Origin: Microcoleus sp. FACHB-672
Lineage (GTDB): Bacteria > Cyanobacteriota > Cyanobacteriia > Cyanobacteriales > Oscillatoriaceae
Reading direction: 5' to 3'
Assembly: GCF_014695725.1 (NCBI RefSeq)
Contig: NZ_JACJOU010000016.1
Location: 62,001-126,000 of the forward strand
Length of the DNA: 64,000 nucleotides
Of the stretch, positions 1 through 64,000 are shown piece after piece (position 1 is the stretch's first letter; each line of letters opens with the position of its first letter). The notes under the pieces are model-generated. The model ran no database searches and had not been told where the DNA came from. It worked only from the letters and a program-made list of their open reading frames with translations. The position numbers and the translations under genes are program-made.

Positions 1-940
1 CCTTCACTTCAACGGTTAATCGTGCTGAGTGAAGTGTTTCATCTTTTTTTAGGTAATTATCAGTTAAGTTGGAATTTTCAATTTGGATGTGTTCTGGGCG
101 AATTCCTAAATCAAAAGCTTGCCCTTCAGTTGGTCGGATTTTGTCTCGAATTGCCGGCACACAAGGGATAAATTGCTCATTTACCTGAAACCCGCTTTCA
201 GTATAGATTGCCGGCAAAATATTCATCGGGGGATTGCCTAAAAATGCCGCTACCATGCGGTTAGCCGGTCGGGCATAAATTGTTTGGGGGTCGCCAATCT
301 GCTGAATTCTTCCCCGGTTAAGCACCACAATTTTATCAGCCAGCGTCATTGCCTCTACTTGATCGTGGGTGACATAAATTGTTGTAATGCCAAGCCGGTG
401 GTGCAACTGTTTTAATTCTGCCCGTGTATCATCCCGTAATTGCGCGTCTAAATTTGACAACGGTTCATCTAACAAAAATACCTTGGGTTCCCGTGCGATT
501 GCCCGTCCTAATGCAACCCGCTGTTGTTGTCCGCCTGATAGTTGTTTTGGTTTGCGGTTCAGGAGGTGATCAAGGTTGAGTGACCGCGCCACAGTCTCAA
601 CTCGTTCCCGAATTTTTGTGGAGTCAGTTTTTCGCATTTTTAAGCCAAATGCGAGGTTGTCTGCTACCGTCATGTGGGGATAAAGTGCGTAATTTTGGAA
701 CACCATTGCCACATCTCTCGCCCTCGCCGGCACTCCATTTACCAGCGTATCACCGATATAAAGATTGCCGGTTGTTGCAGATTCTAAGCCGGCAATTGTC
801 CGCATAATTGTAGACTTGCCGCACCCAGAGGGACCCACTAACACCCAGAATTCACCATCAGGGACTTCAAAGGTAATCTCTTCAATTGCAGTGACGCCAC
901 CAAAGCGGCGAGTGATTTCTTCTAAACGAACGTTTGCCAT
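1..940 (-). CDS. ABC transporter ATP-binding protein, MalK/UgpC type (C-terminus cut by window edge)
   Basis: This is the ATPase of an ABC importer, of the kind that powers uptake of sugars or glycerol phosphate. Reading down from an ATG at 940, the protein shows a Walker A motif (GPSGCGKST, about residues 37-45), a Q-loop (MVFQNYALYPHMTV), the signature LSGGQQQRVALGRAIA, Walker B with the catalytic Glu (VFLLDEPLSNLD), and the switch His in VTHDQVEAMT. After that a TOBE-type regulatory domain begins (LGIRPEHIQ), as in the MalK/UgpC subfamily. The frame stays open through base 2, so only the last part is missing. No permease or binding-protein gene lies in the window, so this may be a shared ATPase; the substrate cannot be told. 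Confidence 0.93.
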   Translation of the reverse strand, partial: MANVRLEEITRRFGGVTAIEEITFEVPDGEFWVLVGPSGCGKSTIMRTIAGLESATTGNLYIGDTLVNGVPARARDVAMVFQNYALYPHMTVADNLAFGLKMRKTDSTKIRERVETVARSLNLDHLLNRKPKQLSGGQQQRVALGRAIAREPKVFLLDEPLSNLDAQLRDDTRAELKQLHHRLGITTIYVTHDQVEAMTLADKIVVLNRGRIQQIGDPQTIYARPANRMVAAFLGNPPMNILPAIYTESGFQVNEQFIPCVPAIRDKIRPTEGQAFDLGIRPEHIQIENSNLTDNYLKKDETLHSARLTVEVK

Positions 941-1069
941 TTTTAGTTTTGCAGCGCAGCAACCCCAATATCTATGATAAATCTTCTTGATAAATTTGCT
1001 TTAGCTTCACCGCTCACTGATAAAATTTTCTTGTATTTTTTTAGCCAATTAACTTGAATAAATAATAAC

Positions 1070-1642
1070 TTAAATTTTATTCACGAGCTGTTCTATCTGG
1101 GAAACCACCCGGTCTAATTCTTCAACTAAAGGCGTTGAGCCGGCTTTGCGGAATGCCTCTACTAAAGATCGATAATACCAAAGAGAGCCATCTTTTCCTC
1201 CTTTAAAGCGCTCCCAAAGTGATTCTCCCACGACGCGATAATCTTTAAGAATTGAGCCGGCATTGTATAGTTTATCAGCTGATGAGACAAGTCGCACCGA
1301 AGCCGAAGCTGTGGCAATGTGGGCAATATAAGCTTCTTTACGCTGCCGCCACGGGGGTTTGGGAGTCATGTCGCTGTCTGTGCAGCCGTCTACAATTTCT
1401 GTCACGTTATCTCCAAACCGGCGGCGAATTTCTTCCCGCGTCGCAGCACCCCCTTGATCTTCAATTGCATCATGAAGCAATGCGGCGATTGCTTCATCTT
1501 CATTCGCTCCATATTCAAGCGCGATACTTGCTACGCCTAATAAATGAGCAATGTAAGGAATACCACTACCCTTGCGAGTTTGGGTAGCGTGCAACTGGGT
1601 TGCAAAGGTTAAGGCTTCGGTAAATCGTTTTGAGAGTATCAT
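1070..1642 (-). CDS. HD-domain phosphohydrolase (RelA/SpoT-hydrolase-like)
   Basis: A 190-residue soluble protein with the metal-binding layout of HD phosphohydrolases. His33 (in PYIAHLLGV) and the His57-Asp58 pair in ALLHDAIED match the pattern of the (p)ppGpp hydrolase domain and of the small MESH1-like enzymes; a later Asp in DGCTDSD may complete the site. There is no synthetase or TGS/ACT domain, so if it acts on ppGpp it can only hydrolyse it. It stands alone on the minus strand, about 130 bp beyond the ABC ATPase start and separated from patX by a terminator. Hydrolysis of another nucleotide is equally possible; the HD assignment is firm and the substrate is inferred. Confidence 0.85.
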   Translation of the reverse strand: MILSKRFTEALTFATQLHATQTRKGSGIPYIAHLLGVASIALEYGANEDEAIAALLHDAIEDQGGAATREEIRRRFGDNVTEIVDGCTDSDMTPKPPWRQRKEAYIAHIATASASVRLVSSADKLYNAGSILKDYRVVGESLWERFKGGKDGSLWYYRSLVEAFRKAGSTPLVEELDRVVSQIEQLVNKI

Positions 1643-1844
1643 TTTCAGGGTGTTTCTCCGGCAATTACACTTTAGCTTAGAACTTTAAAATGCGCTTAAT
1701 GGATTTTTTTGCTATTGTCAATTAGTTTGTTTTATAGTCAATTTAGCAAAATGCGTTGATTACAGGTTTAAAGTAGTTAATCTCTATTTTTTATTAAATT
1801 TATATTGGCTTCTTAAGCCCTATTCTATTATCTACTAATAGATG
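1643..1844. other. AT-rich intergenic stretch, no gene seen
   Basis: Very AT-rich spacer between the HD protein start and the terminator of the patX-like gene. It probably carries the HD gene promoter. A short imperfect repeat (GTCAATTAG and GTCAATTTAG) is present near 1716-1746. No coding potential was recognised. Confidence 0.6.
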
Positions 1845-1908
1845 TAAAAAAAATACTCAGCACTGCTTTGACTTCCTTAGAGTTGCAGAAAATCAATAGA
1901 GTGCTGAG
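1845..1908 (-). terminator. Rho-independent terminator of the patX-like gene
   Basis: Read on the minus strand, CTCAGCACT (1900-1908) pairs with AGTGCTGAG (1856-1864) across a loop of about 35 nt, and the stem is followed at once by TATTTTTTTT. It lies about 95 nt past the patX-like stop codon, so that gene would be transcribed alone and not with the HD gene. The long loop makes it less canonical. Confidence 0.6.
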
Positions 1909-1938
1909 ACAAGGGGATTGTTAGTAATGACCCATGAG

Positions 1939-1993
1939 TTTATTGACATTCTATGCCGCCAATCGTTGTTGCCGGCATAAATTTGTCAATAAA
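1939..1993 (-). other. Long 3'-UTR hairpin just after the patX-like gene
   Basis: TTTATTGACA (1939-1948) is the exact reverse complement of TGTCAATAAA (1984-1993), and inside it TATGCCG pairs with CGGCATA. This gives a two-segment stem of 17 pairs with a small internal loop, ending 8 nt from the stop codon at 2002. There is no U-run, so it looks like a stabilising or regulatory 3' structure or a small palindromic repeat and not a terminator. Confidence 0.6.
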
Positions 1994-2001
1994 GGTGTCA
2001 A

Positions 2002-2178
2002 TTAAGTACAACGACCACTGCCGCGATGGGGCGACAGATCGGGTGCAGTTTGTACTTGAACCTTTCTGATCGAACTGGCTTGAGAAAAATTTTCTGAGAG
2101 ATTTTCACCCCCTTTAAATTGAGTCGCTAGCCCGATAGATAACAGGCTTGATAAGAAGATAGAGGTGTAGAGCCGCAT
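2002..2178 (-). CDS. patX: PatX-like RGSGR-containing small exported protein
   Basis: A 58-residue protein starting MRLYTSIFL, with a hydrophobic N-terminal segment (LSSLLSIGLA, residues 9-18) like a signal peptide, a polar middle, and HRGSGR five positions after DLSP at the C-terminus, followed only by Cys-Thr. RGSGR is the pentapeptide of PatS and HetN that binds HetR. An export signal plus a C-terminal HRGSGR is the hallmark of PatX, found in filamentous cyanobacteria that have hetR. The ATG at 2178 is preferred over an upstream TTG at 2205, because a likely -10 box (TATACA, 2209-2214 on the minus strand) would place the transcript start close to that TTG. The family assignment rests on motif and architecture. 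hetR is not in the window, so the role in patterning is inferred. Confidence 0.82.
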   Translation of the reverse strand: MRLYTSIFLSSLLSIGLATQFKGGENLSENFSQASSIRKVQVQTAPDLSPHRGSGRCT

Positions 2179-2208
2179 AAGCGATTTCCGTATCAGAGCT
2201 TCCAATTC

Positions 2209-2239
2209 TGTATACGGACTTTTTGCTATGTTCTCCGGG
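2209..2239 (-). promoter_or_regulatory. Candidate promoter of the patX-like gene
   Basis: On the minus strand TATACA (2209-2214) lies about 31 nt before the chosen ATG, a good -10 position. Nineteen bases further upstream is CCCGGA (2234-2239), one base from the TCCGGA element seen at the -35 position of some developmentally controlled promoters in filamentous cyanobacteria. The spacing is a little long, so the upstream element is only suggestive. Confidence 0.4.
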
Positions 2240-2441
2240 TAAAGAGAAATTCCACCTCAAAATTTCTTTGTGTCGGTTGCTGGAACTAAAAACAGAAATT
2301 TCTGTCTGGTGAGAATTTTATGTGGATTGTAAACTGACAAATTATCTAATTGACTAAGGTTTCCGCTTTAGGTATTTCTCTGGAAAAGCTGCTTTGATTA
2401 AGCGGAGAAGAGTTTAAGGCTGATGATAGGGAGTTTTATTT
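2240..2441. other. Intergenic spacer upstream of the patX-like gene
   Basis: No coding frame was recognised. AGAAATTTCTG-type inverted repeats occur around 2293-2306. The stretch may hold upstream control sites for the patX-like gene. Confidence 0.5.
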
Positions 2442-2613
2442 ATAGAAGTGGAAGGTAACAGCTTTTCGTCCCTACAGCTGCTTGGGATGAGTCGAAGAAG
2501 GCGGTTACAGGCTGACTGTGCATCGGCATAGAAGTGGAAGGTAACAGCTTTTCGTCCCTACAGCTGCTTGGGATGAGTCGAAGAAGGCGGTTACAGGCTG
2601 ACTGTGCGCCGGC
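2442..2613. repeat. Two tandem copies of an 86-bp hairpin-forming unit
   Basis: Copy one spans 2442-2527 and copy two 2528-2613; they are identical except for the last dozen bases. Each can fold on itself: GTAAC (2455-2459) with GTTAC (2504-2508), CTTTTCG with CGAAGAAG, and TCCC (2469-2472) with GGGA (2484-2487) around an 11-nt loop. The near-identity of the copies means a recent duplication or ongoing homogenisation. It could be a small structured RNA or a palindromic repeat; no protein is encoded. Confidence 0.8.
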
Positions 2614-2791
2614 AGGGAAGTTTCGTTGAATTTTGAGCTGGCTAAGTAGGTAGCCATCATTAAATACACCCCCTGTAGTCCCCCTTACTAAGGGGAACCG
2701 CGACAGCCGGGGGTTGATGAGGACAATTTTTATGTCCGACTACTTAGAATACAAAGATGTTGAGTTGCGGCAGGAGATCTTGCCGGCGCAA
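2614..2791. other. Spacer with a CCCCC/GGGGG-rich dispersed repeat
   Basis: Contains a stretch around 2665-2715 with CCCTGTAGTCCCCC, ACTAAGGGGAACC and CCGGGGGTTG that can form GC-rich hairpins. It looks like a dispersed non-coding repeat. No gene is seen. Confidence 0.45.
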
Positions 2792-2829
2792 AAAAAAACC
2801 AGGTTCCTGAAAAACAGGCACCCTGGTTA
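2792..2829 (-). terminator. Strong Rho-independent terminator of psb34
   Basis: On the minus strand AACCAGGGTGCCTG pairs with CAGGAACCTGGTT around a short T-rich loop, and is followed directly by a run of T residues. It begins about 50 nt after the psb34 stop codon. This is the clearest terminator in the window. Confidence 0.9.
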
Positions 2830-2880
2830 AGCAAAAACCGTGTAAAAGCAGTAAAAAAAGTTAGGAAAGGGGTTTATTAT

Positions 2881-3060
2881 TTAGCTGACATTCGAGACAG
2901 AGAAGGCGACAAACATCAATCCACCAATAAGCGCGGTTGCTACAGCGCCTAAAACAAGATAGTTCCGCTGTTGAGCCTGGCTGGGGGCTTCAGCTTTATA
3001 AATTTTTGGCTCAATCGCGAAATTGTTTAGCCGTCCGCCTTCTTCGTTGATATATGGCAT
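2881..3060 (-). CDS. psb34: Psb34, photosystem II assembly-associated small membrane protein
   Basis: A 59-residue protein. The first half is polar with the conserved GGRLNNFAIEPK block (residues 8-19), followed by AEAPSQAQQRNY and one membrane helix (LVLGAVATALIGGLMFVAF, about residues 35-53). This is the pattern of Psb34, a small HLIP-like protein bound to photosystem II assembly intermediates; it lacks the chlorophyll-binding motif of true high-light-inducible proteins. It is expressed alone, with its own terminator downstream and an AT-rich promoter region upstream. Assignment is by the conserved N-terminal block, which I recognise from cyanobacterial homologues. Confidence 0.88.
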   Translation of the reverse strand: MPYINEEGGRLNNFAIEPKIYKAEAPSQAQQRNYLVLGAVATALIGGLMFVAFSVSNVS

Positions 3061-3316
3061 GAATGATATCCTCAGTTTTTACTTAATATAACTTTAACAG
3101 CAATTTGCCTTTGTAACAACCCATTTACATTTCGTTACATTTCTTTACAATTAATCCTGGCTTATTAATCTGACTTGGGTGAACCAAATCATCACCGGCA
3201 CCAAACTAAAATCTAGCCTCTATAAGGCTTTCAGCGATTGCGCGGAGCGTCTAGTTGAACGATGCCATCCGCGCAGTCATCTTCAGCAAAGCCTGTGTGA
3301 TATCCCTTTCTAAAGC

Positions 3317-5317
3317 TCAATCGGCAATCGTACCCGTCTGGGGGGAACTCGCACTCGCACCGGCTTTAACCGGCATTCGTCCCGCCAGATAAGCCAAACG
3401 CCCAGCCTCGGCTGCCATTCCCATCGCCTTTGCCATCGCTGCCGGATGTTTCGCCATCGCAATTGCGGAATTAATTAACAGCGCATCCGCCCCCATTTCC
3501 ATTGCTTGCGCCGCCTCGGAAGGTGTTCCAATGCCGGCATCCACCACCACCGGCACCTTGGCATTCTCAATAATAATTTGAATATTTGCAGCGGTTGTAA
3601 TGCCCTGTCCCGAACCGATGGGCGAACCCAAGGGCATTACCGTCGCGCAACCGGCATCCTCCAACCGCTTTGCCAGCATCGGATCGGCATTAATATACGG
3701 CAGGACAGCAAACCCTTCCTTCACCAACTGTTCCGCCGCTTGCAACGTCCCAATCGGATCAGGCAGCAGATATTTCGAGTCCGGAATCACTTCTAACTTG
3801 ACAAAATTATTATCCTCTTGCCCCAAAAGTTTTGCCATTTCCCGTCCCAGACGCGCCACCCGAATGGCTTCTTCCGCCGTTTGACAGCCGGCAGTATTCG
3901 GCAGCATCCAGATTTTCGTCCAATCCAACGCCTCTGCTAATCCTTCATGCCCTGGTGCCTTGGTTTGCACGCGCCGCACCGCAACCGTTACAATCTGGCA
4001 ACCACTTGCTACGACACTTTGCTGCATCTGTTCAATGCTGCGATACTTGCCGGTGCCGGTCATTAAGCGAGAGTGAAAGGTTTTACCGGCAATGGTTAGG
4101 GCAGAATCCTGAACGGTTAGGGCAGAATTTGCTTGAATTGGGGTGGGATAAGTGAGCATGGAATTAGAATTCTTGGGGGAAGTTTGCAGTGAAGCGGTTG
4201 CCGGCTGGGGGTTAAAAAACCGTGCGGCGTGGAAATGCTTTAATAACGGATCAGATTTTTGATTCAGGATGAAATCTGCAATTAGCGCAGCCGTTGCCGG
4301 CGCTAATAAAATGCCATTGCGATAGTGCCCCGTCGCCAGGGTTAAATTTTCACATAAACTAGGGCCAAGAATCGGTAATTCATCCGGGGTTGCCGGCCTA
4401 TATCCCCACCAGAAATCCTCAATGGGATAATGTTGCAAAGCCGGGTATAAACGAATTGCTCGTTCTAACAATGTTTGAACACCGGCAGGCGTATTACCTG
4501 GAGTAAAGCCAACCTCTTCAGTGGTTGCACCTATCACCAGTCGGCCATCTTGACGCGGGACAATGTATATATCTTTGCCATACAAAACTCGCTGCAAATT
4601 TCCTGAATAATGACTTTGCCCATCAGGAGTTGCCGGCATCCGTAGTGACAACATTTGCCCTTTTTTTGGATACACCGGCACTGGCAGCAATTGATGAGAC
4701 CAAGCGCCGGTTGCTAAAACATAGTGCTGGGCGTGAAAATCGCCGCTATTAGTTCTGACGCTGCTGACTTGCCCGTGACGCTGAGCGATAAACTCAACCG
4801 TAACACCCTCGCGCACTTCGATTCCCAATGCTTCCGCCGTCGCCCACAGCGCCCGCGCCAAAGCGCGATTGTCTACTTGGCCATCTTCTGGAAACCACCA
4901 ACCGCCGGTTACGTCTGTCCCCAATCCGGGCTGGTGCACATTAATTGCAGTTTTGTCAAGCCATAAAGCTGGGGAAGGTGAGGGGGTGACGGGTTGAGGG
5001 GGAGAATTGCTGACATCCTCGTAAGCCGGTGCGAGAATCCCACAAGGCCAATAACCGACGGATAAGCCAGAGAGTTCTTCGAGTTTGCTTGTCCAGTCTG
5101 GATACAGATCCCGCGAACGCAAGCATATATCTAGCATGGGGCCGGCTGGGAGGGCTTCCGCTTGGGGTGCGATCATGCCGGCGGCGGCGTGGGTTGCGGC
5201 TTCGCTGAAGTTGCGGCAAAGAACGAGGGGTGATGCGCCTCGCAATTTGAGTTCGATGGCAATTGAAAGGCCGGTGATGCCACCGCCAATAATCAGAATT
5301 TCAGTAGATGGGATCAT
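3317..5317 (-). CDS. thiOG: Fused glycine oxidase ThiO - thiazole synthase ThiG
   Basis: A bifunctional thiamine-biosynthesis enzyme of 666 residues. The N-terminal part (about 1-370) is a FAD-dependent glycine oxidase with the dinucleotide fold [17 protein letters not shown] near residue 10 and DELPILGPS later; it makes dehydroglycine. After a Ser/Pro-rich linker, ThiG starts near residue 405 ([19 protein letters not shown]) and includes the Schiff-base Lys507 in [16 protein letters not shown] and the phosphate loop GSPIGSGQG. ThiG joins dehydroglycine, deoxyxylulose phosphate and the sulfur of ThiS thiocarboxylate into the thiazole ring. Such fusions are known in cyanobacteria. No thiS is adjacent and no TPP riboswitch was seen upstream. 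It is divergent from cimA. Confidence 0.95.
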
Positions 5318-5404
5318 GGAGATTCCCGGCGATTAAAAATCGGGGCGAAACAAGCAAAACCCAAAGGGGCGAGTTTGATAACAACTTTAGTCTAACTTGG
5401 TGTG

Positions 5405-5466
5405 GGGCAATGCCCATGCCCAATGCCCATACCTTTAGGTTGGCGAAGCCTTGCCCCATGCCCCCT
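5405..5466. repeat. Short tandem repeat, CCCATGCCCAATG type
   Basis: Degenerate iterations of CCCATGCCCAATG-like heptads lie in the divergent thiOG-cimA spacer. The same motif returns inside cimA (6150-6182), at 21305-21328, at 28618-28638 on the other strand, and at about 42911-42937. It belongs to the short tandemly repeated sequences common in cyanobacterial genomes. Confidence 0.75.
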
Positions 5467-5539
5467 TGGCATTAAGTTTTATAACTTCACTAAAGCGGTT
5501 CCTTAAAATAGTTTTGTGCCTTCTTTTTCTATTTCCCCC

Positions 5540-7174
5540 ATGACCTCACTTACTGATAACCAAATTTGGATCTACGATACGACGCTGCGCGATGGTGCTC
5601 AGCGCGAAGGGCTATCGCTATCGATTGAGGATAAGTTGCGGATTGCCCGAAAGTTAGACCAAATGGGGATTCCGTTTATTGAGGGAGGTTGGCCGGGGGC
5701 GAATCCGAAGGATGTGCAGTTTTTTTGGCAATTGAAGGAAGAACCGCTGCAGCAGGCGGAAGTGGTGGCGTTTTGTTCGACGCGACGACCGGGCACAACG
5801 GCGGCGGAAGATACGATGCTGCAACCGATTTTAGCCGCCGGCACGCGTTGGGTGACGATTTTCGGCAAGTCTTGGGATTTACAGGTGACGGAAGGGCTGA
5901 AAACCAGTCTGGATGAGAATTTGGCAATGATCCGGGATACGATTGAGTTTTTGAAATCATCAGGTCGGCGCGTGATTTATGACGCGGAACACTGGTTTGA
6001 TGGCTATAAGCAAAATCGGGAGTATGCACTGCAAACCCTAGAAGCGGCGATGGCTGCCGGCGCAGAATGGCTGGTTTTGTGCGATACCAATGGCGGAACC
6101 TTGCCCCATGAAATTGCCGACATTGTCCGGGATGTAGTAGCCGCAATCTCCCCCATGCCCAATGCCCCATGCCCAATGCCCCAATTAGGCATTCACACCC
6201 ACAATGATTCGGAAACGGCGGTGGCAAATGCTTTGGCGGCGGTGATGGCCGGCGCGAAAATGGTGCAGGGAACGATGAATGGCTATGGGGAACGCTGCGG
6301 CAATGCGAATTTGTGTTCGGTGATTCCGAATTTGCAGTTGAAGTTGGGGTTTTCCTGTATTGAGGCGGAACGGCTAGCACAATTAGCAGATACGAGCCGG
6401 TTTATTAGTGAAGTGGTAAATTTAGCTCCGGATGAACACGCGGCGTTTGTTGGGCGATCAGCGTTTGCCCATAAGGGTGGGATTCATGTGTCTGCGGTGG
6501 AGCGAAATCCCTTAACATACGAGCATATTCAGCCGGAGTTGGTGGGAAATCAGCGCCGAATTGTGATTTCTGAGCAATCTGGGTTGAGCAATGTGTTGGC
6601 GAAGGCGCGGACGTTTGGGATTGATTTGGATAAGCAAGATCCCCAATGTCGGCAAATTTTACACCGGCTGAAGGAGTTGGAAAGTGAGGGATATCAGTTT
6701 GAAGGCGCTGAGGCGAGTTTTGATCTGCTGATGCGGGCGGCGTTGGGATGCCGGCGGCAGTTTTTTGAGTTGAAGGGATTTCGGGTGCATTGCGATATCG
6801 CTGCCGGGGTTGAGTCTTATGCGCTGGCAACAATTAAGGTGGCGGTGAATGGGAAGGATTTGCTGGAGGCAGCGGAAGGAAACGGGCCGGTTTCTGCCCT
6901 GGATGCGGCGTTGCGAAAGGCGCTGGTGAATTTTTACCCAGAGATTGCTCAGTTTCAGCTAACGGATTATAAGGTGCGGATTCTCGATGGGGCTGCCGGC
7001 ACGTCTGCGAAGACGCGGGTGTTGATTGAGTCTGCGGATGGGTTGCAGCGTTGGACAACAGTGGGGGTTTCAGGGAATATTCTTGACGCTTCCTACCAAG
7101 CTGTGGTGGAGGGGTTGGAGTATGGCTTGCTGTTGCGAAATCAGGTGAAAGAGTCGGTATCTGTTGCCGGTTAA
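5540..7174 (+). CDS. cimA: (R)-citramalate synthase CimA
   Basis: Condenses pyruvate and acetyl-CoA to citramalate, the first step of the threonine-independent route to isoleucine. From the ATG at 5540 (544 residues; the frame is open from a GTG at 5516 but the ATG removes a poor N-terminal extension) it shows the HMGL-like TIM-barrel signature YDTTLRDGAQREG, the second block LGIHTHNDSETAVANALAA with the metal-binding HxH, the conserved GTMNGYGERCGNAN, and a C-terminal LeuA-type allosteric domain (about residues 390-520). The length and the YDTTLRDGAQ motif fit CimA better than LeuA. Unusually, a Pro/Met-rich PMPNAPCPMPQ insert encoded by a dispersed repeat sits just before the HTHND metal site. 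Confidence 0.92.
   Translation: MTSLTDNQIWIYDTTLRDGAQREGLSLSIEDKLRIARKLDQMGIPFIEGGWPGANPKDVQFFWQLKEEPLQQAEVVAFCSTRRPGTTAAEDTMLQPILAAGTRWVTIFGKSWDLQVTEGLKTSLDENLAMIRDTIEFLKSSGRRVIYDAEHWFDGYKQNREYALQTLEAAMAAGAEWLVLCDTNGGTLPHEIADIVRDVVAAISPMPNAPCPMPQLGIHTHNDSETAVANALAAVMAGAKMVQGTMNGYGERCGNANLCSVIPNLQLKLGFSCIEAERLAQLADTSRFISEVVNLAPDEHAAFVGRSAFAHKGGIHVSAVERNPLTYEHIQPELVGNQRRIVISEQSGLSNVLAKARTFGIDLDKQDPQCRQILHRLKELESEGYQFEGAEASFDLLMRAALGCRRQFFELKGFRVHCDIAAGVESYALATIKVAVNGKDLLEAAEGNGPVSALDAALRKALVNFYPEIAQFQLTDYKVRILDGAAGTSAKTRVLIESADGLQRWTTVGVSGNILDASYQAVVEGLEYGLLLRNQVKESVSVAG
6150..6182 (+). repeat. Short tandem repeat inserted in frame inside cimA
   Basis: Two tandem iterations of CCCCATGCCCAATG within the coding sequence, matching the repeat in the cimA promoter region. 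It keeps the frame and adds about ten residues (PMPNAPCPMP) between the AAIS helix end and the LGIHTHND strand. Confidence 0.8.
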
Positions 7175-7402
7175 GGGGAATTGTTGCGATCTGATCGGCG
7201 GCTTATCTATTTTGTGGGGATAAAGCTGCCGGTTATTGTGTGCCGGTGTGGGGAATATTTTTAATTGATCCGGGATTTGGAGATTGTGAGTTAGGGGGAA
7301 ACCCAGAAATTAAAATCATCCAATCGGGTGAATCAATTAGAGGAAGTCTGCGTCAAGAAATAAAGACTATTCTAAAACGGTATAAGCGCCGCCACCCTAC
7401 CC

Positions 7403-8830
7403 ATGCTTCAGCCAAAACAAACACGTTCTTATATTTTATCAATTCTCGCAATCAGCTTAACCGGCGGATTGAATTTCGGATGCGCGAAACAAGACACAAA
7501 TCCCCCTGTCACCGCCCAAACTCCGCCGCCACCAAGCTATCAAGAAATCGTGCAAGCGGGCGACGTGCGACCTTTACCGGGTCAGTTAGACACCGTCCCT
7601 ATGTTTAACAGTAATAGCCCAGAATGGGTGAAAACACCCGGTATTTTACTCTCAACTTTTCCCGGTAATGGCAAAAAAGTTCCTTCTGCTCATTTAAACT
7701 TCCCTTTCCAAGGAAGATTTGACGTATTTATTCACCATCAAACCCACACGCCAAAAGATTTACAAACCTTTTATTTAGGCGTAATTCTACACAACCCAAC
7801 TTCAACGCCTGTCACCGTCAATGTCTTACAAGCAGCTTCTTATTTAACCCAAGATGCACCCTATATTAAATTACCCACTTATGTAGAAAATCCTAATAAT
7901 ACTGCCTACGCCGGCCCTGGAGATCGTGCCGGCACAGATGTGTTGCAAGGCAAAAGACAGGCTAATTTTCCAGACAAAATAATCATTCCCGCAAATTCCA
8001 GCCGAATGCTGATGAATCTTCCTACGCCGGTGCGGAATTTAGAAAAACCGATTAATGGCCGGTCTGCAATTATTCGACTCCAAAGTAGTGGTAAAGTTTA
8101 TGCTGCAAGCTTAACGATGTTTGCCCCGAAAGATGCACAGGGAAAAGATCGCGCCCCAACGTTGGAAGAATGGCAAAATCTTTTAAATACCAGCGGCTTA
8201 GCAATGCCACGCGATAAAGCACCCACTCCCCCGGAACAAAAAGGCGGTCAATTGATTTATGGACGCGTTGCCGGTGTAGCGTCTGGTTCCTTATGGAAAG
8301 CGCAAATAACGGATAGTGCCGGCAGCAAAGATTTAACGCTTCCTCAGCTAGACAAACCCATTTCTTATCCGATCAGTAGCCTACGTGGCGGACAGTTAGG
8401 CACCGGCCAAAATCAGACGGCAAAAATGCTGGTTCGCTATCCTGATACTGCCTATGAAGCCCACGGAAATTATGCGGTAGAATATAACCTAACTTTACCC
8501 CTCTACAATCCCACGAATCAACAAAAAACCGTTGCTTTAACCTTAGAAACGCCCTTAAAAGAAGACCGCCTCTCAAAAGCCGGTTTGCGTTTCCGTAAAC
8601 CTTCCCAGGATTTCCCCTTTTTCCGAGGAACGGTACGCTTGAGTTATACGAATGAGGCAGGGAAGCCGGTGACTCGTTACGTGCATTTGTGGCACAAAAC
8701 AGGGCAAGTTTTAGAACCTCTATTAACTTTGGCAATGCCAGCGAATAGCCGCAATAATGTGCGGGTGGATTTAATTTATCCACCGGATTCTACGCCGCCG
8801 CAGGTGTTAACGCTGAAGACCTTAAAATAG
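7403..8830 (+). CDS. DUF3370 family exported protein
   Basis: A 475-residue protein with an N-terminal hydrophobic segment (YILSILAISLTGGLNF) ending in FGC, a possible but imperfect lipobox, so it is probably exported or lipid-anchored. The rest is mostly beta-rich, with the blocks VRPLPGQLDTVPMFNSN, HLNFPFQGRFDVF and a later RGGQLGTG region, which match the cyanobacterial DUF3370 family. Several members are reported as secreted, but the function is unknown. A frame starting at 7240 overlaps the 5' end and looks spurious. It is convergent with the Ntn hydrolase downstream, with a hairpin element between them. Confidence 0.78.
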   Translation: MLQPKQTRSYILSILAISLTGGLNFGCAKQDTNPPVTAQTPPPPSYQEIVQAGDVRPLPGQLDTVPMFNSNSPEWVKTPGILLSTFPGNGKKVPSAHLNFPFQGRFDVFIHHQTHTPKDLQTFYLGVILHNPTSTPVTVNVLQAASYLTQDAPYIKLPTYVENPNNTAYAGPGDRAGTDVLQGKRQANFPDKIIIPANSSRMLMNLPTPVRNLEKPINGRSAIIRLQSSGKVYAASLTMFAPKDAQGKDRAPTLEEWQNLLNTSGLAMPRDKAPTPPEQKGGQLIYGRVAGVASGSLWKAQITDSAGSKDLTLPQLDKPISYPISSLRGGQLGTGQNQTAKMLVRYPDTAYEAHGNYAVEYNLTLPLYNPTNQQKTVALTLETPLKEDRLSKAGLRFRKPSQDFPFFRGTVRLSYTNEAGKPVTRYVHLWHKTGQVLEPLLTLAMPANSRNNVRVDLIYPPDSTPPQVLTLKTLK

Positions 8831-8909
8831 GAGAAAGCCGGTTTTTAAGGAGTATGGATTAATGATCTTATGTGATAAATCTTATAAGATCATTAACCAC
8901 AGATGGACA

Positions 8910-8976
8910 CAGATTCCGCAGGTGGAACTTGAATGACAAGCGCAGCACATTCGGGTTTCACCTGCGTCCACAGATG
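8910..8976. repeat. Dispersed hairpin element, copy 1
   Basis: GCAGGTGGAACTTGAAT pairs with ATTCGGGTTTCACCTGC over 17 positions, three of them G-U wobbles. The flanks carry ACAGAT motifs. A second copy at 37092-37156 has a perfect 17-bp stem. Here it sits between two convergent genes and could work as a bidirectional terminator. Confidence 0.78.
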
Positions 8977-9024
8977 ATAGCGCAGCGTGCCGTTAGGCAT
9001 AGAGAGATGAAGAGGAATGATATT

Positions 9025-11547
9025 TTAGGATACCGGCGGCATCAAAGTCAGGTGAGCGGAAGTGTTAGATTTTACCACTTTTTTCCCTGAAAGCATGGGG
9101 TGGTACTCGGTTTTGCGCCACAGGTTAATCATATCATCATAATGGGGATGAAAAGCATGACCAGACTGGCCGGTGCTGTTGATACTAAGCGAATTATCTA
9201 AGTCTTTCAAATCCATAATCATTCGCATTGAAGGCAACCACCTCACTTCGTAAGAATCTGTAGACGCATCCCATTGTGTCGCATTCACAATCGCGCTGCC
9301 GCCTGAACTAGAAAAAGGGCCGCGATTAAACAGTGCTTCAAGTGTAGAAATTCCTGATTTACCTAACGTGAGGTTGCGGAACGTAATGGTGTGTAAATTT
9401 CCCCAACGCCAGCGAGTTAGATCTTTATCAATACGTTCCAGTTCATCAACTGCATCTGTAAACGCTTTACGGAAGATTTGATCACGGTTTTCTACAGAAG
9501 ACGTATTCTTATTATCCCACCAAGAACTATTGGGTTGCTTGATCAACTGCTTGACAACTTCAATCCAGCGATCCCCCCCATGAGGCAAATAATTTTTAGG
9601 CAAGTTGTCGTGAAAGGTGCCGGCTAAAAGGTGTTTCCAAAACACTTCAAAAAGTGCGGCTGCCGGCTCATCCATTGATTCTTGAAAATTCCAATTTTCC
9701 AATAACTTGCGTGCCTGTTGTAAGCGCTTATCTTGGAAATCAATTCGTTGTAAGATGGGCACCAGTTCTATGGCGTTAAGACTTTTATTATCTCCTTGCA
9801 TTTGCTGAACATCAGCCAAAGTGAAGGGGTCTTTTTTCCCTTCAATCATCTCAACAATTCGCTTCGCCCGTTGGCCATAATTCCAATCTTTGGTAATGAG
9901 ATAGGGATAATCTACACCCGTCACAGCATTATTCGCCGTTGCAATATAGCCTTGGGGAGGATTAAAAATAGAAGGTAACTTTTCAAAAGGAATGTATCCT
10001 TTCCACTCAAACTCGTCTGTCCAACCCGGAACAGGATAGCGCCCATCGCCCTGATTGCGAATTGGAATTTTACCCGGCATCTGATAGCCGATGTTTCCTT
10101 CAATATCTGCATAAACAAAATTTTGAGCCGGCCCGTCAAAATTAAAAACAGCCGTGCGAAACTCCTGCCAATTTTTAGCTCGATTGATTTGAGGAATTGC
10201 ATATAATAAATTTGAAGGTTCGAGCGCTGTCCAACGCAAAGAAATTGCATAATTTTTAGGTAAATTAATATTGCCTGTTTTCGGAAAATCCTTAAGAGGT
10301 TTATAAGTGTCAGAAATCACCGGCCCATGACGAGTGTAGCGGACGGTTTGAGAAATCGGCTTACTCCCTGCTACCTGAATGGTTTCAGTCAGCAGTTGCA
10401 TATCCACCCATTTACCATTCACTTCGTATTGATTAGGATTCTTTGGATTAACCTTCTCAATATACAAATCCATCACATCCGGGCCAACATTAGTAGTCCC
10501 CCAAGCAATACGGTCATTGTGACCGATAATGATGCCAAGCATACCGGCAAAAGAAAAGCCGGTGACATCATAGGGACAATCTGAACTTTTGGAAGTGCAA
10601 TGCAAACCAACTTCATACCAAATAGAAGGCATCTGTACGCCTAAATGAGGGTCATTTGCTAACATCGGCTTCTTGGTAGCCGTGCGCTGACCTGAAATTA
10701 CCCAGCTATTTGAACCTAGACCACTTCCTGCCGGCCCTAAGAGCCGGTGCATTGCATCTAATGGTTGATTAAGAAACTGTAACGCTGGAGAAATATCCGC
10801 CATTAAAGCATCATTAATTGGCTCATCCGCATTCGCTTTGTTCAGTGTAGAATTCGGCTTAGAAACAATGACAGGATGCTCTGCTGGGTAAGGGGGAAAC
10901 AACTCACTTACTTGCGTTGAACTTAGGGTTTTTCGCAAAATCGAGCGCTCAATTTCATGCTCCATATTGTATCCCAAATCCCAAGCCATTGCTTTTCCCC
11001 AAGTGAGGCTGTGTAGGGGTTTCCAGGGTTCAGGCTGGTAATTAGGATTGAGCAGTTTCAGCACGGCATATTCTAAGCTAAGCCTACTACCTTTGCGTTC
11101 ATTTAAATAGGCATTTACGCCGCCGGCATACGCTTGCAAAATATCTTTCATCTCTGTCGAGAGTTGATCGATCTCTTGTTGCGCGACTCGCGCCCATCCG
11201 AGGGTGCGAAGGAATCGATCTGTTTCAAGCTGAGATTGACCGAACATTTCAGCTAAACGAGCCGATCCAATATGTCGCCAAAAATCCATTTGCCAGAAGC
11301 GATCTTGCGCGTGAATATAACCTTGCGCCATGAAGAGATCGTGCTGATTATCAGCATAAATATGTGGAATTCCCCACTTGTCACGCGCGACTTCGACGCG
11401 ATTTTTTAAACCGGCTAATTGAATAATCCCAGTTTCTTGCGGCCATGACTGCCGAATTAGGTAGGTTGTCGCCCCTGTTGATAGGAGAACAACTAATAAC
11501 AGCGCAATGCTAATAATTTTGAGTGCTTTGAAAAAACTACGTTTCAC
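9025..11547 (-). CDS. Penicillin acylase family Ntn-hydrolase (possible acyl-homoserine-lactone acylase)
   Basis: An 840-residue periplasmic Ntn-hydrolase precursor. The first 35 residues hold a basic start and a membrane segment (IISIALLLVVLLSTGATTYL) acting as signal or anchor. The alpha-chain part contains RDKWGIPHIYADN and MAQGYIHAQDRFWQMD, both typical of the family. The self-cleavage site is seen at GLGSNSWVISG, with Ser279 as the expected N-terminal nucleophile of the beta chain, followed by LANDPHLGVQMPSIWYE. Members hydrolyse amides such as penicillins or N-acyl homoserine lactones; the Anabaena AHL acylase AiiC is of similar size, so quorum quenching is plausible but not proven. It stands alone, with a large empty spacer upstream. 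Confidence 0.9.
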   Translation of the reverse strand: MKRSFFKALKIISIALLLVVLLSTGATTYLIRQSWPQETGIIQLAGLKNRVEVARDKWGIPHIYADNQHDLFMAQGYIHAQDRFWQMDFWRHIGSARLAEMFGQSQLETDRFLRTLGWARVAQQEIDQLSTEMKDILQAYAGGVNAYLNERKGSRLSLEYAVLKLLNPNYQPEPWKPLHSLTWGKAMAWDLGYNMEHEIERSILRKTLSSTQVSELFPPYPAEHPVIVSKPNSTLNKANADEPINDALMADISPALQFLNQPLDAMHRLLGPAGSGLGSNSWVISGQRTATKKPMLANDPHLGVQMPSIWYEVGLHCTSKSSDCPYDVTGFSFAGMLGIIIGHNDRIAWGTTNVGPDVMDLYIEKVNPKNPNQYEVNGKWVDMQLLTETIQVAGSKPISQTVRYTRHGPVISDTYKPLKDFPKTGNINLPKNYAISLRWTALEPSNLLYAIPQINRAKNWQEFRTAVFNFDGPAQNFVYADIEGNIGYQMPGKIPIRNQGDGRYPVPGWTDEFEWKGYIPFEKLPSIFNPPQGYIATANNAVTGVDYPYLITKDWNYGQRAKRIVEMIEGKKDPFTLADVQQMQGDNKSLNAIELVPILQRIDFQDKRLQQARKLLENWNFQESMDEPAAALFEVFWKHLLAGTFHDNLPKNYLPHGGDRWIEVVKQLIKQPNSSWWDNKNTSSVENRDQIFRKAFTDAVDELERIDKDLTRWRWGNLHTITFRNLTLGKSGISTLEALFNRGPFSSSGGSAIVNATQWDASTDSYEVRWLPSMRMIMDLKDLDNSLSINSTGQSGHAFHPHYDDMINLWRKTEYHPMLSGKKVVKSNTSAHLTLMPPVS

Positions 11548-12354
11548 AAGCTACAGCCTTAGATGAGATAACCCAATGACATCCGTGCCCTCAATGACTC
11601 GCTCTGCTGCCGGCATTACAAACCTTCAATATAGCAATGGAGTGTTCAGTGTTGGGCATTGCACATTAAACTTTACCATCATTTTCCAGGGCAATTTTAT
11701 TTTTTAAGTAACTGTTGATAATTTTTTATTAAAATTTATGATGTTAGTAATTACTATAAAAAAGTGAATACTTGTATTAACCCGCTTTTTTCGGATAGCT
11801 CTTATTCTATAAAATAATTATTAGGTAGTTTACTTTAGATAGAAACACGAATTTTCCAGAGCGATGAAAACAGCAAACTAACATAAGTGATTAAAAATCT
11901 TCTTCAATCCATCCTAGCTATTGCGATTTTATGGAAGCTACCAATCTAGCAAGTTTGATGAAGTGCTGGACTTCACTTTCTGCGGTGATAGCAGTTGACT
12001 GATTTTTAAAAAAGGTAATTTTAATACAAGTCACTAGCCTGTTCTATGAAGCTTTCAACAATCGCATTGCGAATTTTGAGCAGAACATCAAAATAAAAAT
12101 ATATCGCCATAACACCTTAAAAAAGTAATTTATTATATATCCGAAAAACCTATGACTATAAGGTTACGAATTTAATTGTTAATAATATTTATGAAATAAT
12201 AGAGAGATTTTTAATAAAATTAATTAAAAATTAAGCTTTGCCATGTATGCCTAGAGCTAAACTGAATCAAACTTCCTCAAATATTTTATCATTTCCCGAT
12301 AGAAATATAAATTGATGAGAAATTTGGCGAAATTTGCTAGATTTTTAAACTGAG
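11548..12354. other. Gene-free AT-rich spacer upstream of the RTX gene
   Basis: About 800 bases between divergent genes with very high AT content and no frame that looks coding. It must hold both promoters. The long size suggests complex regulation of the RTX exoprotein or remains of lost DNA, but I recognise no specific site. Confidence 0.6.
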
Positions 12355-12372
12355 TTGCAGGGAGCATCAAGT

Positions 12373-15300
12373 ATGTCAGTGTTTAATGGGTCAGTTGGTA
12401 GTGATGTCATTCAAGGAACGCCACAAAAAGACATCTTACTTTCACAGAGTGGAGATGACTTCGTTTTTGGGATGGAAGAAGACGATGATATTCAAGGTAA
12501 CGCTGGAGAAGATCACCTTAATGGCAACACCGGCAATGATACAGTGCAAGGCGGCCAAGGCAGAGATCTGCTCCACGGAGGAAAAGGAAATGACCATTTG
12601 TGGGGAGATTTGGGAAGCGACACAGTATGGGGAGACGAAGGGAATGACAGTGTCATCGGTGGCACTAGTGACCCAGTAAAGTCACAAAATGATGGTGCAG
12701 ACTTATTATGTGGCAACACCGGCAGCGACTATATCAACGGCAATGCCGGGGATGACTGGGTCAACGGCAATGAAAACCAAGATACAGTTCAAGGCGGTAA
12801 AGACAACGATACCGTTCATGGCGGCAAAGACAATGATTACTTATATGGAGATATTGGCAACGACCGGCTGTGTGGGGATTTAGGTGCAGATACAATCACA
12901 GGGGGAGAAGGAAAAGATAGCTTTGTCATCGGTCTTCGTCAAGACGTAGCCGGATATAAATCAACCGGCGGCGCAAAAATCAGCGATGCCGATTGGATTT
13001 TAGACTTCAACAAACAAATCGATGAAATCGAATTAATTGGCGGGATAAAATTTGCAGACTTGAATATTTTTGCAGGAATTGGAGAATATGCCGACCATAC
13101 AATTATTCAAGATAAAGGAACCAGTGAATATTTAGCCATTTTAAAAGGGATAGACACCTTAAATCCCTCTGAAATCCCAATTGTTATTGAAGTGCCGGCA
13201 CCAACACCAACACCAGGCTCTACTCCCACACCAGAACCAACACCAACACCAGGCTCTACTCCTACACCCACACCGGAACCTACACCGGAACCGACACCAA
13301 CACCAGGCTCTACTCCCACACCGACACCGGAACCTACCCCAACACCGGAACCGACACCAACACCAGGCTCTACCCCCGCACCTACCCCAGCACCGGAACC
13401 GACACCAACACCAGGCTCTACTCCCACACCAACACCGGCACCCACCCCGACTAACAACCCACCGACTGATATCGCTCTATCAGATAACAATGTTAATGAA
13501 AATAGCGCAGCCGGCACCCTGATTGGGACTTTCTCGACAACAGATGCAGATGTAGGAGATTCCCAGACTTACACCCTTGCTGAGGATGCCGGTGGACGCT
13601 TTAGCGTTGACAATGACCAGATAAAAGTTGCAGATGGCACATTATTAGACTTTGAAACCAATCGCAATCACAGCATTCGGGTACGCGTCACAGATAGTGC
13701 CAGCAATACTTTTGAAAAAGATATTGTCATTAATGTCAATGATCTCGATGAAATCCCCCCGAATAATCTGCCGACGGCTGAAGCCGATAAACCTTTCACC
13801 GTTGCCGAAGATACAGCCGGCATCTCTTTAGCGATTTCTCAACCGACTGATGCGGATGGAGATCCCCTCACCGTTACGATTAATACGATTCCTGATGCCA
13901 CAAAAGCCGTAGTGCGGGTGGCAGGAACCCTGACTTCTGTTGCAGTTAATCAGACTTTAACATTAGCTGAATTAACGGCTTTAGAATTGGTGCCGGTGGC
14001 GGATGCTTGGGGAAGCGCCGGCACGTTTAGTTATACGGTAACTGATGGCAAAGGTGGCACGGATACTCAAACGGTGACACTGGAAATTACACCAATTAAT
14101 GATGCGCCACCTGTTGCAGTGGATGACACAACATCGGCTGTACTGTTGAGCAATCTCTTAAAAATTTCGGTGGCTGATTTACTAGCCAATGATACGGATG
14201 TGGAAGGAAATCTGCTCTCAATTACAGCCGTATCAAATCCAGTGAATGGCACGGTGGTTCTAGAAAATGAAGTGGTGACTTTTCGAGCCAATGCGGGGGT
14301 GGCAACAACAAATTCGTTTTCCTTTGAATATACGGTATCCGATGGCAAGGGTGGCACGGATACAGCAACGGTGAATGTGTCGGTCGTCTCGGCAGTGGAG
14401 TTGAGTGCAGTGGAGACGCAGACTGATTTACCTGCCGGTGCCGGGGGTTTTGTTATGTATGGCACTGATCCGGGTGATTTAACTGGCTACTCAGTCAGTG
14501 ATGCAGGCGATGTCAATGGCGATGGACTCGCTGATGTGATAATGACTTCTCCTGGGGCAGGTTTCGGTGGACAATCTTATGTGGTATTTGGGAAAGCTGA
14601 TGGCGCTGCGATTAATCTCAGTAATGTCGTTGCCGGTAATGGTGGCTTCTTTATCAATCTCAATAATTCTTTAGATATTAGTTCCACCTTTTCAGTCAGT
14701 GGAGCAGGAGATGTTAACGGTGATGGATTTGTTGACCTGATTGTTGGTGTTGCCTCTGCCGATTTTAATGGGAATGAAAATGCTGGAAAGTCTTATGTAG
14801 TTTTTGGCAAGTCTAATACCAATGCCGTGAATTTGTCCACCATTGTTCTTGGAAATAGTGGCTTTGTTATTAACGGCATTGAGCGTAATGATCGAGTCGG
14901 CTCGTCAGTCAGTGGGGCAGGAGATGTCAATGGCGATGGACTTGCTGACTTCATTATTGGCGCAACTGAGCGGGAGGGGGCGCCGTTTAACCCTGCTGAT
15001 CCGGGAAAAGCATACTTGGTATTTGGTAAGACTGATACCAATGCAATTGATTTGAATAATTTGGGGAGTGGTGGCTTTACCATTAATGGCATTAACCTTG
15101 ATGACTCTACCGGCCATTCTGTTAGTGGTTTGGGTGACATTAATGGGGACGGATTGGATGATTTTATTATGGGTGTACCTGAAGATTGGGGACTGCCAGA
15201 CACTCGTCCTTTTACTCGCTCAGGAAAAGCTTATGTTGTGTTCGGCAAACGAAATAATGTCCCAGTCAATCTAAGTGATGTGGCTGCTGGGAATGGCGGT

Positions 15301-16401
15301 TTTGTCCTTAATGGTATTGATCCAGGAGATAGTGCCGGCGTTTCAGTTAGTGGAGCCGGAGATGTCAATGGGGATGGTCTGCCTGATTTAATTGTTGGTG
15401 CGTCTAATAGCGATCCAGGAGGAGTTGAGCAAGCTGGAGAATCTTATGTGATATTCGGCAAGTCAAATACAACTGCGGTGAATCTGAGCGACGTGAGTGC
15501 AGGAAATGGTGGCTTTGCCATCAATGGTATCGATCCATTAGACTTTTCTGCACACAGGGTCAGTGGAGCTGGGGATGTCAATGGTGATGGATTGGATGAT
15601 CTGATTATCGGTGCTCCTTTAGCCGATCCTGGAGGAACTGGAGAGTCCTATGTTGTGTTTGGCAAAATAGATAGTTCGGTGGTGAGTTTAAGTGATGTAG
15701 CTGCCGGCAATGGTGGCTTTGTTATTAATGCCAGTGGTATTGAGGATCATGCCGGCGGTTCAGTCAGTGGGGGAGGGGATGTCAACGGGGATGGCTTTGC
15801 TGACTTAGTTATCGGCGCTCCTTATGGGGCCGAACGAAGGATCAATCTTAACCTTCCTGGCAAATCCTATGTGATATTTGGAGGGGATTTCACCGGCAGT
15901 GTCACCCAGCAAGGCACAACGGGCAACGACAACCTCACCGGCACCATTGCCGCTGATGTCCTGATTGGCGCTCAAGGCAATGATACGATAGCCGGCAATG
16001 GGGGCACTGATGTCCTCTATGGCGGTGCTGGAGATGATCTTCTCGGCATCAGTGATCTCACCTTTAAACGCCTTGATGGGGGTTTAGGAACTGATACCCT
16101 CCGTCTTGATGGCACATTTAATCTCGATTTAACGACTGTTGCAGATATCAAAATTGCCGGGGTTGAAATTATCGATATCACCGGCACCGGCAATAACATT
16201 CTTACCCTCAATGTCAGCGACTTACGAAATCTTTCTGAAACGATAAGCGCCTTGCGAGTTTTAGGAAATGCCGGTGATGTTGTCTCTGGTAATTTTGCCG
16301 GCTTTACCAGTAGCAGTGCCAATGGTTTTACAACTTACACCGATGGAATTATTTCACTGATAGTGCAAGAGACGATTAATCATGCCGGTGTTATTGTCTA
16401 A
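12373..16401 (+). CDS. Giant RTX / cadherin-like / FG-GAP calcium-binding exoprotein
   Basis: A 1342-residue acidic mosaic, probably exported by type I secretion since it lacks a signal peptide. In order: RTX nonapeptide repeats of the GGxGxDxxx type (about 5-175); an RTX-associated block ([18 protein letters not shown]); a Pro/Thr linker with PTPTPGSTP repeats (about 275-360); a cadherin-like domain ([17 protein letters not shown]); two Ig-like/VCBS-type domains with [13 protein letters not shown] and [13 protein letters not shown]; seven FG-GAP repeats each holding a DVNGDG-type calcium loop and YVVFGK (about 695-1175), enough for one beta-propeller; then a further RTX block. The ATG at 12373 is chosen over a TTG at 12355 because GGAG precedes it. 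It likely acts in adhesion or the extracellular matrix. Confidence 0.9.
13194..13450 (+). repeat. Pro-Thr linker: tandem minisatellite in the RTX gene
   Basis: Repeated CCAACACCAGGCTCTACTCC-like units encode [13 protein letters not shown]. Five copies of the GSTP-containing unit are seen, with variable spacing. Copy number here should vary between strains by slippage, which would change the reach of the flanking domains without breaking the frame. Confidence 0.85.
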
Positions 16402-16460
16402 TCCAGTGAGTGGCTGTATTCGCCGGTTCGACTATTTGTGAGTAATCGGCCTCTTTTTTT

Positions 16461-16514
16461 AACCGCAGATAAACGCAGATAAACGCATATGAATCGGGTT
16501 TTCATCTGCGTTTA
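16461..16514. repeat. CGCAGATAAA-type dispersed repeat with hairpin
   Basis: Two CGCAGATAAA units, then TAAACGCAGAT (16470-16480) pairing with ATCTGCGTTTA (16504-16514). Related ACAGAT/CGCAGAT arrays occur at 8896-8976, 33978-34080 and 37092-37165. It lies between the convergent RTX and clpC genes. Confidence 0.7.
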
Positions 16515-16550
16515 TTTGGGGTTTTATAGGGTGTGCAAGGGATAGGGTTT

Positions 16551-16578
16551 GTAGAGACGTTTAGCTAAACGTCTCTAC
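16551..16578. terminator. 28-bp perfect palindrome between convergent genes
   Basis: A perfect inverted repeat with arms GTAGAGACGTTTAG and CTAAACGTCTCTAC, with no loop bases. It lies 150 nt after the RTX stop and 17 nt from the clpC stop, a position suited to a bidirectional terminator. The GTAGAGACG family of palindromes is widespread in cyanobacteria. Confidence 0.6.
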
Positions 16579-16594
16579 TTGAGGATCAAAGGGA

Positions 16595-19072
16595 TTAACG
16601 AGTTAAGGCTAATTGCGGTAACTGTTCGTGGGAGTCAGCCGGCACCACCTTAACTTGACCGTTTTCGTCAACATCAACGATGGCACTATCGCCTTCTTTA
16701 ATGTGGCCGGCAAGGAGTTCTTCGGCGAGAACATCCTCTAACAGGCGCATAATCGCACGGCGCAAGGGTCGGGCACCGTAGTTGGGGTCGTAACCTTCTT
16801 CAACTAAGCGGTCTTTGAAGCGCTCGGTTACGTCCAAGATAATGCCTTGCTCAGATAGCCGGCTGAAGACATCGCGCAGCAAGATATCTGCGATTTGTTT
16901 GACTTCATCCTTGGTTAACTGACGGAAGACGATAATTTCGTCGAGCCGATTAATAAACTCAGGCCGGAAATACTGCTTGAGTTCTTCATTTACCAGAGTA
17001 CGAATGCGGTTGTACTGTGCGTCTGTTTGGCTTTCTGCAAACTCGAAACCTAAACCGCCACCGCCTTTGGAAATCACCTTAGACCCGATATTAGAGGTCA
17101 TGATCAGCAGGGTATTTTTGAAGTCTACTGTCCGACCTTTAGCATCAGTTAAGCGTCCGTCTTCAAGAATTTGCAGCATCATATTGAAGACATCGGGGTG
17201 AGCTTTTTCGATTTCGTCGAATAGCACCACCGTGTAAGGACGCCGGCGCACGGCTTCGGTTAGCTGGCCACCTTCGTCATAACCCACGTATCCGGGAGGG
17301 GAACCGATGAGTTTGGAGACGGTGTGACGTTCCATAAATTCCGACATATCGAGGCGGATCATTGCCTCTTCTGAGCCGAAGAAATAGGCAGCTAAGGCTT
17401 TGGTTAGCTCGGTTTTACCCACGCCGGTTGGCCCGGAGAAGATAAAGCTGGCGATAGGCCGGTCAGGGTTCTTCAAGCCAACTCGTGCGCGACGAATGGC
17501 GCGAGAAACGGCTGAAACCGCTTCTTCTTGACCGATGAGACGCTGGTGCAGGGTATCTTCCATCTGCAGCAACTTTTCAGATTCAGACTCGGTAAGTTTG
17601 CTCACCGGCACACCTGTCCAACTGGCAACAATGTGGGCAATGTCTTCTTCAGTAACGATTGGCTTTTCTGTGGCTTCGGGTTTGCTATTGCCAGCAGCTT
17701 TAATTTCAGCTTGCAGTTCTAGTTCGCGATCGCGCAACTGTCCTGCTTTATCAAAGTCTTGATCCCGCACCGCCGCTTCTTTTTCTTTCGTCACTTTCGG
17801 CAGTTCTTGCTTGAGTGCCTTCATTGCCGGTGATACCTGAGCGTTCATCAGATGAACTCTTGAACCGGCTTCATCAATCAAGTCGATGGCTTTATCCGGC
17901 AAGAAGCGATCGCTGATGTAGCGATCTGAAAGCTTAGCAGCAGCATCTATCGCTTCATCAGAGATGGTCAGTTTGTGGTGTTCTTCATAAGTTGAGCGCA
18001 ACCCGAAGAGAATTTCAATCGTTTCCTCAACGCTGGGTTCGCCAACTTTCACCGGCTGGAACCGGCGTTCTAAGGCGGCATCGCGCTCAATATGCTTGCG
18101 GTACTCATCCAGGGTGGTTGCGCCAATGCACTGCAATTCACCTCTGGCTAATGCCGGCTTGAGGATGTTTGCAGCATCCATACCGCCTTCTGTACCACCG
18201 GCACCGATCAGCGTGTGAACTTCATCAATCACTAAGATAATGTTGCCGGCAGCGCGAACCTCTTCCATAATCGTCTTGAGGCGTTCTTCAAACTCACCCC
18301 GGAACCGAGTGCCGGCTAGCAGAGAACCCATATCCAGCATGATTACTTGCTTGTCTTCCAGGATATCTGGGACATTATTGCTGACAATGCGCTGGGCCAT
18401 ACCTTCAGCAATTGCCGTTTTCCCAACTCCAGGTTCGCCAATTAAGACGGGATTATTCTTCGTGCGACGACCAAGAATTTGAATCACCCGCTCAATTTCC
18501 GCCTCGCGTCCCACAACCGGGTCGAGTTTGCCTTCGGCTGCCCGTTTGGTGAGGTTAGTGCCAAACTCTTCCAGAGTAGGGATTTTGTTGCGGCTGCTGC
18601 TATTCTGGCTGCCGGCGGCGGTGGGGACGGATGCCGGCACGTCAGAGAGTTCTTCAATTAATTGCGCTTGCAGTTGCGTCATGTCAACGCCCAAGTTTTC
18701 CAGGACTTTTCCTGCCACCCCTTTAGACTCTTGAAGCAGCGCCAGCAGAATATGTTCAGGGGCGATGTGGTTATGCCCCAACAAATTCGCTTCTTTCAAA
18801 GATGTGTCAAAAATGCTCTTAGCGCGAGGAGTCAGCGGAATTTCTGAGGGCACAAAGCCGGCACCCCGACCAATAATTCTTTCCACCTCAACTCGTGCAT
18901 CTTTGAGGTTAACCCCCTGCTCTTTCAGCACTTTTACGGCATTACTGGTTCCTTCACCAATGATACCCAAGAGGATTTGCTCTGTTCCGACAAAGTTGTG
19001 TTTTAGGCGACGTGCTTCCTCTTGGGCCAGCAAAATCACCCGAATAGCTTTTTCTGTGAAGCGTTCAAACAT
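16595..19072 (-). CDS. clpC: ClpC, ATP-dependent Clp protease ATPase subunit
   Basis: An 825-residue class I Hsp100 AAA+ unfoldase that feeds substrates to ClpP/ClpR. Two Clp-N repeats fill residues 1-145 ([20 protein letters not shown] and the [18 protein letters not shown] repeat). The first AAA+ domain has Walker A GEPGVGKT near residue 208 and Walker [11 protein letters not shown]; a UVR motif ([15 protein letters not shown]) lies in the middle; the second AAA+ domain has [12 protein letters not shown] near 548 and [17 protein letters not shown]. The UVR motif and length identify ClpC rather than ClpB. In cyanobacteria ClpC is essential and partly membrane-associated. It is monocistronic, with a 300-bp upstream spacer. 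Confidence 0.97.
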
Positions 19073-19385
19073 GGCTAATTCCTCTCAAATTTTTGGAGCT
19101 ACGGCCCAAATTCGCTGTTTGGAGCAGGCGGGAGACTCTCAAATCAAAACCTTGTAACATTTTGTTTACTTCTTGATTTAATGTACCGCTCTAGAGGGAC
19201 TGCCGGCAGTGAGGAGAGCCGTATTAGGCAATGGGGTATAAGCCGCCTCAGAAGACTGGATGAGTGGATGAGGGGCAAGACAGATCCCCTCAATGCCGCC
19301 TGTGCTGCCCCTGGAGTTCTGATTAGTCGTGAATCTGGGGAAGTTTAGCTACCCTCTGACACCGGCTCATACCGGCTGCCAAACT
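19073..19385. other. clpC promoter region, no gene
   Basis: Spacer between the clpC start and the end of the SAM hydroxide adenosyltransferase gene, both on the minus strand. TTTGTTTAC and TAATGT lie near 19160-19183 and may belong to the clpC promoter. No coding frame was recognised. Confidence 0.5.
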
Positions 19386-20177
19386 TTAACCGAGACGAGT
19401 TACCGATTGGTTGACGCGGGGTCTGCCGAAGCGATTCCAGGCACTACCGCCTCGCAAAAACAGCTCCATCCAGCGAATCGGCTGTCCTCCATCGGCAGCG
19501 TCCCAACCAGAACTGCCGGGTGCGAAAGCCAGAGTCCCTTCCGGCACATCAAAGGTGCCATCAGTATAAATGGCATCACTCACCACATCTCCGACGCGAA
19601 TCACGACCTTGGTTTCGGGTTTCAGGTCGAGAGTGTCGGCGGGAATGGTGGTTTTGATGTTGCCGTAGCCATCAATCCAGGCGATGCGATCATTGGGTGC
19701 GGAGACGATTTGGTCGGGTTTTAAACGCTCTCCCAAAAGGCTAGTACCACCTTTCGCAATATCGGTCGCTGCGTTAGGAAATACATCTCGTGAACGAAAC
19801 TGAGAACCGCCTCTAGAAACCTTGACGGTGTGAATTTCTTTCGCGTGGTCTTTGATGAAGGAAAACGTGTAGCCGGCAAAGACGCCCACAACTTTCACGC
19901 CATTGGGCAGCAAGGCGTAGGTCAAACCCTCTCCTTCATTATTCTGCCGTGCTTCTGGATCGTCTTTGCGAGGGGCGCAGTTGTGATAAACCAAACGTTC
20001 TTCTGGGCCGGGGTTAAGGCCAAGTTGGGCCACCCAAAAGCCGGTTGCCAGGGTACTGAAAGCCGGCACTGAGAGGCAGTGGACTTGTGATGCCGGCAGT
20101 GCCATTAAAAGACGCTGTGTAACCTCTGCAAATGCGGGATCGCCGATGCCGTAGTCTGCAATTAAGGTGATGAACAT
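19386..20177 (-). CDS. SAM hydroxide adenosyltransferase family protein (DUF62 / chlorinase-like)
   Basis: A 263-residue member of the family in which fluorinase, chlorinase and the widespread SAM hydroxide adenosyltransferase are found; the common type hydrolyses S-adenosylmethionine to adenosine and methionine. It begins FITLIADYGIGDPAFAEV, with the family Asp in the first strand, and contains FRSRDVFPNAATDIAKG, matching the conserved block that places SAM, and later WIDGYGNIKTTI, the start of the C-terminal domain. Nothing in the neighbourhood suggests halogen chemistry, so the hydrolase activity is the more likely role. The physiological purpose of these enzymes is unclear. It is a single gene, divergent from htpX. 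Confidence 0.87.
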   Translation of the reverse strand: MFITLIADYGIGDPAFAEVTQRLLMALPASQVHCLSVPAFSTLATGFWVAQLGLNPGPEERLVYHNCAPRKDDPEARQNNEGEGLTYALLPNGVKVVGVFAGYTFSFIKDHAKEIHTVKVSRGGSQFRSRDVFPNAATDIAKGGTSLLGERLKPDQIVSAPNDRIAWIDGYGNIKTTIPADTLDLKPETKVVIRVGDVVSDAIYTDGTFDVPEGTLAFAPGSSGWDAADGGQPIRWMELFLRGGSAWNRFGRPRVNQSVTRLG

Positions 20178-20364
20178 ATTGCCTCACGGGTTGGATTCCA
20201 CTGTCAGGTTATCCCAACTTCGGAGGGTCGGTGCCGGCTCATCCTGTAGTTCTGCCGGCAGTCGCAGAGGCATTTCATTCATGGGGTAGAGACGCAATCC
20301 CACCCAAATCTGAGAACTTAGAAGCAATCAGGAAAAAAATCTTAACAATTACAAACGAAAAATT

Positions 20365-21246
20365 ATGCGTGGGATCAATCAAATCAAAACAGCGGCGCTG
20401 CTGGGACTGCTGAGCGGTCTTTTGGTTCTGGGTGGTTATTATTTAGTGGGTAATGAGCAGGGACTTTACCTCGGTTTGGCTTTTGCAGCCTTCAGCAGTA
20501 TTAGCTCTTGGTATTATTCGGATCAAGCTGTGTTAATGGCCTATCGCGCTCAGCCACTAGAGCGTCAAGAAGCACCGGAACTGTACGATATGGTCGCTTC
20601 TTTGAGTGAACGTGCCGAGATTCCGATGCCAAAATTATTTATCGTCCCCACAAAATCCCCGAATGCCTTTGCCACCGGCAGAGATCCGGAACACGCGGCA
20701 GTAGCCGTTACACAAGGGATTTTAGAATTACTTACCCGTGAGGAACTTGAAGCGGTTTTAGCACACGAACTGACCCACATCCGCAACCGCGACACCCTGA
20801 CTGGGGCAGTTGCCGGCACGATCGCCGGTGCACTGACATTTGCTGGGCGGATTCTAACGTTTGGGGCGCTTTACGGGCCGGTAACGCGGGATGATCGGCG
20901 GGGTGGAAACGCACTCGGTACGCTGTTTTTAATTGTTTTAGCGCCGGTTGCTGCCGGTTTAATTCAAATGGCGATTTCTCGGACGCGAGAGTATGCGGCT
21001 GACTTGGGTGCCGCTGAAATCACCGGCAACCCCCTAGGTCTCGTCAGTGCGCTACAGAAGCTAGAAGAAATGGGCCACCAGATCCCCATGAACGGCAACC
21101 CTACGATGTCCTCGCTGCTAATTGTCAATCCCACATCTAAAAAAGGGCTGCAGTCCCTCTTCCTGACTCACCCACCAACAGAAGAACGCATTCGCCGGCT
21201 TCTAGAATTGGCCCAGCAAAAACAAGGGACGCCGGTGATGGCTTAG
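20365..21246 (+). CDS. htpX: HtpX-like membrane M48 metalloprotease
   Basis: A 293-residue zinc protease of membrane quality control. Two membrane segments lie near the N-terminus (AALLGLLSGLLVLGGYYLV and LYLGLAFAAFSSISSWYY). The catalytic motif is LAHELTHIRNRD with His134, Glu135 and His138; the third zinc ligand is probably the Glu in RTREYAADLGAAEI. Two further hydrophobic stretches follow the active site (AGTIAGALTFAGRILTF and TLFLIVLAPVAAGLIQMAI). The C-terminus carries FLTHPPTEERIRRLLEL, usual for HtpX. It degrades misfolded membrane proteins in known bacteria; here the role is inferred from the family. Confidence 0.92.
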   Translation: MRGINQIKTAALLGLLSGLLVLGGYYLVGNEQGLYLGLAFAAFSSISSWYYSDQAVLMAYRAQPLERQEAPELYDMVASLSERAEIPMPKLFIVPTKSPNAFATGRDPEHAAVAVTQGILELLTREELEAVLAHELTHIRNRDTLTGAVAGTIAGALTFAGRILTFGALYGPVTRDDRRGGNALGTLFLIVLAPVAAGLIQMAISRTREYAADLGAAEITGNPLGLVSALQKLEEMGHQIPMNGNPTMSSLLIVNPTSKKGLQSLFLTHPPTEERIRRLLELAQQKQGTPVMA

Positions 21247-21304
21247 AAAAGGATGAAACCCTTTCTCTGCTGAGAGTATAGGGGCGAGTGTCTAGGAAAC
21301 TCAC

Positions 21305-21328
21305 CCCCATGCCCCATGCCCCACGCCT
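21305..21328. repeat. Short CCCATGCC tandem repeat
   Basis: CCCCATG iterations between the convergent htpX and map genes, of the same family as the repeats near and inside cimA. It reaches the map stop codon region. Confidence 0.65.
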
Positions 21329-22098
21329 TAACCCCTACCCGGCAGCGTCAGAATCTCGACTCCGTCAGCCGTAACGGTCACAGTATGCTCAAACTGGGCA
21401 GAAAGCTTGCGATCTTGCGTCACAGCAGTCCAACCATCCTCAAGCACATCAACTTCCCAAGTGCCTTCGTTAATCATCGGCTCGATTGTGAAAACCATGC
21501 CGGCTCTCATACGCTTGCCGGTTCCCCGTTTGCCGTAGTGGGGAATCTCAGGGGCAGTATGAAAAACGCGGTGAACCCCATGCCCCACAAAGTTTCGTAC
21601 GACCGAAAAGCCCTGTGCCTCAGCATACTCTTGAATTGCGGCACCAATATCCCCGATGCGAGCGTCTGGCTTAACTTCAGCAATTCCTCTTTTCAGGCAC
21701 TCATGCGTTACTTCGACAAGCTTTTTCGCCAAAGGGGAAGGCGTTCCAACGAAGAATGTTTTCGAGGTGTCGCCGTAATAGCCATCAACAATTGGAGTGA
21801 CATCGATATTAATAATGTCACCGTCTTGAAGAATTTGCTTGGCGTTGGGAATGCCGTGACAAACCACTTCGTTAATGCTGGTGCAAATAGACTTAGGAAA
21901 CCCCTTATAGCCAAGCGGAGCGCTTTTAGCTCCCTGTGCTTTTGTCCAGCGTTCGGCTTCGTCATTGAGTTCTAGGGTGCTGACTCCAGGTTTTACCAGC
22001 GGTTCAAGATAGCAGAGGAGTTCGGCAGCCAAACGCCCAGCCGTCCGCATTTTGTCTAACTCCCGACTGGATAAAAGCTCGATGGTTTCACTTTTCAT
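21328..22098 (-). CDS. map: Methionine aminopeptidase, type I
   Basis: Removes the initiator methionine from nascent proteins. The 256-residue protein has the pita-bread fold signature in the usual order: NEVVCHGIPNAKQ, the first metal Asp in INIDVTPIVDGYYGDTS, the second Asp within GDTS, the His of GHGVHRVFHTAPEI, and the Glu ligands in FTIEPMINEG and QFEHTVTVTADG. Length is normal for type I without an N-terminal zinc-finger extension. Cyanobacteria often carry more than one map gene; this could be any of them. It is convergent with htpX and divergent from the Nif3-like gene. Confidence 0.95.
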   Translation of the reverse strand: MKSETIELLSSRELDKMRTAGRLAAELLCYLEPLVKPGVSTLELNDEAERWTKAQGAKSAPLGYKGFPKSICTSINEVVCHGIPNAKQILQDGDIINIDVTPIVDGYYGDTSKTFFVGTPSPLAKKLVEVTHECLKRGIAEVKPDARIGDIGAAIQEYAEAQGFSVVRNFVGHGVHRVFHTAPEIPHYGKRGTGKRMRAGMVFTIEPMINEGTWEVDVLEDGWTAVTQDRKLSAQFEHTVTVTADGVEILTLPGRG

Positions 22099-22191
22099 AG
22101 TTTTTGTTCCTTTATTTCTCGCCGCTCTGGTAGCTTATATTTAAGTGGTGCGGTTTAGATTTAGCGTTTTAAATATTACCGGCAGCTTTTG

Positions 22192-22899
22192 ATGATTGTT
22201 TTAGAAAATATAGCACAGTTTTTAGACAGTTTTTTTGCTGTTAATCGTTTTGAAGAGAAAGAAAGAGGGGGAATCTATCACCACTCCTCAAAGCCGATTC
22301 GCCGGTTTGGGTTAGCATTAGAGCCGGGAATGCAATTAACAAAATGGGTGAATGAACAACAATTAGATGCATTGTTTTTACACCGTCCCTGGAAACTTGA
22401 ACCGGGACAACTCGCACCTGATATCGGCATTGTCGCCTATCACTTGGCTTTTGATGAACGCCTAACGCTTGGGTTTAATCCCCGTCTAGCTGAAGTTTTT
22501 GGGATGTCAGAATTGGAAGTATTGGGTGAAAAAGAAGGGCGGCCGATTGGGATGATCGGGAATACTCCTGTTGAGAATTTTTCGGTTTTTTGCGAACATT
22601 TAAATGAAGTTTTTGGAGGTTCTGAGGAAATTTATGCCGGCACCCAATCTAACCTATGTCGGGTAGCTGTGGTTGGCGCAATGACTGATGCGCTGGTGCG
22701 CGAAGCGGCGTTGCGGGGTGCTGATCTTTACATCACCGGCCAGTTACGGAAGCCGGCTTTATCTGCTGTGCAGGAAGCCGGCATTGCGGTGGTTGCAGTT
22801 GGTCATCGCCGGTGTGAGGAATGGGGATTAAAGGCGCTTGCCGGTGTGTTACGCGAACGCTGGTTTGAGTTAGAAGTCATACTTAATCCTGAATCCTGA
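22192..22899 (+). CDS. Nif3-like dinuclear metal protein (DUF34)
   Basis: A 235-residue protein of the Nif3/YbgI family, toroidal hexamers that bind two metal ions; function is unsettled, with GTP cyclohydrolase-like and metal chaperone roles proposed. It shows LDALFLHRPW where most members have HHG or HHP, SNLCRVAVVGAMTD (usual block VxRVAVxxGAG), ADLYITGQLRKPAL and, near the end, VAVGHRRCEEWGLKAL in place of GHYxTE. Some metal ligands are therefore substituted, and the binding site may hold fewer ions. The ATG at 22192 is used; the TTG one codon earlier is unlikely. It is a single gene, divergent from map. Confidence 0.8.
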   Translation: MIVLENIAQFLDSFFAVNRFEEKERGGIYHHSSKPIRRFGLALEPGMQLTKWVNEQQLDALFLHRPWKLEPGQLAPDIGIVAYHLAFDERLTLGFNPRLAEVFGMSELEVLGEKEGRPIGMIGNTPVENFSVFCEHLNEVFGGSEEIYAGTQSNLCRVAVVGAMTDALVREAALRGADLYITGQLRKPALSAVQEAGIAVVAVGHRRCEEWGLKALAGVLRERWFELEVILNPES

Positions 22900-22981
22900 A
22901 GTAATGACATGGCGAAAATAATTCAGATCGAAGGGACTCTGCGCTTAGTTTTCTGCACACCTGCACTTTTAAACCCAATTA

Positions 22982-24322
22982 CTAACTCTTCCGATATCCA
23001 TAGATTTTGTTGTTTTCCTCTAGCGTTGTTACAAAATCACTTGGAAAAGCAGAGATATTTCTAGCGGTATGATTGACTACAACATTAGATGAGAGCGTTG
23101 CATTAATCTGACTTACTGCTTTTTCCATCGTTGCCCGATAATGATCGTAGTTACCCTCTAAAAGATACTGCATCCAAAGATTGCCAATTCTGACATGAAC
23201 TGCTTCGTCTGCGTTAATGCAGTCCATGTAGTAAGTCATTTCATGATGGCTGCTGGTACTAAATGCCTCCGTTAGCAAGAAATTAGACTCCAGGGCATTG
23301 CCTTCCTGAAACACTTGCTGAATTGCGAGACGTTCAGCCAAATTTGAACCTTTTTCGCATTTCTTCCAAACTTTAGCGCTGTAAGTGTAATCTCCTTCTT
23401 TTCCACCAATAGATTCTAACAAGCGACGCATAATTATTGCGTGCCGTGCCTCATCCCAAATTTGCCGTGCCATGTCAAGTTTAAAATCAAGAGGCATCCA
23501 TCGATAAGCCACAAGGTTTTTTGCACACACTTCCATTGCGGCAATTTCCACATCCACGTAGACATAGTGACTGAATCGCCGCAATTTCTCATTGTCTGTC
23601 ATCAAGTCTGCGTAGGATTGGTGAATGACGATAGAAGTTTCGCTAAACTGAAGGTGAGGTGATCGTCTCGGAAAGCTGGGGATTGCCGGCATCTCTTCCC
23701 TGCCTGAGTAGCACGCCACAGTCTCACAAGGTTGACTGAGGCTATAAATCTTGACATCTTGATCGATCCAAGAATGCAACTGATTCAATATATCTGTTAA
23801 ATCGGTGAGCAGATGCCTTAAAGTTAGGCAGGTTGGAGCATCAGCAATCATGTCTGAGTGATTAAGATAATTTTGAATATGGCTGTAGTAATCTTGGGAT
23901 AATGCGTATAAGAAAGCAGCAATTTCTGATTCAGTTTGTAGGAATTTTGCATAATCAAAATTTTGGCTATAGTCGCTGCCCACTTTAGGAATATACGCCA
24001 GAGTCAGCTTTTCAAACATCCGAGTATGCAAAGCTTCGATGAAACGGGCATCCCATCCCATTTTTTCGCCTAATAAAATTTTGAAATCGCTATTTTTGCA
24101 GGAAATTAACCAGCAAGCTTCAAACTCTAAACTTCTCAGCAAGGAATAAATATATGCAGAAATATAATTTCTCAATTCCCTGGCTCTTTGACTTTTGATT
24201 AACTCGCCATCTTCTTCCCAAGGCATAGAAGCGATATCTGATGGTGTCAAGGCTTTGGAATTTAGACAGTCTATCTTTTGATTTAGATTCCAAAAATCAC
24301 CGAATTCAATTGCTGGTTTCAT
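22982..24322 (-). CDS. Ferritin-like diiron protein (DUF455-like C-terminal domain)
   Basis: A 446-residue protein whose last 200 residues form a ferritin-like four-helix bundle with the full carboxylate-histidine set: Glu in DVEIAAMEVC, ExxH in DEARHAIIM, Glu in EGNALESNFL, and ExxH in NADEAVHVRIGNLW. It therefore likely holds a diiron centre and could be an oxygenase, oxidase or desaturase. The N-terminal 230 residues are helical and poorly conserved to my eye; they may bind a carrier or partner. The closest family name I can give is DUF455. It ends 46 nt before the sulfotransferase stop region on the same strand, so the two are probably co-transcribed, with the sulfotransferase first. The substrate is unknown. 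Confidence 0.68.
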   Translation of the reverse strand: MKPAIEFGDFWNLNQKIDCLNSKALTPSDIASMPWEEDGELIKSQRARELRNYISAYIYSLLRSLEFEACWLISCKNSDFKILLGEKMGWDARFIEALHTRMFEKLTLAYIPKVGSDYSQNFDYAKFLQTESEIAAFLYALSQDYYSHIQNYLNHSDMIADAPTCLTLRHLLTDLTDILNQLHSWIDQDVKIYSLSQPCETVACYSGREEMPAIPSFPRRSPHLQFSETSIVIHQSYADLMTDNEKLRRFSHYVYVDVEIAAMEVCAKNLVAYRWMPLDFKLDMARQIWDEARHAIIMRRLLESIGGKEGDYTYSAKVWKKCEKGSNLAERLAIQQVFQEGNALESNFLLTEAFSTSSHHEMTYYMDCINADEAVHVRIGNLWMQYLLEGNYDHYRATMEKAVSQINATLSSNVVVNHTARNISAFPSDFVTTLEENNKIYGYRKS

Positions 24323-24368
24323 TTTCTATCTCCTTACAACAACTCTACAAAACCTAGTGAAAATAGCT

Positions 24369-25040
24369 CTACAAATTAGCATCCAAGCATAGCTTCTCTA
24401 GTTCATTAGTTTCTTCGGGAAAGAGATAGCTAAGAGCATTCATATTAAAATTTTTAATTGGTTCTTTTACGGAATTTTTCCAAGGAGCTTGCTGGGCAAG
24501 TGATGGCAAAACTTCCGGATATCTAACTAAGATATTTGGTTCAAATTCTAAAGCCAGATACTGACAAATATTCAGCAAAATAGCGCTAGGTTTTTCAGAT
24601 AGATCTTCATACTGCACCAGCTTATGATTTGGCTGATTCGAGTAAGCCTGACTAAGTTGATAATCGTGTTGCCATCGTTGGAAACATTCTCTAATAGTTT
24701 TCGGTTGGTAGCCCCAAGATGCGCCATAATGACGTTCAATTCCATAGAGAGATGCAACATTAGCTCTTGCATCTCGGAGACAGTGAATAAATTTTGCAGA
24801 AGGACATAAAGCCTGAATTTGTTCGATAAAATGTAAATGTCTGGGCGTTTTTTCAATCCAACCCGCAAGTTGTTTTTGTTGAGCAATCTGATCAAATTCG
24901 TTTAGCTGATCGCCGGCTTTGCTAAAGTCATAATGCAAGTGGCTTTCTGGAAACGATATCATTTGAGAATGGGCAGCTAATAAACACTGCAAGAGAGTGG
25001 TTCCTGAACGCGGACACCCAACAATGAAGAGCCTAATCAT
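24369..25040 (-). CDS. PAPS-dependent sulfotransferase
   Basis: A 223-residue sulfotransferase domain protein. It opens with the 5'-phosphosulfate loop GCPRSGTTLL (residues 8-17), continues with the possible catalytic region SFPESHLHYDF, and has the 3'-phosphate-binding region in FIHCLRDARANVASLYG, where Arg and the downstream Ser contact PAPS; LVQYEDLSEKPSAIL follows as expected. The enzyme moves sulfate from PAPS to a small molecule, lipid, glycan or peptide. It is short for the family but not evidently truncated. With the diiron gene 46 nt downstream it forms a likely two-gene unit; both are divergent from the unknown protein and oxidoreductase, suggesting a shared pathway. Confidence 0.88.
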   Translation of the reverse strand: MIRLFIVGCPRSGTTLLQCLLAAHSQMISFPESHLHYDFSKAGDQLNEFDQIAQQKQLAGWIEKTPRHLHFIEQIQALCPSAKFIHCLRDARANVASLYGIERHYGASWGYQPKTIRECFQRWQHDYQLSQAYSNQPNHKLVQYEDLSEKPSAILLNICQYLALEFEPNILVRYPEVLPSLAQQAPWKNSVKEPIKNFNMNALSYLFPEETNELEKLCLDANL

Positions 25041-25254
25041 TCAAATTATTTATCTCCACAGTAAGCGAGGACAGCAATTTTGGAAGCAGCCACTTTGCTG
25101 CATATAGAAACTTGCAAAAGTAGCACTTAGCATCTATAGCTTAAAAGCTTTTTCGGAAAAACGGGGTGAGTTAGATCACAAGATACATCTATCCTCGGTC
25201 TATAATTAGAATAGAACTTTTAGGATTAAATAATACTGGATTACGGAGTAATTA
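25041..25254. promoter_or_regulatory. Shared promoter region of the divergent 23-27 kb genes
   Basis: A 214-bp spacer between divergent genes. Upstream of the rightward gene, TATAAT (25200-25205) is a near-perfect -10 box, giving a leader of about 45 nt to the GTG at 25255. ACGGAG (25244-25249) is a fitting ribosome binding site. The leftward promoter was not located. Confidence 0.5.
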
Positions 25255-25644
25255 GTGAGAATACTCATCGTTGATTCGTTAGGTAATTCTGACGAGAATC
25301 AGCAGACAATTCAATTAATTCAGACTCTGCCATTTTGCAAACCTGTTGACTTCATCTTCGACTATGCTAATTTGAGGCTGGCTCTTGCTCTAGATTTTGA
25401 AAGTCATCCTCAACTTGTAGAATCCTTACAAGTATTGACCAATCCAAAAGAACTGGAAATTGTTGGTGGACGCTTTGGCAGAACCGCGTCAGGACAGTTG
25501 GCTACATCCGAATGGAGTGGTCGCTACGGTGAAGCTTGGAATGAATTAAATCGGCAATGCTTCACTAAGTTTATGTCAGCTTTAGGTATGCCCATTATTC
25601 ATCGGGCTTGGCATAAACAGCAAACTGCTAATGAGGTCGGTTAG
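25255..25644 (+). CDS. Small protein of unknown function
   Basis: A 129-residue protein starting at a GTG preceded by ACGGAG at good spacing. It starts MRILIVDSLG, resembling a first beta-strand, and later has VGGRFGRTASGQLATSEW and NELNRQCFTKFMSALGMPIIHRAWHKQ. I recognise no family: there is no signal peptide, membrane segment or known catalytic motif. It lies 65 nt before the oxidoreductase on the same strand, so the two are probably co-transcribed. The MRILIVD opening resembles response regulators, but the conserved acidic pocket and phospho-Asp region are absent. Confidence 0.65.
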   Translation: MRILIVDSLGNSDENQQTIQLIQTLPFCKPVDFIFDYANLRLALALDFESHPQLVESLQVLTNPKELEIVGGRFGRTASGQLATSEWSGRYGEAWNELNRQCFTKFMSALGMPIIHRAWHKQQTANEVG

Positions 25645-25709
25645 AAAGCCGGTAATGACACAGCCGGCAGTGATAAATTAATTGATGTAATTGATTTTGG
25701 AATAACTTA

Positions 25710-27140
25710 GTGTGCATTAATCTACGACATATTGGATTAATTGGCTTGGGACCCCATGCCAGACGAATTTATTATCCGGTTATTGAAAAATACGCTCAAT
25801 TAAACGGTTTTAATCTTGTTTTTGTTATTGAAGTAGAAGGCAAACAAGAAAGTGTGCAGGCTTTTATAAAAACTCGTAGAATTCAACCATTATCAACTTT
25901 TTTTATTAATTCGCTTTTTTCTCAAAACGATATCTTATCTTCGGATTTGCGGGAATTTCTAGACAATTCTATCGAGCAATATAAGCTTGATGGAGTTATT
26001 ATTGCTAGTGAACCCAAAAGTCACAAAGCTTATTTGAAGTGGGCTTTAGAAAAAAACATTGATATTTTAACTGATAAGCCAATTACTTGTCCTAAGAATG
26101 CAGCCAATGATCGAAATGATGCCCTAACAATTATTCAAGATTTTAATGAGTTGAAGGGGCTATATCAAGCTTCTCGCTCTAACTTGATCGTTCAGGCACA
26201 GAGGCGAGCGCACCTTGGTTATTGCTATCTTTATAATTATCTTAGCGATTTTTTAAACGAATTTCAAGTTCCCATTACTCACATTGAGGTTTCCCATGCA
26301 GATGGAATGTGGGTTATGCCAAACGAATGGGAACGTGAACATCATTCTTATAAATATGGAACCGGCAAGTTGATGCACTCTGGATATCATTTTGTCGATC
26401 TTTTAGCATGGTTTATCCAACTTAATCAGTTAGTCAAAGATAGAGAAGCTGATGAATTAGAGCTGTTTGTGAAGCACTCTAGCCCCTCCGATTTTATGCA
26501 GAATCTTACAGCAGAACATTACCAAAAATTCTTTCAAAAAGATTACTCAAAATATTTTTCAGATGACCAAATCGAGCGGGTTAAAGAATACGGGGAGCAA
26601 GATGTTTTTGTCCTGGCTCAGTTAAAGCGACAGCAATCTATCGTCACGACGGCTACATTGAATCTTCAGCAAAACTCGCTTTCTTCTCGTGCTTGGTCAA
26701 ATACACCAGTTGATGTTTATAAGGGAAATGGTCGAATTCGCCATGAACAGGTAAATATTCATGTTTCAGTATTGTTGAACATCCAGGTTCATTCCTATCA
26801 GTCTTATCAGGTCAATAATCCGATTGATATGGAATATGGCCCGGGACATATTGACCATTTTGACATTCTGGTTTTTCGCAATAACGGAGTAGTAGGAGGA
26901 AAACGGTTTGAACAAATAGAGATTGGGAAAAATCTGGCAAACTCTCTGCCAGCAACTTCTCAGTTTAGCCATAATGAAACTGCTAGAGAGAACCTGTTTT
27001 TGGATTTTATAAAACGCTCAGATTCCAAATCTGACTTGCTGCATCACAGCTTTACTAATGAGCTTCTCAGTAGGATTTATGAGTGTATTGCCCTAGAACG
27101 AAATGGGAAGTTTCCTCACCTATCGTGTTCTCTCACTTAG
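25710..27140 (+). CDS. Gfo/Idh/MocA family oxidoreductase
   Basis: A 476-residue NAD(P)-dependent oxidoreductase starting at GTG. The Rossmann fold appears as IGLIGLGPHARRIYYPVI (residues 8-25), followed by DGVIIASEPKSHKAYLKWALEKN and the family EKP-like motif as DILTDKPIT (catalytic Lys expected there). The middle holds MHSGYHFVDLLAWF, the usual helix with substrate-facing His and Asp. It is longer than typical members (about 340-380) by an insertion or extension in the C-terminal half (about 240-420). Such enzymes oxidise or epimerise sugars, inositols and other polyols, or reduce bile pigments (BvdR). Its partner is the small gene upstream; the sulfotransferase and diiron genes are divergent. 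Confidence 0.82.
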   Translation: MCINLRHIGLIGLGPHARRIYYPVIEKYAQLNGFNLVFVIEVEGKQESVQAFIKTRRIQPLSTFFINSLFSQNDILSSDLREFLDNSIEQYKLDGVIIASEPKSHKAYLKWALEKNIDILTDKPITCPKNAANDRNDALTIIQDFNELKGLYQASRSNLIVQAQRRAHLGYCYLYNYLSDFLNEFQVPITHIEVSHADGMWVMPNEWEREHHSYKYGTGKLMHSGYHFVDLLAWFIQLNQLVKDREADELELFVKHSSPSDFMQNLTAEHYQKFFQKDYSKYFSDDQIERVKEYGEQDVFVLAQLKRQQSIVTTATLNLQQNSLSSRAWSNTPVDVYKGNGRIRHEQVNIHVSVLLNIQVHSYQSYQVNNPIDMEYGPGHIDHFDILVFRNNGVVGGKRFEQIEIGKNLANSLPATSQFSHNETARENLFLDFIKRSDSKSDLLHHSFTNELLSRIYECIALERNGKFPHLSCSLT

Positions 27141-27156
27141 GAATTACGAAGACTCA

Positions 27157-28608
27157 TTAACCGGCTAAAGGAAAACCGGCTGCTAAAATCCAGCCAAAAT
27201 AAAGCGCACTTCCAATTCCATAACTCCAGGCTTCATTAACTTGGGCAGCAGCCAGTGAAAGAATGGCAATGATAATTGGAAAAACCGGCAGCAATAAAAA
27301 CATAAAACCAAGTTGAGGCACGAGGTAAACGGTTAAAAAGAAACCTCCCACCAGCGCCACACTTTGCCCCAGCCACCACAAAATTCGTTTTCCAACTCCA
27401 GAATCTTGTTGCGATAAACCGGCAGCCAAAAACCAAGGTAAACAAGCCAAGGATAAAACCGGCCATAGTTTTAATCGTGCGGGAATGAGCCACCACTGCA
27501 ACCAAACCACCTGTGCCATTGCTCCAAATGCCACCCAAAGCAGCGCAAACAGCGCCACACCTAAAAGGGCATTTCGCAGGGTAGGGCGCGGCAAACGACC
27601 GAGGAGTACCAGCCAAACGACGCCGCCAACCAGAAACCACAGGGCGACAGCACCGCCTACCAACAAGCCTCCTAGGTTCTCAATGCTGTCGGTTCGACTG
27701 GCTAATGTTAGTACACCGATTGCTGCAACAGGGGCTAAAAGCAATCCTCCCCAGCTTTGGAGAGGACGCACCTTTGCCCTCGCGGCAATGGTGGGATCTG
27801 CTAATCTTGGCGAAATTGCGCTCAGCAAAAGCAACCATGCCCCTAAGTGCAAGGCATACCAAATCATGCGCCGATCTGTATAGTTGCCGGTGTTTTGCAG
27901 ATTGAACGTGGCATTGAGCCATGTTTTGGCAGCTTGATGACTGGCGTTGCTGAAGAGAATTGTGATGTGCTCTACATTCGGGATGATTTGAAGCGATCGC
28001 GCCCTTCCTTGGGCAAAATTTGGATTTTCGCCACCGGCATCTCTCAACATCCGCTGTGCATTCTCAACAAACCGGCCTTCGCCGCTGCCGGCTTGCAGTT
28101 GCAGGTTGCGCGGCGCTGCCGGCGTGACATTTGCGCCGGTGGGCGAAACTGCAATGGTTGCGGCAAAGCGGTTGACATTTGCGATGCCGGCACTCATGAC
28201 TGCACCGCTACCCATTGAATGCCCCAGCAGCGCCAGACGTGCGGGATCGACTTCTGGCTGTTCCACAAGCGCGGCGGTTGCGATATCAAGATCCCGTTGC
28301 AGCGAACCGCGTTCTAAGGATGCTGGGTTGGCTGCATGACCCCCAAAATCCCATAGCATTACAGCATAGCCGCTGTGGGCCAAAACGTGCGCGTAGCCCA
28401 GCATCAACTGCTTTGAGCCGGCATACCCATGCGCCACTAACACTGCCGGTGCTTTCTGCGCCTCTTGGGGTGCCATGTAAAGCAGGGGCACTCCCTCGCG
28501 TTCGAGCGATCGCACGATCAGCCCATTCCGCGCTGCCGCAATTCCCCACCAGGAAAGCACGATCAACACAAGGCTTACAAGTAGCAAAAACCAGCGCCGG
28601 CGATTCAT
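27157..28608 (-). CDS. Alpha/beta hydrolase with C-terminal polytopic membrane domain
   Basis: A 483-residue protein. An N-terminal membrane segment (WFLLLVSLVLIVLSWWGIAAA) leads into an alpha/beta-hydrolase domain (about 40-250) with VLVAHGYAGSKQLM, the nucleophile elbow LGHSMGSGAVMS (Ser131), and a likely catalytic His in IPNVEHITILF. The second half is a bundle of about six to seven hydrophobic helices (for example WYALHLGAWLLLLSAI and ALLGVALFALLWVAFGAMA). The ATG at 28608 is preferred; an in-frame extension to 28671 is built from the CCCATGCC repeat and is probably not translated. The substrate is unknown; an esterase or lipase facing the periplasm is plausible. It is convergent with the oxidoreductase, 16 nt away. 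Confidence 0.83.
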   Translation of the reverse strand: MNRRRWFLLLVSLVLIVLSWWGIAAARNGLIVRSLEREGVPLLYMAPQEAQKAPAVLVAHGYAGSKQLMLGYAHVLAHSGYAVMLWDFGGHAANPASLERGSLQRDLDIATAALVEQPEVDPARLALLGHSMGSGAVMSAGIANVNRFAATIAVSPTGANVTPAAPRNLQLQAGSGEGRFVENAQRMLRDAGGENPNFAQGRARSLQIIPNVEHITILFSNASHQAAKTWLNATFNLQNTGNYTDRRMIWYALHLGAWLLLLSAISPRLADPTIAARAKVRPLQSWGGLLLAPVAAIGVLTLASRTDSIENLGGLLVGGAVALWFLVGGVVWLVLLGRLPRPTLRNALLGVALFALLWVAFGAMAQVVWLQWWLIPARLKLWPVLSLACLPWFLAAGLSQQDSGVGKRILWWLGQSVALVGGFFLTVYLVPQLGFMFLLLPVFPIIIAILSLAAAQVNEAWSYGIGSALYFGWILAAGFPLAG

Positions 28609-28617
28609 ATTATTAGG

Positions 28618-28638
28618 GGAGGGCATGGGGCATGGGGC
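28618..28638. repeat. Short GGGCATGGGGC tandem repeat
   Basis: Minus-strand orientation of the CCCATGCCCC repeat, next to the hydrolase start codon. It is followed by a GAGCGAAGTCGAAGT stretch of a type common in cyanobacterial spacers. Confidence 0.65.
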
Positions 28639-28796
28639 ACTTGTACTGAGCGAAGTCGAAGTATTGGGCACTTACGCTTTATTTTCACTGAGTTATGTTA
28701 ATCATCTACGCTTAAGTACTGATTGGTTGCATTACTCCTCCCCTTGCGGGGACCAAAACAGTGGTAGACATAGCCGTTTATTGTTACTTTCGGCTA

Positions 28797-29360
28797 TTAG
28801 GAACACTCCTTTTTATCGACTAACCCACCATAATCTTCAGAGAACCAATATTCTCCCCGTTCTAATGCCTCTGCAAAGGTCTCTAGATAAACTCGAAGAT
28901 TAGGTGCAATAAGCAATCTATCAGGCTCTCGCCACTCGACAATAATAACCTGACCAACATTTCCATCAGCAGACGGGTCTAAATCTATGCATTCGCAGGC
29001 ACCATTGGATTCCATCGTCAATGGAATCCAATTTGGATTCCACCAACCATTCCAAATCTCTTTAGAAATATCTTCAGGATCGCACTTAAAATTATCGTCT
29101 GAACAATCTTGCCATTTTTTGGATATTTCGATGGCCCTTTCGAGGGAAAGGAAGTCTAAGTGAGGGAACAGGCAATAAGATTCTTCTTCCTGACCATTAT
29201 GCACGCAGTAGGATAATTTGAAATCTTCAGGAAACTTTACATTAAAGAATACTTCAGCCTGGTAAATTTCTTCATCAGTAGCACCAGATCTAAGACTCTC
29301 TAGCACTTGAGGCGCATTAGCTTTTAGCCAATTATGAATTCTTTCCCAAACTATTTCCAC
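28797..29360 (-). CDS. SMI1/KNR4 (SUKH) family protein
   Basis: A 187-residue acidic protein. It begins VEIVWERIHNWLKANAPQVLESLRSGATDEEI, with the SUKH block later seen as FPEDFKLSYCVHNGQEEES and WIPLTMESNGACECIDLDPS, the usual acidic and Gly-rich core. Families with this fold include immunity proteins that neutralise polymorphic toxins and yeast Knr4. The GTG at 29360 is chosen because GAGG lies about 8 nt upstream and the extension to 29480 is unlike the family. No toxin gene sits nearby, so it is an orphan; it may protect against toxins from kin or have a housekeeping function. Confidence 0.82.
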   Translation of the reverse strand: MEIVWERIHNWLKANAPQVLESLRSGATDEEIYQAEVFFNVKFPEDFKLSYCVHNGQEEESYCLFPHLDFLSLERAIEISKKWQDCSDDNFKCDPEDISKEIWNGWWNPNWIPLTMESNGACECIDLDPSADGNVGQVIIVEWREPDRLLIAPNLRVYLETFAEALERGEYWFSEDYGGLVDKKECS

Positions 29361-29657
29361 AAAAAACCTCAGAAAGCTGGATCTCTTTTTCAATAAGTTA
29401 TCTAAGATTATATCTCTTGATGTCAGGTTTCTCTTTGCGGGTTTTTCACATCGCGGAGTCAGTACAAGATCAGCTCTCATATAGCCGATTGCATAGATTT
29501 CTCTTATGTAAACGGCTGAAAGCTTGATTTCTGGTTGCAGTCATTTTGCTCAATTCATAAGCTTAGCTGATTACTTGGCATCTACAGAGGTAAGCGCTTA
29601 TGGTTAGGCAGTTCTGCTATTACTCTATTATCAAAAGAGCAACACTGGTGTTATTTC
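29361..29657. other. Spacer, no intact gene
   Basis: Holds the promoter of the SUKH gene and AT-rich DNA. No coding frame of interest was recognised until the integrase-like fragment that follows. Confidence 0.5.
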
Positions 29658-29810
29658 GTGAAGAACAACCGCAGCGGCCAATCTGCAATTTTATCGAGTG
29701 ACCAGTTCGAGGAGCTGCTTGCCAGTTCGCAGCCCAAGTACAAATTGCTTTGGGCTATTTGCTACTACACGTCACTGCCTGACAGCGGTTATTTATTTCC
29801 CGGTAGCTAG
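29658..29810 (+). pseudogene. Remnant resembling the N-terminus of a tyrosine-type integrase
   Basis: From GTG at 29658 a 50-residue frame reads VKNNRSGQSAILSSDQFEELL, then SQPKYKLLWAICYYTSL before running into unrelated residues and a TAG at 29808. The opening NNRSGQ-ILS and the PKYKLLWAICYYTS segment resemble the N-terminal part of cyanobacterial site-specific integrases, where the text would go on with a catalytic Arg helix. Nothing of the catalytic domain remains. The likeness is from memory of such proteins, so confidence is limited; it could be chance. Confidence 0.38.
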
Positions 29811-29962
29811 GTTTAAGAAAACCTGATTTTAAGGTGACGACGTTAAATAAATTATGAAACAAAAATTTGTACTTTTTGAGCAAAAATACTGTTAGTAAAT
29901 AAAGAGCTAGAGAAACAAAAAACTATCTTCTGTAACTCTTCCCCCTTTATCTAACTATCAGT
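29811..29962. other. Short AT-rich spacer
   Basis: Follows the integrase-like remnant and ends at the stop codon of the J-domain gene. No feature was recognised. Confidence 0.4.
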
Positions 29963-30679
29963 TTAGGCGTGAACCGTTCCATCAGGGAGAATTGCTCCGG
30001 TTAACTTTGCTCCGGTTAATTTTACCAAAATTCGGTCTCTCGATCCGACTTTTGCGCCTCTGAGATCGGCTCCGCTGAGATCAGCTCCACTGAAATCGGC
30101 TCCCACTAAATTAGCGTCTCGTAAATTTGCGTTTTTGAGAGAAGCTTGCAGCAAATTTGCTCGAAATAAATTCGCTCTTTCCAAATTTGCTCCATTCAAA
30201 TTTACTTTGTGCATAAAAGCATCACTCAAATTTGCATCACTTAAATTTGCATCACTCAAATTTCTTCCGGATAGATCCCTTTCTTGCAAATTTGCCCCCT
30301 TAAAATCTCGTCCACTCAAATCAGAACTCGGTTTCTTTTCTTGAGATTGAGATTGAGGGGAATAGTGAGATGAATATTGAGAGGATTTTTGCGTTTCTCT
30401 TTGATAGTAAGAACGTGAGGGTTCTCGCTCTTTATTTGAATTTGACTGCGACTGACTTTTTTGGGTTTTACCTTGCCGTCTGGCTGAGCGCAATTTATCC
30501 CGCGCATGGTTAATTTCTTTTAATTTTTCTTCAGCTTTTTGTTGCAGCCTGGGATTATCTTTAGGAATGCGATCAGGATGCCAAACAAACACTAAGTCCT
30601 TATAGGCTTGATTCACTTCTTCGGTAGAAGCACCAGGTTCTAGGCCGAGAATTCTATACGATTGCTCCAACTCATCCAT
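29963..30679 (-). CDS. J-domain protein with pentapeptide repeats
   Basis: A 238-residue co-chaperone-like protein. The J domain fills residues 5-68 with the HPD motif at His34-Pro35-Asp36, needed to stimulate DnaK ATPase. A Ser/Gln/Lys-rich low-complexity linker (about 70-120) follows. Residues 125-230 are about twenty pentapeptide repeats of the A(D/N)Lxx type (NLSDANLSDANLSDAF and SGADLSGADLRGAK), which form a right-handed quadrilateral beta-helix. There is no Gly/Phe or zinc-finger region, so it is a type III J protein. The repeat helix may bind a client or target the chaperone. It lies upstream of glpK's end with its own start at 30679. Confidence 0.93.
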   Translation of the reverse strand: MDELEQSYRILGLEPGASTEEVNQAYKDLVFVWHPDRIPKDNPRLQQKAEEKLKEINHARDKLRSARRQGKTQKSQSQSNSNKEREPSRSYYQRETQKSSQYSSHYSPQSQSQEKKPSSDLSGRDFKGANLQERDLSGRNLSDANLSDANLSDAFMHKVNLNGANLERANLFRANLLQASLKNANLRDANLVGADFSGADLSGADLRGAKVGSRDRILVKLTGAKLTGAILPDGTVHA

Positions 30680-30756
30680 TACATCACCATCACTTCATAA
30701 TAAATGCGATATTTTTTACTTTTTAATTCTTTAATACCGACAATTCTAAAAATTAA

Positions 30757-32274
30757 TTATTCAACCCAGGATTTCGATCTTTTAACTGCTTCACACCACT
30801 TGCTGAAATTTTCTTGCGCCGGCATCATTCCTGCACCTGGATAAAACGTTTTGTCAATTTGACGAGAATCTGTTAGCGCTGTATAGTTTTCCCAAAAACC
30901 AACGGCTAAACCGGCAGCAAAAGCAGCGCCTTGGGCGGAAGCATCGAGGAGGACGGGACGTTCGACGGGGATGCCTAAAACATCGGCTTGAAATTGCATT
31001 AAAAAGTTATTTTGACACGCGCCTCCGTCTACTTTTAAAGTGGTGATATCTGTGCCGCTATCTTGATTAATTGCCTGGACAACTTCTTTAACCTGGAAAG
31101 CGATTGCCTCGACGACGGAACGCACGAGATGTTCTCGCTGTACGCCGCCGGTGATGCCAAAAAATGCGCCTCTGGCATTCATATCCCAGTGGGGTGCGCC
31201 TAAACCGCTGAGTGCCGGCACAAAGTAAACGCCTCCGTTATCCGTGACTCGCTGCGCCATCATTTCAGTATCAGCCGCCGCTGTAATCAGTTTAATGCCA
31301 TCTCGCAACCACTGCACGCAAGCGCCGGTGGTGAACATACTGCCTTCTAAAGCATAGCCGGTTTGAATTTTTTGATCGGTTCCTATCTGTGTCCAGGCAA
31401 CTGTTGAGAGAAGTTGGTAATGAGAACGCGTGACTTTGTTGCCGGTATGGGCGACTAAAAAGCTGCCGGTTCCGTAGGTGCATTTTGACAAACCCGGACG
31501 ATCACAACCGTGAGCGAAGAGTGAAGCTTGCTGATCTCCTAAAATAGCTGTGATGGGAATTTCTGCCCCTAATAATTCGGCTTTAGTGTGCCCGAATACT
31601 CCTAGGGATGGTTGAATTTTTGGCATTAAATGTAGAGGAATTTCAAATAATTCCAGTAACTTTTTATCCCACTGGTTCTCTGCTAAATTCATTAGCATTG
31701 TGCGACTGGCATTGCTGTGATCGGTGGCGTGGGTTTTGCCGCCGGTGAGATTCCAGAGAATCCAGGTATCAATGGTGCCGGCGATGATTGTATTCAGATC
31801 AACAGGCGGATATTCTTGTTTAATATGTTCAAGCAACCAAGCTATTTTTGTGGCGGAAAAATAGGCGTCAATAAATAAGCCGGTGCGCTCGTAAATCTCT
31901 GCTGCATGACCTTGCTCAGTTAATTGTTGACACAGGGGTGCAGTACGTCGGTCTTGCCAAACGATGGCATTATACAGCGGTCGTCCTGTTATTTTATCCC
32001 ACAAAAGACAGGTTTCTCGCTGCACACTTAACCCAATTGCTGCGACATCTTTTGCAGTGACTCCCGCTTTCTGCAAAGCTGTTTGCATTGCCCAACAGGT
32101 ATCTAGCCAAATTTCTCTCGGATCGTGTTCTAGCCAACCGGGCTGTGGGTAATATTGTGTTAACTCTTTGTAAGCAGAACTAACCACGCTTCCTTCCCGA
32201 TTAAATAGGATGGCGCGGTTGCCGGTGGTTCCGAGGTCTAGGGCAAGAACGTAAGCGGGAGCAAATGCACTCAT
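30757..32274 (-). CDS. glpK: Glycerol kinase
   Basis: A 505-residue FGGY-family kinase that makes sn-glycerol 3-phosphate from glycerol and ATP. The phosphate-1 motif is LALDLGTTGNRAILFNREG (residues 10-28), glycerol contacts lie in SVQRETCLLWDK and TGLFIDAYFSATKIAWLLEH, and the FGGY signatures are seen as GDQQASLFAHGCDRPGLSKCTYGTG and the later DGGACQNNFLMQFQAD. Length is standard. The first motif reads GTTGN rather than GTTSS, a variation often seen in cyanobacteria. It is monocistronic; no glpD or facilitator is nearby. Confidence 0.95.
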   Translation of the reverse strand: MSAFAPAYVLALDLGTTGNRAILFNREGSVVSSAYKELTQYYPQPGWLEHDPREIWLDTCWAMQTALQKAGVTAKDVAAIGLSVQRETCLLWDKITGRPLYNAIVWQDRRTAPLCQQLTEQGHAAEIYERTGLFIDAYFSATKIAWLLEHIKQEYPPVDLNTIIAGTIDTWILWNLTGGKTHATDHSNASRTMLMNLAENQWDKKLLELFEIPLHLMPKIQPSLGVFGHTKAELLGAEIPITAILGDQQASLFAHGCDRPGLSKCTYGTGSFLVAHTGNKVTRSHYQLLSTVAWTQIGTDQKIQTGYALEGSMFTTGACVQWLRDGIKLITAAADTEMMAQRVTDNGGVYFVPALSGLGAPHWDMNARGAFFGITGGVQREHLVRSVVEAIAFQVKEVVQAINQDSGTDITTLKVDGGACQNNFLMQFQADVLGIPVERPVLLDASAQGAAFAAGLAVGFWENYTALTDSRQIDKTFYPGAGMMPAQENFSKWCEAVKRSKSWVE

Positions 32275-32579
32275 CTTGAGCTATGTTCACTGTGGGTTTT
32301 TCTACTATAACTTTTCTGCCGGCACTCGATTGCAGAAGTCCTGACTATTTATGTTAAAATTAGTAATTAAGGCTAAATATTTTAACATATCTCTCCAAAT
32401 AAATTACGATTGATTACCCTTGTTTATTAAAAACTATCAATTTTTCGAACTAAGTTTTTTAAATTAGATTTTTTGTTAACTAAAGATGTTGAGAATAGTC
32501 TGCCGGCAGGTAGACACAGATAAACTTGATTTGAGTCATAATTTAAAGTTGGCTTTGAAGATTTTTGTCAATTTGATCC
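32275..32579. other. Divergent promoter spacer between glpK and the MATE gene
   Basis: 305 bp, AT-rich, with a single GCCGGC at about 32502 and no open frame. It probably holds promoters for both genes; no operator or riboswitch was recognised. Confidence 0.5.
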
Positions 32580-33998
32580 ATGTTTTTCAAAAAACTAAGC
32601 TTTAAAAACGTTAAGTTTATGTCAAAAGTCTTAGCCGAAGCTAAAGCTTGTCTGTTACTGGCGATTTCTTTAGCGGCGGCACAACTCGCACAAGCCGGCA
32701 CTAACTTTTTTGACACAGTGATGATGGGTTTACTGGGAAGTCAAAGTTTAGCTGCCGGTGCTTTGGGCGCAGTCACTTTTTCTGCATTGATGCTAATTAG
32801 CACCGGCATTGTTTCTTCTGTTGGTATTCTCGCAGCAGTTGCGGATGGTGCCGGCGAATCAAAGCGAGTGAGTTGTGTTGCGATACAGGGACTTTGGCTA
32901 TCAATTGCCCTATCTATTCCTTTTATGTTGTTAATTTGGAATATGGGGCCAATTCTGCGGCAGTTTGGTCAAGAACCGAACAATGTTATTTTAGCAGAAA
33001 GTTATCTCCGCGCGATTGTTTGGGGGTTTCCTCCAAGCATGGGATTTGCTGTTTTAAAAAATGTGGTTTCTGCGCTTAACCGTCCTAGAGTTGTGATGGT
33101 GATTATGGTAGGCGGGGTATTTTTAAATATTGCCGCAAATTATGTTCTCATGTTCGGTTTATTCGGTTTACCGGCTCTTGGTTTAGCGGGCATTGGATGG
33201 GGAAGCACCCTGACTTATTGGGTGATGTTTGCTACGGCAGCCGGGTTTGTGAGTTTTAATGAACATTTTAAAAAATACCAGATTTTCCCTTATTTTCATG
33301 AGTTTAATCGTCAAACATTTTTGGAAATCTTTCAAATCGGCTGGCCCATTGGACTGCTATTTACATTTGAGGCGGGATTGTTTGCGGCGACGACTTTTCT
33401 GATGGGATATTTAGGAACGGTTACTCTAGCTGCACATCAAATCGCTTTGCAGACTGCTGCCATGACATTTATGGTGCCGGTTGGGATTTCCTATGCCACG
33501 ACGATTAGGGTTGGGCAAAGCATTGGGAAAAATGATCCGAAGGGTGCTCAACAAGCGGGATATGTCGGCATTGCTATCGGTGCAATTTTTATGGGAATGA
33601 TGGCTTTGATTTTCTGGATGTTTCCAGAGAGAATTGTGGCGATTTATCTGGATGTTAAAGATCCAGATAATTTAAAGGTTGTTCAACTTGCGGTTTCTCT
33701 TTTAGGAGTTGCCGCGATGTTTCAAATCTTTGACGGTATTCAAGTGATTGCTGCCGGCGCTTTGCGGGGATTAAAGGATACGAGGGTTCCTATGTTGATT
33801 GGGGTTTTTGCTTACTGGATTGTGGGCTTTGTTTGTGGCTATGTAATGGGTATTTATCTGGGTTGGGGAGGGGTGGGTTTGTGGGGTGGTTTGGCTTTGG
33901 GGTTGGCTTTTGCGAGTGGTATTTTAAGTTGGCGTTTTCGTCATTTGGTTTTGCGGATGAGTAAGGAAGATTTTTTAACGACAGATGCACACAGATAA
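32580..33998 (+). CDS. MATE family multidrug/metabolite efflux transporter
   Basis: A 472-residue inner-membrane exporter of the NorM-like MATE family, with about twelve hydrophobic segments. N-terminal lobe: LAISLAAAQLAQAGTNFFDTVMMG, with the conserved acidic residue of the first helices, and SLAAGALGAVTFSALMLISTGI. C-terminal lobe: QIGWPIGLLFTFEAGLFAATTFLMGYLG and VPVGISYATTIRVGQSIG, the repeat of the family signature. It likely uses a sodium or proton gradient to expel organic cations or natural products. The last nine residues (FLTTDAHR and neighbours) and the stop are encoded within a 74-bp tandem repeat, so the native end may have been replaced. Confidence 0.93.
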   Translation: MFFKKLSFKNVKFMSKVLAEAKACLLLAISLAAAQLAQAGTNFFDTVMMGLLGSQSLAAGALGAVTFSALMLISTGIVSSVGILAAVADGAGESKRVSCVAIQGLWLSIALSIPFMLLIWNMGPILRQFGQEPNNVILAESYLRAIVWGFPPSMGFAVLKNVVSALNRPRVVMVIMVGGVFLNIAANYVLMFGLFGLPALGLAGIGWGSTLTYWVMFATAAGFVSFNEHFKKYQIFPYFHEFNRQTFLEIFQIGWPIGLLFTFEAGLFAATTFLMGYLGTVTLAAHQIALQTAAMTFMVPVGISYATTIRVGQSIGKNDPKGAQQAGYVGIAIGAIFMGMMALIFWMFPERIVAIYLDVKDPDNLKVVQLAVSLLGVAAMFQIFDGIQVIAAGALRGLKDTRVPMLIGVFAYWIVGFVCGYVMGIYLGWGGVGLWGGLALGLAFASGILSWRFRHLVLRMSKEDFLTTDAHR

Positions 33999-34116
33999 AC
34001 ACAGATGGAGAGGATAGTTTGTTTGTGGATGCCGGCAGATAAGATTTTTTAACCGCAGATGAACGCAGATAAACACAGATGAAACGGATAGTTTGTTTGT
34101 GGATGCCGGCAGATCA
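33969..34116. repeat. Two tandem 74-bp units containing CAGATAAACACAGATG
   Basis: Unit one (33969-34042) and unit two (34043-34116) share TTTTTTAAC, the CAGAT-rich core, then GGATAGTTTGTTTGTGGAT and GCCGGCAGAT. The first unit contains the MATE stop codon. The CGCAGAT/ACAGAT core links it to the repeats at 16461 and 8896. Confidence 0.85.
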
Positions 34117-34128
34117 ATGTAGATAAGG

Positions 34129-36927
34129 TTAGCGTTGTGAGGTTGTGTAGTTGTAATTGTTTAAGTTATTGTTATCCCAAGAATGGGATTGATTGAAGAA
34201 GGCGAGGTTTAATGTGCTGGTTTCGGGTACGTTTATTGTTGCTGTCCAGTAATCACCGACTTCTTTTTTCATGGCTATGTCTGTGGGGGTTTCAAATCCG
34301 TTATGACCCCAGTGTAGGGTGATTGCTGTTGCAGAACCGGCAAGAGAACCTTTGTAATAAATTTTAAGCGGTTGTCCGGATATGACGGGATTTGGCAAAA
34401 TATCAATGGGTGTGTTGATTGCTTGAAAGGTGCCGGCTGCAATCGTTTGATTCCAGTTTTTTCCGGTATTATTATCCCAGGTTTTGCCGTCCGTAAAGGC
34501 AAAGTTTAAGGCGGTTGCTGTGACGGGGAGTGAAATGGTTGTTTCCCAAAATCCATCGGTTCGCTTGATCATGGGTTTATCTGTAATGAATTGCCAATTG
34601 TTGTAACCCCAATGCAATCTAACTTGGGATGCGTTGGCTAAGGAACCTTTGTAATAAATGGTTAAGGCTTTACCTTGCTGGGCAGCAGTTTTATTATAAT
34701 CAACTGGAGAATTTTGTTGGGGTTTGTAAGCGTTGGTAACATAACGTTGATAAACAATGGCGGGCATATCGATTACTTTGCCGACGTGATTTGAGGCTAG
34801 CAGGGTGATGTATTCTCCCATTGACCAGGAAAGAGGTGTCATGGATTTTGTGGGGGTTCCTGGGGTAAATTGGGAGGGGGCGTTGAGATCCCAAACTTGT
34901 TCGGGAATCATATAGGAATCGTTGGCAAATGCTCGTAGGGTGGCTAAATAAGTGCCGGCTTTTTTGCCGCCGGCAATCGCAAAATGACCGCGTTCGCCGG
35001 TGAAAATTGGCCACAAACGCCCGATGCCGGTACCTGTATAATCTGCGCCGGCTGCTGTTTCTCCGTAGCCGTCGTGATTGTAGCGAAACCAGGCTTCGCC
35101 TTTGTTGGGAAGGGTTTGTTTAATGGTGGAATCGATGGCGGGTATGGATGATAAAATATAGGGATTATTCCAAGCTTTAACGCCGTGACGGACTAATTCT
35201 AAAAAGCTGGTGTCAACGATGCTGCGTTCGTCGTAGGAACCGCCGCCGTTACTGATGTTTAAAGGATGTCCGTCGTTAGGGTTGCCGTTATCATCAATTC
35301 GTTGATAATAGTTGCCGTTGCCGATTGAACCTGTGGTGGTAAATGTCCAGGTTTCTATCAGGCTTTGCCAGTAATCTGCGGTGGCTAAATAGTGTTGCTG
35401 GGTGGGGGTATCTCCGTTGAGTTTAGCGATGTCTGCGGCACACACTAAACCGGCTATTTCGGCGGCGATGGTGGCGGGAGAGTAGCCGGCATTTTCTTCC
35501 CAGCGTTCTTGTTGTGTCCAAGGGCCGTTTTTTACGATAAAATCAGCGGCGGGTTTGATATGTTTGAGATAAGTTTGGGGATCGTTTCGGCCTAATTTCC
35601 AAGCGAGAATGATGGGAAAGGCGGTTTCATCCATTTGGATGCTATTCCAATAAGGGGTGCCATCGGCAAAGGCATTTTGCAGGAAATGTCCGTCTGGTTG
35701 TTGACTTTTATTGAATAACCAATTTAGGGCGCAGTTGGCAGTTTCTCTGTCACCGGCAGCGATTAAGGCGCTGGCAAATTTGTATAAATCTCGCGGCCAA
35801 ATTAAATGATATCCCCCTTGCATTTCCACGCCAAAAGGTGTGCAAATCGAGTAATTTGATTCTCCCCAAGGATTCCCTAAACCGGCAACCATTGCGCCGG
35901 AGGATTTGTCTTGGGAGGCTTTTAATACCATTGCCGCAAGGTAATACTGTTGATCGGCTGTGTTGTCAAAGGTGTTGAGATGATCGGTGTAGTGATTCCA
36001 TTGGCTGTTGTAGGTGGAGAGGAGGGTGGAAATGTTATCGCCTAGGGTGCCGCCGGCTGCGGCTTTGGCGCTAGTTTCACTGTTACCAAAGCCGAGAACT
36101 AAGTGAAAGGTGATGGATTTTTGATTGGGATAATCGCTGAGATCGAATTGGGCGATTTGAGCGATATTTCCATTCGTGGCGGTGTCAAATTTCCAGTTGA
36201 GGGTGTTGTCGATTTTGCCACCTTTTAAGTCTTGCCAGCCGTCACTGTAGCCGACGAAGCCGGCAGAAATTGTTTGGGTTTGGAAGTTTAAGGAAGTGAC
36301 TAAGGCTGAGGTTTCACCGCTGTTGGCGTTTTGAGCGATTAATATGTTTTTGCCGTTGTCGGTTGTGTGGGAACCTGTGGTGGCTTTGCCATTATTGGAT
36401 ATGGCGGGATGATATAAGGTGTAAAGGTTGTAATCTTTTAAAGTGCCGGTTAAAGCGGTGAAGGTGATTTGCTGAATTAAGGTGTTGCGGGTGGGATCGG
36501 TGAAGATGGTTTTTTGAATTTGATAGTGGTTATTTTTGGCGGTGTTGGTGAGATTCCACGCGAGGGAATGGGGGTGATTTAAGGTGACTTGATGGGTGGT
36601 GTCTTGCTTTTCTTCATCCACCCAAGTTTTATCCGCATCGCCGATTAAAAATTGCCAGTCTACGGTTGCGGGTTTGTCGGCGGAGGGATAGAATATTTCT
36701 CCCAGAATTCCATTGAAGCCGGTGAACCAAACTTTTGAGGTGGGGTTGGCGGCGGTTCCTAGGAAGGTGAGGGTAGAAGCCGGCCAATTTGGGCAAGTTC
36801 CGGGATAACCAAAGGCTTCTTTGGGGGTGAAGGGGTGGGTGAAGGCGAGGCTGCCGGTGATCAGGCAGAGGGTTAGGAAGAGGGTGATTTGGATGTCGGT
36901 GAATCGATAATTTTTTTTGAAGCGCAT
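34129..36927 (-). CDS. Secreted GH15 glucoamylase with two CBM25-like starch-binding modules
   Basis: A 932-residue exported enzyme that releases glucose from the ends of starch or glycogen. A signal peptide (ITLFLTLCLITGSLAF) is followed by a bacterial glucoamylase N-terminal beta domain (about 30-285) and an (alpha/alpha)6 catalytic domain (about 310-715) with GGYHLIWPRDLYKFA, QMDETAFPIILAW and ERWEENAGYSPATIAAE, which carries an expected catalytic Glu. Two C-terminal modules begin IYYKGSLA and contain HWGYNNW or HWGHNGF, a CBM25-like pattern. ATG at 36927 is chosen over a TTG further up because the signal peptide follows it directly. A secreted starch hydrolase is notable in a phototroph. 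Confidence 0.9.
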   Translation of the reverse strand: MRFKKNYRFTDIQITLFLTLCLITGSLAFTHPFTPKEAFGYPGTCPNWPASTLTFLGTAANPTSKVWFTGFNGILGEIFYPSADKPATVDWQFLIGDADKTWVDEEKQDTTHQVTLNHPHSLAWNLTNTAKNNHYQIQKTIFTDPTRNTLIQQITFTALTGTLKDYNLYTLYHPAISNNGKATTGSHTTDNGKNILIAQNANSGETSALVTSLNFQTQTISAGFVGYSDGWQDLKGGKIDNTLNWKFDTATNGNIAQIAQFDLSDYPNQKSITFHLVLGFGNSETSAKAAAGGTLGDNISTLLSTYNSQWNHYTDHLNTFDNTADQQYYLAAMVLKASQDKSSGAMVAGLGNPWGESNYSICTPFGVEMQGGYHLIWPRDLYKFASALIAAGDRETANCALNWLFNKSQQPDGHFLQNAFADGTPYWNSIQMDETAFPIILAWKLGRNDPQTYLKHIKPAADFIVKNGPWTQQERWEENAGYSPATIAAEIAGLVCAADIAKLNGDTPTQQHYLATADYWQSLIETWTFTTTGSIGNGNYYQRIDDNGNPNDGHPLNISNGGGSYDERSIVDTSFLELVRHGVKAWNNPYILSSIPAIDSTIKQTLPNKGEAWFRYNHDGYGETAAGADYTGTGIGRLWPIFTGERGHFAIAGGKKAGTYLATLRAFANDSYMIPEQVWDLNAPSQFTPGTPTKSMTPLSWSMGEYITLLASNHVGKVIDMPAIVYQRYVTNAYKPQQNSPVDYNKTAAQQGKALTIYYKGSLANASQVRLHWGYNNWQFITDKPMIKRTDGFWETTISLPVTATALNFAFTDGKTWDNNTGKNWNQTIAAGTFQAINTPIDILPNPVISGQPLKIYYKGSLAGSATAITLHWGHNGFETPTDIAMKKEVGDYWTATINVPETSTLNLAFFNQSHSWDNNNLNNYNYTTSQR

Positions 36928-37462
36928 TGGCTTATTCAAAGGAAGAATTATAAACTTTAGTTTTCCCAAATTTTATCTTTGAATAACGGCTTAAAAGGTT
37001 GGTTTTGAAACGTTCAAGCTTTATTCAAATTAAAAGTAATTTGCCTTAATATTTTTTTTGGAATACTAAATTAATCTGGATATTTTGACTACAGATTCCG
37101 CAGGTGGAACTTGAATAGCGAGCAAAGCACATTCAAGTTCCACCTGCGTCCACAGATAAATACAGATGTCGCTTGAAAATTTTTAGTGGTGGTTGAGGAA
37201 TGAGTGATTAAGCTGAGGTGGTGCATCTGTAGCAAAGATTCGCCGGCATTTTAAACTCTGTAGGCAACCGACACCGGATCTTATTGATTTTTTACAGAAT
37301 TGTCGGCAGAATTTGTGTGAACGAGATAAGTACACTGTCGCTTTCCCAGACGTTCCTTCACAAACCGACTTCAACAATATGTGATTCCACTGATACAATT
37401 TCCCGTAAATTTCGGTAGTATTTTAAACAACTGGTAAAGTACGGAGTTCAAGGAGTATAATT
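36928..37462. other. Spacer with hairpin element and one doubtful small frame
   Basis: Contains the promoter of the glucoamylase, the hairpin element at 37092-37156, and a 71-residue minus-strand frame (37183-37398) that shows no recognisable features and is not called. No RNA gene was seen. Confidence 0.5.
37092..37156. repeat. Dispersed hairpin element, copy 2
   Basis: GCAGGTGGAACTTGAAT and its exact reverse complement ATTCAAGTTCCACCTGC form a 17-bp stem around a 14-nt loop. The outer flanks again hold ACAGAT. It is homologous to 8910-8976. Confidence 0.82.
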
Positions 37463-37858
37463 GTGTTCCTTCTGCAAGCCGAAGAATTAGGGCTTCTGGG
37501 AATTGTGTTCCAGGCAGCCTCTCAACTCGCTTATCAAAACACACGATTTACTAAAGGCCCATCCTTCCCGACCGATGAGCGTCAAGCTGCGATCACGAGC
37601 TGTAATAAGTATCTCAGAGCAGATATTGTGTGTTTGATCATAGAAAATCAGGGATTTTTGACGCTGTGGTCAGAAAATAAAAATATCAATCTGCCGGCGC
37701 AACAACCCGCAATTCCTAGCAGAGAACTCTCTAAGTATAAAAACACCTTTACCGAGCCTCAATGCTCGCTTAAAGCTGAGAATTCCCAGCAAAGCAGTGT
37801 AGAACCCCCCCTTCGCCGGCTGGTTGCCAAAAATCAGAAATTCCCGGCAGCTTCTTAG
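37463..37858 (+). CDS. Small hypothetical protein
   Basis: A 131-residue frame starting at GTG 37463, preceded by CAAGGAG about 10 nt upstream, a good ribosome binding site that argues it is real. The first 60 residues (LLQAEELGLLGIVFQAASQLAYQ) look helical, followed by TSCNKYLRADIVCLII and a region with NQGFLTLWSEN. The last half is polar and low in order. No family was recognised, and there is no membrane segment or signal peptide. It is convergent with the hybrid kinase downstream. Confidence 0.5.
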   Translation: MFLLQAEELGLLGIVFQAASQLAYQNTRFTKGPSFPTDERQAAITSCNKYLRADIVCLIIENQGFLTLWSENKNINLPAQQPAIPSRELSKYKNTFTEPQCSLKAENSQQSSVEPPLRRLVAKNQKFPAAS

Positions 37859-38001
37859 TCCCCTCATTCCCCAATTTTGACACTGCATCTAAAATTCTTT
37901 ACGTGGAATTACGGATAGGCTTCCTCTTTTAAAAAATCTTTACAAAAGCGACAGAGAGAGAAAGAAGCCCCTAAACTTCGCTGCTAGGATTTGCGCCGGC
38001 A

Positions 38002-41000
38002 CTATAGCTCATTATTCTGTGTACGCGAAGCGAGTAACTGGGCAATCTCACCGGCTAAAAAAGTAGGTTCCACCGGCTTGGTAATATGTTTTTGAAATCC
38101 CGCATTCAGGATCTGTTGCTGGTCTATTTCTCCCGCATAAGCAGTTAGCGCGATCGCTGGAATCTGCCCGCCTTTATCTGCCGGCATCGCTCTAATTTCA
38201 CGAATCAGCATATAGCCATCCATGTGCGCCATCCCGATATCACTCACTAGGATATCAGGTTGCTCTTGGGCGTTAGCAAACTCTCCCTTTTGGGAAATCA
38301 CCTCTAGTGCCTCAAACGCAGAACTCACAGCCTGCACAGAAGCGCCATACTCTTCAAGTAAAAACACTAACAACGACCGGCTATCCGCATCATCCTCCAC
38401 AACCAATACCCGAATCCCTGCTAAATTCAACGCGTCTGGGGGTAAAATATCGGCTTCAGGAAGGGCCGGCTCAACTCTAATTAAAGGTAGCTGAATCGTA
38501 AAAGTTGCCCCTTGATTTTCTCCAAAACTGGTTACTTGCACCGTCCCACCGTGCAGTTCTACTAAATGACGCACAATCGCCAACCCTAACCCTAACCCCC
38601 CAAAACTTCGGGTCGTCGTGCTATCCTCTTGGCGGAAGTAATCAAACACAAATGGCAGAAACTCCGGGTTAATTCCTTGCCCTGTATCGCTGACTTGGAT
38701 TTGAGCATGAATACCGGCACTTTGCAATTGCACCTGCACTCGACCGCCTGCCGGTGTAAACTTAACCGCATTTGATAGCAAATTCCAAATCACTTGCTGT
38801 AAACGATTGGGATCGCCAGAAACTTTTCCCACATTCGCATCAAATACTGTTTTGATCTTAATAGATTTCGCTTCAGCCGCCAAGCGCACTGTTTCCAAAG
38901 CAGCCTCAATTACACTCGCCAAGTCAACGGGGTAAATATTTAAACTCAGCTTGCCCCGGAGAATGCGAGAAACATCTAACAGATCCTCAATCAGTTGCGA
39001 CTGCAAAAGTGCATTTCGCTCAATCGTTTCAATCGCATAAGTAACTTTTGCCGGCGGTAAATTGCGGCTGCGAAGAAGCTTTGACCAGCCCAAAATCGGG
39101 TTTAGCGGAGATCGCAATTCATGAGAAAGTACCGCCAGAAATTCATCTTTAATCCGGTTCGCTGCTTCCGCCTGGGTGCGAGCACGCTGTTCGGCTTCAT
39201 AAAGTCGGGTGTTTTCCACTGCAACAGAAGCCATCTGCGCCAATTGCACAATAATTGCTTCATCTTCTTCTGTAAATTCACCTTCGTATTTATCCGATAA
39301 CTGAATCAAGCCGATATTGCGCCCATCTGATCCGACAAGCGGTGCCGCTAACCAACCGCGCATGGGTGGGTGGTTTTGGGCTTCCTTGCTAAATCCCCGC
39401 CACTTGGGATGTGCTTCCAGTTCTGTCTGAGTCAGGCGCATGGGCCGGTTCAGATGGCAAACACAGGTGTAAATGCCCGAACCATCGGTCACAGCATCAT
39501 AATCTCGCCATGCCGCATACTTGTCTGAGAGCGAAACACTGTTGATCGCTTGCGCCCAGTTTTGGTCAACACTCATGCTCGTCACAGACTGGTGTGCCCC
39601 AATGATCCCCCGTGCCTGTTGCGTGATCGTTTCCAGCACTTCTTCTATCGAAACTGCCGAATTAATTGTCAATGCTGCCTTTGTTAACCCGTGCAACTGG
39701 CCGGCGTGCTGCTGCGATCGCCTCAATGCTTCTGTGGTTGCGCGATTGAGTCGGGCATTTTCAACCATTAACCAAATGCGTTCAGTCACTTTCTGCAAAA
39801 CTGATACTTCTTCGGATGTCCACATACGCGGAGCACCGGAAGTCTGGACAGCCAAATGGCAGACACATTGTTCGTCTTTGACTAACGGAACGAACACATA
39901 GGCGCGAACGCCAACCGACTCGCAGATTGCTTGATAAATTGTGCCGGCAGTACGGGGATCGGTTTTCACATCTCGATTGACAATGATCTGCTCAGCTTTG
40001 AGATCGTCAATGATGTCAGCGCCAAATTCTCTGAGGGGATAGGTGCCGGCAAGACTGGAAACGCCCCGACAGTAATCGCTATAGACACACACGATATTGT
40101 TCTCGGTATCCCACTCGCCGTAAGTACAGCGGGCGACCTGAAGAAATTCCCCAACCGCATTCACCACAGTGGAAATTATTTCTTCTGGATCTGAGAGGCG
40201 ACGCATTCGTTCATCAAGTTCTGTCAAAAAGCGGAAAGATTTCTCTGCCTGCTTTTGGTCATCAATATCTGTAATGGTTCCATACCATTTGATAATTCGC
40301 CCTTCCGAGTCTCGCTGGGGTAAGGCTCGACCCAAGTGCCAGCGATAGGTGCCATCACTTGCACGTCTTAATCGGTACTCGATCGTGTAGGATTCACCGG
40401 CTTTCCAGGCGGCTTTCCAAACTTCAAGACACCGGGGCAAGTCTTCAGGATGCAGCACCTGCTCAGATGCCCATCCTTGACTTGGTTCCAGTCCTGTGTA
40501 TTCAAACCAGCATTGGTTAAAGTATTCTGCCTTGCCGTTGGGGTGAGCCATCCAGACAATTTGCGGGATCGATTCGGCGAGTAGGCGAAATCGCTCGTCG
40601 GTGGTTCGCAGCACCTCTTCTGCGCGCTTGCGTTCTGTGATATCTCGGTAATAAATACCGAGACCATCAGCGGATGGGTAAGCGTGGATATCTAGCCACT
40701 GATCTTGGGGTCCGCAAAGAACCTCAAAATGAACAGCGACTTGATCGGCAAGGGCGCGGCGGTATTCTCGCTCTAAAAGGGTGCCGGCTGACCAGGGCCA
40801 CACTTGCCAAAGAATTTTACCCATTAATTCTTCTGGCTGTTGGCTGGTAAGTTTTGCGGCTTCTTTGTTGAGGTAAGTGATTCGCCACTGGCTATCTAAG
40901 GCGATAAAGGCATCGGTGAGACTTTCGAGGATATTAACGATCTGGTTAGGTGTAGACTCTGCTTGAGCCTGTCGAGTTAGCTCAGACAATTTGCGATTTT

Positions 41001-42012
41001 CTTCCCAGTTGATGCCACTGCTAACGGCGGTTGCCACTTCGCCGGCAACTAACTCTAAAAAACGTCGGTAGCTGCTGTCAGGGGAAAGCCTAGGGCTAAT
41101 TCCGGCAACAAGGAGGCCGGCTGGATGTTCGGATGCCGGTGATGCAATGGGCAAAATCAGTGCTGTGCGCGTTGATTCGGGCCAAATTCCTCCCGGCAGC
41201 GAGCCAAATTGTGTTTCTAAGTTATCGACTTGTTGGCTGTGAGCCGTCCGCGCCACGGCGGCTAAAGGCCAGGTTTCAGATGGTTCTGCTGCCGTCAAGT
41301 TAACAAATTGGGGACTTGCCGGTGTGCCGGCTTCTAGTCCTGCGGTTGCAACCAGACGCGCACTTGTCCCCTGAGTGTCTAGCAGGTAGAACAGAGCAAA
41401 GGGGATATCTGCGGGGTTGCCGGCTAGACTGCGTGCTGCTAAATTACAGGCTTCGCCGGCACTTCTCGCCTCGGCGCTGTGGGATGCTAATTCCTGTAGG
41501 GTCTGCAAACGTCGTTGATCGATGACAGAGCCGGTGGTTTCTAAAAATGTGATTAAAATGCCGCCAACGCCGCCGCTTTCGTCGCGGATCGGGCTATAGC
41601 AGAGTGTGAAATAGCTTTCTTGTAAATAGCCGGTGCGTTCAATGAGAAACTGTTGGTTTTCTAAGTACGTTACTTGTGCGGAGGAAAATACGGCTTCATA
41701 AATCGGGGCGTGAATCTGCCACTCTTGGGCGCTGCATTCCCGTGCCGGCTGGCCCATTGCTGTTGGCTGCTGTGTACCGAGAATCGTTGCGTAGCTGTCG
41801 TTATAGAGTTGCACGAGTTCTGCCCCCCAAAGGATCATCATGGGGAAGCGGGAAGCCAAGCAGATACTCACCGCTGTGCGTAAACTTTGCGGCCAATGCT
41901 CACTTGAACCAATGGCAGTCTCTGACCAGTTTACAGAGCGCATTACAGATGCGATTTCTCTGCCATCGCTAAATATATCTTCAGACTGAGTTGCTTTCAC
42001 TTCTGTCGTCAC
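38002..42012 (-). CDS. Hybrid sensor histidine kinase with PAS and GAF domains and receiver
   Basis: A 1336-residue cytoplasmic sensor. Rough order: PAS-like 1 (about 50-165), GAF 1 (185-330), PAS 2 (355-465), PAS-PAC 3 (475-595), GAF 2 (600-765), GAF 3 (790-945), HisKA with the phospho-acceptor His964 in LSHELRSPLNPILG, HATPase with NLLSNAVKFTPAGG, DTGQGI and GGLGLGLAIVRHL, and a C-terminal receiver with VEDDADSR and phospho-Asp1258 in VSDIGMAHMDG. No membrane helix was seen. No tetrapyrrole-binding Cys motif was identified, so a phytochrome role is not claimed. The start GTG overlaps the XRE stop by four bases, so the two are translationally coupled. Confidence 0.93.
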   Translation of the reverse strand: MTTEVKATQSEDIFSDGREIASVMRSVNWSETAIGSSEHWPQSLRTAVSICLASRFPMMILWGAELVQLYNDSYATILGTQQPTAMGQPARECSAQEWQIHAPIYEAVFSSAQVTYLENQQFLIERTGYLQESYFTLCYSPIRDESGGVGGILITFLETTGSVIDQRRLQTLQELASHSAEARSAGEACNLAARSLAGNPADIPFALFYLLDTQGTSARLVATAGLEAGTPASPQFVNLTAAEPSETWPLAAVARTAHSQQVDNLETQFGSLPGGIWPESTRTALILPIASPASEHPAGLLVAGISPRLSPDSSYRRFLELVAGEVATAVSSGINWEENRKLSELTRQAQAESTPNQIVNILESLTDAFIALDSQWRITYLNKEAAKLTSQQPEELMGKILWQVWPWSAGTLLEREYRRALADQVAVHFEVLCGPQDQWLDIHAYPSADGLGIYYRDITERKRAEEVLRTTDERFRLLAESIPQIVWMAHPNGKAEYFNQCWFEYTGLEPSQGWASEQVLHPEDLPRCLEVWKAAWKAGESYTIEYRLRRASDGTYRWHLGRALPQRDSEGRIIKWYGTITDIDDQKQAEKSFRFLTELDERMRRLSDPEEIISTVVNAVGEFLQVARCTYGEWDTENNIVCVYSDYCRGVSSLAGTYPLREFGADIIDDLKAEQIIVNRDVKTDPRTAGTIYQAICESVGVRAYVFVPLVKDEQCVCHLAVQTSGAPRMWTSEEVSVLQKVTERIWLMVENARLNRATTEALRRSQQHAGQLHGLTKAALTINSAVSIEEVLETITQQARGIIGAHQSVTSMSVDQNWAQAINSVSLSDKYAAWRDYDAVTDGSGIYTCVCHLNRPMRLTQTELEAHPKWRGFSKEAQNHPPMRGWLAAPLVGSDGRNIGLIQLSDKYEGEFTEEDEAIIVQLAQMASVAVENTRLYEAEQRARTQAEAANRIKDEFLAVLSHELRSPLNPILGWSKLLRSRNLPPAKVTYAIETIERNALLQSQLIEDLLDVSRILRGKLSLNIYPVDLASVIEAALETVRLAAEAKSIKIKTVFDANVGKVSGDPNRLQQVIWNLLSNAVKFTPAGGRVQVQLQSAGIHAQIQVSDTGQGINPEFLPFVFDYFRQEDSTTTRSFGGLGLGLAIVRHLVELHGGTVQVTSFGENQGATFTIQLPLIRVEPALPEADILPPDALNLAGIRVLVVEDDADSRSLLVFLLEEYGASVQAVSSAFEALEVISQKGEFANAQEQPDILVSDIGMAHMDGYMLIREIRAMPADKGGQIPAIALTAYAGEIDQQQILNAGFQKHITKPVEPTFLAGEIAQLLASRTQNNEL

Positions 42013-42278
42013 AACCCCAGCTCCTTTTCTGCAAAGTATTTGGATAGCAATGCTTTGCCCCGATCACCTAGGGTGTGTAGCGTGGCCAGAATCTTCTCCA
42101 TTGCCAGGGGCGAAGGTTTGGCTCGCCCGTTCTCCCAGCGGTTAATGGTGGGAAATGTCACACCTATTTTGGCTGCAAACTTCTCCTGCGTCAGCCCCAT
42201 TTCCTGCCGTAGTTCCCGAACTAGCTTACCAATCAATGGTTGTTCTACCACGAGCTTTTTTCCCCTTACATTACCCAC
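42009..42278 (-). CDS. XRE-family helix-turn-helix regulator
   Basis: An 89-residue DNA-binding protein. After a short basic leader, GKLVRELRQEMGLTQEKFAAKIGVTFPTINRWENGRAKPSPLAMEKI spans a complete Cro/CI-type helix-turn-helix (about 15-65), with the recognition helix TFPTINRWENGR. There is no effector domain. Its TGA shares four bases with the GTG of the hybrid kinase (42009-42012), so the pair is one operon with coupled translation, and the regulator may be controlled by, or act with, the kinase. Similar HTH proteins are also antitoxins, but no toxin is adjacent. Confidence 0.9.
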   Translation of the reverse strand: MGNVRGKKLVVEQPLIGKLVRELRQEMGLTQEKFAAKIGVTFPTINRWENGRAKPSPLAMEKILATLHTLGDRGKALLSKYFAEKELGL

Positions 42279-42646
42279 TGATTAGGTAGTATAAGTCATG
42301 CCCTATAAAGAGCTTTATACCGTGAGATACAGTTGCGCTCTGCCGGTAGAGGGGATATTTTAAGATTTGGGTTTGTAAATTGTAGATTCTGGGTTGAATC
42401 TATCGGCTTTCTTGACTTTATGGAAAGTGGGAAACTTCATGAGTGCTATGAGGGTAAGCGATACACTGAGCGAGATAGGCTGGAATTTTATTCAACATTT
42501 TTAACTTGCTTTCAAGGATTCCCAAGCTTCTTTCTAAAGATAGTTGTGGGCTGAAAAAGCTCAGCGAGTTTCTGCCAATGGTATGACTGAGAGGGCAGCC
42601 GGTTTGCAAAAACTTGAGCGCAAATATCAAGGCTGAAGCTGTGAAA
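42279..42646. other. Spacer, no gene recognised
   Basis: Holds the XRE promoter and, farther on, decayed DNA downstream of the exoprotein remnant. Two small frames (42333-42554 on plus and 42418-42666 on minus) lack any family likeness. Confidence 0.5.
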
Positions 42647-42823
42647 CTAATTATCATCGGCGGCACGACTGCCGGTGATCACCGAGGTATTTTCATCAGG
42701 CGTAACCACAGAATTAACCGGCAGCGTACCATCGAGAATGATTTGTGCCGTTATGTAAGTATTTGTATAACAGGACAGTGCTAGACTGCTCACAAGTGAG
42801 AACAGATAACCACTTAGTTTTCA
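42647..42823 (-). pseudogene. Decayed N-terminus of a two-partner-secretion (filamentous haemagglutinin-like) exoprotein
   Basis: In one minus-strand frame the sequence reads a hydrophobic signal-like stretch (GYLFSLVSSLALSCYT), then AQIILDGTLPVNSVVTP, DENTSVITGSRAADDN, a TAG stop at 42647-42649, and FHSF after it. In cyanobacterial TPS exoproteins the same order runs AQIxPDxTLPVNSxVT, then VITGGxxAGxNLFHSF; here the Leu before FHSF has become a stop. No start codon exists in this frame; an ATG at the expected place (about 42827) is in another frame. The rest of the exoprotein, normally over a thousand residues, is gone. This is inferred from a strong motif match. Confidence 0.72.
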
Positions 42824-43041
42824 TAAAATACCTGCAAATAATGAGCAGTTAATCGATGTTATCTGTCTCAGGAACCGCAAAAGACAGGGAAAGGGTGTTT
42901 TGAGTTTTGAGCGCCCATGCCCAATCCCCCATGCCCACAGATATTTTTGCAACGTCTGAGCTACGCGGTTTAAATGTGTTTTAAACTCTATCCGGTAGAA
43001 TAGTTGTCACCGGCATCTGCCCTTAAGCCACCTGAATTGTC
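42824..43041. other. Spacer before the pseudokinase gene
   Basis: Contains a CCCATGCCCAATCCCCCATG repeat at about 42911-42937 and the promoter region of the next gene. TAGAAT (42997-43002) is a candidate -10 box. Confidence 0.5.
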
Positions 43042-45033
43042 ATGCGTTTACCCATACCCCTTGGGACTGTCTTGCAAAATCGCTACTACTTAATCGACCT
43101 TCTCGGTCATAGGGGATTTGGCCGCACGTATTTGGCCAAAGACTTAGAACGCGACAGCCAGTTGTGTGCGCTCAAAGAATTGATTCCCGAAGGGGTTGCC
43201 GATAAATCCGAATTCTACGAACGCTTCCGAGAGCAAGTTTTTGCCTTATTTCGCATTCGCCACCCGCAAATCCCCCAGTTCCGTACTACCTTTGAGCAAG
43301 ACAACCGCCTATTTCTCGTTCAAGACTACATAGAGGGGAAAAGCTACGCAACCCTACTAAAAGAGCGCAAAGCACCCCGGTCTTCTGCGCTTGCCGACAC
43401 CACAAATGAGGAGACGCTGCCCTTTGGGGGTGCCTTTTCTGAAGAGGAAGTCTTGCAACTACTGCTGCAACTGCTGCCGGCCTTAGAATATCTGCACGGC
43501 ATGGGAATCACCCACGGGCGAATTTCTCCAGAAAATATTATTTTGCCGGCAACCGATAGCCCCGCCATTTTGCCAGCCGACAACGACACATCGACACCGG
43601 CAACTCCGCTGCCGGTACTCATCGATCTTGGGGTGGTACATGAAGTGATGAGCCGATTGAAACAGCTAGCCACAGCGGGAGGACAACCGGCAGCCGCAGA
43701 AACTCCACCAGCCGGCAAAAACGTGACCAGTAGCGACCTGTACGCTTTGGCAGTGACAGCCGTTGTACTGCTCACCGGGCGAAAACCGCAAGAATTATTT
43801 GATAACACCAAACTGATTGAAGATTGGCAGTCTTTCGTGCCGGCAAGTCCCCAGTTCGCCCGCATCTTAAATCGGATGTTGAGTGACAGCCCAGAAAATC
43901 GCTACCAGTCGGCGCGTGAAGTTGCAGGTGCTCTTTTATTGCTGAGTTTCCCCGCTCCCAATACGCGACTGCCAACCACGACTCTACCCAAGCGTCCAAC
44001 TCCTAAGCCCTCGATTTGGGGCAATCCTTGGGCGTATGTGATCAGCGCCGGTCTGGTTTTAACAGCCGGCATCGGTTCTTGGGCGGCGATCCGATCCTTG
44101 ATGGAGCGTCCCCTGATGCCGGCAACCCTCACCCAAACACCCGCAACTTCTACCAGCGCACCCTCCTCCCCACAACTGAACGCAACGCCTCAACCGCTCA
44201 ACGTGGTGCCCGACAAAACAACCACAGTTGAAGGCACCCTCAGCCCCAATCAAACCGTCACCTACCTCATTCCTGCCCAACAATGGCAACTCTTAAGCAC
44301 CTCCCTCACCGGCACAAGCGTCTTGGTGAGCGCACTTAACCCAGGAGGGCAACCGATGAATCAGCCTGTGAAGCCGGTGGAACGCTGGGAAGCCTTGCTT
44401 TTCTCGGCTGGAGACTATTACCTTCAGCTCAACCCTGTCCCAGGCAGTGAACCCAAACCGTACAAGCTAGACATTAATTTAACCGGCTATTTTCCCAGAA
44501 AATTATGTCAACAGCCTGACGCTGAGGGTGTTCAGAGTTGGTATCCAGTTTTTATTGAATACAGCCCCGAAACACTGCAACGGGTGCAATCTGATTTCTG
44601 CCGGGATACCTTTATCACACCCAAAGGATCAGCCGGCAACCCCTCAATTCTGGTTGCTTCTTTTGGGGATCAAGCCAAAGCTCAAGCGTTTGCCGACTTG
44701 ATGAAGCGCGAAGTTGGCAGTGGAACCGTTGGGGAACCGGCAGCCGGTAGTCCGAAAAGTTCTTGTAGCGATCCCGATCCCGGTAGCAGTCAGACTTGGT
44801 ATCCAGTTTTAGTGGAATATACCAAGGAGCATTACATTCAAATTCTGTCCTACTGTCCCAATGCCTCTGTGGCACAGAAATCCCCTGGCGAAGGAGCGTA
44901 TATTGAGGTTGCTGCATTTCGGGATAAATCAAAGGCAGCCGAGATGGCCGGTTTCATCACCAGAGAAGTTGCCAGCGCTGAAGTTGGGGCTGCTTCCACC
45001 CGTCCAGTTCCTAAGCCCGCCGGGGTGAAGTAA
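43042..45033 (+). CDS. Membrane-anchored serine/threonine pseudokinase with two SPOR-like repeats
   Basis: A 663-residue protein. The N-terminal kinase fold (about 12-310) has a glycine loop LGHRGFGRTYLAKD and the Lys of CALKELIPEG, but the catalytic loop reads HGRISPEN instead of HRDLKPEN, so both the catalytic Asp and the Lys are lost; the metal-binding Asp is kept as DLG. Kinase activity is therefore doubtful. A Pro-rich joint leads to one membrane helix (AYVISAGLVLTAGIGSWAAI, about 330-350), then a PPC-like beta domain and two similar C-terminal repeats (WYPVFIEYS and WYPVLVEYT), each followed by a SPOR-like fold with EVAAF or LVASF. The outside part may bind peptidoglycan or other ligands. 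Confidence 0.86.
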   Translation: MRLPIPLGTVLQNRYYLIDLLGHRGFGRTYLAKDLERDSQLCALKELIPEGVADKSEFYERFREQVFALFRIRHPQIPQFRTTFEQDNRLFLVQDYIEGKSYATLLKERKAPRSSALADTTNEETLPFGGAFSEEEVLQLLLQLLPALEYLHGMGITHGRISPENIILPATDSPAILPADNDTSTPATPLPVLIDLGVVHEVMSRLKQLATAGGQPAAAETPPAGKNVTSSDLYALAVTAVVLLTGRKPQELFDNTKLIEDWQSFVPASPQFARILNRMLSDSPENRYQSAREVAGALLLLSFPAPNTRLPTTTLPKRPTPKPSIWGNPWAYVISAGLVLTAGIGSWAAIRSLMERPLMPATLTQTPATSTSAPSSPQLNATPQPLNVVPDKTTTVEGTLSPNQTVTYLIPAQQWQLLSTSLTGTSVLVSALNPGGQPMNQPVKPVERWEALLFSAGDYYLQLNPVPGSEPKPYKLDINLTGYFPRKLCQQPDAEGVQSWYPVFIEYSPETLQRVQSDFCRDTFITPKGSAGNPSILVASFGDQAKAQAFADLMKREVGSGTVGEPAAGSPKSSCSDPDPGSSQTWYPVLVEYTKEHYIQILSYCPNASVAQKSPGEGAYIEVAAFRDKSKAAEMAGFITREVASAEVGAASTRPVPKPAGVK

Positions 45034-45367
45034 GCTGTCTTCAATCGCGCTTGCCGGCTGTCTGGTTGAAAAAAGGTTAAACTTGTCCGGGTACTTGACG
45101 AAATGGATGCAGTCTTAAACGTCAGAGTGCCGAGCCGGCAGTACATCTTTTATTTGATGCAGAATTCGTTTAATCACTCATTATTTAATCCCGGTTTTTT
45201 TCTGAAGTTTTAATTCCTGCTTGAACTATAGTAAAAAGCAATCAATCGGAAGTGGTAAGAATGTGTGGAAATTGACCCATTGACTCACAGACTGTCAAAA
45301 AATCAGAAATATATTTTTTGGTGGCTGCTTAAGGTTAAATTGATGAAAGTTAGAGTGCATCAGCTGG
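45034..45367. other. Spacer, no gene
   Basis: 334 bp with AT-rich stretches. No open frame, RNA gene or repeat stands out. Confidence 0.55.
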
Positions 45368-46000
45368 ATGTGGTTTCGTCGTGATTCAAAGGTAAGGGCG
45401 ATGAGTGATAGTATGGCATTTCTGGCAGGGACAGCCTTCGCTGGGATTGCGGCTTTGCTCTTGCTGAAAGGAGGAGGAACGCCAGCCCAAATTTACCCAG
45501 TCAATTCTCTTCCGCCGCCGCCCCCTGCCGTGTCTTCGAGCAATACGCCTCTACCGCCGCCACCGCTGTTGCCGGCACCGACAAGCTCCAATACGGAACA
45601 GCAGCGCTACGACATGGAACGGCTGAAGGCTCAGATAGATCAGCAAAAGACTGACATCGAACAGCTCAAAGCTCAAATCCAGAATCAGCAAATGCTGATC
45701 CAAACGCTATCGGCGCAGGCAAAAGTCAATGCCTTGAGTTCCCAAAATTACCAAACTCAGGGGATGGTTTCCACTCAGCAGCCGGCAAATCCCATGCTTT
45801 CTGGCATCCTTTGGGCGTTAGGTGGCGCAATCGTGACGGTGATGGGTGGCATTGTGCTAGCAGCGACGTTAACGTTGCTCTCACAACAGCAGCGTTCTTC
45901 TCGTACCGTGCAACTAATTCACCCCGTTCATGATCGAGCGACTTACTTGCCGCCTAAGCGACGCAAGCGAGCTGAACCTACTGAATATTACGAAGAATAA
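45368..46000 (+). CDS. Membrane protein with Pro-rich segment and coiled coil, unknown function
   Basis: A 210-residue protein. A hydrophobic segment (MAFLAGTAFAGIAALLLL, about 15-33) is followed by a Pro-rich stretch (PPPPPAVSSSNTPLPPPPLLP), a charged coiled coil (about 75-115: MERLKAQIDQQKTDIEQLKAQ), a second membrane helix (LSGILWALGGAIVTVMGGIVLAATLTLL) and a basic tail with PPKRRKR and EYYEE. I do not recognise a family. The heptad repeats suggest self-association, and the tail suggests a cytoplasmic end. An alternative start at 45401 gives a similar protein. It lies 330 nt after the pseudokinase on the same strand. Confidence 0.75.
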   Translation: MWFRRDSKVRAMSDSMAFLAGTAFAGIAALLLLKGGGTPAQIYPVNSLPPPPPAVSSSNTPLPPPPLLPAPTSSNTEQQRYDMERLKAQIDQQKTDIEQLKAQIQNQQMLIQTLSAQAKVNALSSQNYQTQGMVSTQQPANPMLSGILWALGGAIVTVMGGIVLAATLTLLSQQQRSSRTVQLIHPVHDRATYLPPKRRKRAEPTEYYEE

Positions 46001-46496
46001 TTGTAGAGTCGGTTTTCTAGGAGTCTGTTTTATCCAATTTTCCAGCATTGTTTAACCAATGCGCCGCAGCAAACTTTTGATTTTAGATCGCTCGTGCTGG
46101 CTGAGTCAGTTTATGTTGCTCATCCTCATATAACGTAATAGCCGTTACCGTTTCCTTTGCTACATATCTGCGATTCAGCCGGAGAGTTTTTGGCGAATAT
46201 TCGCAGCCGGCTTATCGGGAAATGGTATAAGCCGGTGTAGAGATTTTATTATTTTTATCGATAACCTTAAAGATTTGACTTAAACCTGTTCTAGGGGATG
46301 CCATCTTAACCAATTTTTTATAAACTGGGAAACTATAGCCCAGAGCAACAGCGATAGAATATCTTTAGGGTTGCAAGAAAAATGGCAACACATTCATTTG
46401 GGCAGAAATTTTAAAAACTAAAGACCAAATAATAAATGCCCACTTTTATCAAAGACAGCAAATTTTAGAAATTATTTTTTTCACGATCTGAAATAG
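46001..46496. other. Spacer, no gene
   Basis: About 500 bp of AT-rich DNA between same-strand genes. No coding frame, tRNA or structured element was recognised. Confidence 0.55.
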
Positions 46497-49400
46497 ATGA
46501 AAGATTCTCAAGATCAACCTTCTTTCAAACTTCCAAACCAAGATTTAAATTTAGAGTTGTCTGAGTCAGAAGAAGTGTGCCGGTTAAAAGCAGAATTACA
46601 GCGATACCGAACCCTAAGCGAAAATCTTCCTGTCGGGTACTTTACCCTAAGCTCAGAAGGAATTATTCTGACGGTTAATTCGTTTGCGGCAACTCATTTA
46701 GGCTACGGTGTGGAGGAACTAACGGAACAATCGATTTTTAATCTTACTCATCCTGAAGATCGAGAGCAACTGCAAGCAAACTTAAAAGCTATCTTTGAAA
46801 ATCCTATAGAAAGTTGCGATTTGGAAGGGCGTCAAATCTCCAAAGACGGCAACATCTTGTGGATGAGAACAATTGCCCATGCGCTGCCAGAAAATGAGCT
46901 AATCCTCATCTGCGAAGATGTCACACAGCGCAAGCAAGTAGAAAATGAACTCCGCTCAACCAAATCCGTATTGGAATACGCCGTGGAAGGCATTTCGCGG
47001 CTAGACGAGCAAGGACGTTACATTGCTGTTAATAGAGCTTATGCCGGCACTCTTGGTTACACGCCTGAAGAAATGATCGGCAGGGAATGGTATCCGACTG
47101 TACATCCTGAAGATCAAGAAAAGATGATGCTTGCCTACCAACAAATGTTGATTGAGGGCAAGGTAAAAGTTGAAGCCAAGGGTGTGCGGAAAGATGGCTC
47201 AGTTTTTTACAAACAGTTAGTGATGGTTACTGCTTTTGACAGTCAGAATCAATTCATCGGCCATCACCGCTTCATGAAAGATATTACAGAGCGTAAACAG
47301 GCAGAAGCAGCGCTGCAAAAAGCTCACGACGAATTAGAAAGACGGGTTGAGGAGCGCACAGCCGAACTAACACAAGCCAATGCACTTTTAAAAGAAGAAA
47401 TCGCAGAACGCCGACGGGCCGAAGAGGAACGGCAAAAGCTGGCTTCACTGGTGGAAAACAGCACGGATTTTATTGCGATGTCTTCCCTAGAAGGAAAAAT
47501 TATTTTCCTTAATGAAGCCGGGCAAAAACTGGTTGGTTTAGACAGTTTAGAAGCAGCGCTTGCTAAACAAATGTCTGACTACTTTTCTGAGGAAGGCTGG
47601 GCGCAGTTTTGTGAAGTTACGTTGCCGGCAATCCTGACAACCGGCCATTGGGAAGGAGAGGGCCAACTTCGTCACTTCAAAACCGGCAAACTCATTGATG
47701 TGCAGAGAAGTTGTTTTGTCGTCAAGCATCCGCAAACCGGCAAAAGCCTATGTCTAGCAACAGTTCAATGCGACATTACCGAACGCAAACAGGCAGAAAT
47801 CGCCCTGAGACAACAAACTGAACGAGAGAAACTCCTCGGACTGATTTCCCCGCGCATCCGGCACTCTTTAAACTTAAATGAAATTCTTAATACCACCGTA
47901 GGGGAGGTGCGAGAATTTCTGGAGACTGACCGAGTGTTCATCTACCGATTTGAGTCAGACTGGAGTGGGGTCATTGTTGTAGAATCTGTCGGTTCTGGCT
48001 GGACGCCGATTTTAGGCACAAAAATCAAAGACTGCTATTTTGCAGAAACTTATGTTGAACCATACCGGAACGGTCGGATTCAAGCAACCGATGATATTTA
48101 CGCAGCCGGTTTTTCCGAATGCCACATCGATTTACTGGCAAAGCTTCAAGTAAGAGCAACCTTAGTCGTCCCCGTCTTGCAAGGAGATCAGTTGTGGGGA
48201 CTACTGGTTGTCAATCATTGTTGTGCACCCCGGCAATGGCAGACGCTGGAAATCGATTTGATCAAGCGACTCGCAACCCAGGTGGGGATCGCCATTCAGC
48301 AATCAGAACTCTACCAGCAAGTGCAGTTGCTCAACGTTGATTTGGAAAGTCAAGTGCAGGAACGCACCCGCCAACTGCAACAGGCGCTGAATTTTGAATC
48401 GATGCTCAAACGAGTCACAGATCATGTCCGCGACAGTCTGGATGAAAGCCAGATTTTACAAACAGCGGTGGAAGATTTAACCGAAGTGCTGGGCATTGAC
48501 GGCTGCGATACGGCTTTGTATGACCCCACCCTCGCCACAGCGATGATTAGCTATGAGTACACCCCCCGCCTGTCCCCCGCTAAAGGACGCATCATCCGAA
48601 TGGCGGACTTTCCAGAAGGCTACCGCCAGCTGCTGCAAGGTCAATATTTCCAGTTTTGCGAACTCTCACCCAGCCTCCGCGAACCGCTTTCGATTCTGGC
48701 GTGTCCTATTTTCGATAACAAAGTGGTGCTGGGTGATATGTGGTTATTCAAGCAGCAGGATGATGGTTTTAATGAGCTGGAAATTCGGTTGGTGCAGCAA
48801 GTAGCAAATCAATGCGCGATAGCGATTCGTCAAGCACGACTTTTCCAAGCTGCTCAAGCACAAGTGGAAGAACTGGAAAAACTCAATCGCCTCAAGGATG
48901 ACTTTTTAAATACTATTTCTCACGAATTGCGAACGCCGATGTCTAACATAAAAATGGCCATGCAGATGTTGGAAATTTCCATAAATCAGCAAAAAATGCT
49001 GGAGGGAGAAACGAGTAAAGCCCAGGCAGCAACTCCCCCTACGTTCCGCTATTTCAAGATATTACAAGATGAATCGGAAAGAGAAATTAGTTTAATTAAC
49101 GATCTGCTGGATTTGCAGCAACTTGATGCCGGCACTCAGCCTTTGATGCTGACGACGATTCACTTACAAAATTGGATTTCTCATGTCATCGAGCCTTTTG
49201 AACAGCGGTTTTGCAAGCAGCAGCAAATCTTGCACGTTGAAATTGCTTCCGATTTGCCTCCCCTTGTTTCCGATATGTCAGCTTTGGGGCGTATCCTGTC
49301 AGAACTATTAAATAATGCTTGTAAATACACTCCACCCCAGGGAGAAATTACCGTTACAGCCAGGGTTGAATCAGGAATGCTTCAGTTAGGGGTAAGTAAC

Positions 49401-49616
49401 ACCGGCATCGAGATTCCTGCGAGTGAGTTTACCCATATTTTTGATAAATTTTATCGAATTCCTAGTGCTGATCCCTGGAAGCAGGGCGGGACTGGATTGG
49501 GATTAGCGCTAGCACATAAACTGGCAGAACATCTAGGGGGTAGACTTTGGGTTGAAAGCGGTAAAGATCGAACTTGTTTTACTCTCGAGTTACCTGTCAC
49601 TGGAGAAACTTTGTAG
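46497..49616 (+). CDS. Sensor histidine kinase with PAS and GAF domains
   Basis: A 1039-residue soluble sensor kinase. Order: PAS 1 (about 30-150), PAS 2 (155-265), a coiled-coil link (LQKAHDELERRVEERTAEL), PAS 3 (305-435), GAF 1 (450-600), a second coil (VQERTRQLQQA), GAF 2 (635-780), HisKA with His809 in ISHELRTPMSNIKMA, and HATPase with ELLNNACKYTPPQGE and GGTGLGLALAHKLAEHLGG. It has no receiver, so a separate response regulator is expected. GAF 1 has DRVFIYRFESDWSGVIVVESV, typical of cyanobacterial GAFs that may bind bilins, but the chromophore Cys was not located. It is followed by decayed ackA DNA on the opposite strand. Confidence 0.92.
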   Translation: MKDSQDQPSFKLPNQDLNLELSESEEVCRLKAELQRYRTLSENLPVGYFTLSSEGIILTVNSFAATHLGYGVEELTEQSIFNLTHPEDREQLQANLKAIFENPIESCDLEGRQISKDGNILWMRTIAHALPENELILICEDVTQRKQVENELRSTKSVLEYAVEGISRLDEQGRYIAVNRAYAGTLGYTPEEMIGREWYPTVHPEDQEKMMLAYQQMLIEGKVKVEAKGVRKDGSVFYKQLVMVTAFDSQNQFIGHHRFMKDITERKQAEAALQKAHDELERRVEERTAELTQANALLKEEIAERRRAEEERQKLASLVENSTDFIAMSSLEGKIIFLNEAGQKLVGLDSLEAALAKQMSDYFSEEGWAQFCEVTLPAILTTGHWEGEGQLRHFKTGKLIDVQRSCFVVKHPQTGKSLCLATVQCDITERKQAEIALRQQTEREKLLGLISPRIRHSLNLNEILNTTVGEVREFLETDRVFIYRFESDWSGVIVVESVGSGWTPILGTKIKDCYFAETYVEPYRNGRIQATDDIYAAGFSECHIDLLAKLQVRATLVVPVLQGDQLWGLLVVNHCCAPRQWQTLEIDLIKRLATQVGIAIQQSELYQQVQLLNVDLESQVQERTRQLQQALNFESMLKRVTDHVRDSLDESQILQTAVEDLTEVLGIDGCDTALYDPTLATAMISYEYTPRLSPAKGRIIRMADFPEGYRQLLQGQYFQFCELSPSLREPLSILACPIFDNKVVLGDMWLFKQQDDGFNELEIRLVQQVANQCAIAIRQARLFQAAQAQVEELEKLNRLKDDFLNTISHELRTPMSNIKMAMQMLEISINQQKMLEGETSKAQAATPPTFRYFKILQDESEREISLINDLLDLQQLDAGTQPLMLTTIHLQNWISHVIEPFEQRFCKQQQILHVEIASDLPPLVSDMSALGRILSELLNNACKYTPPQGEITVTARVESGMLQLGVSNTGIEIPASEFTHIFDKFYRIPSADPWKQGGTGLGLALAHKLAEHLGGRLWVESGKDRTCFTLELPVTGETL

Positions 49617-49656
49617 AGGCTAGAGGGAAAGTCTATTTTTCTTAATGTTAACAGAG

Positions 49657-49929
49657 TCATTTAGATTGAGTTAATTTCCAACATTCTTGGGCAATTGCCC
49701 AGTCTTCTTACGCCGGCACACTGAAAACACATATTGATGAATCTGCCGTTGCAACATCTTCATCCGGTGGCAACTAGGCGTTTTTTCGATAAATTTTTAA
49801 ACCCAAAAATCCCAAGTCTTCACAGGCAAATTCCCGCAGATGTGCGTGATGTTCTCCAATGTTGCCGGTGAATATAAGGGCGTCTAATCTACCCAAAGAA
49901 ACAAGCATTGCAGGTAGATATTTCAGTCG
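49657..49929 (-). pseudogene. ackA: Acetate kinase pseudogene, C-terminal part only
   Basis: One frame on the minus strand reads [33 protein letters not shown] and [15 protein letters not shown], a TAG stop, then LPPDEDVATADSS, a TAA stop, EDWAIAQECWKLTQSK and a final TGA at 49657-49659. Every block follows the end of acetate kinase in order (LDALVFTxGIGEN, the LGIxLD region, the DxDIATxDS and EDWAIAREC tail of cyanobacterial AckA). About 300 N-terminal residues are missing, and homology stops at the palindrome 49929-49955. Two in-frame stops without frameshifts indicate a fairly recent loss of function. A working copy may exist elsewhere in the genome. Confidence 0.85.
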
Positions 49930-49955
49930 TAGGATGCGTGACTCACGCACCCTAC
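49929..49955. repeat. GTAGGRTGCGTGA palindrome at the ackA break
   Basis: Arms GTAGGATGCGTGA and TCACGCACCCTAC around one base, with a single mismatch. GTAGGGTGCGT palindromes are dispersed repeats in cyanobacteria. It lies exactly where acetate kinase homology ends. Confidence 0.7.
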
Positions 49956-50022
49956 AAACAAGCCGGGTTTGATTCACGCTAAGCTCACCGGCAGAATACT
50001 ACGCAACCAGTAAAAGCAGTAT

Positions 50023-50050
50023 AAGAGGGAGAGAAACCTCTCCCTCTTTT
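50023..50050. terminator. Hairpin after pgk, likely terminator
   Basis: AAGAGGGAGAG pairs with CTCTCCCTCTT around AAAC-type loop bases, with a short T-run on the plus side. It lies about 45 nt past the pgk stop on the minus strand and could work in both directions. Confidence 0.6.
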
Positions 50051-50095
50051 CTCCTCAATCCTGTTCAGAATTGAAATGCGTAAATCCTCAGATCC

Positions 50096-51298
50096 CTAGG
50101 CTTCGTCTAGCGCTGCGATTCCGGGCAATTCCTTGCCTTCGAGAAGCTCTAAGCTAGCGCCGCCGCCGGTGGAGATATGGCTCATTTGATCAGCCAAACC
50201 GGCTTTTTCTACAGCCGCCACAGAGTCGCCGCCACCGATAATGGTGCTCGTGCCTTTCGGGGTGAGTCCCGCCAAAGTCTGGGCGATCGCTTCAGTACCA
50301 ACCGCAAATTTGTCGAACTCAAACACACCCATTGGGCCATTCCAAATCACCGCTTTGCAATCTGCAAGCGCATCTTGGAACACTTTGACGGAATCCGGGC
50401 CAATATCCAAACCCATCCAGCCATCGGGGATGCTTTCAACGCTGACGGTTTGAGCATTTGCATCCTTATCGAATTTATCTGCCACCACGACATCAGTAGG
50501 CAAGAGAAACTCAACGCCTCTTTCTTTGGCTTTCGCTTCCAAAGACTTAGCCAGTTCTAGCTTGTCTTCTTCAACGAGAGATTTGCCAACACTCAAGCCA
50601 CGCGCTTTGTAGAAGGTGAAAACCATGCCGCCGCCAATCAGCAGCTTGTCGCACTTTTCCAGCAAAGTTTCAATGACGCCGATTTTGCTGGAAACCTTGG
50701 AACCGCCGATGATCGCAGCTAAGGGACGCTGGGGATTTTCAATGGTCGCTTGCAGGTATTGCAGCTCTTTTTCAATCAGATAGCCGGCAACAGAAGGACT
50801 CAGGTAGTGAGTCACCCCCTCTGTGGAAGCGTGGGCGCGGTGGGCTGTGCCAAACGCATCATTGACGTACAAATCGGCATTTGAGGCCAGCTTTTTGGCA
50901 AATTCAGGGTCGTTTTTTTCTTCTTCTGGGTAGAAGCGGACGTTTTCCAGCAGCGCCACATCCCCGTTTTGCATTTGAGAAATTGCCTGAGTGACTTCGT
51001 CACCAATGCAGTCATTGCATTTGACAACAGATTTGCCCAGCAATTCAGAGAGGCGATTGGCCACCGGCGTTAGGCGCAGCTTGTCATCAACGCCCTTGGG
51101 ACGACCAAAGTGGGAACAGAGGATCACCTTAGCACCGTTGCCGGCTAAGTATTGGATGGTCGGTAAGGCGGCGCGGATACGGGTATCATCTGTGATGTTG
51201 CCGGCGTCATCCAGGGGGACGTTAAAATCGGCCCGCACTAATACACGCTTACCCGCTAAGTCTGACTCCGATAAATTTGCTACAGTTTTCTTGGGCAC
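50096..51298 (-). CDS. pgk: Phosphoglycerate kinase
   Basis: Catalyses transfer of phosphate between 1,3-bisphosphoglycerate and ADP in glycolysis and, in reverse, in the Calvin cycle. The 400-residue protein begins [31 protein letters not shown], with the substrate-binding RADFNVP motif and HFGRPKG; later [29 protein letters not shown] and the ATP-site [13 protein letters not shown]. The GTG at 51298 is selected because TTGGAGG stands 8 nt upstream and the 400-residue length is standard; the open frame up to 51442 is not needed. It is monocistronic, with a hairpin terminator, and divergent from the stress protein. Confidence 0.97.
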
Positions 51299-51474
51299 AG
51301 ATAAAACCTCCAATTGCGTTACTTTTGTTGAATTTCCATCGCATCCGTGCGAAGATCGATAGCTCACTCTGCTGCCCTGAATCAAGGCCCAAATAACTAG
51401 CACGGATGCATCGAAATCTACCGGGTGGTTCGCCGTAAACATTTTATCTGAGAGTGTGTCCTGGAGAGGGGTGT

Positions 51475-51894
51475 ATGTTTAAGACTGTTTTATTTCCCAT
51501 TGATCAAACCAGAGAGTCCCGCGAAGCGGCTGATACGGTTGTTAATATTGTGAAAACCTACGGCAGTCGCTTGGTGATCGTGTCGGTGCTTGAAGTGCCG
51601 GCAGAAGGGGAGGAATCGCCCCCTGCACCGGCAGATCGGATGACATCGCCAGAGACGATTGCGGAACTGCTCAAGACTGCCCAAGCAATGTTTTCTCAGC
51701 AAGGCATCGAAGCTCAAACCGTTGAGCGCGAAGGCCGGCCTGCTTTTATGATCTGTGATGTCGCTGATGAAATTGGCGCTGATCTGATTATTATGGGCTG
51801 CCGTGGTATTGGTCTGACTGAGGAAGGGGCTGCTGACAGTGTTAGTAACCGAGTGATCAATTTATCTCCCTGCCCGGTGCTGATTGTTCCCTAG
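51475..51894 (+). CDS. Universal stress protein
   Basis: A 139-residue UspA-fold protein. It begins [23 protein letters not shown], continues with [16 protein letters not shown], and has the second half [19 protein letters not shown] with [16 protein letters not shown] at the end. The G-x-x-G loop followed by nine residues and a Ser is partly kept (GCRGIG and DSVSNRV), so ATP binding is possible. ATG at 51475 is preferred because GGAGAGG lies a few bases upstream. These proteins are often induced by starvation or oxidative stress. It is followed by repeat DNA and rbgA on the same strand. Confidence 0.9.
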
Positions 51895-51981
51895 TCAATT
51901 GTCATTTGTCCTGGGTTTTTGGCAAATGACAGTTCACCCATCGCAGTTGACCAGTGACAAGGGACAGAGGATAAAGGACAA
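51895..51981. repeat. GACAAATGAC-type repeat region reaching the rbgA start
   Basis: CATTTGTCC (51903-51911) is the reverse complement of GGACAAATG (51976-51984), with further GGCAAATGAC and AGTGACAAGGGAC units between. The rbgA ATG (51982-51984) lies inside the last unit. Confidence 0.7.
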
Positions 51982-52845
51982 ATGAGCAGCAGCATTCAGT
52001 GGTATCCCGGTCACATTGCCAAAGCCGAACGGGCACTCAAGGAACAGCTAAAGCGTGTGGATGTGGTACTAGAGGTGCGCGATGCCCGCATCCCTCTGGC
52101 AACGCATCATCCCCAGACGGCGCAATGGGTGGGCGCGAAGGGGAGGGTTTTGGTAATCAATCGCCTGGATATGATTACACCGGCAGCGCGGCAACGGTGG
52201 GAAGAATGGTTCCGGATGCAGGGTGAGAAGCCTTATTACACGGATGCACAACATGGCAAAGGTGTCAAGGCAATCTCTCAAGCAGCGCAGGATGCCGGTG
52301 CACAGATGAATGCAAGAAGACGCGAACGCGGGATGTTACCGCGTCCTGTCCGTGCAGTCGTGATTGGGTTTCCCAATGTGGGTAAATCAGCGCTGATTAA
52401 CCGGCTGCTAAACCGGCGCGTGGTGGAAAGTGCGGCACGTGCCGGAGTCACACGCCAGCTACGTTGGGTGCGGATTTCTGAGGAAATTGAGTTGCTAGAT
52501 GCGCCTGGGGTGATCCCCGCCAGAATTGAGGATGACGAAAATGCCTTCAAGTTGGCGATTTGTGACGATATTGGTGAAGCATCTTACGACAATTATTTAG
52601 TGGCAGCGAAGCTTGTAGATTTACTCACTTATCTGGAAGCAACGAGTGAGGGGATTGTCTCGTTAAATTTATTGCAGTCGCGTTATGAATTAAACCCGAT
52701 TTCGACAGAGGGGGACGAGTATCTACAAGCGCTGGCAAAGTTGCGATATAAAGGCGATGTAGAGCGAACGGCGCGTCAGTTACTGACGGATTTTCGCAAA
52801 GGGTTGTTAGGACAGATTCCGTTGGAGTTGCCGCCGCAGGTGTAA
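51982..52845 (+). CDS. rbgA: Ribosome biogenesis GTPase RbgA (YlqF)
   Basis: A 287-residue circularly permuted GTPase that helps late maturation of the large ribosomal subunit. It starts IQWYPGHIAKAERALKEQL, typical of the family. The G motifs come in permuted order: G4 as VINRLDMI (Arg for the usual Lys), G5-like region, then G1 GFPNVGKSALINRLL near residue 132, G2 Thr in ARAGVTRQLRWV, and G3 as LLDAPGVI. A C-terminal helical domain (about 200-285) binds RNA. Length and order match. The start codon is embedded in a dispersed repeat (see the preceding entry). Confidence 0.95.
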   Translation: MSSSIQWYPGHIAKAERALKEQLKRVDVVLEVRDARIPLATHHPQTAQWVGAKGRVLVINRLDMITPAARQRWEEWFRMQGEKPYYTDAQHGKGVKAISQAAQDAGAQMNARRRERGMLPRPVRAVVIGFPNVGKSALINRLLNRRVVESAARAGVTRQLRWVRISEEIELLDAPGVIPARIEDDENAFKLAICDDIGEASYDNYLVAAKLVDLLTYLEATSEGIVSLNLLQSRYELNPISTEGDEYLQALAKLRYKGDVERTARQLLTDFRKGLLGQIPLELPPQV

Positions 52846-53388
52846 CCCAGAGGGGGAGAGGGGGAGAAAAAACAACGGGTATGGGAAATCTGATGCCGGC
52901 AAGAAGCTACGGAATCTCAAACCTTCCCCGATCTAACTTTGGCAATCGAGTAAGAGAATTCTCACAAGTATTTTGCGTTAAAGTTGCTGGAAACTTATCT
53001 GCGCTATGCCACCCGAACGCTTTATCTGTAATAGCTTTAAGCTATTTAAACCTCAATTTAAAATCACAAATTTAAGATCGTTGACTGCGGCAAGTCTGAG
53101 AAGAGCAAAAGTGCCGGCAATCGGCTCTAAGCTTCAAAAGTAGATTCCATGCAACAGCGTAGCAGCGATAAAATAATGTTCACAAGGGTATATTGGGTGC
53201 ACGATCCGTAGAGTTGCTGAAAATATAAACTCAGCCGATCCTTTACTAAAGGATTTTCGTCAGCGTTAATATAGTCCCAGGAATTGCCGGCAGAACGCCA
53301 TAGCCTTGGGGGGTGAGATTCTACCCTTCGATCGTCCCAGGAGTTCTTGCACGCCTTATTCGCCAGCGTTTAATGAGGTTTGGAAGTC
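52846..53388. other. Spacer, no gene recognised
   Basis: Includes a G-rich linker after the rbgA stop and a 64-residue plus frame (52881-53075) with no family likeness. TCCCAGGAATTGCC and TCCCAGGAGTTCTTGC (53275 and 53336 regions) form a loose direct repeat. It holds the cyclase promoter. Confidence 0.5.
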
Positions 53389-55032
53389 ATGGCTGAGTTT
53401 AAGCTGCGCGTACAAATTGAGGGAAATCTTGAACAAACCATTACGGTGAATCAAGATGAATTTACAATGGGCCGCGCTCCAGAATGCAATTTACATTTAC
53501 CTTCTAGCGCTATTTCTAGGTGCCACGCTCGCTTTATAAAAGCAGGTGAAGGTGTGTGGAAAATTGAAGATTTAGGGAGCAAAAACGGAACGCGCTTAAA
53601 CGACAATTTGGTGATAGCTCCCGTCAAGGTTAAACACGGTGATACTGTACAGATCGGCCATGTTTGTCTGACACTACTTTTTAATGAGCCGGTTTTATCT
53701 CAACCGGCTGTGACCGCAAGCGTTCCCCCCAAAGTAAGCGTACCAAAAAATCCCATAACACAGGGGATGACTATTTTGCGTAACGTCACAGAGCTGCAAC
53801 AACAATGGATACAAGTTGATAACCAAGGAGACGACAATACTAACAAAGAAAAAGCAATTGCTCGTTTAAAAGATTTAGTGGATATCGCTAAATGTCTGAA
53901 TTATGCTGAATCTATAGAAGCAATTTTTTCACAGGTGCAGCGTGTTGTTTTTCGCGAACTTAGCAGTATTGACCGCTTAGCTTTATTGATAGATGTTAGT
54001 GGATTGGGAAAACTTGAATTATTAAATGCTGCCACTAGAAATGTTTCTCAACAGCAAAATCTAGCCTCAGATGGAAGTTGGATTAGCCGCAGTATTTGTC
54101 AAAGGGTGTTTGCTGATAAAGTTGCCATTCAAACGGCAGACGCCCAGATGGATGAACGGTTTGAGGATGAGTTCAGTATTATTGCTAACGATATTCGTAG
54201 CGCAATGGCTGTGCCTTTATGGGATGAAAATAAAGTGGTTGGGGTTCTTTATGCCGACGCTAATCTTTCCTTCAGTCATTGGACGAAGGGAGGAGAAGAA
54301 GACCTCAGCTTTTTTTCCACATTAGCCAATCTTGTTGCTTCCAGTGTGCAACGCTGGCTGCTGGCACGCAAATTGCGAAGTGAAGAAAAAATTCGGCACA
54401 GATTAGAACGCTATCATTCGCCGGCAGTGGTGCAACAAATGATGGTTGAAGGAGCATTAGAGGTTGGTCGTCTGATGCCGAAAGAGGACGATATTAGCAT
54501 TCTTTTTGCCGATATTGTTGGCTTTACTGCACTTTCAGAACGGTTAAGTCCTGCACAAATTGCAGAATTGCTCAATGCATTTTTTGAGGAAATGTTGCAA
54601 GAAGTTTTTGCCGTTGGTGGAACTCTCGATAAATTTATCGGAGATTGCATTATGGCATTTTTTGGCGCTCCAGAAGTTCAGCCAGATCATGCCGAAAGAG
54701 CAGTAACGGCAGCGCAGGGGATGCTGGCTCGGCTGGAACGTTTGAATGCTAATCAAGCATTACGCGAACCTCTACAATTACGAATTGCGATTAACAGTGG
54801 CAAAGCGGTTGTTGGAGATGTGGGCAGTTCTCAAAGAGTGGATTATACAGTATTAGGCGCAACGATTAATTTAGCGTCTCGGATGGAAGGCATTTGTCCC
54901 CCTGGTGAATGCGTGATCAGTGAAGCAACCTATCAGTTACTGAAAGACCCGCAAGGTTTTAAGGTGATGGAAGAATTTCGGTTTAAGGGAATTGACCGGC
55001 CTGTGCAAGTTTACCAAACAAAACGGCATTAA
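53389..55032 (+). CDS. FHA-GAF class III adenylate cyclase
   Basis: A 547-residue soluble cyclase. FHA domain first (about 1-95: FTMGRAPECNLHLPS, AISRCHARF, LGSKNGTRLND), binding phosphothreonine proteins; then a GAF domain (about 165-330: ICQRVFADKVAIQTADAQ); then the class III catalytic domain (about 365-545), with the metal ligands Asp375 in FADIVGFTALSERLS and Asp419 in KFIGDCIMAFFG, the base-binding site in DYTVLGATINLASRMEG, and the Lys nearby. Adenylate rather than guanylate specificity is inferred from the pattern. ATG at 53389 is chosen, with GAGG upstream. It may link Ser/Thr kinase signals to cAMP. It is convergent with the c-di-GMP gene. Confidence 0.93.
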   Translation: MAEFKLRVQIEGNLEQTITVNQDEFTMGRAPECNLHLPSSAISRCHARFIKAGEGVWKIEDLGSKNGTRLNDNLVIAPVKVKHGDTVQIGHVCLTLLFNEPVLSQPAVTASVPPKVSVPKNPITQGMTILRNVTELQQQWIQVDNQGDDNTNKEKAIARLKDLVDIAKCLNYAESIEAIFSQVQRVVFRELSSIDRLALLIDVSGLGKLELLNAATRNVSQQQNLASDGSWISRSICQRVFADKVAIQTADAQMDERFEDEFSIIANDIRSAMAVPLWDENKVVGVLYADANLSFSHWTKGGEEDLSFFSTLANLVASSVQRWLLARKLRSEEKIRHRLERYHSPAVVQQMMVEGALEVGRLMPKEDDISILFADIVGFTALSERLSPAQIAELLNAFFEEMLQEVFAVGGTLDKFIGDCIMAFFGAPEVQPDHAERAVTAAQGMLARLERLNANQALREPLQLRIAINSGKAVVGDVGSSQRVDYTVLGATINLASRMEGICPPGECVISEATYQLLKDPQGFKVMEEFRFKGIDRPVQVYQTKRH

Positions 55033-55258
55033 TGATGTCTTCTCAAGAGAAGCCGGTTTATAAGCCGGCTCCCCTGCGGATATATCTTGATTCCAGTAAT
55101 TTCTTATTTAATTGAGTGCCGGTTTTAACTTTTACGATTGGGGAAATTTATGATGAAACTCGCTATCATTGGGTAAACTGATAAGAATCAGACATTTTTT
55201 CTAAAAATAGAAACGCACTAAATTTGATAATTTAAAAAAACGTGCGGACTTTATGTTT
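55033..55258. other. Convergent spacer with a small GCCGG hairpin
   Basis: AGAAGCCGGTTTATAAGCCGGCT at about 55050-55070 can form a short stem and may terminate the cyclase transcript. No gene is seen. Confidence 0.5.
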
Positions 55259-57172
55259 TTAGTTGGAATCTGGAGTCTGATTCCCAACCATTAACCCAAT
55301 AAGTTCGGTTGCCTTATCGGTATTTACCGGCTTAGAAAATAAATACCCTTGCCCCAACTCGCACCCCAATTCTCGGAGTTTATCTAGCTGTGCCGGTGTT
55401 TCGATGCCTTCTGCAACAATATCCATGCTTCGGCTACGAGCTAGCGTTACAATCGTCTGAACAATTTCTACGCCGCTATTATCAGGCCCGATACGGCTGA
55501 CAAAAGAGCGATCAATCTTTAAGGTATCAATTGGAAACTCGTGTAAGCGGCTTAAAGAAGAGTAGCCGGTGCCAAAGTCATCAATACACAACTGAACGCC
55601 TAGGGTTTTTAGCTGCTTTAACATCCTTTCTTCCCAAGATAGTGTTTCTAAAATGCAACTTTCAGTAATCTCTAGCTTGAGTGAATCTCTGGGAATACCA
55701 GTGTCCTGCAAGATTTCCTCGATTCGACTGAGCAAGTTTGGTTGTTTGAGCTGCACGGCTGAAAGATTGACACTAATTGTTAAGGGAAAAATTTGGGGAA
55801 ACTGTTGCTGCCACAGACTTATTTGGTGACAAGCTTCCTGCAAAACCCACCACCCCAGATCGTTGATTAATCCAGTTTCTTCAGCCACAGGAATAAACTC
55901 AGCAGGCGGGTAGGTAACACCGGAAGAGTGATGCCAGCGCACCAAAGCTTCAAAGCCGCTCAATTTCCCCGTAGCAAGGGCAACAATTGGCTGGTAATCA
56001 AGGCAAAATTCTTGCAGGACAATTGCCCTTCTCAAGTCATTTTCCATCTGCAATCGTGCCATCGCCACCGTTTGCATGGCTGGATCAAAAACTTCGTAAC
56101 GCCCTCTGCCTTGAGCTTTAGCATAATACATTGCCAGATCCGCATCCCTGAGGACATCTTCTGGGCGATCATAACCGATTGTGCCCTGGATAATGCCAAT
56201 GCTGATCTCAGTAAACACTTCATAATTGCTCAAATTGAAGGGCAATCTTAATTGCTTTTGAATGCGTTCAGCAACCTTAATAGCCTCTTCTAAATCTTTA
56301 ATGTCTTCCAGCAAAATAACAAATTCATCTCCTCCAAAACGTGCAACTGCATCTTTTTGGCGTAAAGAAGTTTGTAGCTGGGCGGCAACACTTTTTAGTA
56401 ATTCATCGCCAACCAAGTGTCCGAGGCTATCATTAACCACTTTGAAGCGATCCAAGTCAATAAATAGCACCGCATATAAGTAATTTTGATGTGTATGCGC
56501 CTTATTGATCGCCTGTTGTAGCCGGTTCATAAACCAAGCTCGGTTAGGCAACTTGGTTAGGGCGTCATGAAAAGCATCATGTCCTAGCTGTTGTTCTCTC
56601 TGCAATAACTGAGTTTGAGTTTGTTGAAGCTCATGCAAAGCTTGTGTGAGTTCAGCCGTTTGAGAAGTTACCCGTTCTTCTAATTCAGTCGTAAGCTTCT
56701 GCAACGCCGCTTCTGCCTCTTTTCGCGCTTCAATTTCCTGCTTGAGAAGCACATTTTGGTCTTCTAACATCTTCGTCAAATTTCGCAGTCTCAGGTGTAG
56801 TTGCACACGGGCAAGGACTTCCTCTTGCTGAAAGGGTTTGGTAATATAATCCACCGCTCCCATCGAGAGTCCTTTAACCTTATCCACCCGCTCAGTTAGC
56901 GCTGTCATAAAAATTACAGGGATATCTTTTGTTGCCGGCGATGCTTTTAAGCGGTAGCAGGTTTCAAAACCATCTATCCCCGGCATCATTACATCCAACA
57001 ATATGATATCTGGCGAAACTTCTTTTAGCTTCTCAAGAGCGCTTTCCCCATCTTTAGCCACAAGAACTTTGAATCCTGACTCTCTTAAAAAGCTGAACAG
57101 AACTTTAAGGTTAATAGAGTTATCGTCAACAATCAAAATGGTTAATTCGTTGGAATTGTGCATATTACTCAT
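55259..57172 (-). CDS. Response regulator with GGDEF and EAL domains (c-di-GMP metabolism)
   Basis: A 637-residue cytoplasmic protein. Receiver (about 10-130) with [10 protein letters not shown] and phospho-Asp60 in [12 protein letters not shown]; a coiled coil (about 140-200); a GGDEF diguanylate cyclase domain (about 205-370) with the intact active site [13 protein letters not shown]; and an EAL phosphodiesterase domain (about 385-625) with [26 protein letters not shown] and [13 protein letters not shown], all catalytic residues apparently present. It can therefore make or break c-di-GMP, with the balance set by phosphorylation. The ATG at 57172 overlaps the end of the hybrid kinase gene by eight bases, so the kinase is the likely partner. 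Confidence 0.95.
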
Positions 57173-60029
57173 CCACAGAATAGGTTTTTAATAGCTTGAT
57201 TATTTCTTTTTCTGCAAAATCTTCAGCTAACTTTAACAACTTATTTGCAAATGGAAGATAGCGACTGTCTATTTTTTTGAGTCGATTGGCTTCCCGTTCA
57301 ACACCTTCAATGTCACCGATACGAGCGGCATGAAATAGCGCTACAAGTTCTGTATATGGCGGGATCGTTAGCTCATCACTTCCGACATTTGATATATTAC
57401 TGAACTCTTCCTGCTGTTCCTTAAAAACTTCATCAGGCTGCTCGTAAATCCATTCTATTTGCAAGTAAATTTTTAAGAGTTCTAGCAACTCATCAATTTG
57501 GATAGGTTTTGGCAAAAAGTCGTTACAACCGGCTGCTTGACTATTTTGCCGGTCAAAGTTAAACACGCTGGCACTCGATGCGATTAATGTGACATCTTTA
57601 AACTCTGGTAACTGTCGCAAGCGTCGCGACAATTCCAATCCATCCATTACTGGCATCACTAAGTCTGTAATAATTAAATCTGGTTTAAAATCAGCAGCTT
57701 GATCCAACCCCTCTTGCCCATTACACGCTTCCATAATTTTAAAACCGAGTGGCTCTAGCATATTTCTAAGAACATTTCGATTTTCACGCCGATCATCTAC
57801 GATCAAGATTTTATAAGATTTTTCTCTAAAGCCAGTTATATTCTTTGAAAGATTCATTAAATCTGAATCAATATCTTGAGATACTACAGGCAAATCCAAG
57901 TCGAAATTAAAAATGCTGCCTTCACCAGAAACACTCTCAACTCTTAATTCACCTCCCATCATCTGAACAATTTTATATGAAATGGCTAATCCTAAGCCGG
58001 TGCCTTCTGCCTTTTGCTTTCTATCTCCGACTTGCTCAAAGGGTAAAAATATTTTTCCTAACTCCTCTGGTGCCATGCCAACGCCAGTATCTTCAATTTG
58101 AAAACGAATTTTTGCAATTGTTGATTTACCAGAGTCTTCTCTCTGACTGATTACCGCTACCTTAAAAGTAACCCCTCCTTTTTCGGTAAATTTTATAGCA
58201 TTGCCCAAAAGATTAATCAAAACTTGCCGCAGCCTTTTTTCATCAGCATAGACAGCCAGAGGAAGTTGATTTAATGCTTGATAATTAAACGTAATTTTCT
58301 TCTCTTCTGCTCGGTTGCGGCAGATTTCCACAACCCCATTTAAAAAGGAATTCAAATGAAAATTTGAATTTAAAATTTCCATTTTTCGCGCTTCTATTTT
58401 AGACAAATCTAAAATATCATTAATTAAAGTCAGTAAATGTGTTCCACATTGATAAATAATTTGAACGGCATCTTTTTGTTTTGAAGTGGCGCTTTTATCG
58501 CGTTCCATGATTTGAGCATATCCCAAAATCCCGTTAAGGGGGGTGCGAAGTTCGTGGCTCATATTGGCTAAGAATTCGCTTTTAGCTTGGTTGGCACTAT
58601 CAGCGGCAACTTTTGCTTCCTTTAGCTCGCTTGTCCGTTCTTCTACTCGAATTTCTAATTCTGAGTTAGTCTTTTCGAGTGCGGCAAAGGATTCACGCAA
58701 CTGCTGCGCCATTTGGTTAAAAGATTCGGCTAAAGATTCTAGTTCATCTATGCTATTCACCTCTACTTTTTGGTCTAGTTGACCACTGGCAATTGCTCGA
58801 CTTGCCTGACTCAAACGGAAAATAGGATGGGTAATCCAGTGGGAAGCGAGGATTCCTAATAAGGTCGCTAGCACTAAGGCCAAAAGACACAATAAGATAG
58901 TGCTACGAGTGCCGGCATTGATTTGCTCCATGAAGTCGGCTTCGGGAACGACGACGACAATCAGCCAATCAAGACCTCGACCATCTTGAAATGGGGAGAC
59001 TTGCACGAATTCGCGCTGATTATTCAGCATGAAGTCTAATTGCTGGTTGCTGTCAATTTTGTTGAAATCTCCAAAGCGTTCTATTAAATGCTTCGCTGTT
59101 CCTTTTATCAAGGGGACACTGCTTTCAATCGCTTTTAATCTCAGTGTTTCCTTGCCATCCTCACTTTTGATAAATGGGATCTCGGAAGTGGAAGAAGCCA
59201 CTAGCAGCCCCGACCTTTCTATAATAAAGGTTTTTCCCGATTTTCCTATTTTTAAACTTTGTAGGAAGTCACCAATTTCTGACAAAAATAAATCAGTGCT
59301 GACGACTCCCCGGAACGTGCCATTCTTGTCGTAAAATGGCTGGCTAGCGGAGATTCCCAGACTGGGTTGTATATAATATTGATAAATTTTATTCCATTGA
59401 GATTGGCCGGCAACTTTTGCGGCCTTATACCAAGGTCGAATACGGGGATCGTAGGCTGGGTGTATTTCTTTAAACTGAGTCGGATTGCCCTTCTTATCTG
59501 CCTTGATTATTGTATTAATAAAATTCGTAGATTTATCTGTTATTTCAATAACAACTGTGCCATCATCCTTATAACCGGCACCCGCATATTCTTTACGTTC
59601 TCCTCCGAAACTAATGTAGTTCACGGTGGAAAATTGCTGTAGTTGCCAGAAAAAGTAACTTCTCATCGGAATCATGTTATTTGGATTCCATAGATCGAAG
59701 CGACGAATGGCATCAACACTGATGGCATTAACCAAATGAGGCGTTTCTAAATAAGTGTGAAGTTGCTGCTTGATGCGGCCAAGTACCTCCATTCGTAACT
59801 GGCTGGTGACATTGTTGACAGCAGTTGTTCCGTTTCGTAGTGAAAACCATCCAGTCAGGCCCACAGCAGCAAAAATTTGCAAGACGAAGGGAACGACTAA
59901 AACGAGGCGGAGGGGGATTTTTCGGGGGCTTTTTGCTGCAATTTGAGGCTCGGTTGTAATTCGCGTCATGGGGGAGTCGTTTGAGTGTTGGAATGGTTTC
60001 GATAACAACTGTGGCGAACTCTTGGCCAT
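57165..60029 (-). CDS. Membrane hybrid histidine kinase: Cache-HAMP-HisKA-HATPase-REC
   Basis: A 954-residue inner-membrane sensor. The first membrane helix is [21 protein letters not shown] (about 45-65); a periplasmic dCache-like ligand domain follows (about 70-380: [26 protein letters not shown]); then the second helix [21 protein letters not shown] (about 405-455); coil; HisKA with His492 in [15 protein letters not shown]; HATPase with [14 protein letters not shown] and [13 protein letters not shown]; and a receiver with DDRRENRN and Asp789 in [11 protein letters not shown]. The C-terminal 80 residues form an extra helical part that may be an Hpt-like domain, though no clear Hpt His was seen. 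It likely transfers phosphate to the overlapping GGDEF-EAL regulator. Confidence 0.95.
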
Positions 60030-60494
60030 GCAAAGCCGGCTCTATCGTAGTGGTCTATGCCCTATATTTTGAGCGTCAATTTTGCTTAATATAATATCTT
60101 ACTTAAGGAAGCGCTCGAAGGGACTGAGAAATGTCCAAATTAAAATCAATAGATGTGGTTTATTGACAATATTTTGGGAGTGAGCCATGTTGGGAAAATC
60201 GGCGCAACATCAAACAGGTGATGCCGGCATCAAAAAGCGATTCACTGACTAGGGGCAAAACCTCGCAATCTTTACTTACAGAACCTGTGACGCTGCTATT
60301 TACGGAAGTCGCTATAAAATAGCAGCTCGTGGGGTATCATTTCTCCCTAATAAATTCAGCGCAGTTGGTAAATTATACTATTAACTATTTTTCCAATGAG
60401 TGTTTACTTTTCCAACTGATTCAGCAAGCCCTAACTAAACCGTATTGAATTATAATACTCTCTCAACAGCGACTCATCCCGAAACTCAGAAACC
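60030..60494. other. Spacer between divergent kinases
   Basis: 465 bp. A 21-residue frame at 60188-60253 (MLGKSAQHQTGDAGIKKRF) has GGGAGTGAG upstream but no recognisable family. TTGAATTATAAT (60445-60456) contains a good -10 box for the rightward gene. Confidence 0.5.
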
Positions 60495-61592
60495 ATGTCT
60501 AACCAAGCGTCTGACCGTCTTAAACAAAATGCTGAAAAAATTATGCGGATGTGGGAGAAGCGGGCGCGTGATGAAGTGAGCGCATCAACGCATCAAAATT
60601 CTCTTGTCTTGCAAAATTCCCTACCTCTGTACTTAAACCAACTGGTAGATGAACTCTCAAACAGAATTGTCAGGACACCTGCCCGAATCACAGCCGATGA
60701 GCTAGAAAGTACGCGGATTGGCAAGCTGCATGGGCGTGAACGGGCGGGATATGCTGACTACTCTATGAGTGAACTCATTTTCGAGTATCAGCTCCTCCGT
60801 CAAGTAATCTTTCAAGTTTTAGAAGAAGAAGCACCTTTAGAAGTGCAGGATAGAGACATTATTATCGGCTCTATTGAGCAAGCCGTTAATGACGCTGCCA
60901 CTCAATTCTCCGAAACGCTGCGAGATATTCAAGAACTATTTATGGTGACGCTAACTCACGATCTCAGAGGGCCTCTTAATGTTGTAAAAATGGGAACTCA
61001 ACTAACTCTGCGGCGGCTTGAACGAGGAGACAGCCATGTGGATGTCGCCACGAAGATGATCAGTGCGGTCAATCGACTAGATTCGATGATTCAAAATCTG
61101 CTGGATGCGAGTCGGTTGCGGGCAGGACAGAGCTTAAAGATGGAATTTGAAGAATGCGATTTTGAAGGGCTTGTTCAGGATGTAGTGGAGGATTTGAGCT
61201 TCGCTTATGGAGAGCGGTTCGTTATCGTCTGTGATGCTAAGATCAGGACTTATTGCAGCCGTAAAGAACTACGGCGGGTGATTGAAAATTTAGCAATTAA
61301 CGCAGTGAAATATGGTAGTGCTAATACGCCAATTACACTTACGCTTCAGCAAACTGAAACGCAGATCAGCCTCACTATCCATAATGAAGGCAATCCGATC
61401 GCCCTAGACGCTCAATCCATCCTATTTCAACAATTTCGTCGAACCACCTCTGCTGAAGAGCAAACCGGCTGGGGATTAGGATTATTTTTAGCAAAGAGTA
61501 TTACTGAAGCACATCAAGGGACACTGGAAGTTGAAAGTGGAGAGGGCAAGGGGACAAGCTTTATTATCAAGTTACCAAAAGTTCTTCCTTAG
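60495..61592 (+). CDS. Sensor histidine kinase with RsbRD-like N-terminal domain
   Basis: A 365-residue soluble kinase. The N-terminal domain (about 10-140) resembles the RsbT co-antagonist RsbRD N-terminus: MRMWEKRARDEVSAS, HGRERAGYADYSMSELIFEYQLLRQVIF. The HisKA H-box is TLTHDLRGPLNVVK with His155, and the ATPase domain has NLAINAVKYGS and TGWGLGLFLAKSI. No PAS, GAF or membrane segment is present. The H-box with Asp in place of Glu (HDLRGP) is common in this subgroup. Partner regulator not adjacent. This may sense redox or stress through the globin-like helical N-terminal bundle, but that is an inference. Confidence 0.9.
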   Translation: MSNQASDRLKQNAEKIMRMWEKRARDEVSASTHQNSLVLQNSLPLYLNQLVDELSNRIVRTPARITADELESTRIGKLHGRERAGYADYSMSELIFEYQLLRQVIFQVLEEEAPLEVQDRDIIIGSIEQAVNDAATQFSETLRDIQELFMVTLTHDLRGPLNVVKMGTQLTLRRLERGDSHVDVATKMISAVNRLDSMIQNLLDASRLRAGQSLKMEFEECDFEGLVQDVVEDLSFAYGERFVIVCDAKIRTYCSRKELRRVIENLAINAVKYGSANTPITLTLQQTETQISLTIHNEGNPIALDAQSILFQQFRRTTSAEEQTGWGLGLFLAKSITEAHQGTLEVESGEGKGTSFIIKLPKVLP

Positions 61593-61743
61593 TTTGAGAC
61601 ATTAAGACTAAGAAGAGAAATAGGGGATAAAGTAATGAATCCACTGTACCTCACCTGTGTTGGAACCGCTATATCTCCATGCGACGAAATAAAATTAGCT
61701 GTATTTAATAACAATTAGGGTGGGCAATTCCCACCCCAGCACC
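61593..61743. terminator. Convergent spacer with GGGTGGG hairpin (61718-61736)
   Basis: GGGTGGG and CCCACCC frame a five-base loop at 61718-61736, eight bases from the sufS stop. It is a likely terminator for sufS and may serve the kinase gene as well. Confidence 0.6.
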
Positions 61744-63006
61744 TTAACCAAAAATCCCACCAAAAAACTCAATCGCTTCTTTTAAAGAACCGACGAAAAT
61801 ATCAATTTCCTCACGAGTATTGTAGAAATACAAACTTGCCCGTGCGGTCGATTGAGCCTTTAAATAGCGGTGTAAAGGTTGCGTGCAATGATGGCCGGCA
61901 CGAATCGCAACCCCAGCCTGATCTAAAATTGTAGAGAGATCGTGGGGGTGAACATCACCGGCAGTAAACGCAGCCAGTGCCGCCCTGCCACTGCCATCTG
62001 CTTTCGGCTTGGGGCCATAAAGGGTGAGTTCAGGAATTTGTCGCAATTGCTCAAACAAATAACCTGTCAATTCATGCTCATAAGCTTCAATATTGTGCAT
62101 TCCTACACTTGTGAGGTAATCTACTGCCGCACCTAATGCAATCGCCTCGGCAATTGCCGGCGTTCCCGCTTCAAATTTTGCCGGCACATCTGCATAAGTC
62201 GAGTGATCTAGAAACACATCTGCAATCATTTCACCGCCGCCCAAAAACGGTGGCATCGAGCGCAAAACATCTAATTTCCCATACAGAAAACCAATGCCGG
62301 TGGGAGCGCACATTTTATGTCCAGAAGCCACTAACCAATCACAGTCAAGCACCTGAACATCAATCCCCATGTGAGGTGCACTCTGGCAAGCGTCAATTAA
62401 CACTTTCGCGCCGTATTTGTGGGCAATCTCGGCAATTTCGCGCACCGGATTGATGCAGCCTAAAGTATTAGAAACATGAACCACAGACACTAATTTCGTT
62501 TTATCTGAAATCAGCTTTTTAAACTGTTCCATGTCAAACTCTTGGGTTTCAGTTAGCTCAACAAACTTCAGCACCGCGCCGGTTTTTTGAGCAACAATTT
62601 GCCAGGGAACTAAATTGCTGTGGTGTTCCATTACCGAGAGAATAATTTCATCTCCTCGCTGCAATGTACTCAAACCCCAAGCGTATGCAACCAAATTAAT
62701 TGCCTCGCTGGCATTGCGAGTGTAAATAATTTCTTGATGTGATGCCGCATTCACAAACTTAGCGACTTTTTCCCGCGCCGCTTCATAGGCTTCTGTTGCC
62801 CTAGCGCTGAGGGTGTGAACGCCTCTATGAACATTAGAATTGTACTGATCGTAGTACATTTTTAAGGTTTCAATCACCTGCAAAGGCTTTTGAGAGGTTG
62901 CGGCATTATCCAGATAAACTAAACGATGTCCGTTGACTTCTTGCAGCAAAATAGTGAAGTCTGGGCGAACCCGATTAGCCAGCGTTTTTTCTTGAATGAG
63001 TGTCAT
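61744..63006 (-). CDS. sufS: SufS, cysteine desulfurase
   Basis: A 420-residue PLP enzyme that takes sulfur from cysteine for iron-sulfur cluster assembly in the SUF pathway. The fold signature includes [30 protein letters not shown] and [17 protein letters not shown]; the PLP Lys231 lies in [12 protein letters not shown] and the sulfur-accepting Cys374 in [15 protein letters not shown], with Gly/His-rich flank of the group II (SufS) type. The ATG at 63006 gives the normal length; the longer open frame to 63135 is repeat-derived. It follows sufD on the same strand after 294 nt, so it belongs to the suf cluster but may use its own promoter. Confidence 0.96.
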
Positions 63007-63137
63007 AGGATTGAAGGGTAAAGAATGAAGTTTGAGATCGTATCTTGTCTGTAATCCAATACTTCTGAGGTTTAAATTTAACCTTAGAAAGGCTAGAAGA
63101 TTAAAGTGAGAAGGATTGGTATTTAACCCACTCACCC

Positions 63138-63159
63138 GCCAGAAATTTAAATTCCTGGC
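63138..63159. repeat. 22-bp near-palindrome between sufD and sufS
   Basis: Arms GCCAGAAATTT and AAATTCCTGGC, one mismatch. Same family as the perfect palindrome 110 bp on. Confidence 0.65.
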
Positions 63160-63268
63160 TAATACTCAACTCAGATAAATTTAGCTCTGGAAGGGTGAGT
63201 GAAGCAGTATTGAATATGAATCTATAAGCTTGTTTTTAACAGTCCATTTTAACGGACTTTTGCGATGA

Positions 63269-63290
63269 GCCGAGGATTTAAATCCTCGGC
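63269..63290. repeat. 22-bp perfect palindrome after sufD
   Basis: Arms GCCGAGGATTT and AAATCCTCGGC with no loop, 11 nt past the sufD stop codon. May terminate or stabilise the sufD transcript. The GATTTAAATC-centred family is widespread in cyanobacterial spacers. Confidence 0.7.
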
Positions 63291-63300
63291 TTGAGTGTAG

Positions 63301-64000
63301 TTAGGATCTACAAGCCACACACTGAGAAAGCATTTTTCGCAAAGAAACTACCGGCAGTTGCTGAATAATTTCGCCGGCAAACGCATCCATCAGCAAATTG
63401 CAACTGGCTTCTCTATCCAAGCCGCGACTTTGCAGATAAAACACTTCATCAGCCTCTAACTGGCTAACTGTCGCGCCGTGAGAACACTTGACATTATCAG
63501 CCGTAATTTCTAGCTGCGGCTTTGTATCCACACGCGCTTTCGGAGATAGCAGCAAATTACGATTCAACTGCGCTGCATTTGTCAACTGCGCCGGCTTGGG
63601 AACAAACACTTTCCCGTTAAACACTGCATGAGCGCGATCATCGACAATACATTTATGCAGTTGATTCGTCGTGCCGTGCGGGTGGTTGAGTGCGATTGTA
63701 CTGTGAGTGTCGCCCAACTGCTCACCGGCAAGCATGGTTAAACCATAGAGTGAGGTATCCGTCGCCTCGCCGGTTTGGAAAACCTCTAGATTGTGCCGTG
63801 ATAGCTTGCCACCCAAACTCACCGCATGACAGGCATAGCGACTATTTCGGGCTTGTGAAACCGCTGTTTTGCCAATGTGAAACGCATCAGCCCCATCTCG
63901 CTGAATGCGAAGATGGACAACCGAGGCATTTTCCTGTGCCCAAATTTCCGTTACCGCATTCGTAAAATAAGGGTGAGCCGTTGAGACATCGGGACATCCC
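63301..64000 (-). CDS. sufD: SufD, Fe-S cluster assembly scaffold component (N-terminus cut by window edge)
   Basis: The C-terminal 232 residues of SufD, a beta-helix protein that with SufB and the ATPase SufC forms the scaffold where iron-sulfur clusters are built. Visible blocks: FTNAVTEIWAQENASVVHLRIQ near the cut edge, VSLGGKLSRHNLEVFQ, LYGLTMLAGEQ, TTNQLHKCIVDDRAHAVFNGKVFV, QLNRNLLLSPKARVDTKPQLEI, and the C-terminal ADNVKCSHGATVSQLEADEVFYLQSRGL with the conserved Cys and His. The frame is open to base 64000. A GTG at 63822 is internal and not the start. sufS follows downstream. Confidence 0.94.
   Translation of the reverse strand, partial: GCPDVSTAHPYFTNAVTEIWAQENASVVHLRIQRDGADAFHIGKTAVSQARNSRYACHAVSLGGKLSRHNLEVFQTGEATDTSLYGLTMLAGEQLGDTHSTIALNHPHGTTNQLHKCIVDDRAHAVFNGKVFVPKPAQLTNAAQLNRNLLLSPKARVDTKPQLEITADNVKCSHGATVSQLEADEVFYLQSRGLDREASCNLLMDAFAGEIIQQLPVVSLRKMLSQCVACRS

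Follow-up and report, generated by a model that had tools for sequence, protein, structure and literature searches.

PatX was reportedly defined in a paper of 2018. In Nostoc, this protein is exported and cut with PatP, and its HRGTGR peptide binds HetR (KD 88 nM), blocking DNA binding (PMC12756182). The binding of the PatS signal to HetR requires Arg223 (PMC7476756). In Leptolyngbya BL0902, a non-heterocystous filamentous cyanobacterium, patX seemed to influence transcription for the most part independently of hetR (PMC11298460).

The window, i.e., the whole stretch of 64,000 nucleotides of Microcoleus sp. FACHB-672 analysed here, contains a short frame (2178–2002, minus strand) encoding the protein MRLYTSIFLSSLLSIGLATQFKGGENLSENFSQASSIRKVQVQTAPDLSPHRGSGRCT, followed by a stop codon. 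An earlier note made from the letters alone had taken its product for a PatX-type protein with a near-terminal HRGSGR, and this identification is borne out by RGSGR-bearing orthologues in the family and by the NCBIfam model NF047413.1 (heterocyst-inhibiting protein PatX, equivalog), which matches residues 1–56 with 40.7 bits (E=3.1e-10; cut-off 30 bits). A Pfam search of the protein returned no model. The hexapeptide HRGSGR occupies residues 51–56 of 58, within the C-terminus SPHRGSGRCT, and the N-terminal MR is followed by a hydrophobic, signal-like start as in all relatives, as judged from the translation. The features of the locus are as follows.

2002–2178, minus strand: patX coding sequence, 58 codons and stop (translation, NF047413.1 match, orthologues, conserved neighbours)
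2122–2178, minus strand: signal-like N-terminus MRLYTSIFLSSLLSIGLAT (read from the translation; hydrophobic start common to all PatX relatives)
2011–2028, minus strand: HRGSGR hexapeptide, presumed HetR-binding signal (translation; only synonymous differences within the genus)
2005–2010, minus strand: Cys-Thr, two-residue tail behind the motif (translation; Val or Ala for Thr in close relatives)
2187–2218, minus strand: inverted repeat TCCGTAT-a-CAGA, 9-nt loop, TCTG-ATACGGA, just before the start codon (fold, covariation; core GRAARCTCTGAYAC)
2234–2239, minus strand: CCCGGA, DIF1-like box of inferred role (upstream-region comparison; one mismatch to TCCGGA)
1846–1908, minus strand: terminator-like hairpin followed by eight T (inverted repeat, fold, conservation in the genus only)
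1070–1642, minus strand: downstream neighbour, HD_4 domain protein related to RelA/SpoT hydrolase domains (domain match; conserved neighbour in genera g1, g2 and g4)
2881–3060, minus strand: upstream neighbour, psb34 (ssl1498) (NF033486.1, 94.7 bits; conserved neighbour in four genera)

Upstream of ATG 2178 the frame stays open (84 codons), and a start at TTG 2205 would yield a protein of 67 amino acids. This alternative start has no support from the relatives, while ATG 2178 corresponds both to position 1 of the PatX model and to the start of the relatives. The frame is a real, conserved additional patX gene of an already known kind, and taken alone it is an ordinary PatX. The expectation that so tiny a gene is easily missed by annotation is plausible at this size, although a PatX model now exists at NCBI.

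The window PatX is kept at 94–97% protein identity in two further genomes of the genus and in one MAG, labelled Microcoleus vaginatus WJT46-NPBG5. Among the three genus genomes all differences in the HRGSGR codons are synonymous; over the whole gene 7 to 9 nucleotides differ per pair, mostly at third positions, and the last residue of the tail is free to change (T, V, or A). In the GTDB family, psb34 adjoins the patX orthologue in all four genera and the HD_4 gene lies on its other side in three of them. All family orthologues retain RGSGR, with a variable middle and a tail that reads LA, RC, or CEQ in the other genera. Homologues that keep the frame and lose the motif, which the earlier note had named as counter-evidence, were thus not found among the orthologues; the SGGR-bearing paralogues described below belong to a separate lineage. 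A search for relatives of this gene on viruses or plasmids found none.

About 90 nt past the patX stop lies the strong hairpin 1846–1908. The simplest reading makes it a terminator ending the patX unit; it is preferred to the other option, a small RNA, because the hairpin is restricted to the genus and a T run stands behind it. The interval between psb34 and patX carries a perfect-length 86-nt tandem duplication (2442–2613, copies 98% identical), with TACAGCTGCTTGGGATGAGTCGAAGAAGGCGGTTACAGGC in both copies. Further along, a 666-amino-acid frame (3317–5317, minus strand) resembles, by eye from its translation, a ThiO-ThiG fusion of thiamine synthesis.

One hetR gene is present in the genome (C10:48066–48512; PF03574, E=2.9e-75), so that the absence of hetR, the other possible objection named in the note, does not apply. 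Its product aligns over the full length with the structures of Anabaena HetR (4hri, 3qod), and the alignment shows that Arg223 and the LEELD stretch of the hood domain are kept. Glu253, Glu254, and Asp256 of HetR are important as well. A profile search of the 99.8%-complete genome for nifH gave no match over the cut-off; the best match (220 bits against a cut-off of 394) probably represents ChlL, a related enzyme of chlorophyll synthesis. The organism is therefore very probably non-diazotrophic and without heterocysts, a heterocyst role of the window PatX is unlikely, and the setting of nitrogen step-down and heterocyst formation in which the gene had been placed becomes doubtful.

Other RGSGR proteins, for which the note had suggested a search, are indeed encoded by the genome. 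A second patX, encoding a 60-amino-acid protein with the end HRGSGRVGG, is located on contig C10 about 0.8 kb from hetR and is the most likely counterpart of patX in the patX-hetR pair described for Leptolyngbya (PMC11298460). A third gene, on contig C17 (109295–109741, plus strand; L024 5296–5742), codes for a PatX of 148 amino acids with a signal-like start and three copies of RGSGR. Two adjacent degenerate patX-like genes are found on contig C22 near 105331 (plus strand; L059 1501–1665 and just downstream). They have kept the frame without RGSGR: the first ends in RPKSGGRRA, with SGGR replacing RGSGR, and the end of the second is more degraded. The SGGR form is conserved in two genera, which may indicate an altered signal and not just decay.

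The Cys-Thr tail had been regarded as unusual. This was ruled out by a survey of 122 distinct proteins that combine a signal-like start with RG(S/T)GR, collected by family, phylum, and order searches, a non-random sample with many Nostocaceae-like genomes: 91 of the 122 carry residues past the last motif and 31 end exactly with it, and in multi-copy proteins the motif is also internal. Residues behind the final Arg are plainly normal in PatX-type proteins, and the tails of the window type vary (CT, CV, CA, LA, RC, CEQ). Of 179 motif copies, 92 are preceded by His; Glu, Asn, Ser, and Ala are frequent in this place too. Peptides from either side of HRGTGR are seen in Nostoc with PatP (PMC12756182); by analogy, the Cys-Thr tail would be either removed or tolerated. 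What stands of the earlier interpretation is thus the PatX identity, and not the unusual tail or the nitrogen and heterocyst setting.

Some PatX precursors have several signal units. Six GTDB families yielded twenty distinct proteins in which RGSGR is present in 2 to 11 copies (loci L036, L039, L047, L128, L157, L167, L176, L179, L182, and others), and such proteins occur in each of the eight genomes from the window's own family; the same searches found none in families f6 and f7, the sources of most single-copy PatX. The copies lie 11 to 54 residues apart in an otherwise acidic chain (net charge -2 to -33). Decayed units such as RGSDR or FGNGR are also seen, as if signal units had been gained and lost within one putatively exported precursor. 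Scored alone against the PatX model, the multi-copy proteins reach 21–23 bits, under its cut-off, and automatic naming may therefore miss them. Word searches of the literature for several RGSGR copies per protein returned nothing relevant; their coverage excluded the 2018 paper that defined PatX, and novelty is not claimed. Yeast alpha-factor is a multi-copy peptide precursor. Like multi-copy PatX it has a signal sequence and, behind it, repeated units with one signal peptide each, an analogy in which no homology is claimed and in which the release of internal RGSGR is putative. Internal copies require either cutting on both sides or activity in place, which bears on PatX maturation generally.

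Upstream of the window gene, the right arm of the inverted repeat 2187–2218 contains the likely ribosome site, and the repeat folds at -12.3 kcal/mol. The 6.4-Mb genome contains its core GRAARCTCTGAYAC at only three sites, all of them shortly before a patX-like gene. The mean folding z-score of the stretch before the ATG is -1.6 for 82 patX genes outside the Nostocaceae-like set, against 0.0 within that set. In 38 dissimilar patX representatives the pairing of a gene's own arms averages -8.0 kcal/mol, compared with -6.3 kcal/mol for pairing with the arms of other genes (20,000 permutations, p ~5e-5, a value that is approximate because the representatives are related). Some patX genes lack the repeat. 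The transcription start would decide between two readings of the repeat, an RNA hairpin covering the ribosome site and a DNA operator covering the -10 region. The CCCGGA at -61, with its one mismatch, stands where Nostocaceae-like patX genes have TCCGGA, at about -63 before the ATG, a sequence known as the DIF1 box (PMC7377430). A sigma-70 promoter scan gave no more sites than shuffled sequences, and an Rfam search yielded just one weak, meaningless match under the gathering score. At loci L042 and L048, an incomplete further copy of the upstream element (e.g., GGTTGGAAGCTCTGACACC) lies up to about 80 nt past the patX stop with no obvious patX behind it.

Taken together, the window gene is probably a second, hetR-unlinked patX whose product is an exported and cut precursor, the peptide from its HRGSGR region blocking HetR in neighbouring cells. 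The short precursor would be exported by the Sec route and cut outside the cytoplasm to a peptide around HRGSGR, which would reach neighbouring cells and bind the hood domain of HetR, preventing its binding to DNA. The window gene would be one of several sources of a single signal, together with the hetR-linked patX and the three-copy PatX. Export, outside cutting, spread from cell to cell, and HetR inhibition are carried over from Nostoc PatX (PMC12756182, PMC7476756). With no heterocysts to space, the output would probably concern the choice of cells in the filament that die or stop; such control of cell death or fragmentation has been proposed by others (PMC12756182). This reading is drawn from the passing of the PatX model cut-off and the family-wide RGSGR orthologues with conserved neighbours, from the single hetR with Arg223 and LEELD and a second patX 0.8 kb away from it, and from the DIF1-like box at the expected place, whose mismatch is counted against it. 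The apparently hetR-independent effects of patX in Leptolyngbya BL0902 also count against it.

The same organism provides an argument for a different receptor. For the genes on which deletions of patX and hetR have opposite effects, the double patX-hetR deletion in Leptolyngbya BL0902 resembled the deletion of patX (PMC11298460), and the SGGR-motif paralogues of the family make receptors other than HetR conceivable. A gene that is PatX by descent, with an exported peptide acting mainly through another receptor, is nevertheless an unlikely explanation, given that the orthologues strictly keep RGSGR while tail and middle vary and that the peptide-binding residues of HetR are kept.

The several patX-like genes of the genome, two of them degenerate, might suggest that the window gene arose as a duplicate of the hetR-linked patX and is now decaying, with little of its function retained; conservation over four genera with neighbours, motif, and upstream repeat intact makes this quite improbable. 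An open frame and a motif that both arose by chance have next to no probability: the frame is indeed short, and genome-wide the motif's degenerate DNA pattern shows no enrichment (63 matches against 210 in the backwards control), but the orthologues already refute this reading, as do the match to a curated model above its cut-off, the conserved neighbours, and the synonymous changes in the motif.

A broader proposal is put forward tentatively, its chances lying a little short of even: non-heterocystous filamentous cyanobacteria may possess a multi-gene PatX set comprising single-copy precursors such as the window PatX, polyproteins that would release 2–11 RGSGR peptides from one exported chain, and SGGR paralogues. 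In many of these genes a covarying inverted repeat at the start would govern how the signal is transcribed or translated. If so, the dose of the HetR inhibitor would be set partly by the number of copies within a precursor. For the role of hetR and patX before heterocysts existed, a genome with one hetR, several patX genes including a multi-copy precursor, and no nifH found offers a clean test ground. The polyprotein PatX and the patX-specific leader repeat are concrete handles and the parts worth following.

Among the known systems, PatX of Nostoc PCC 7120 (HRGTGR; PMC7761841, PMC12756182) shares with the window protein its small size, signal-like start, a His-preceded RG(S/T)GR near the C-terminus, a DIF1-like box upstream, and a hetR in the genome. 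The window gene differs in not adjoining hetR, in its two-residue tail and RGSGR instead of RGTGR, and in having an inverted repeat before the start, several paralogues, and a genome in which no nifH was found. Like patX of the non-heterocystous, filamentous Leptolyngbya BL0902 (GFS31_32390, PMC11298460), it belongs to a cyanobacterium, presumably filamentous, that very probably makes no heterocysts. The Leptolyngbya gene, however, immediately precedes hetR, an arrangement to which the C10 copy comes close here, whereas the window copy is a separate locus with psb34 on one side and the HD_4 gene on the other. PatS has in common with the window PatX the RGSGR signal, which binds HetR in PatS and presumably does so here; it is very short, ends exactly with RGSGR, and is presumably processed by cutting inside the cytoplasm (PMC12756182). 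With 58 amino acids, a signal-like start, and a tail, the window protein does not match the PatS definition of a very short protein with an exact RGSGR end and no export signal. HetN also carries RGSGR, in its case as an internal and hence not C-terminal motif (PMC7761841), but is a larger protein than the 58-residue window PatX.
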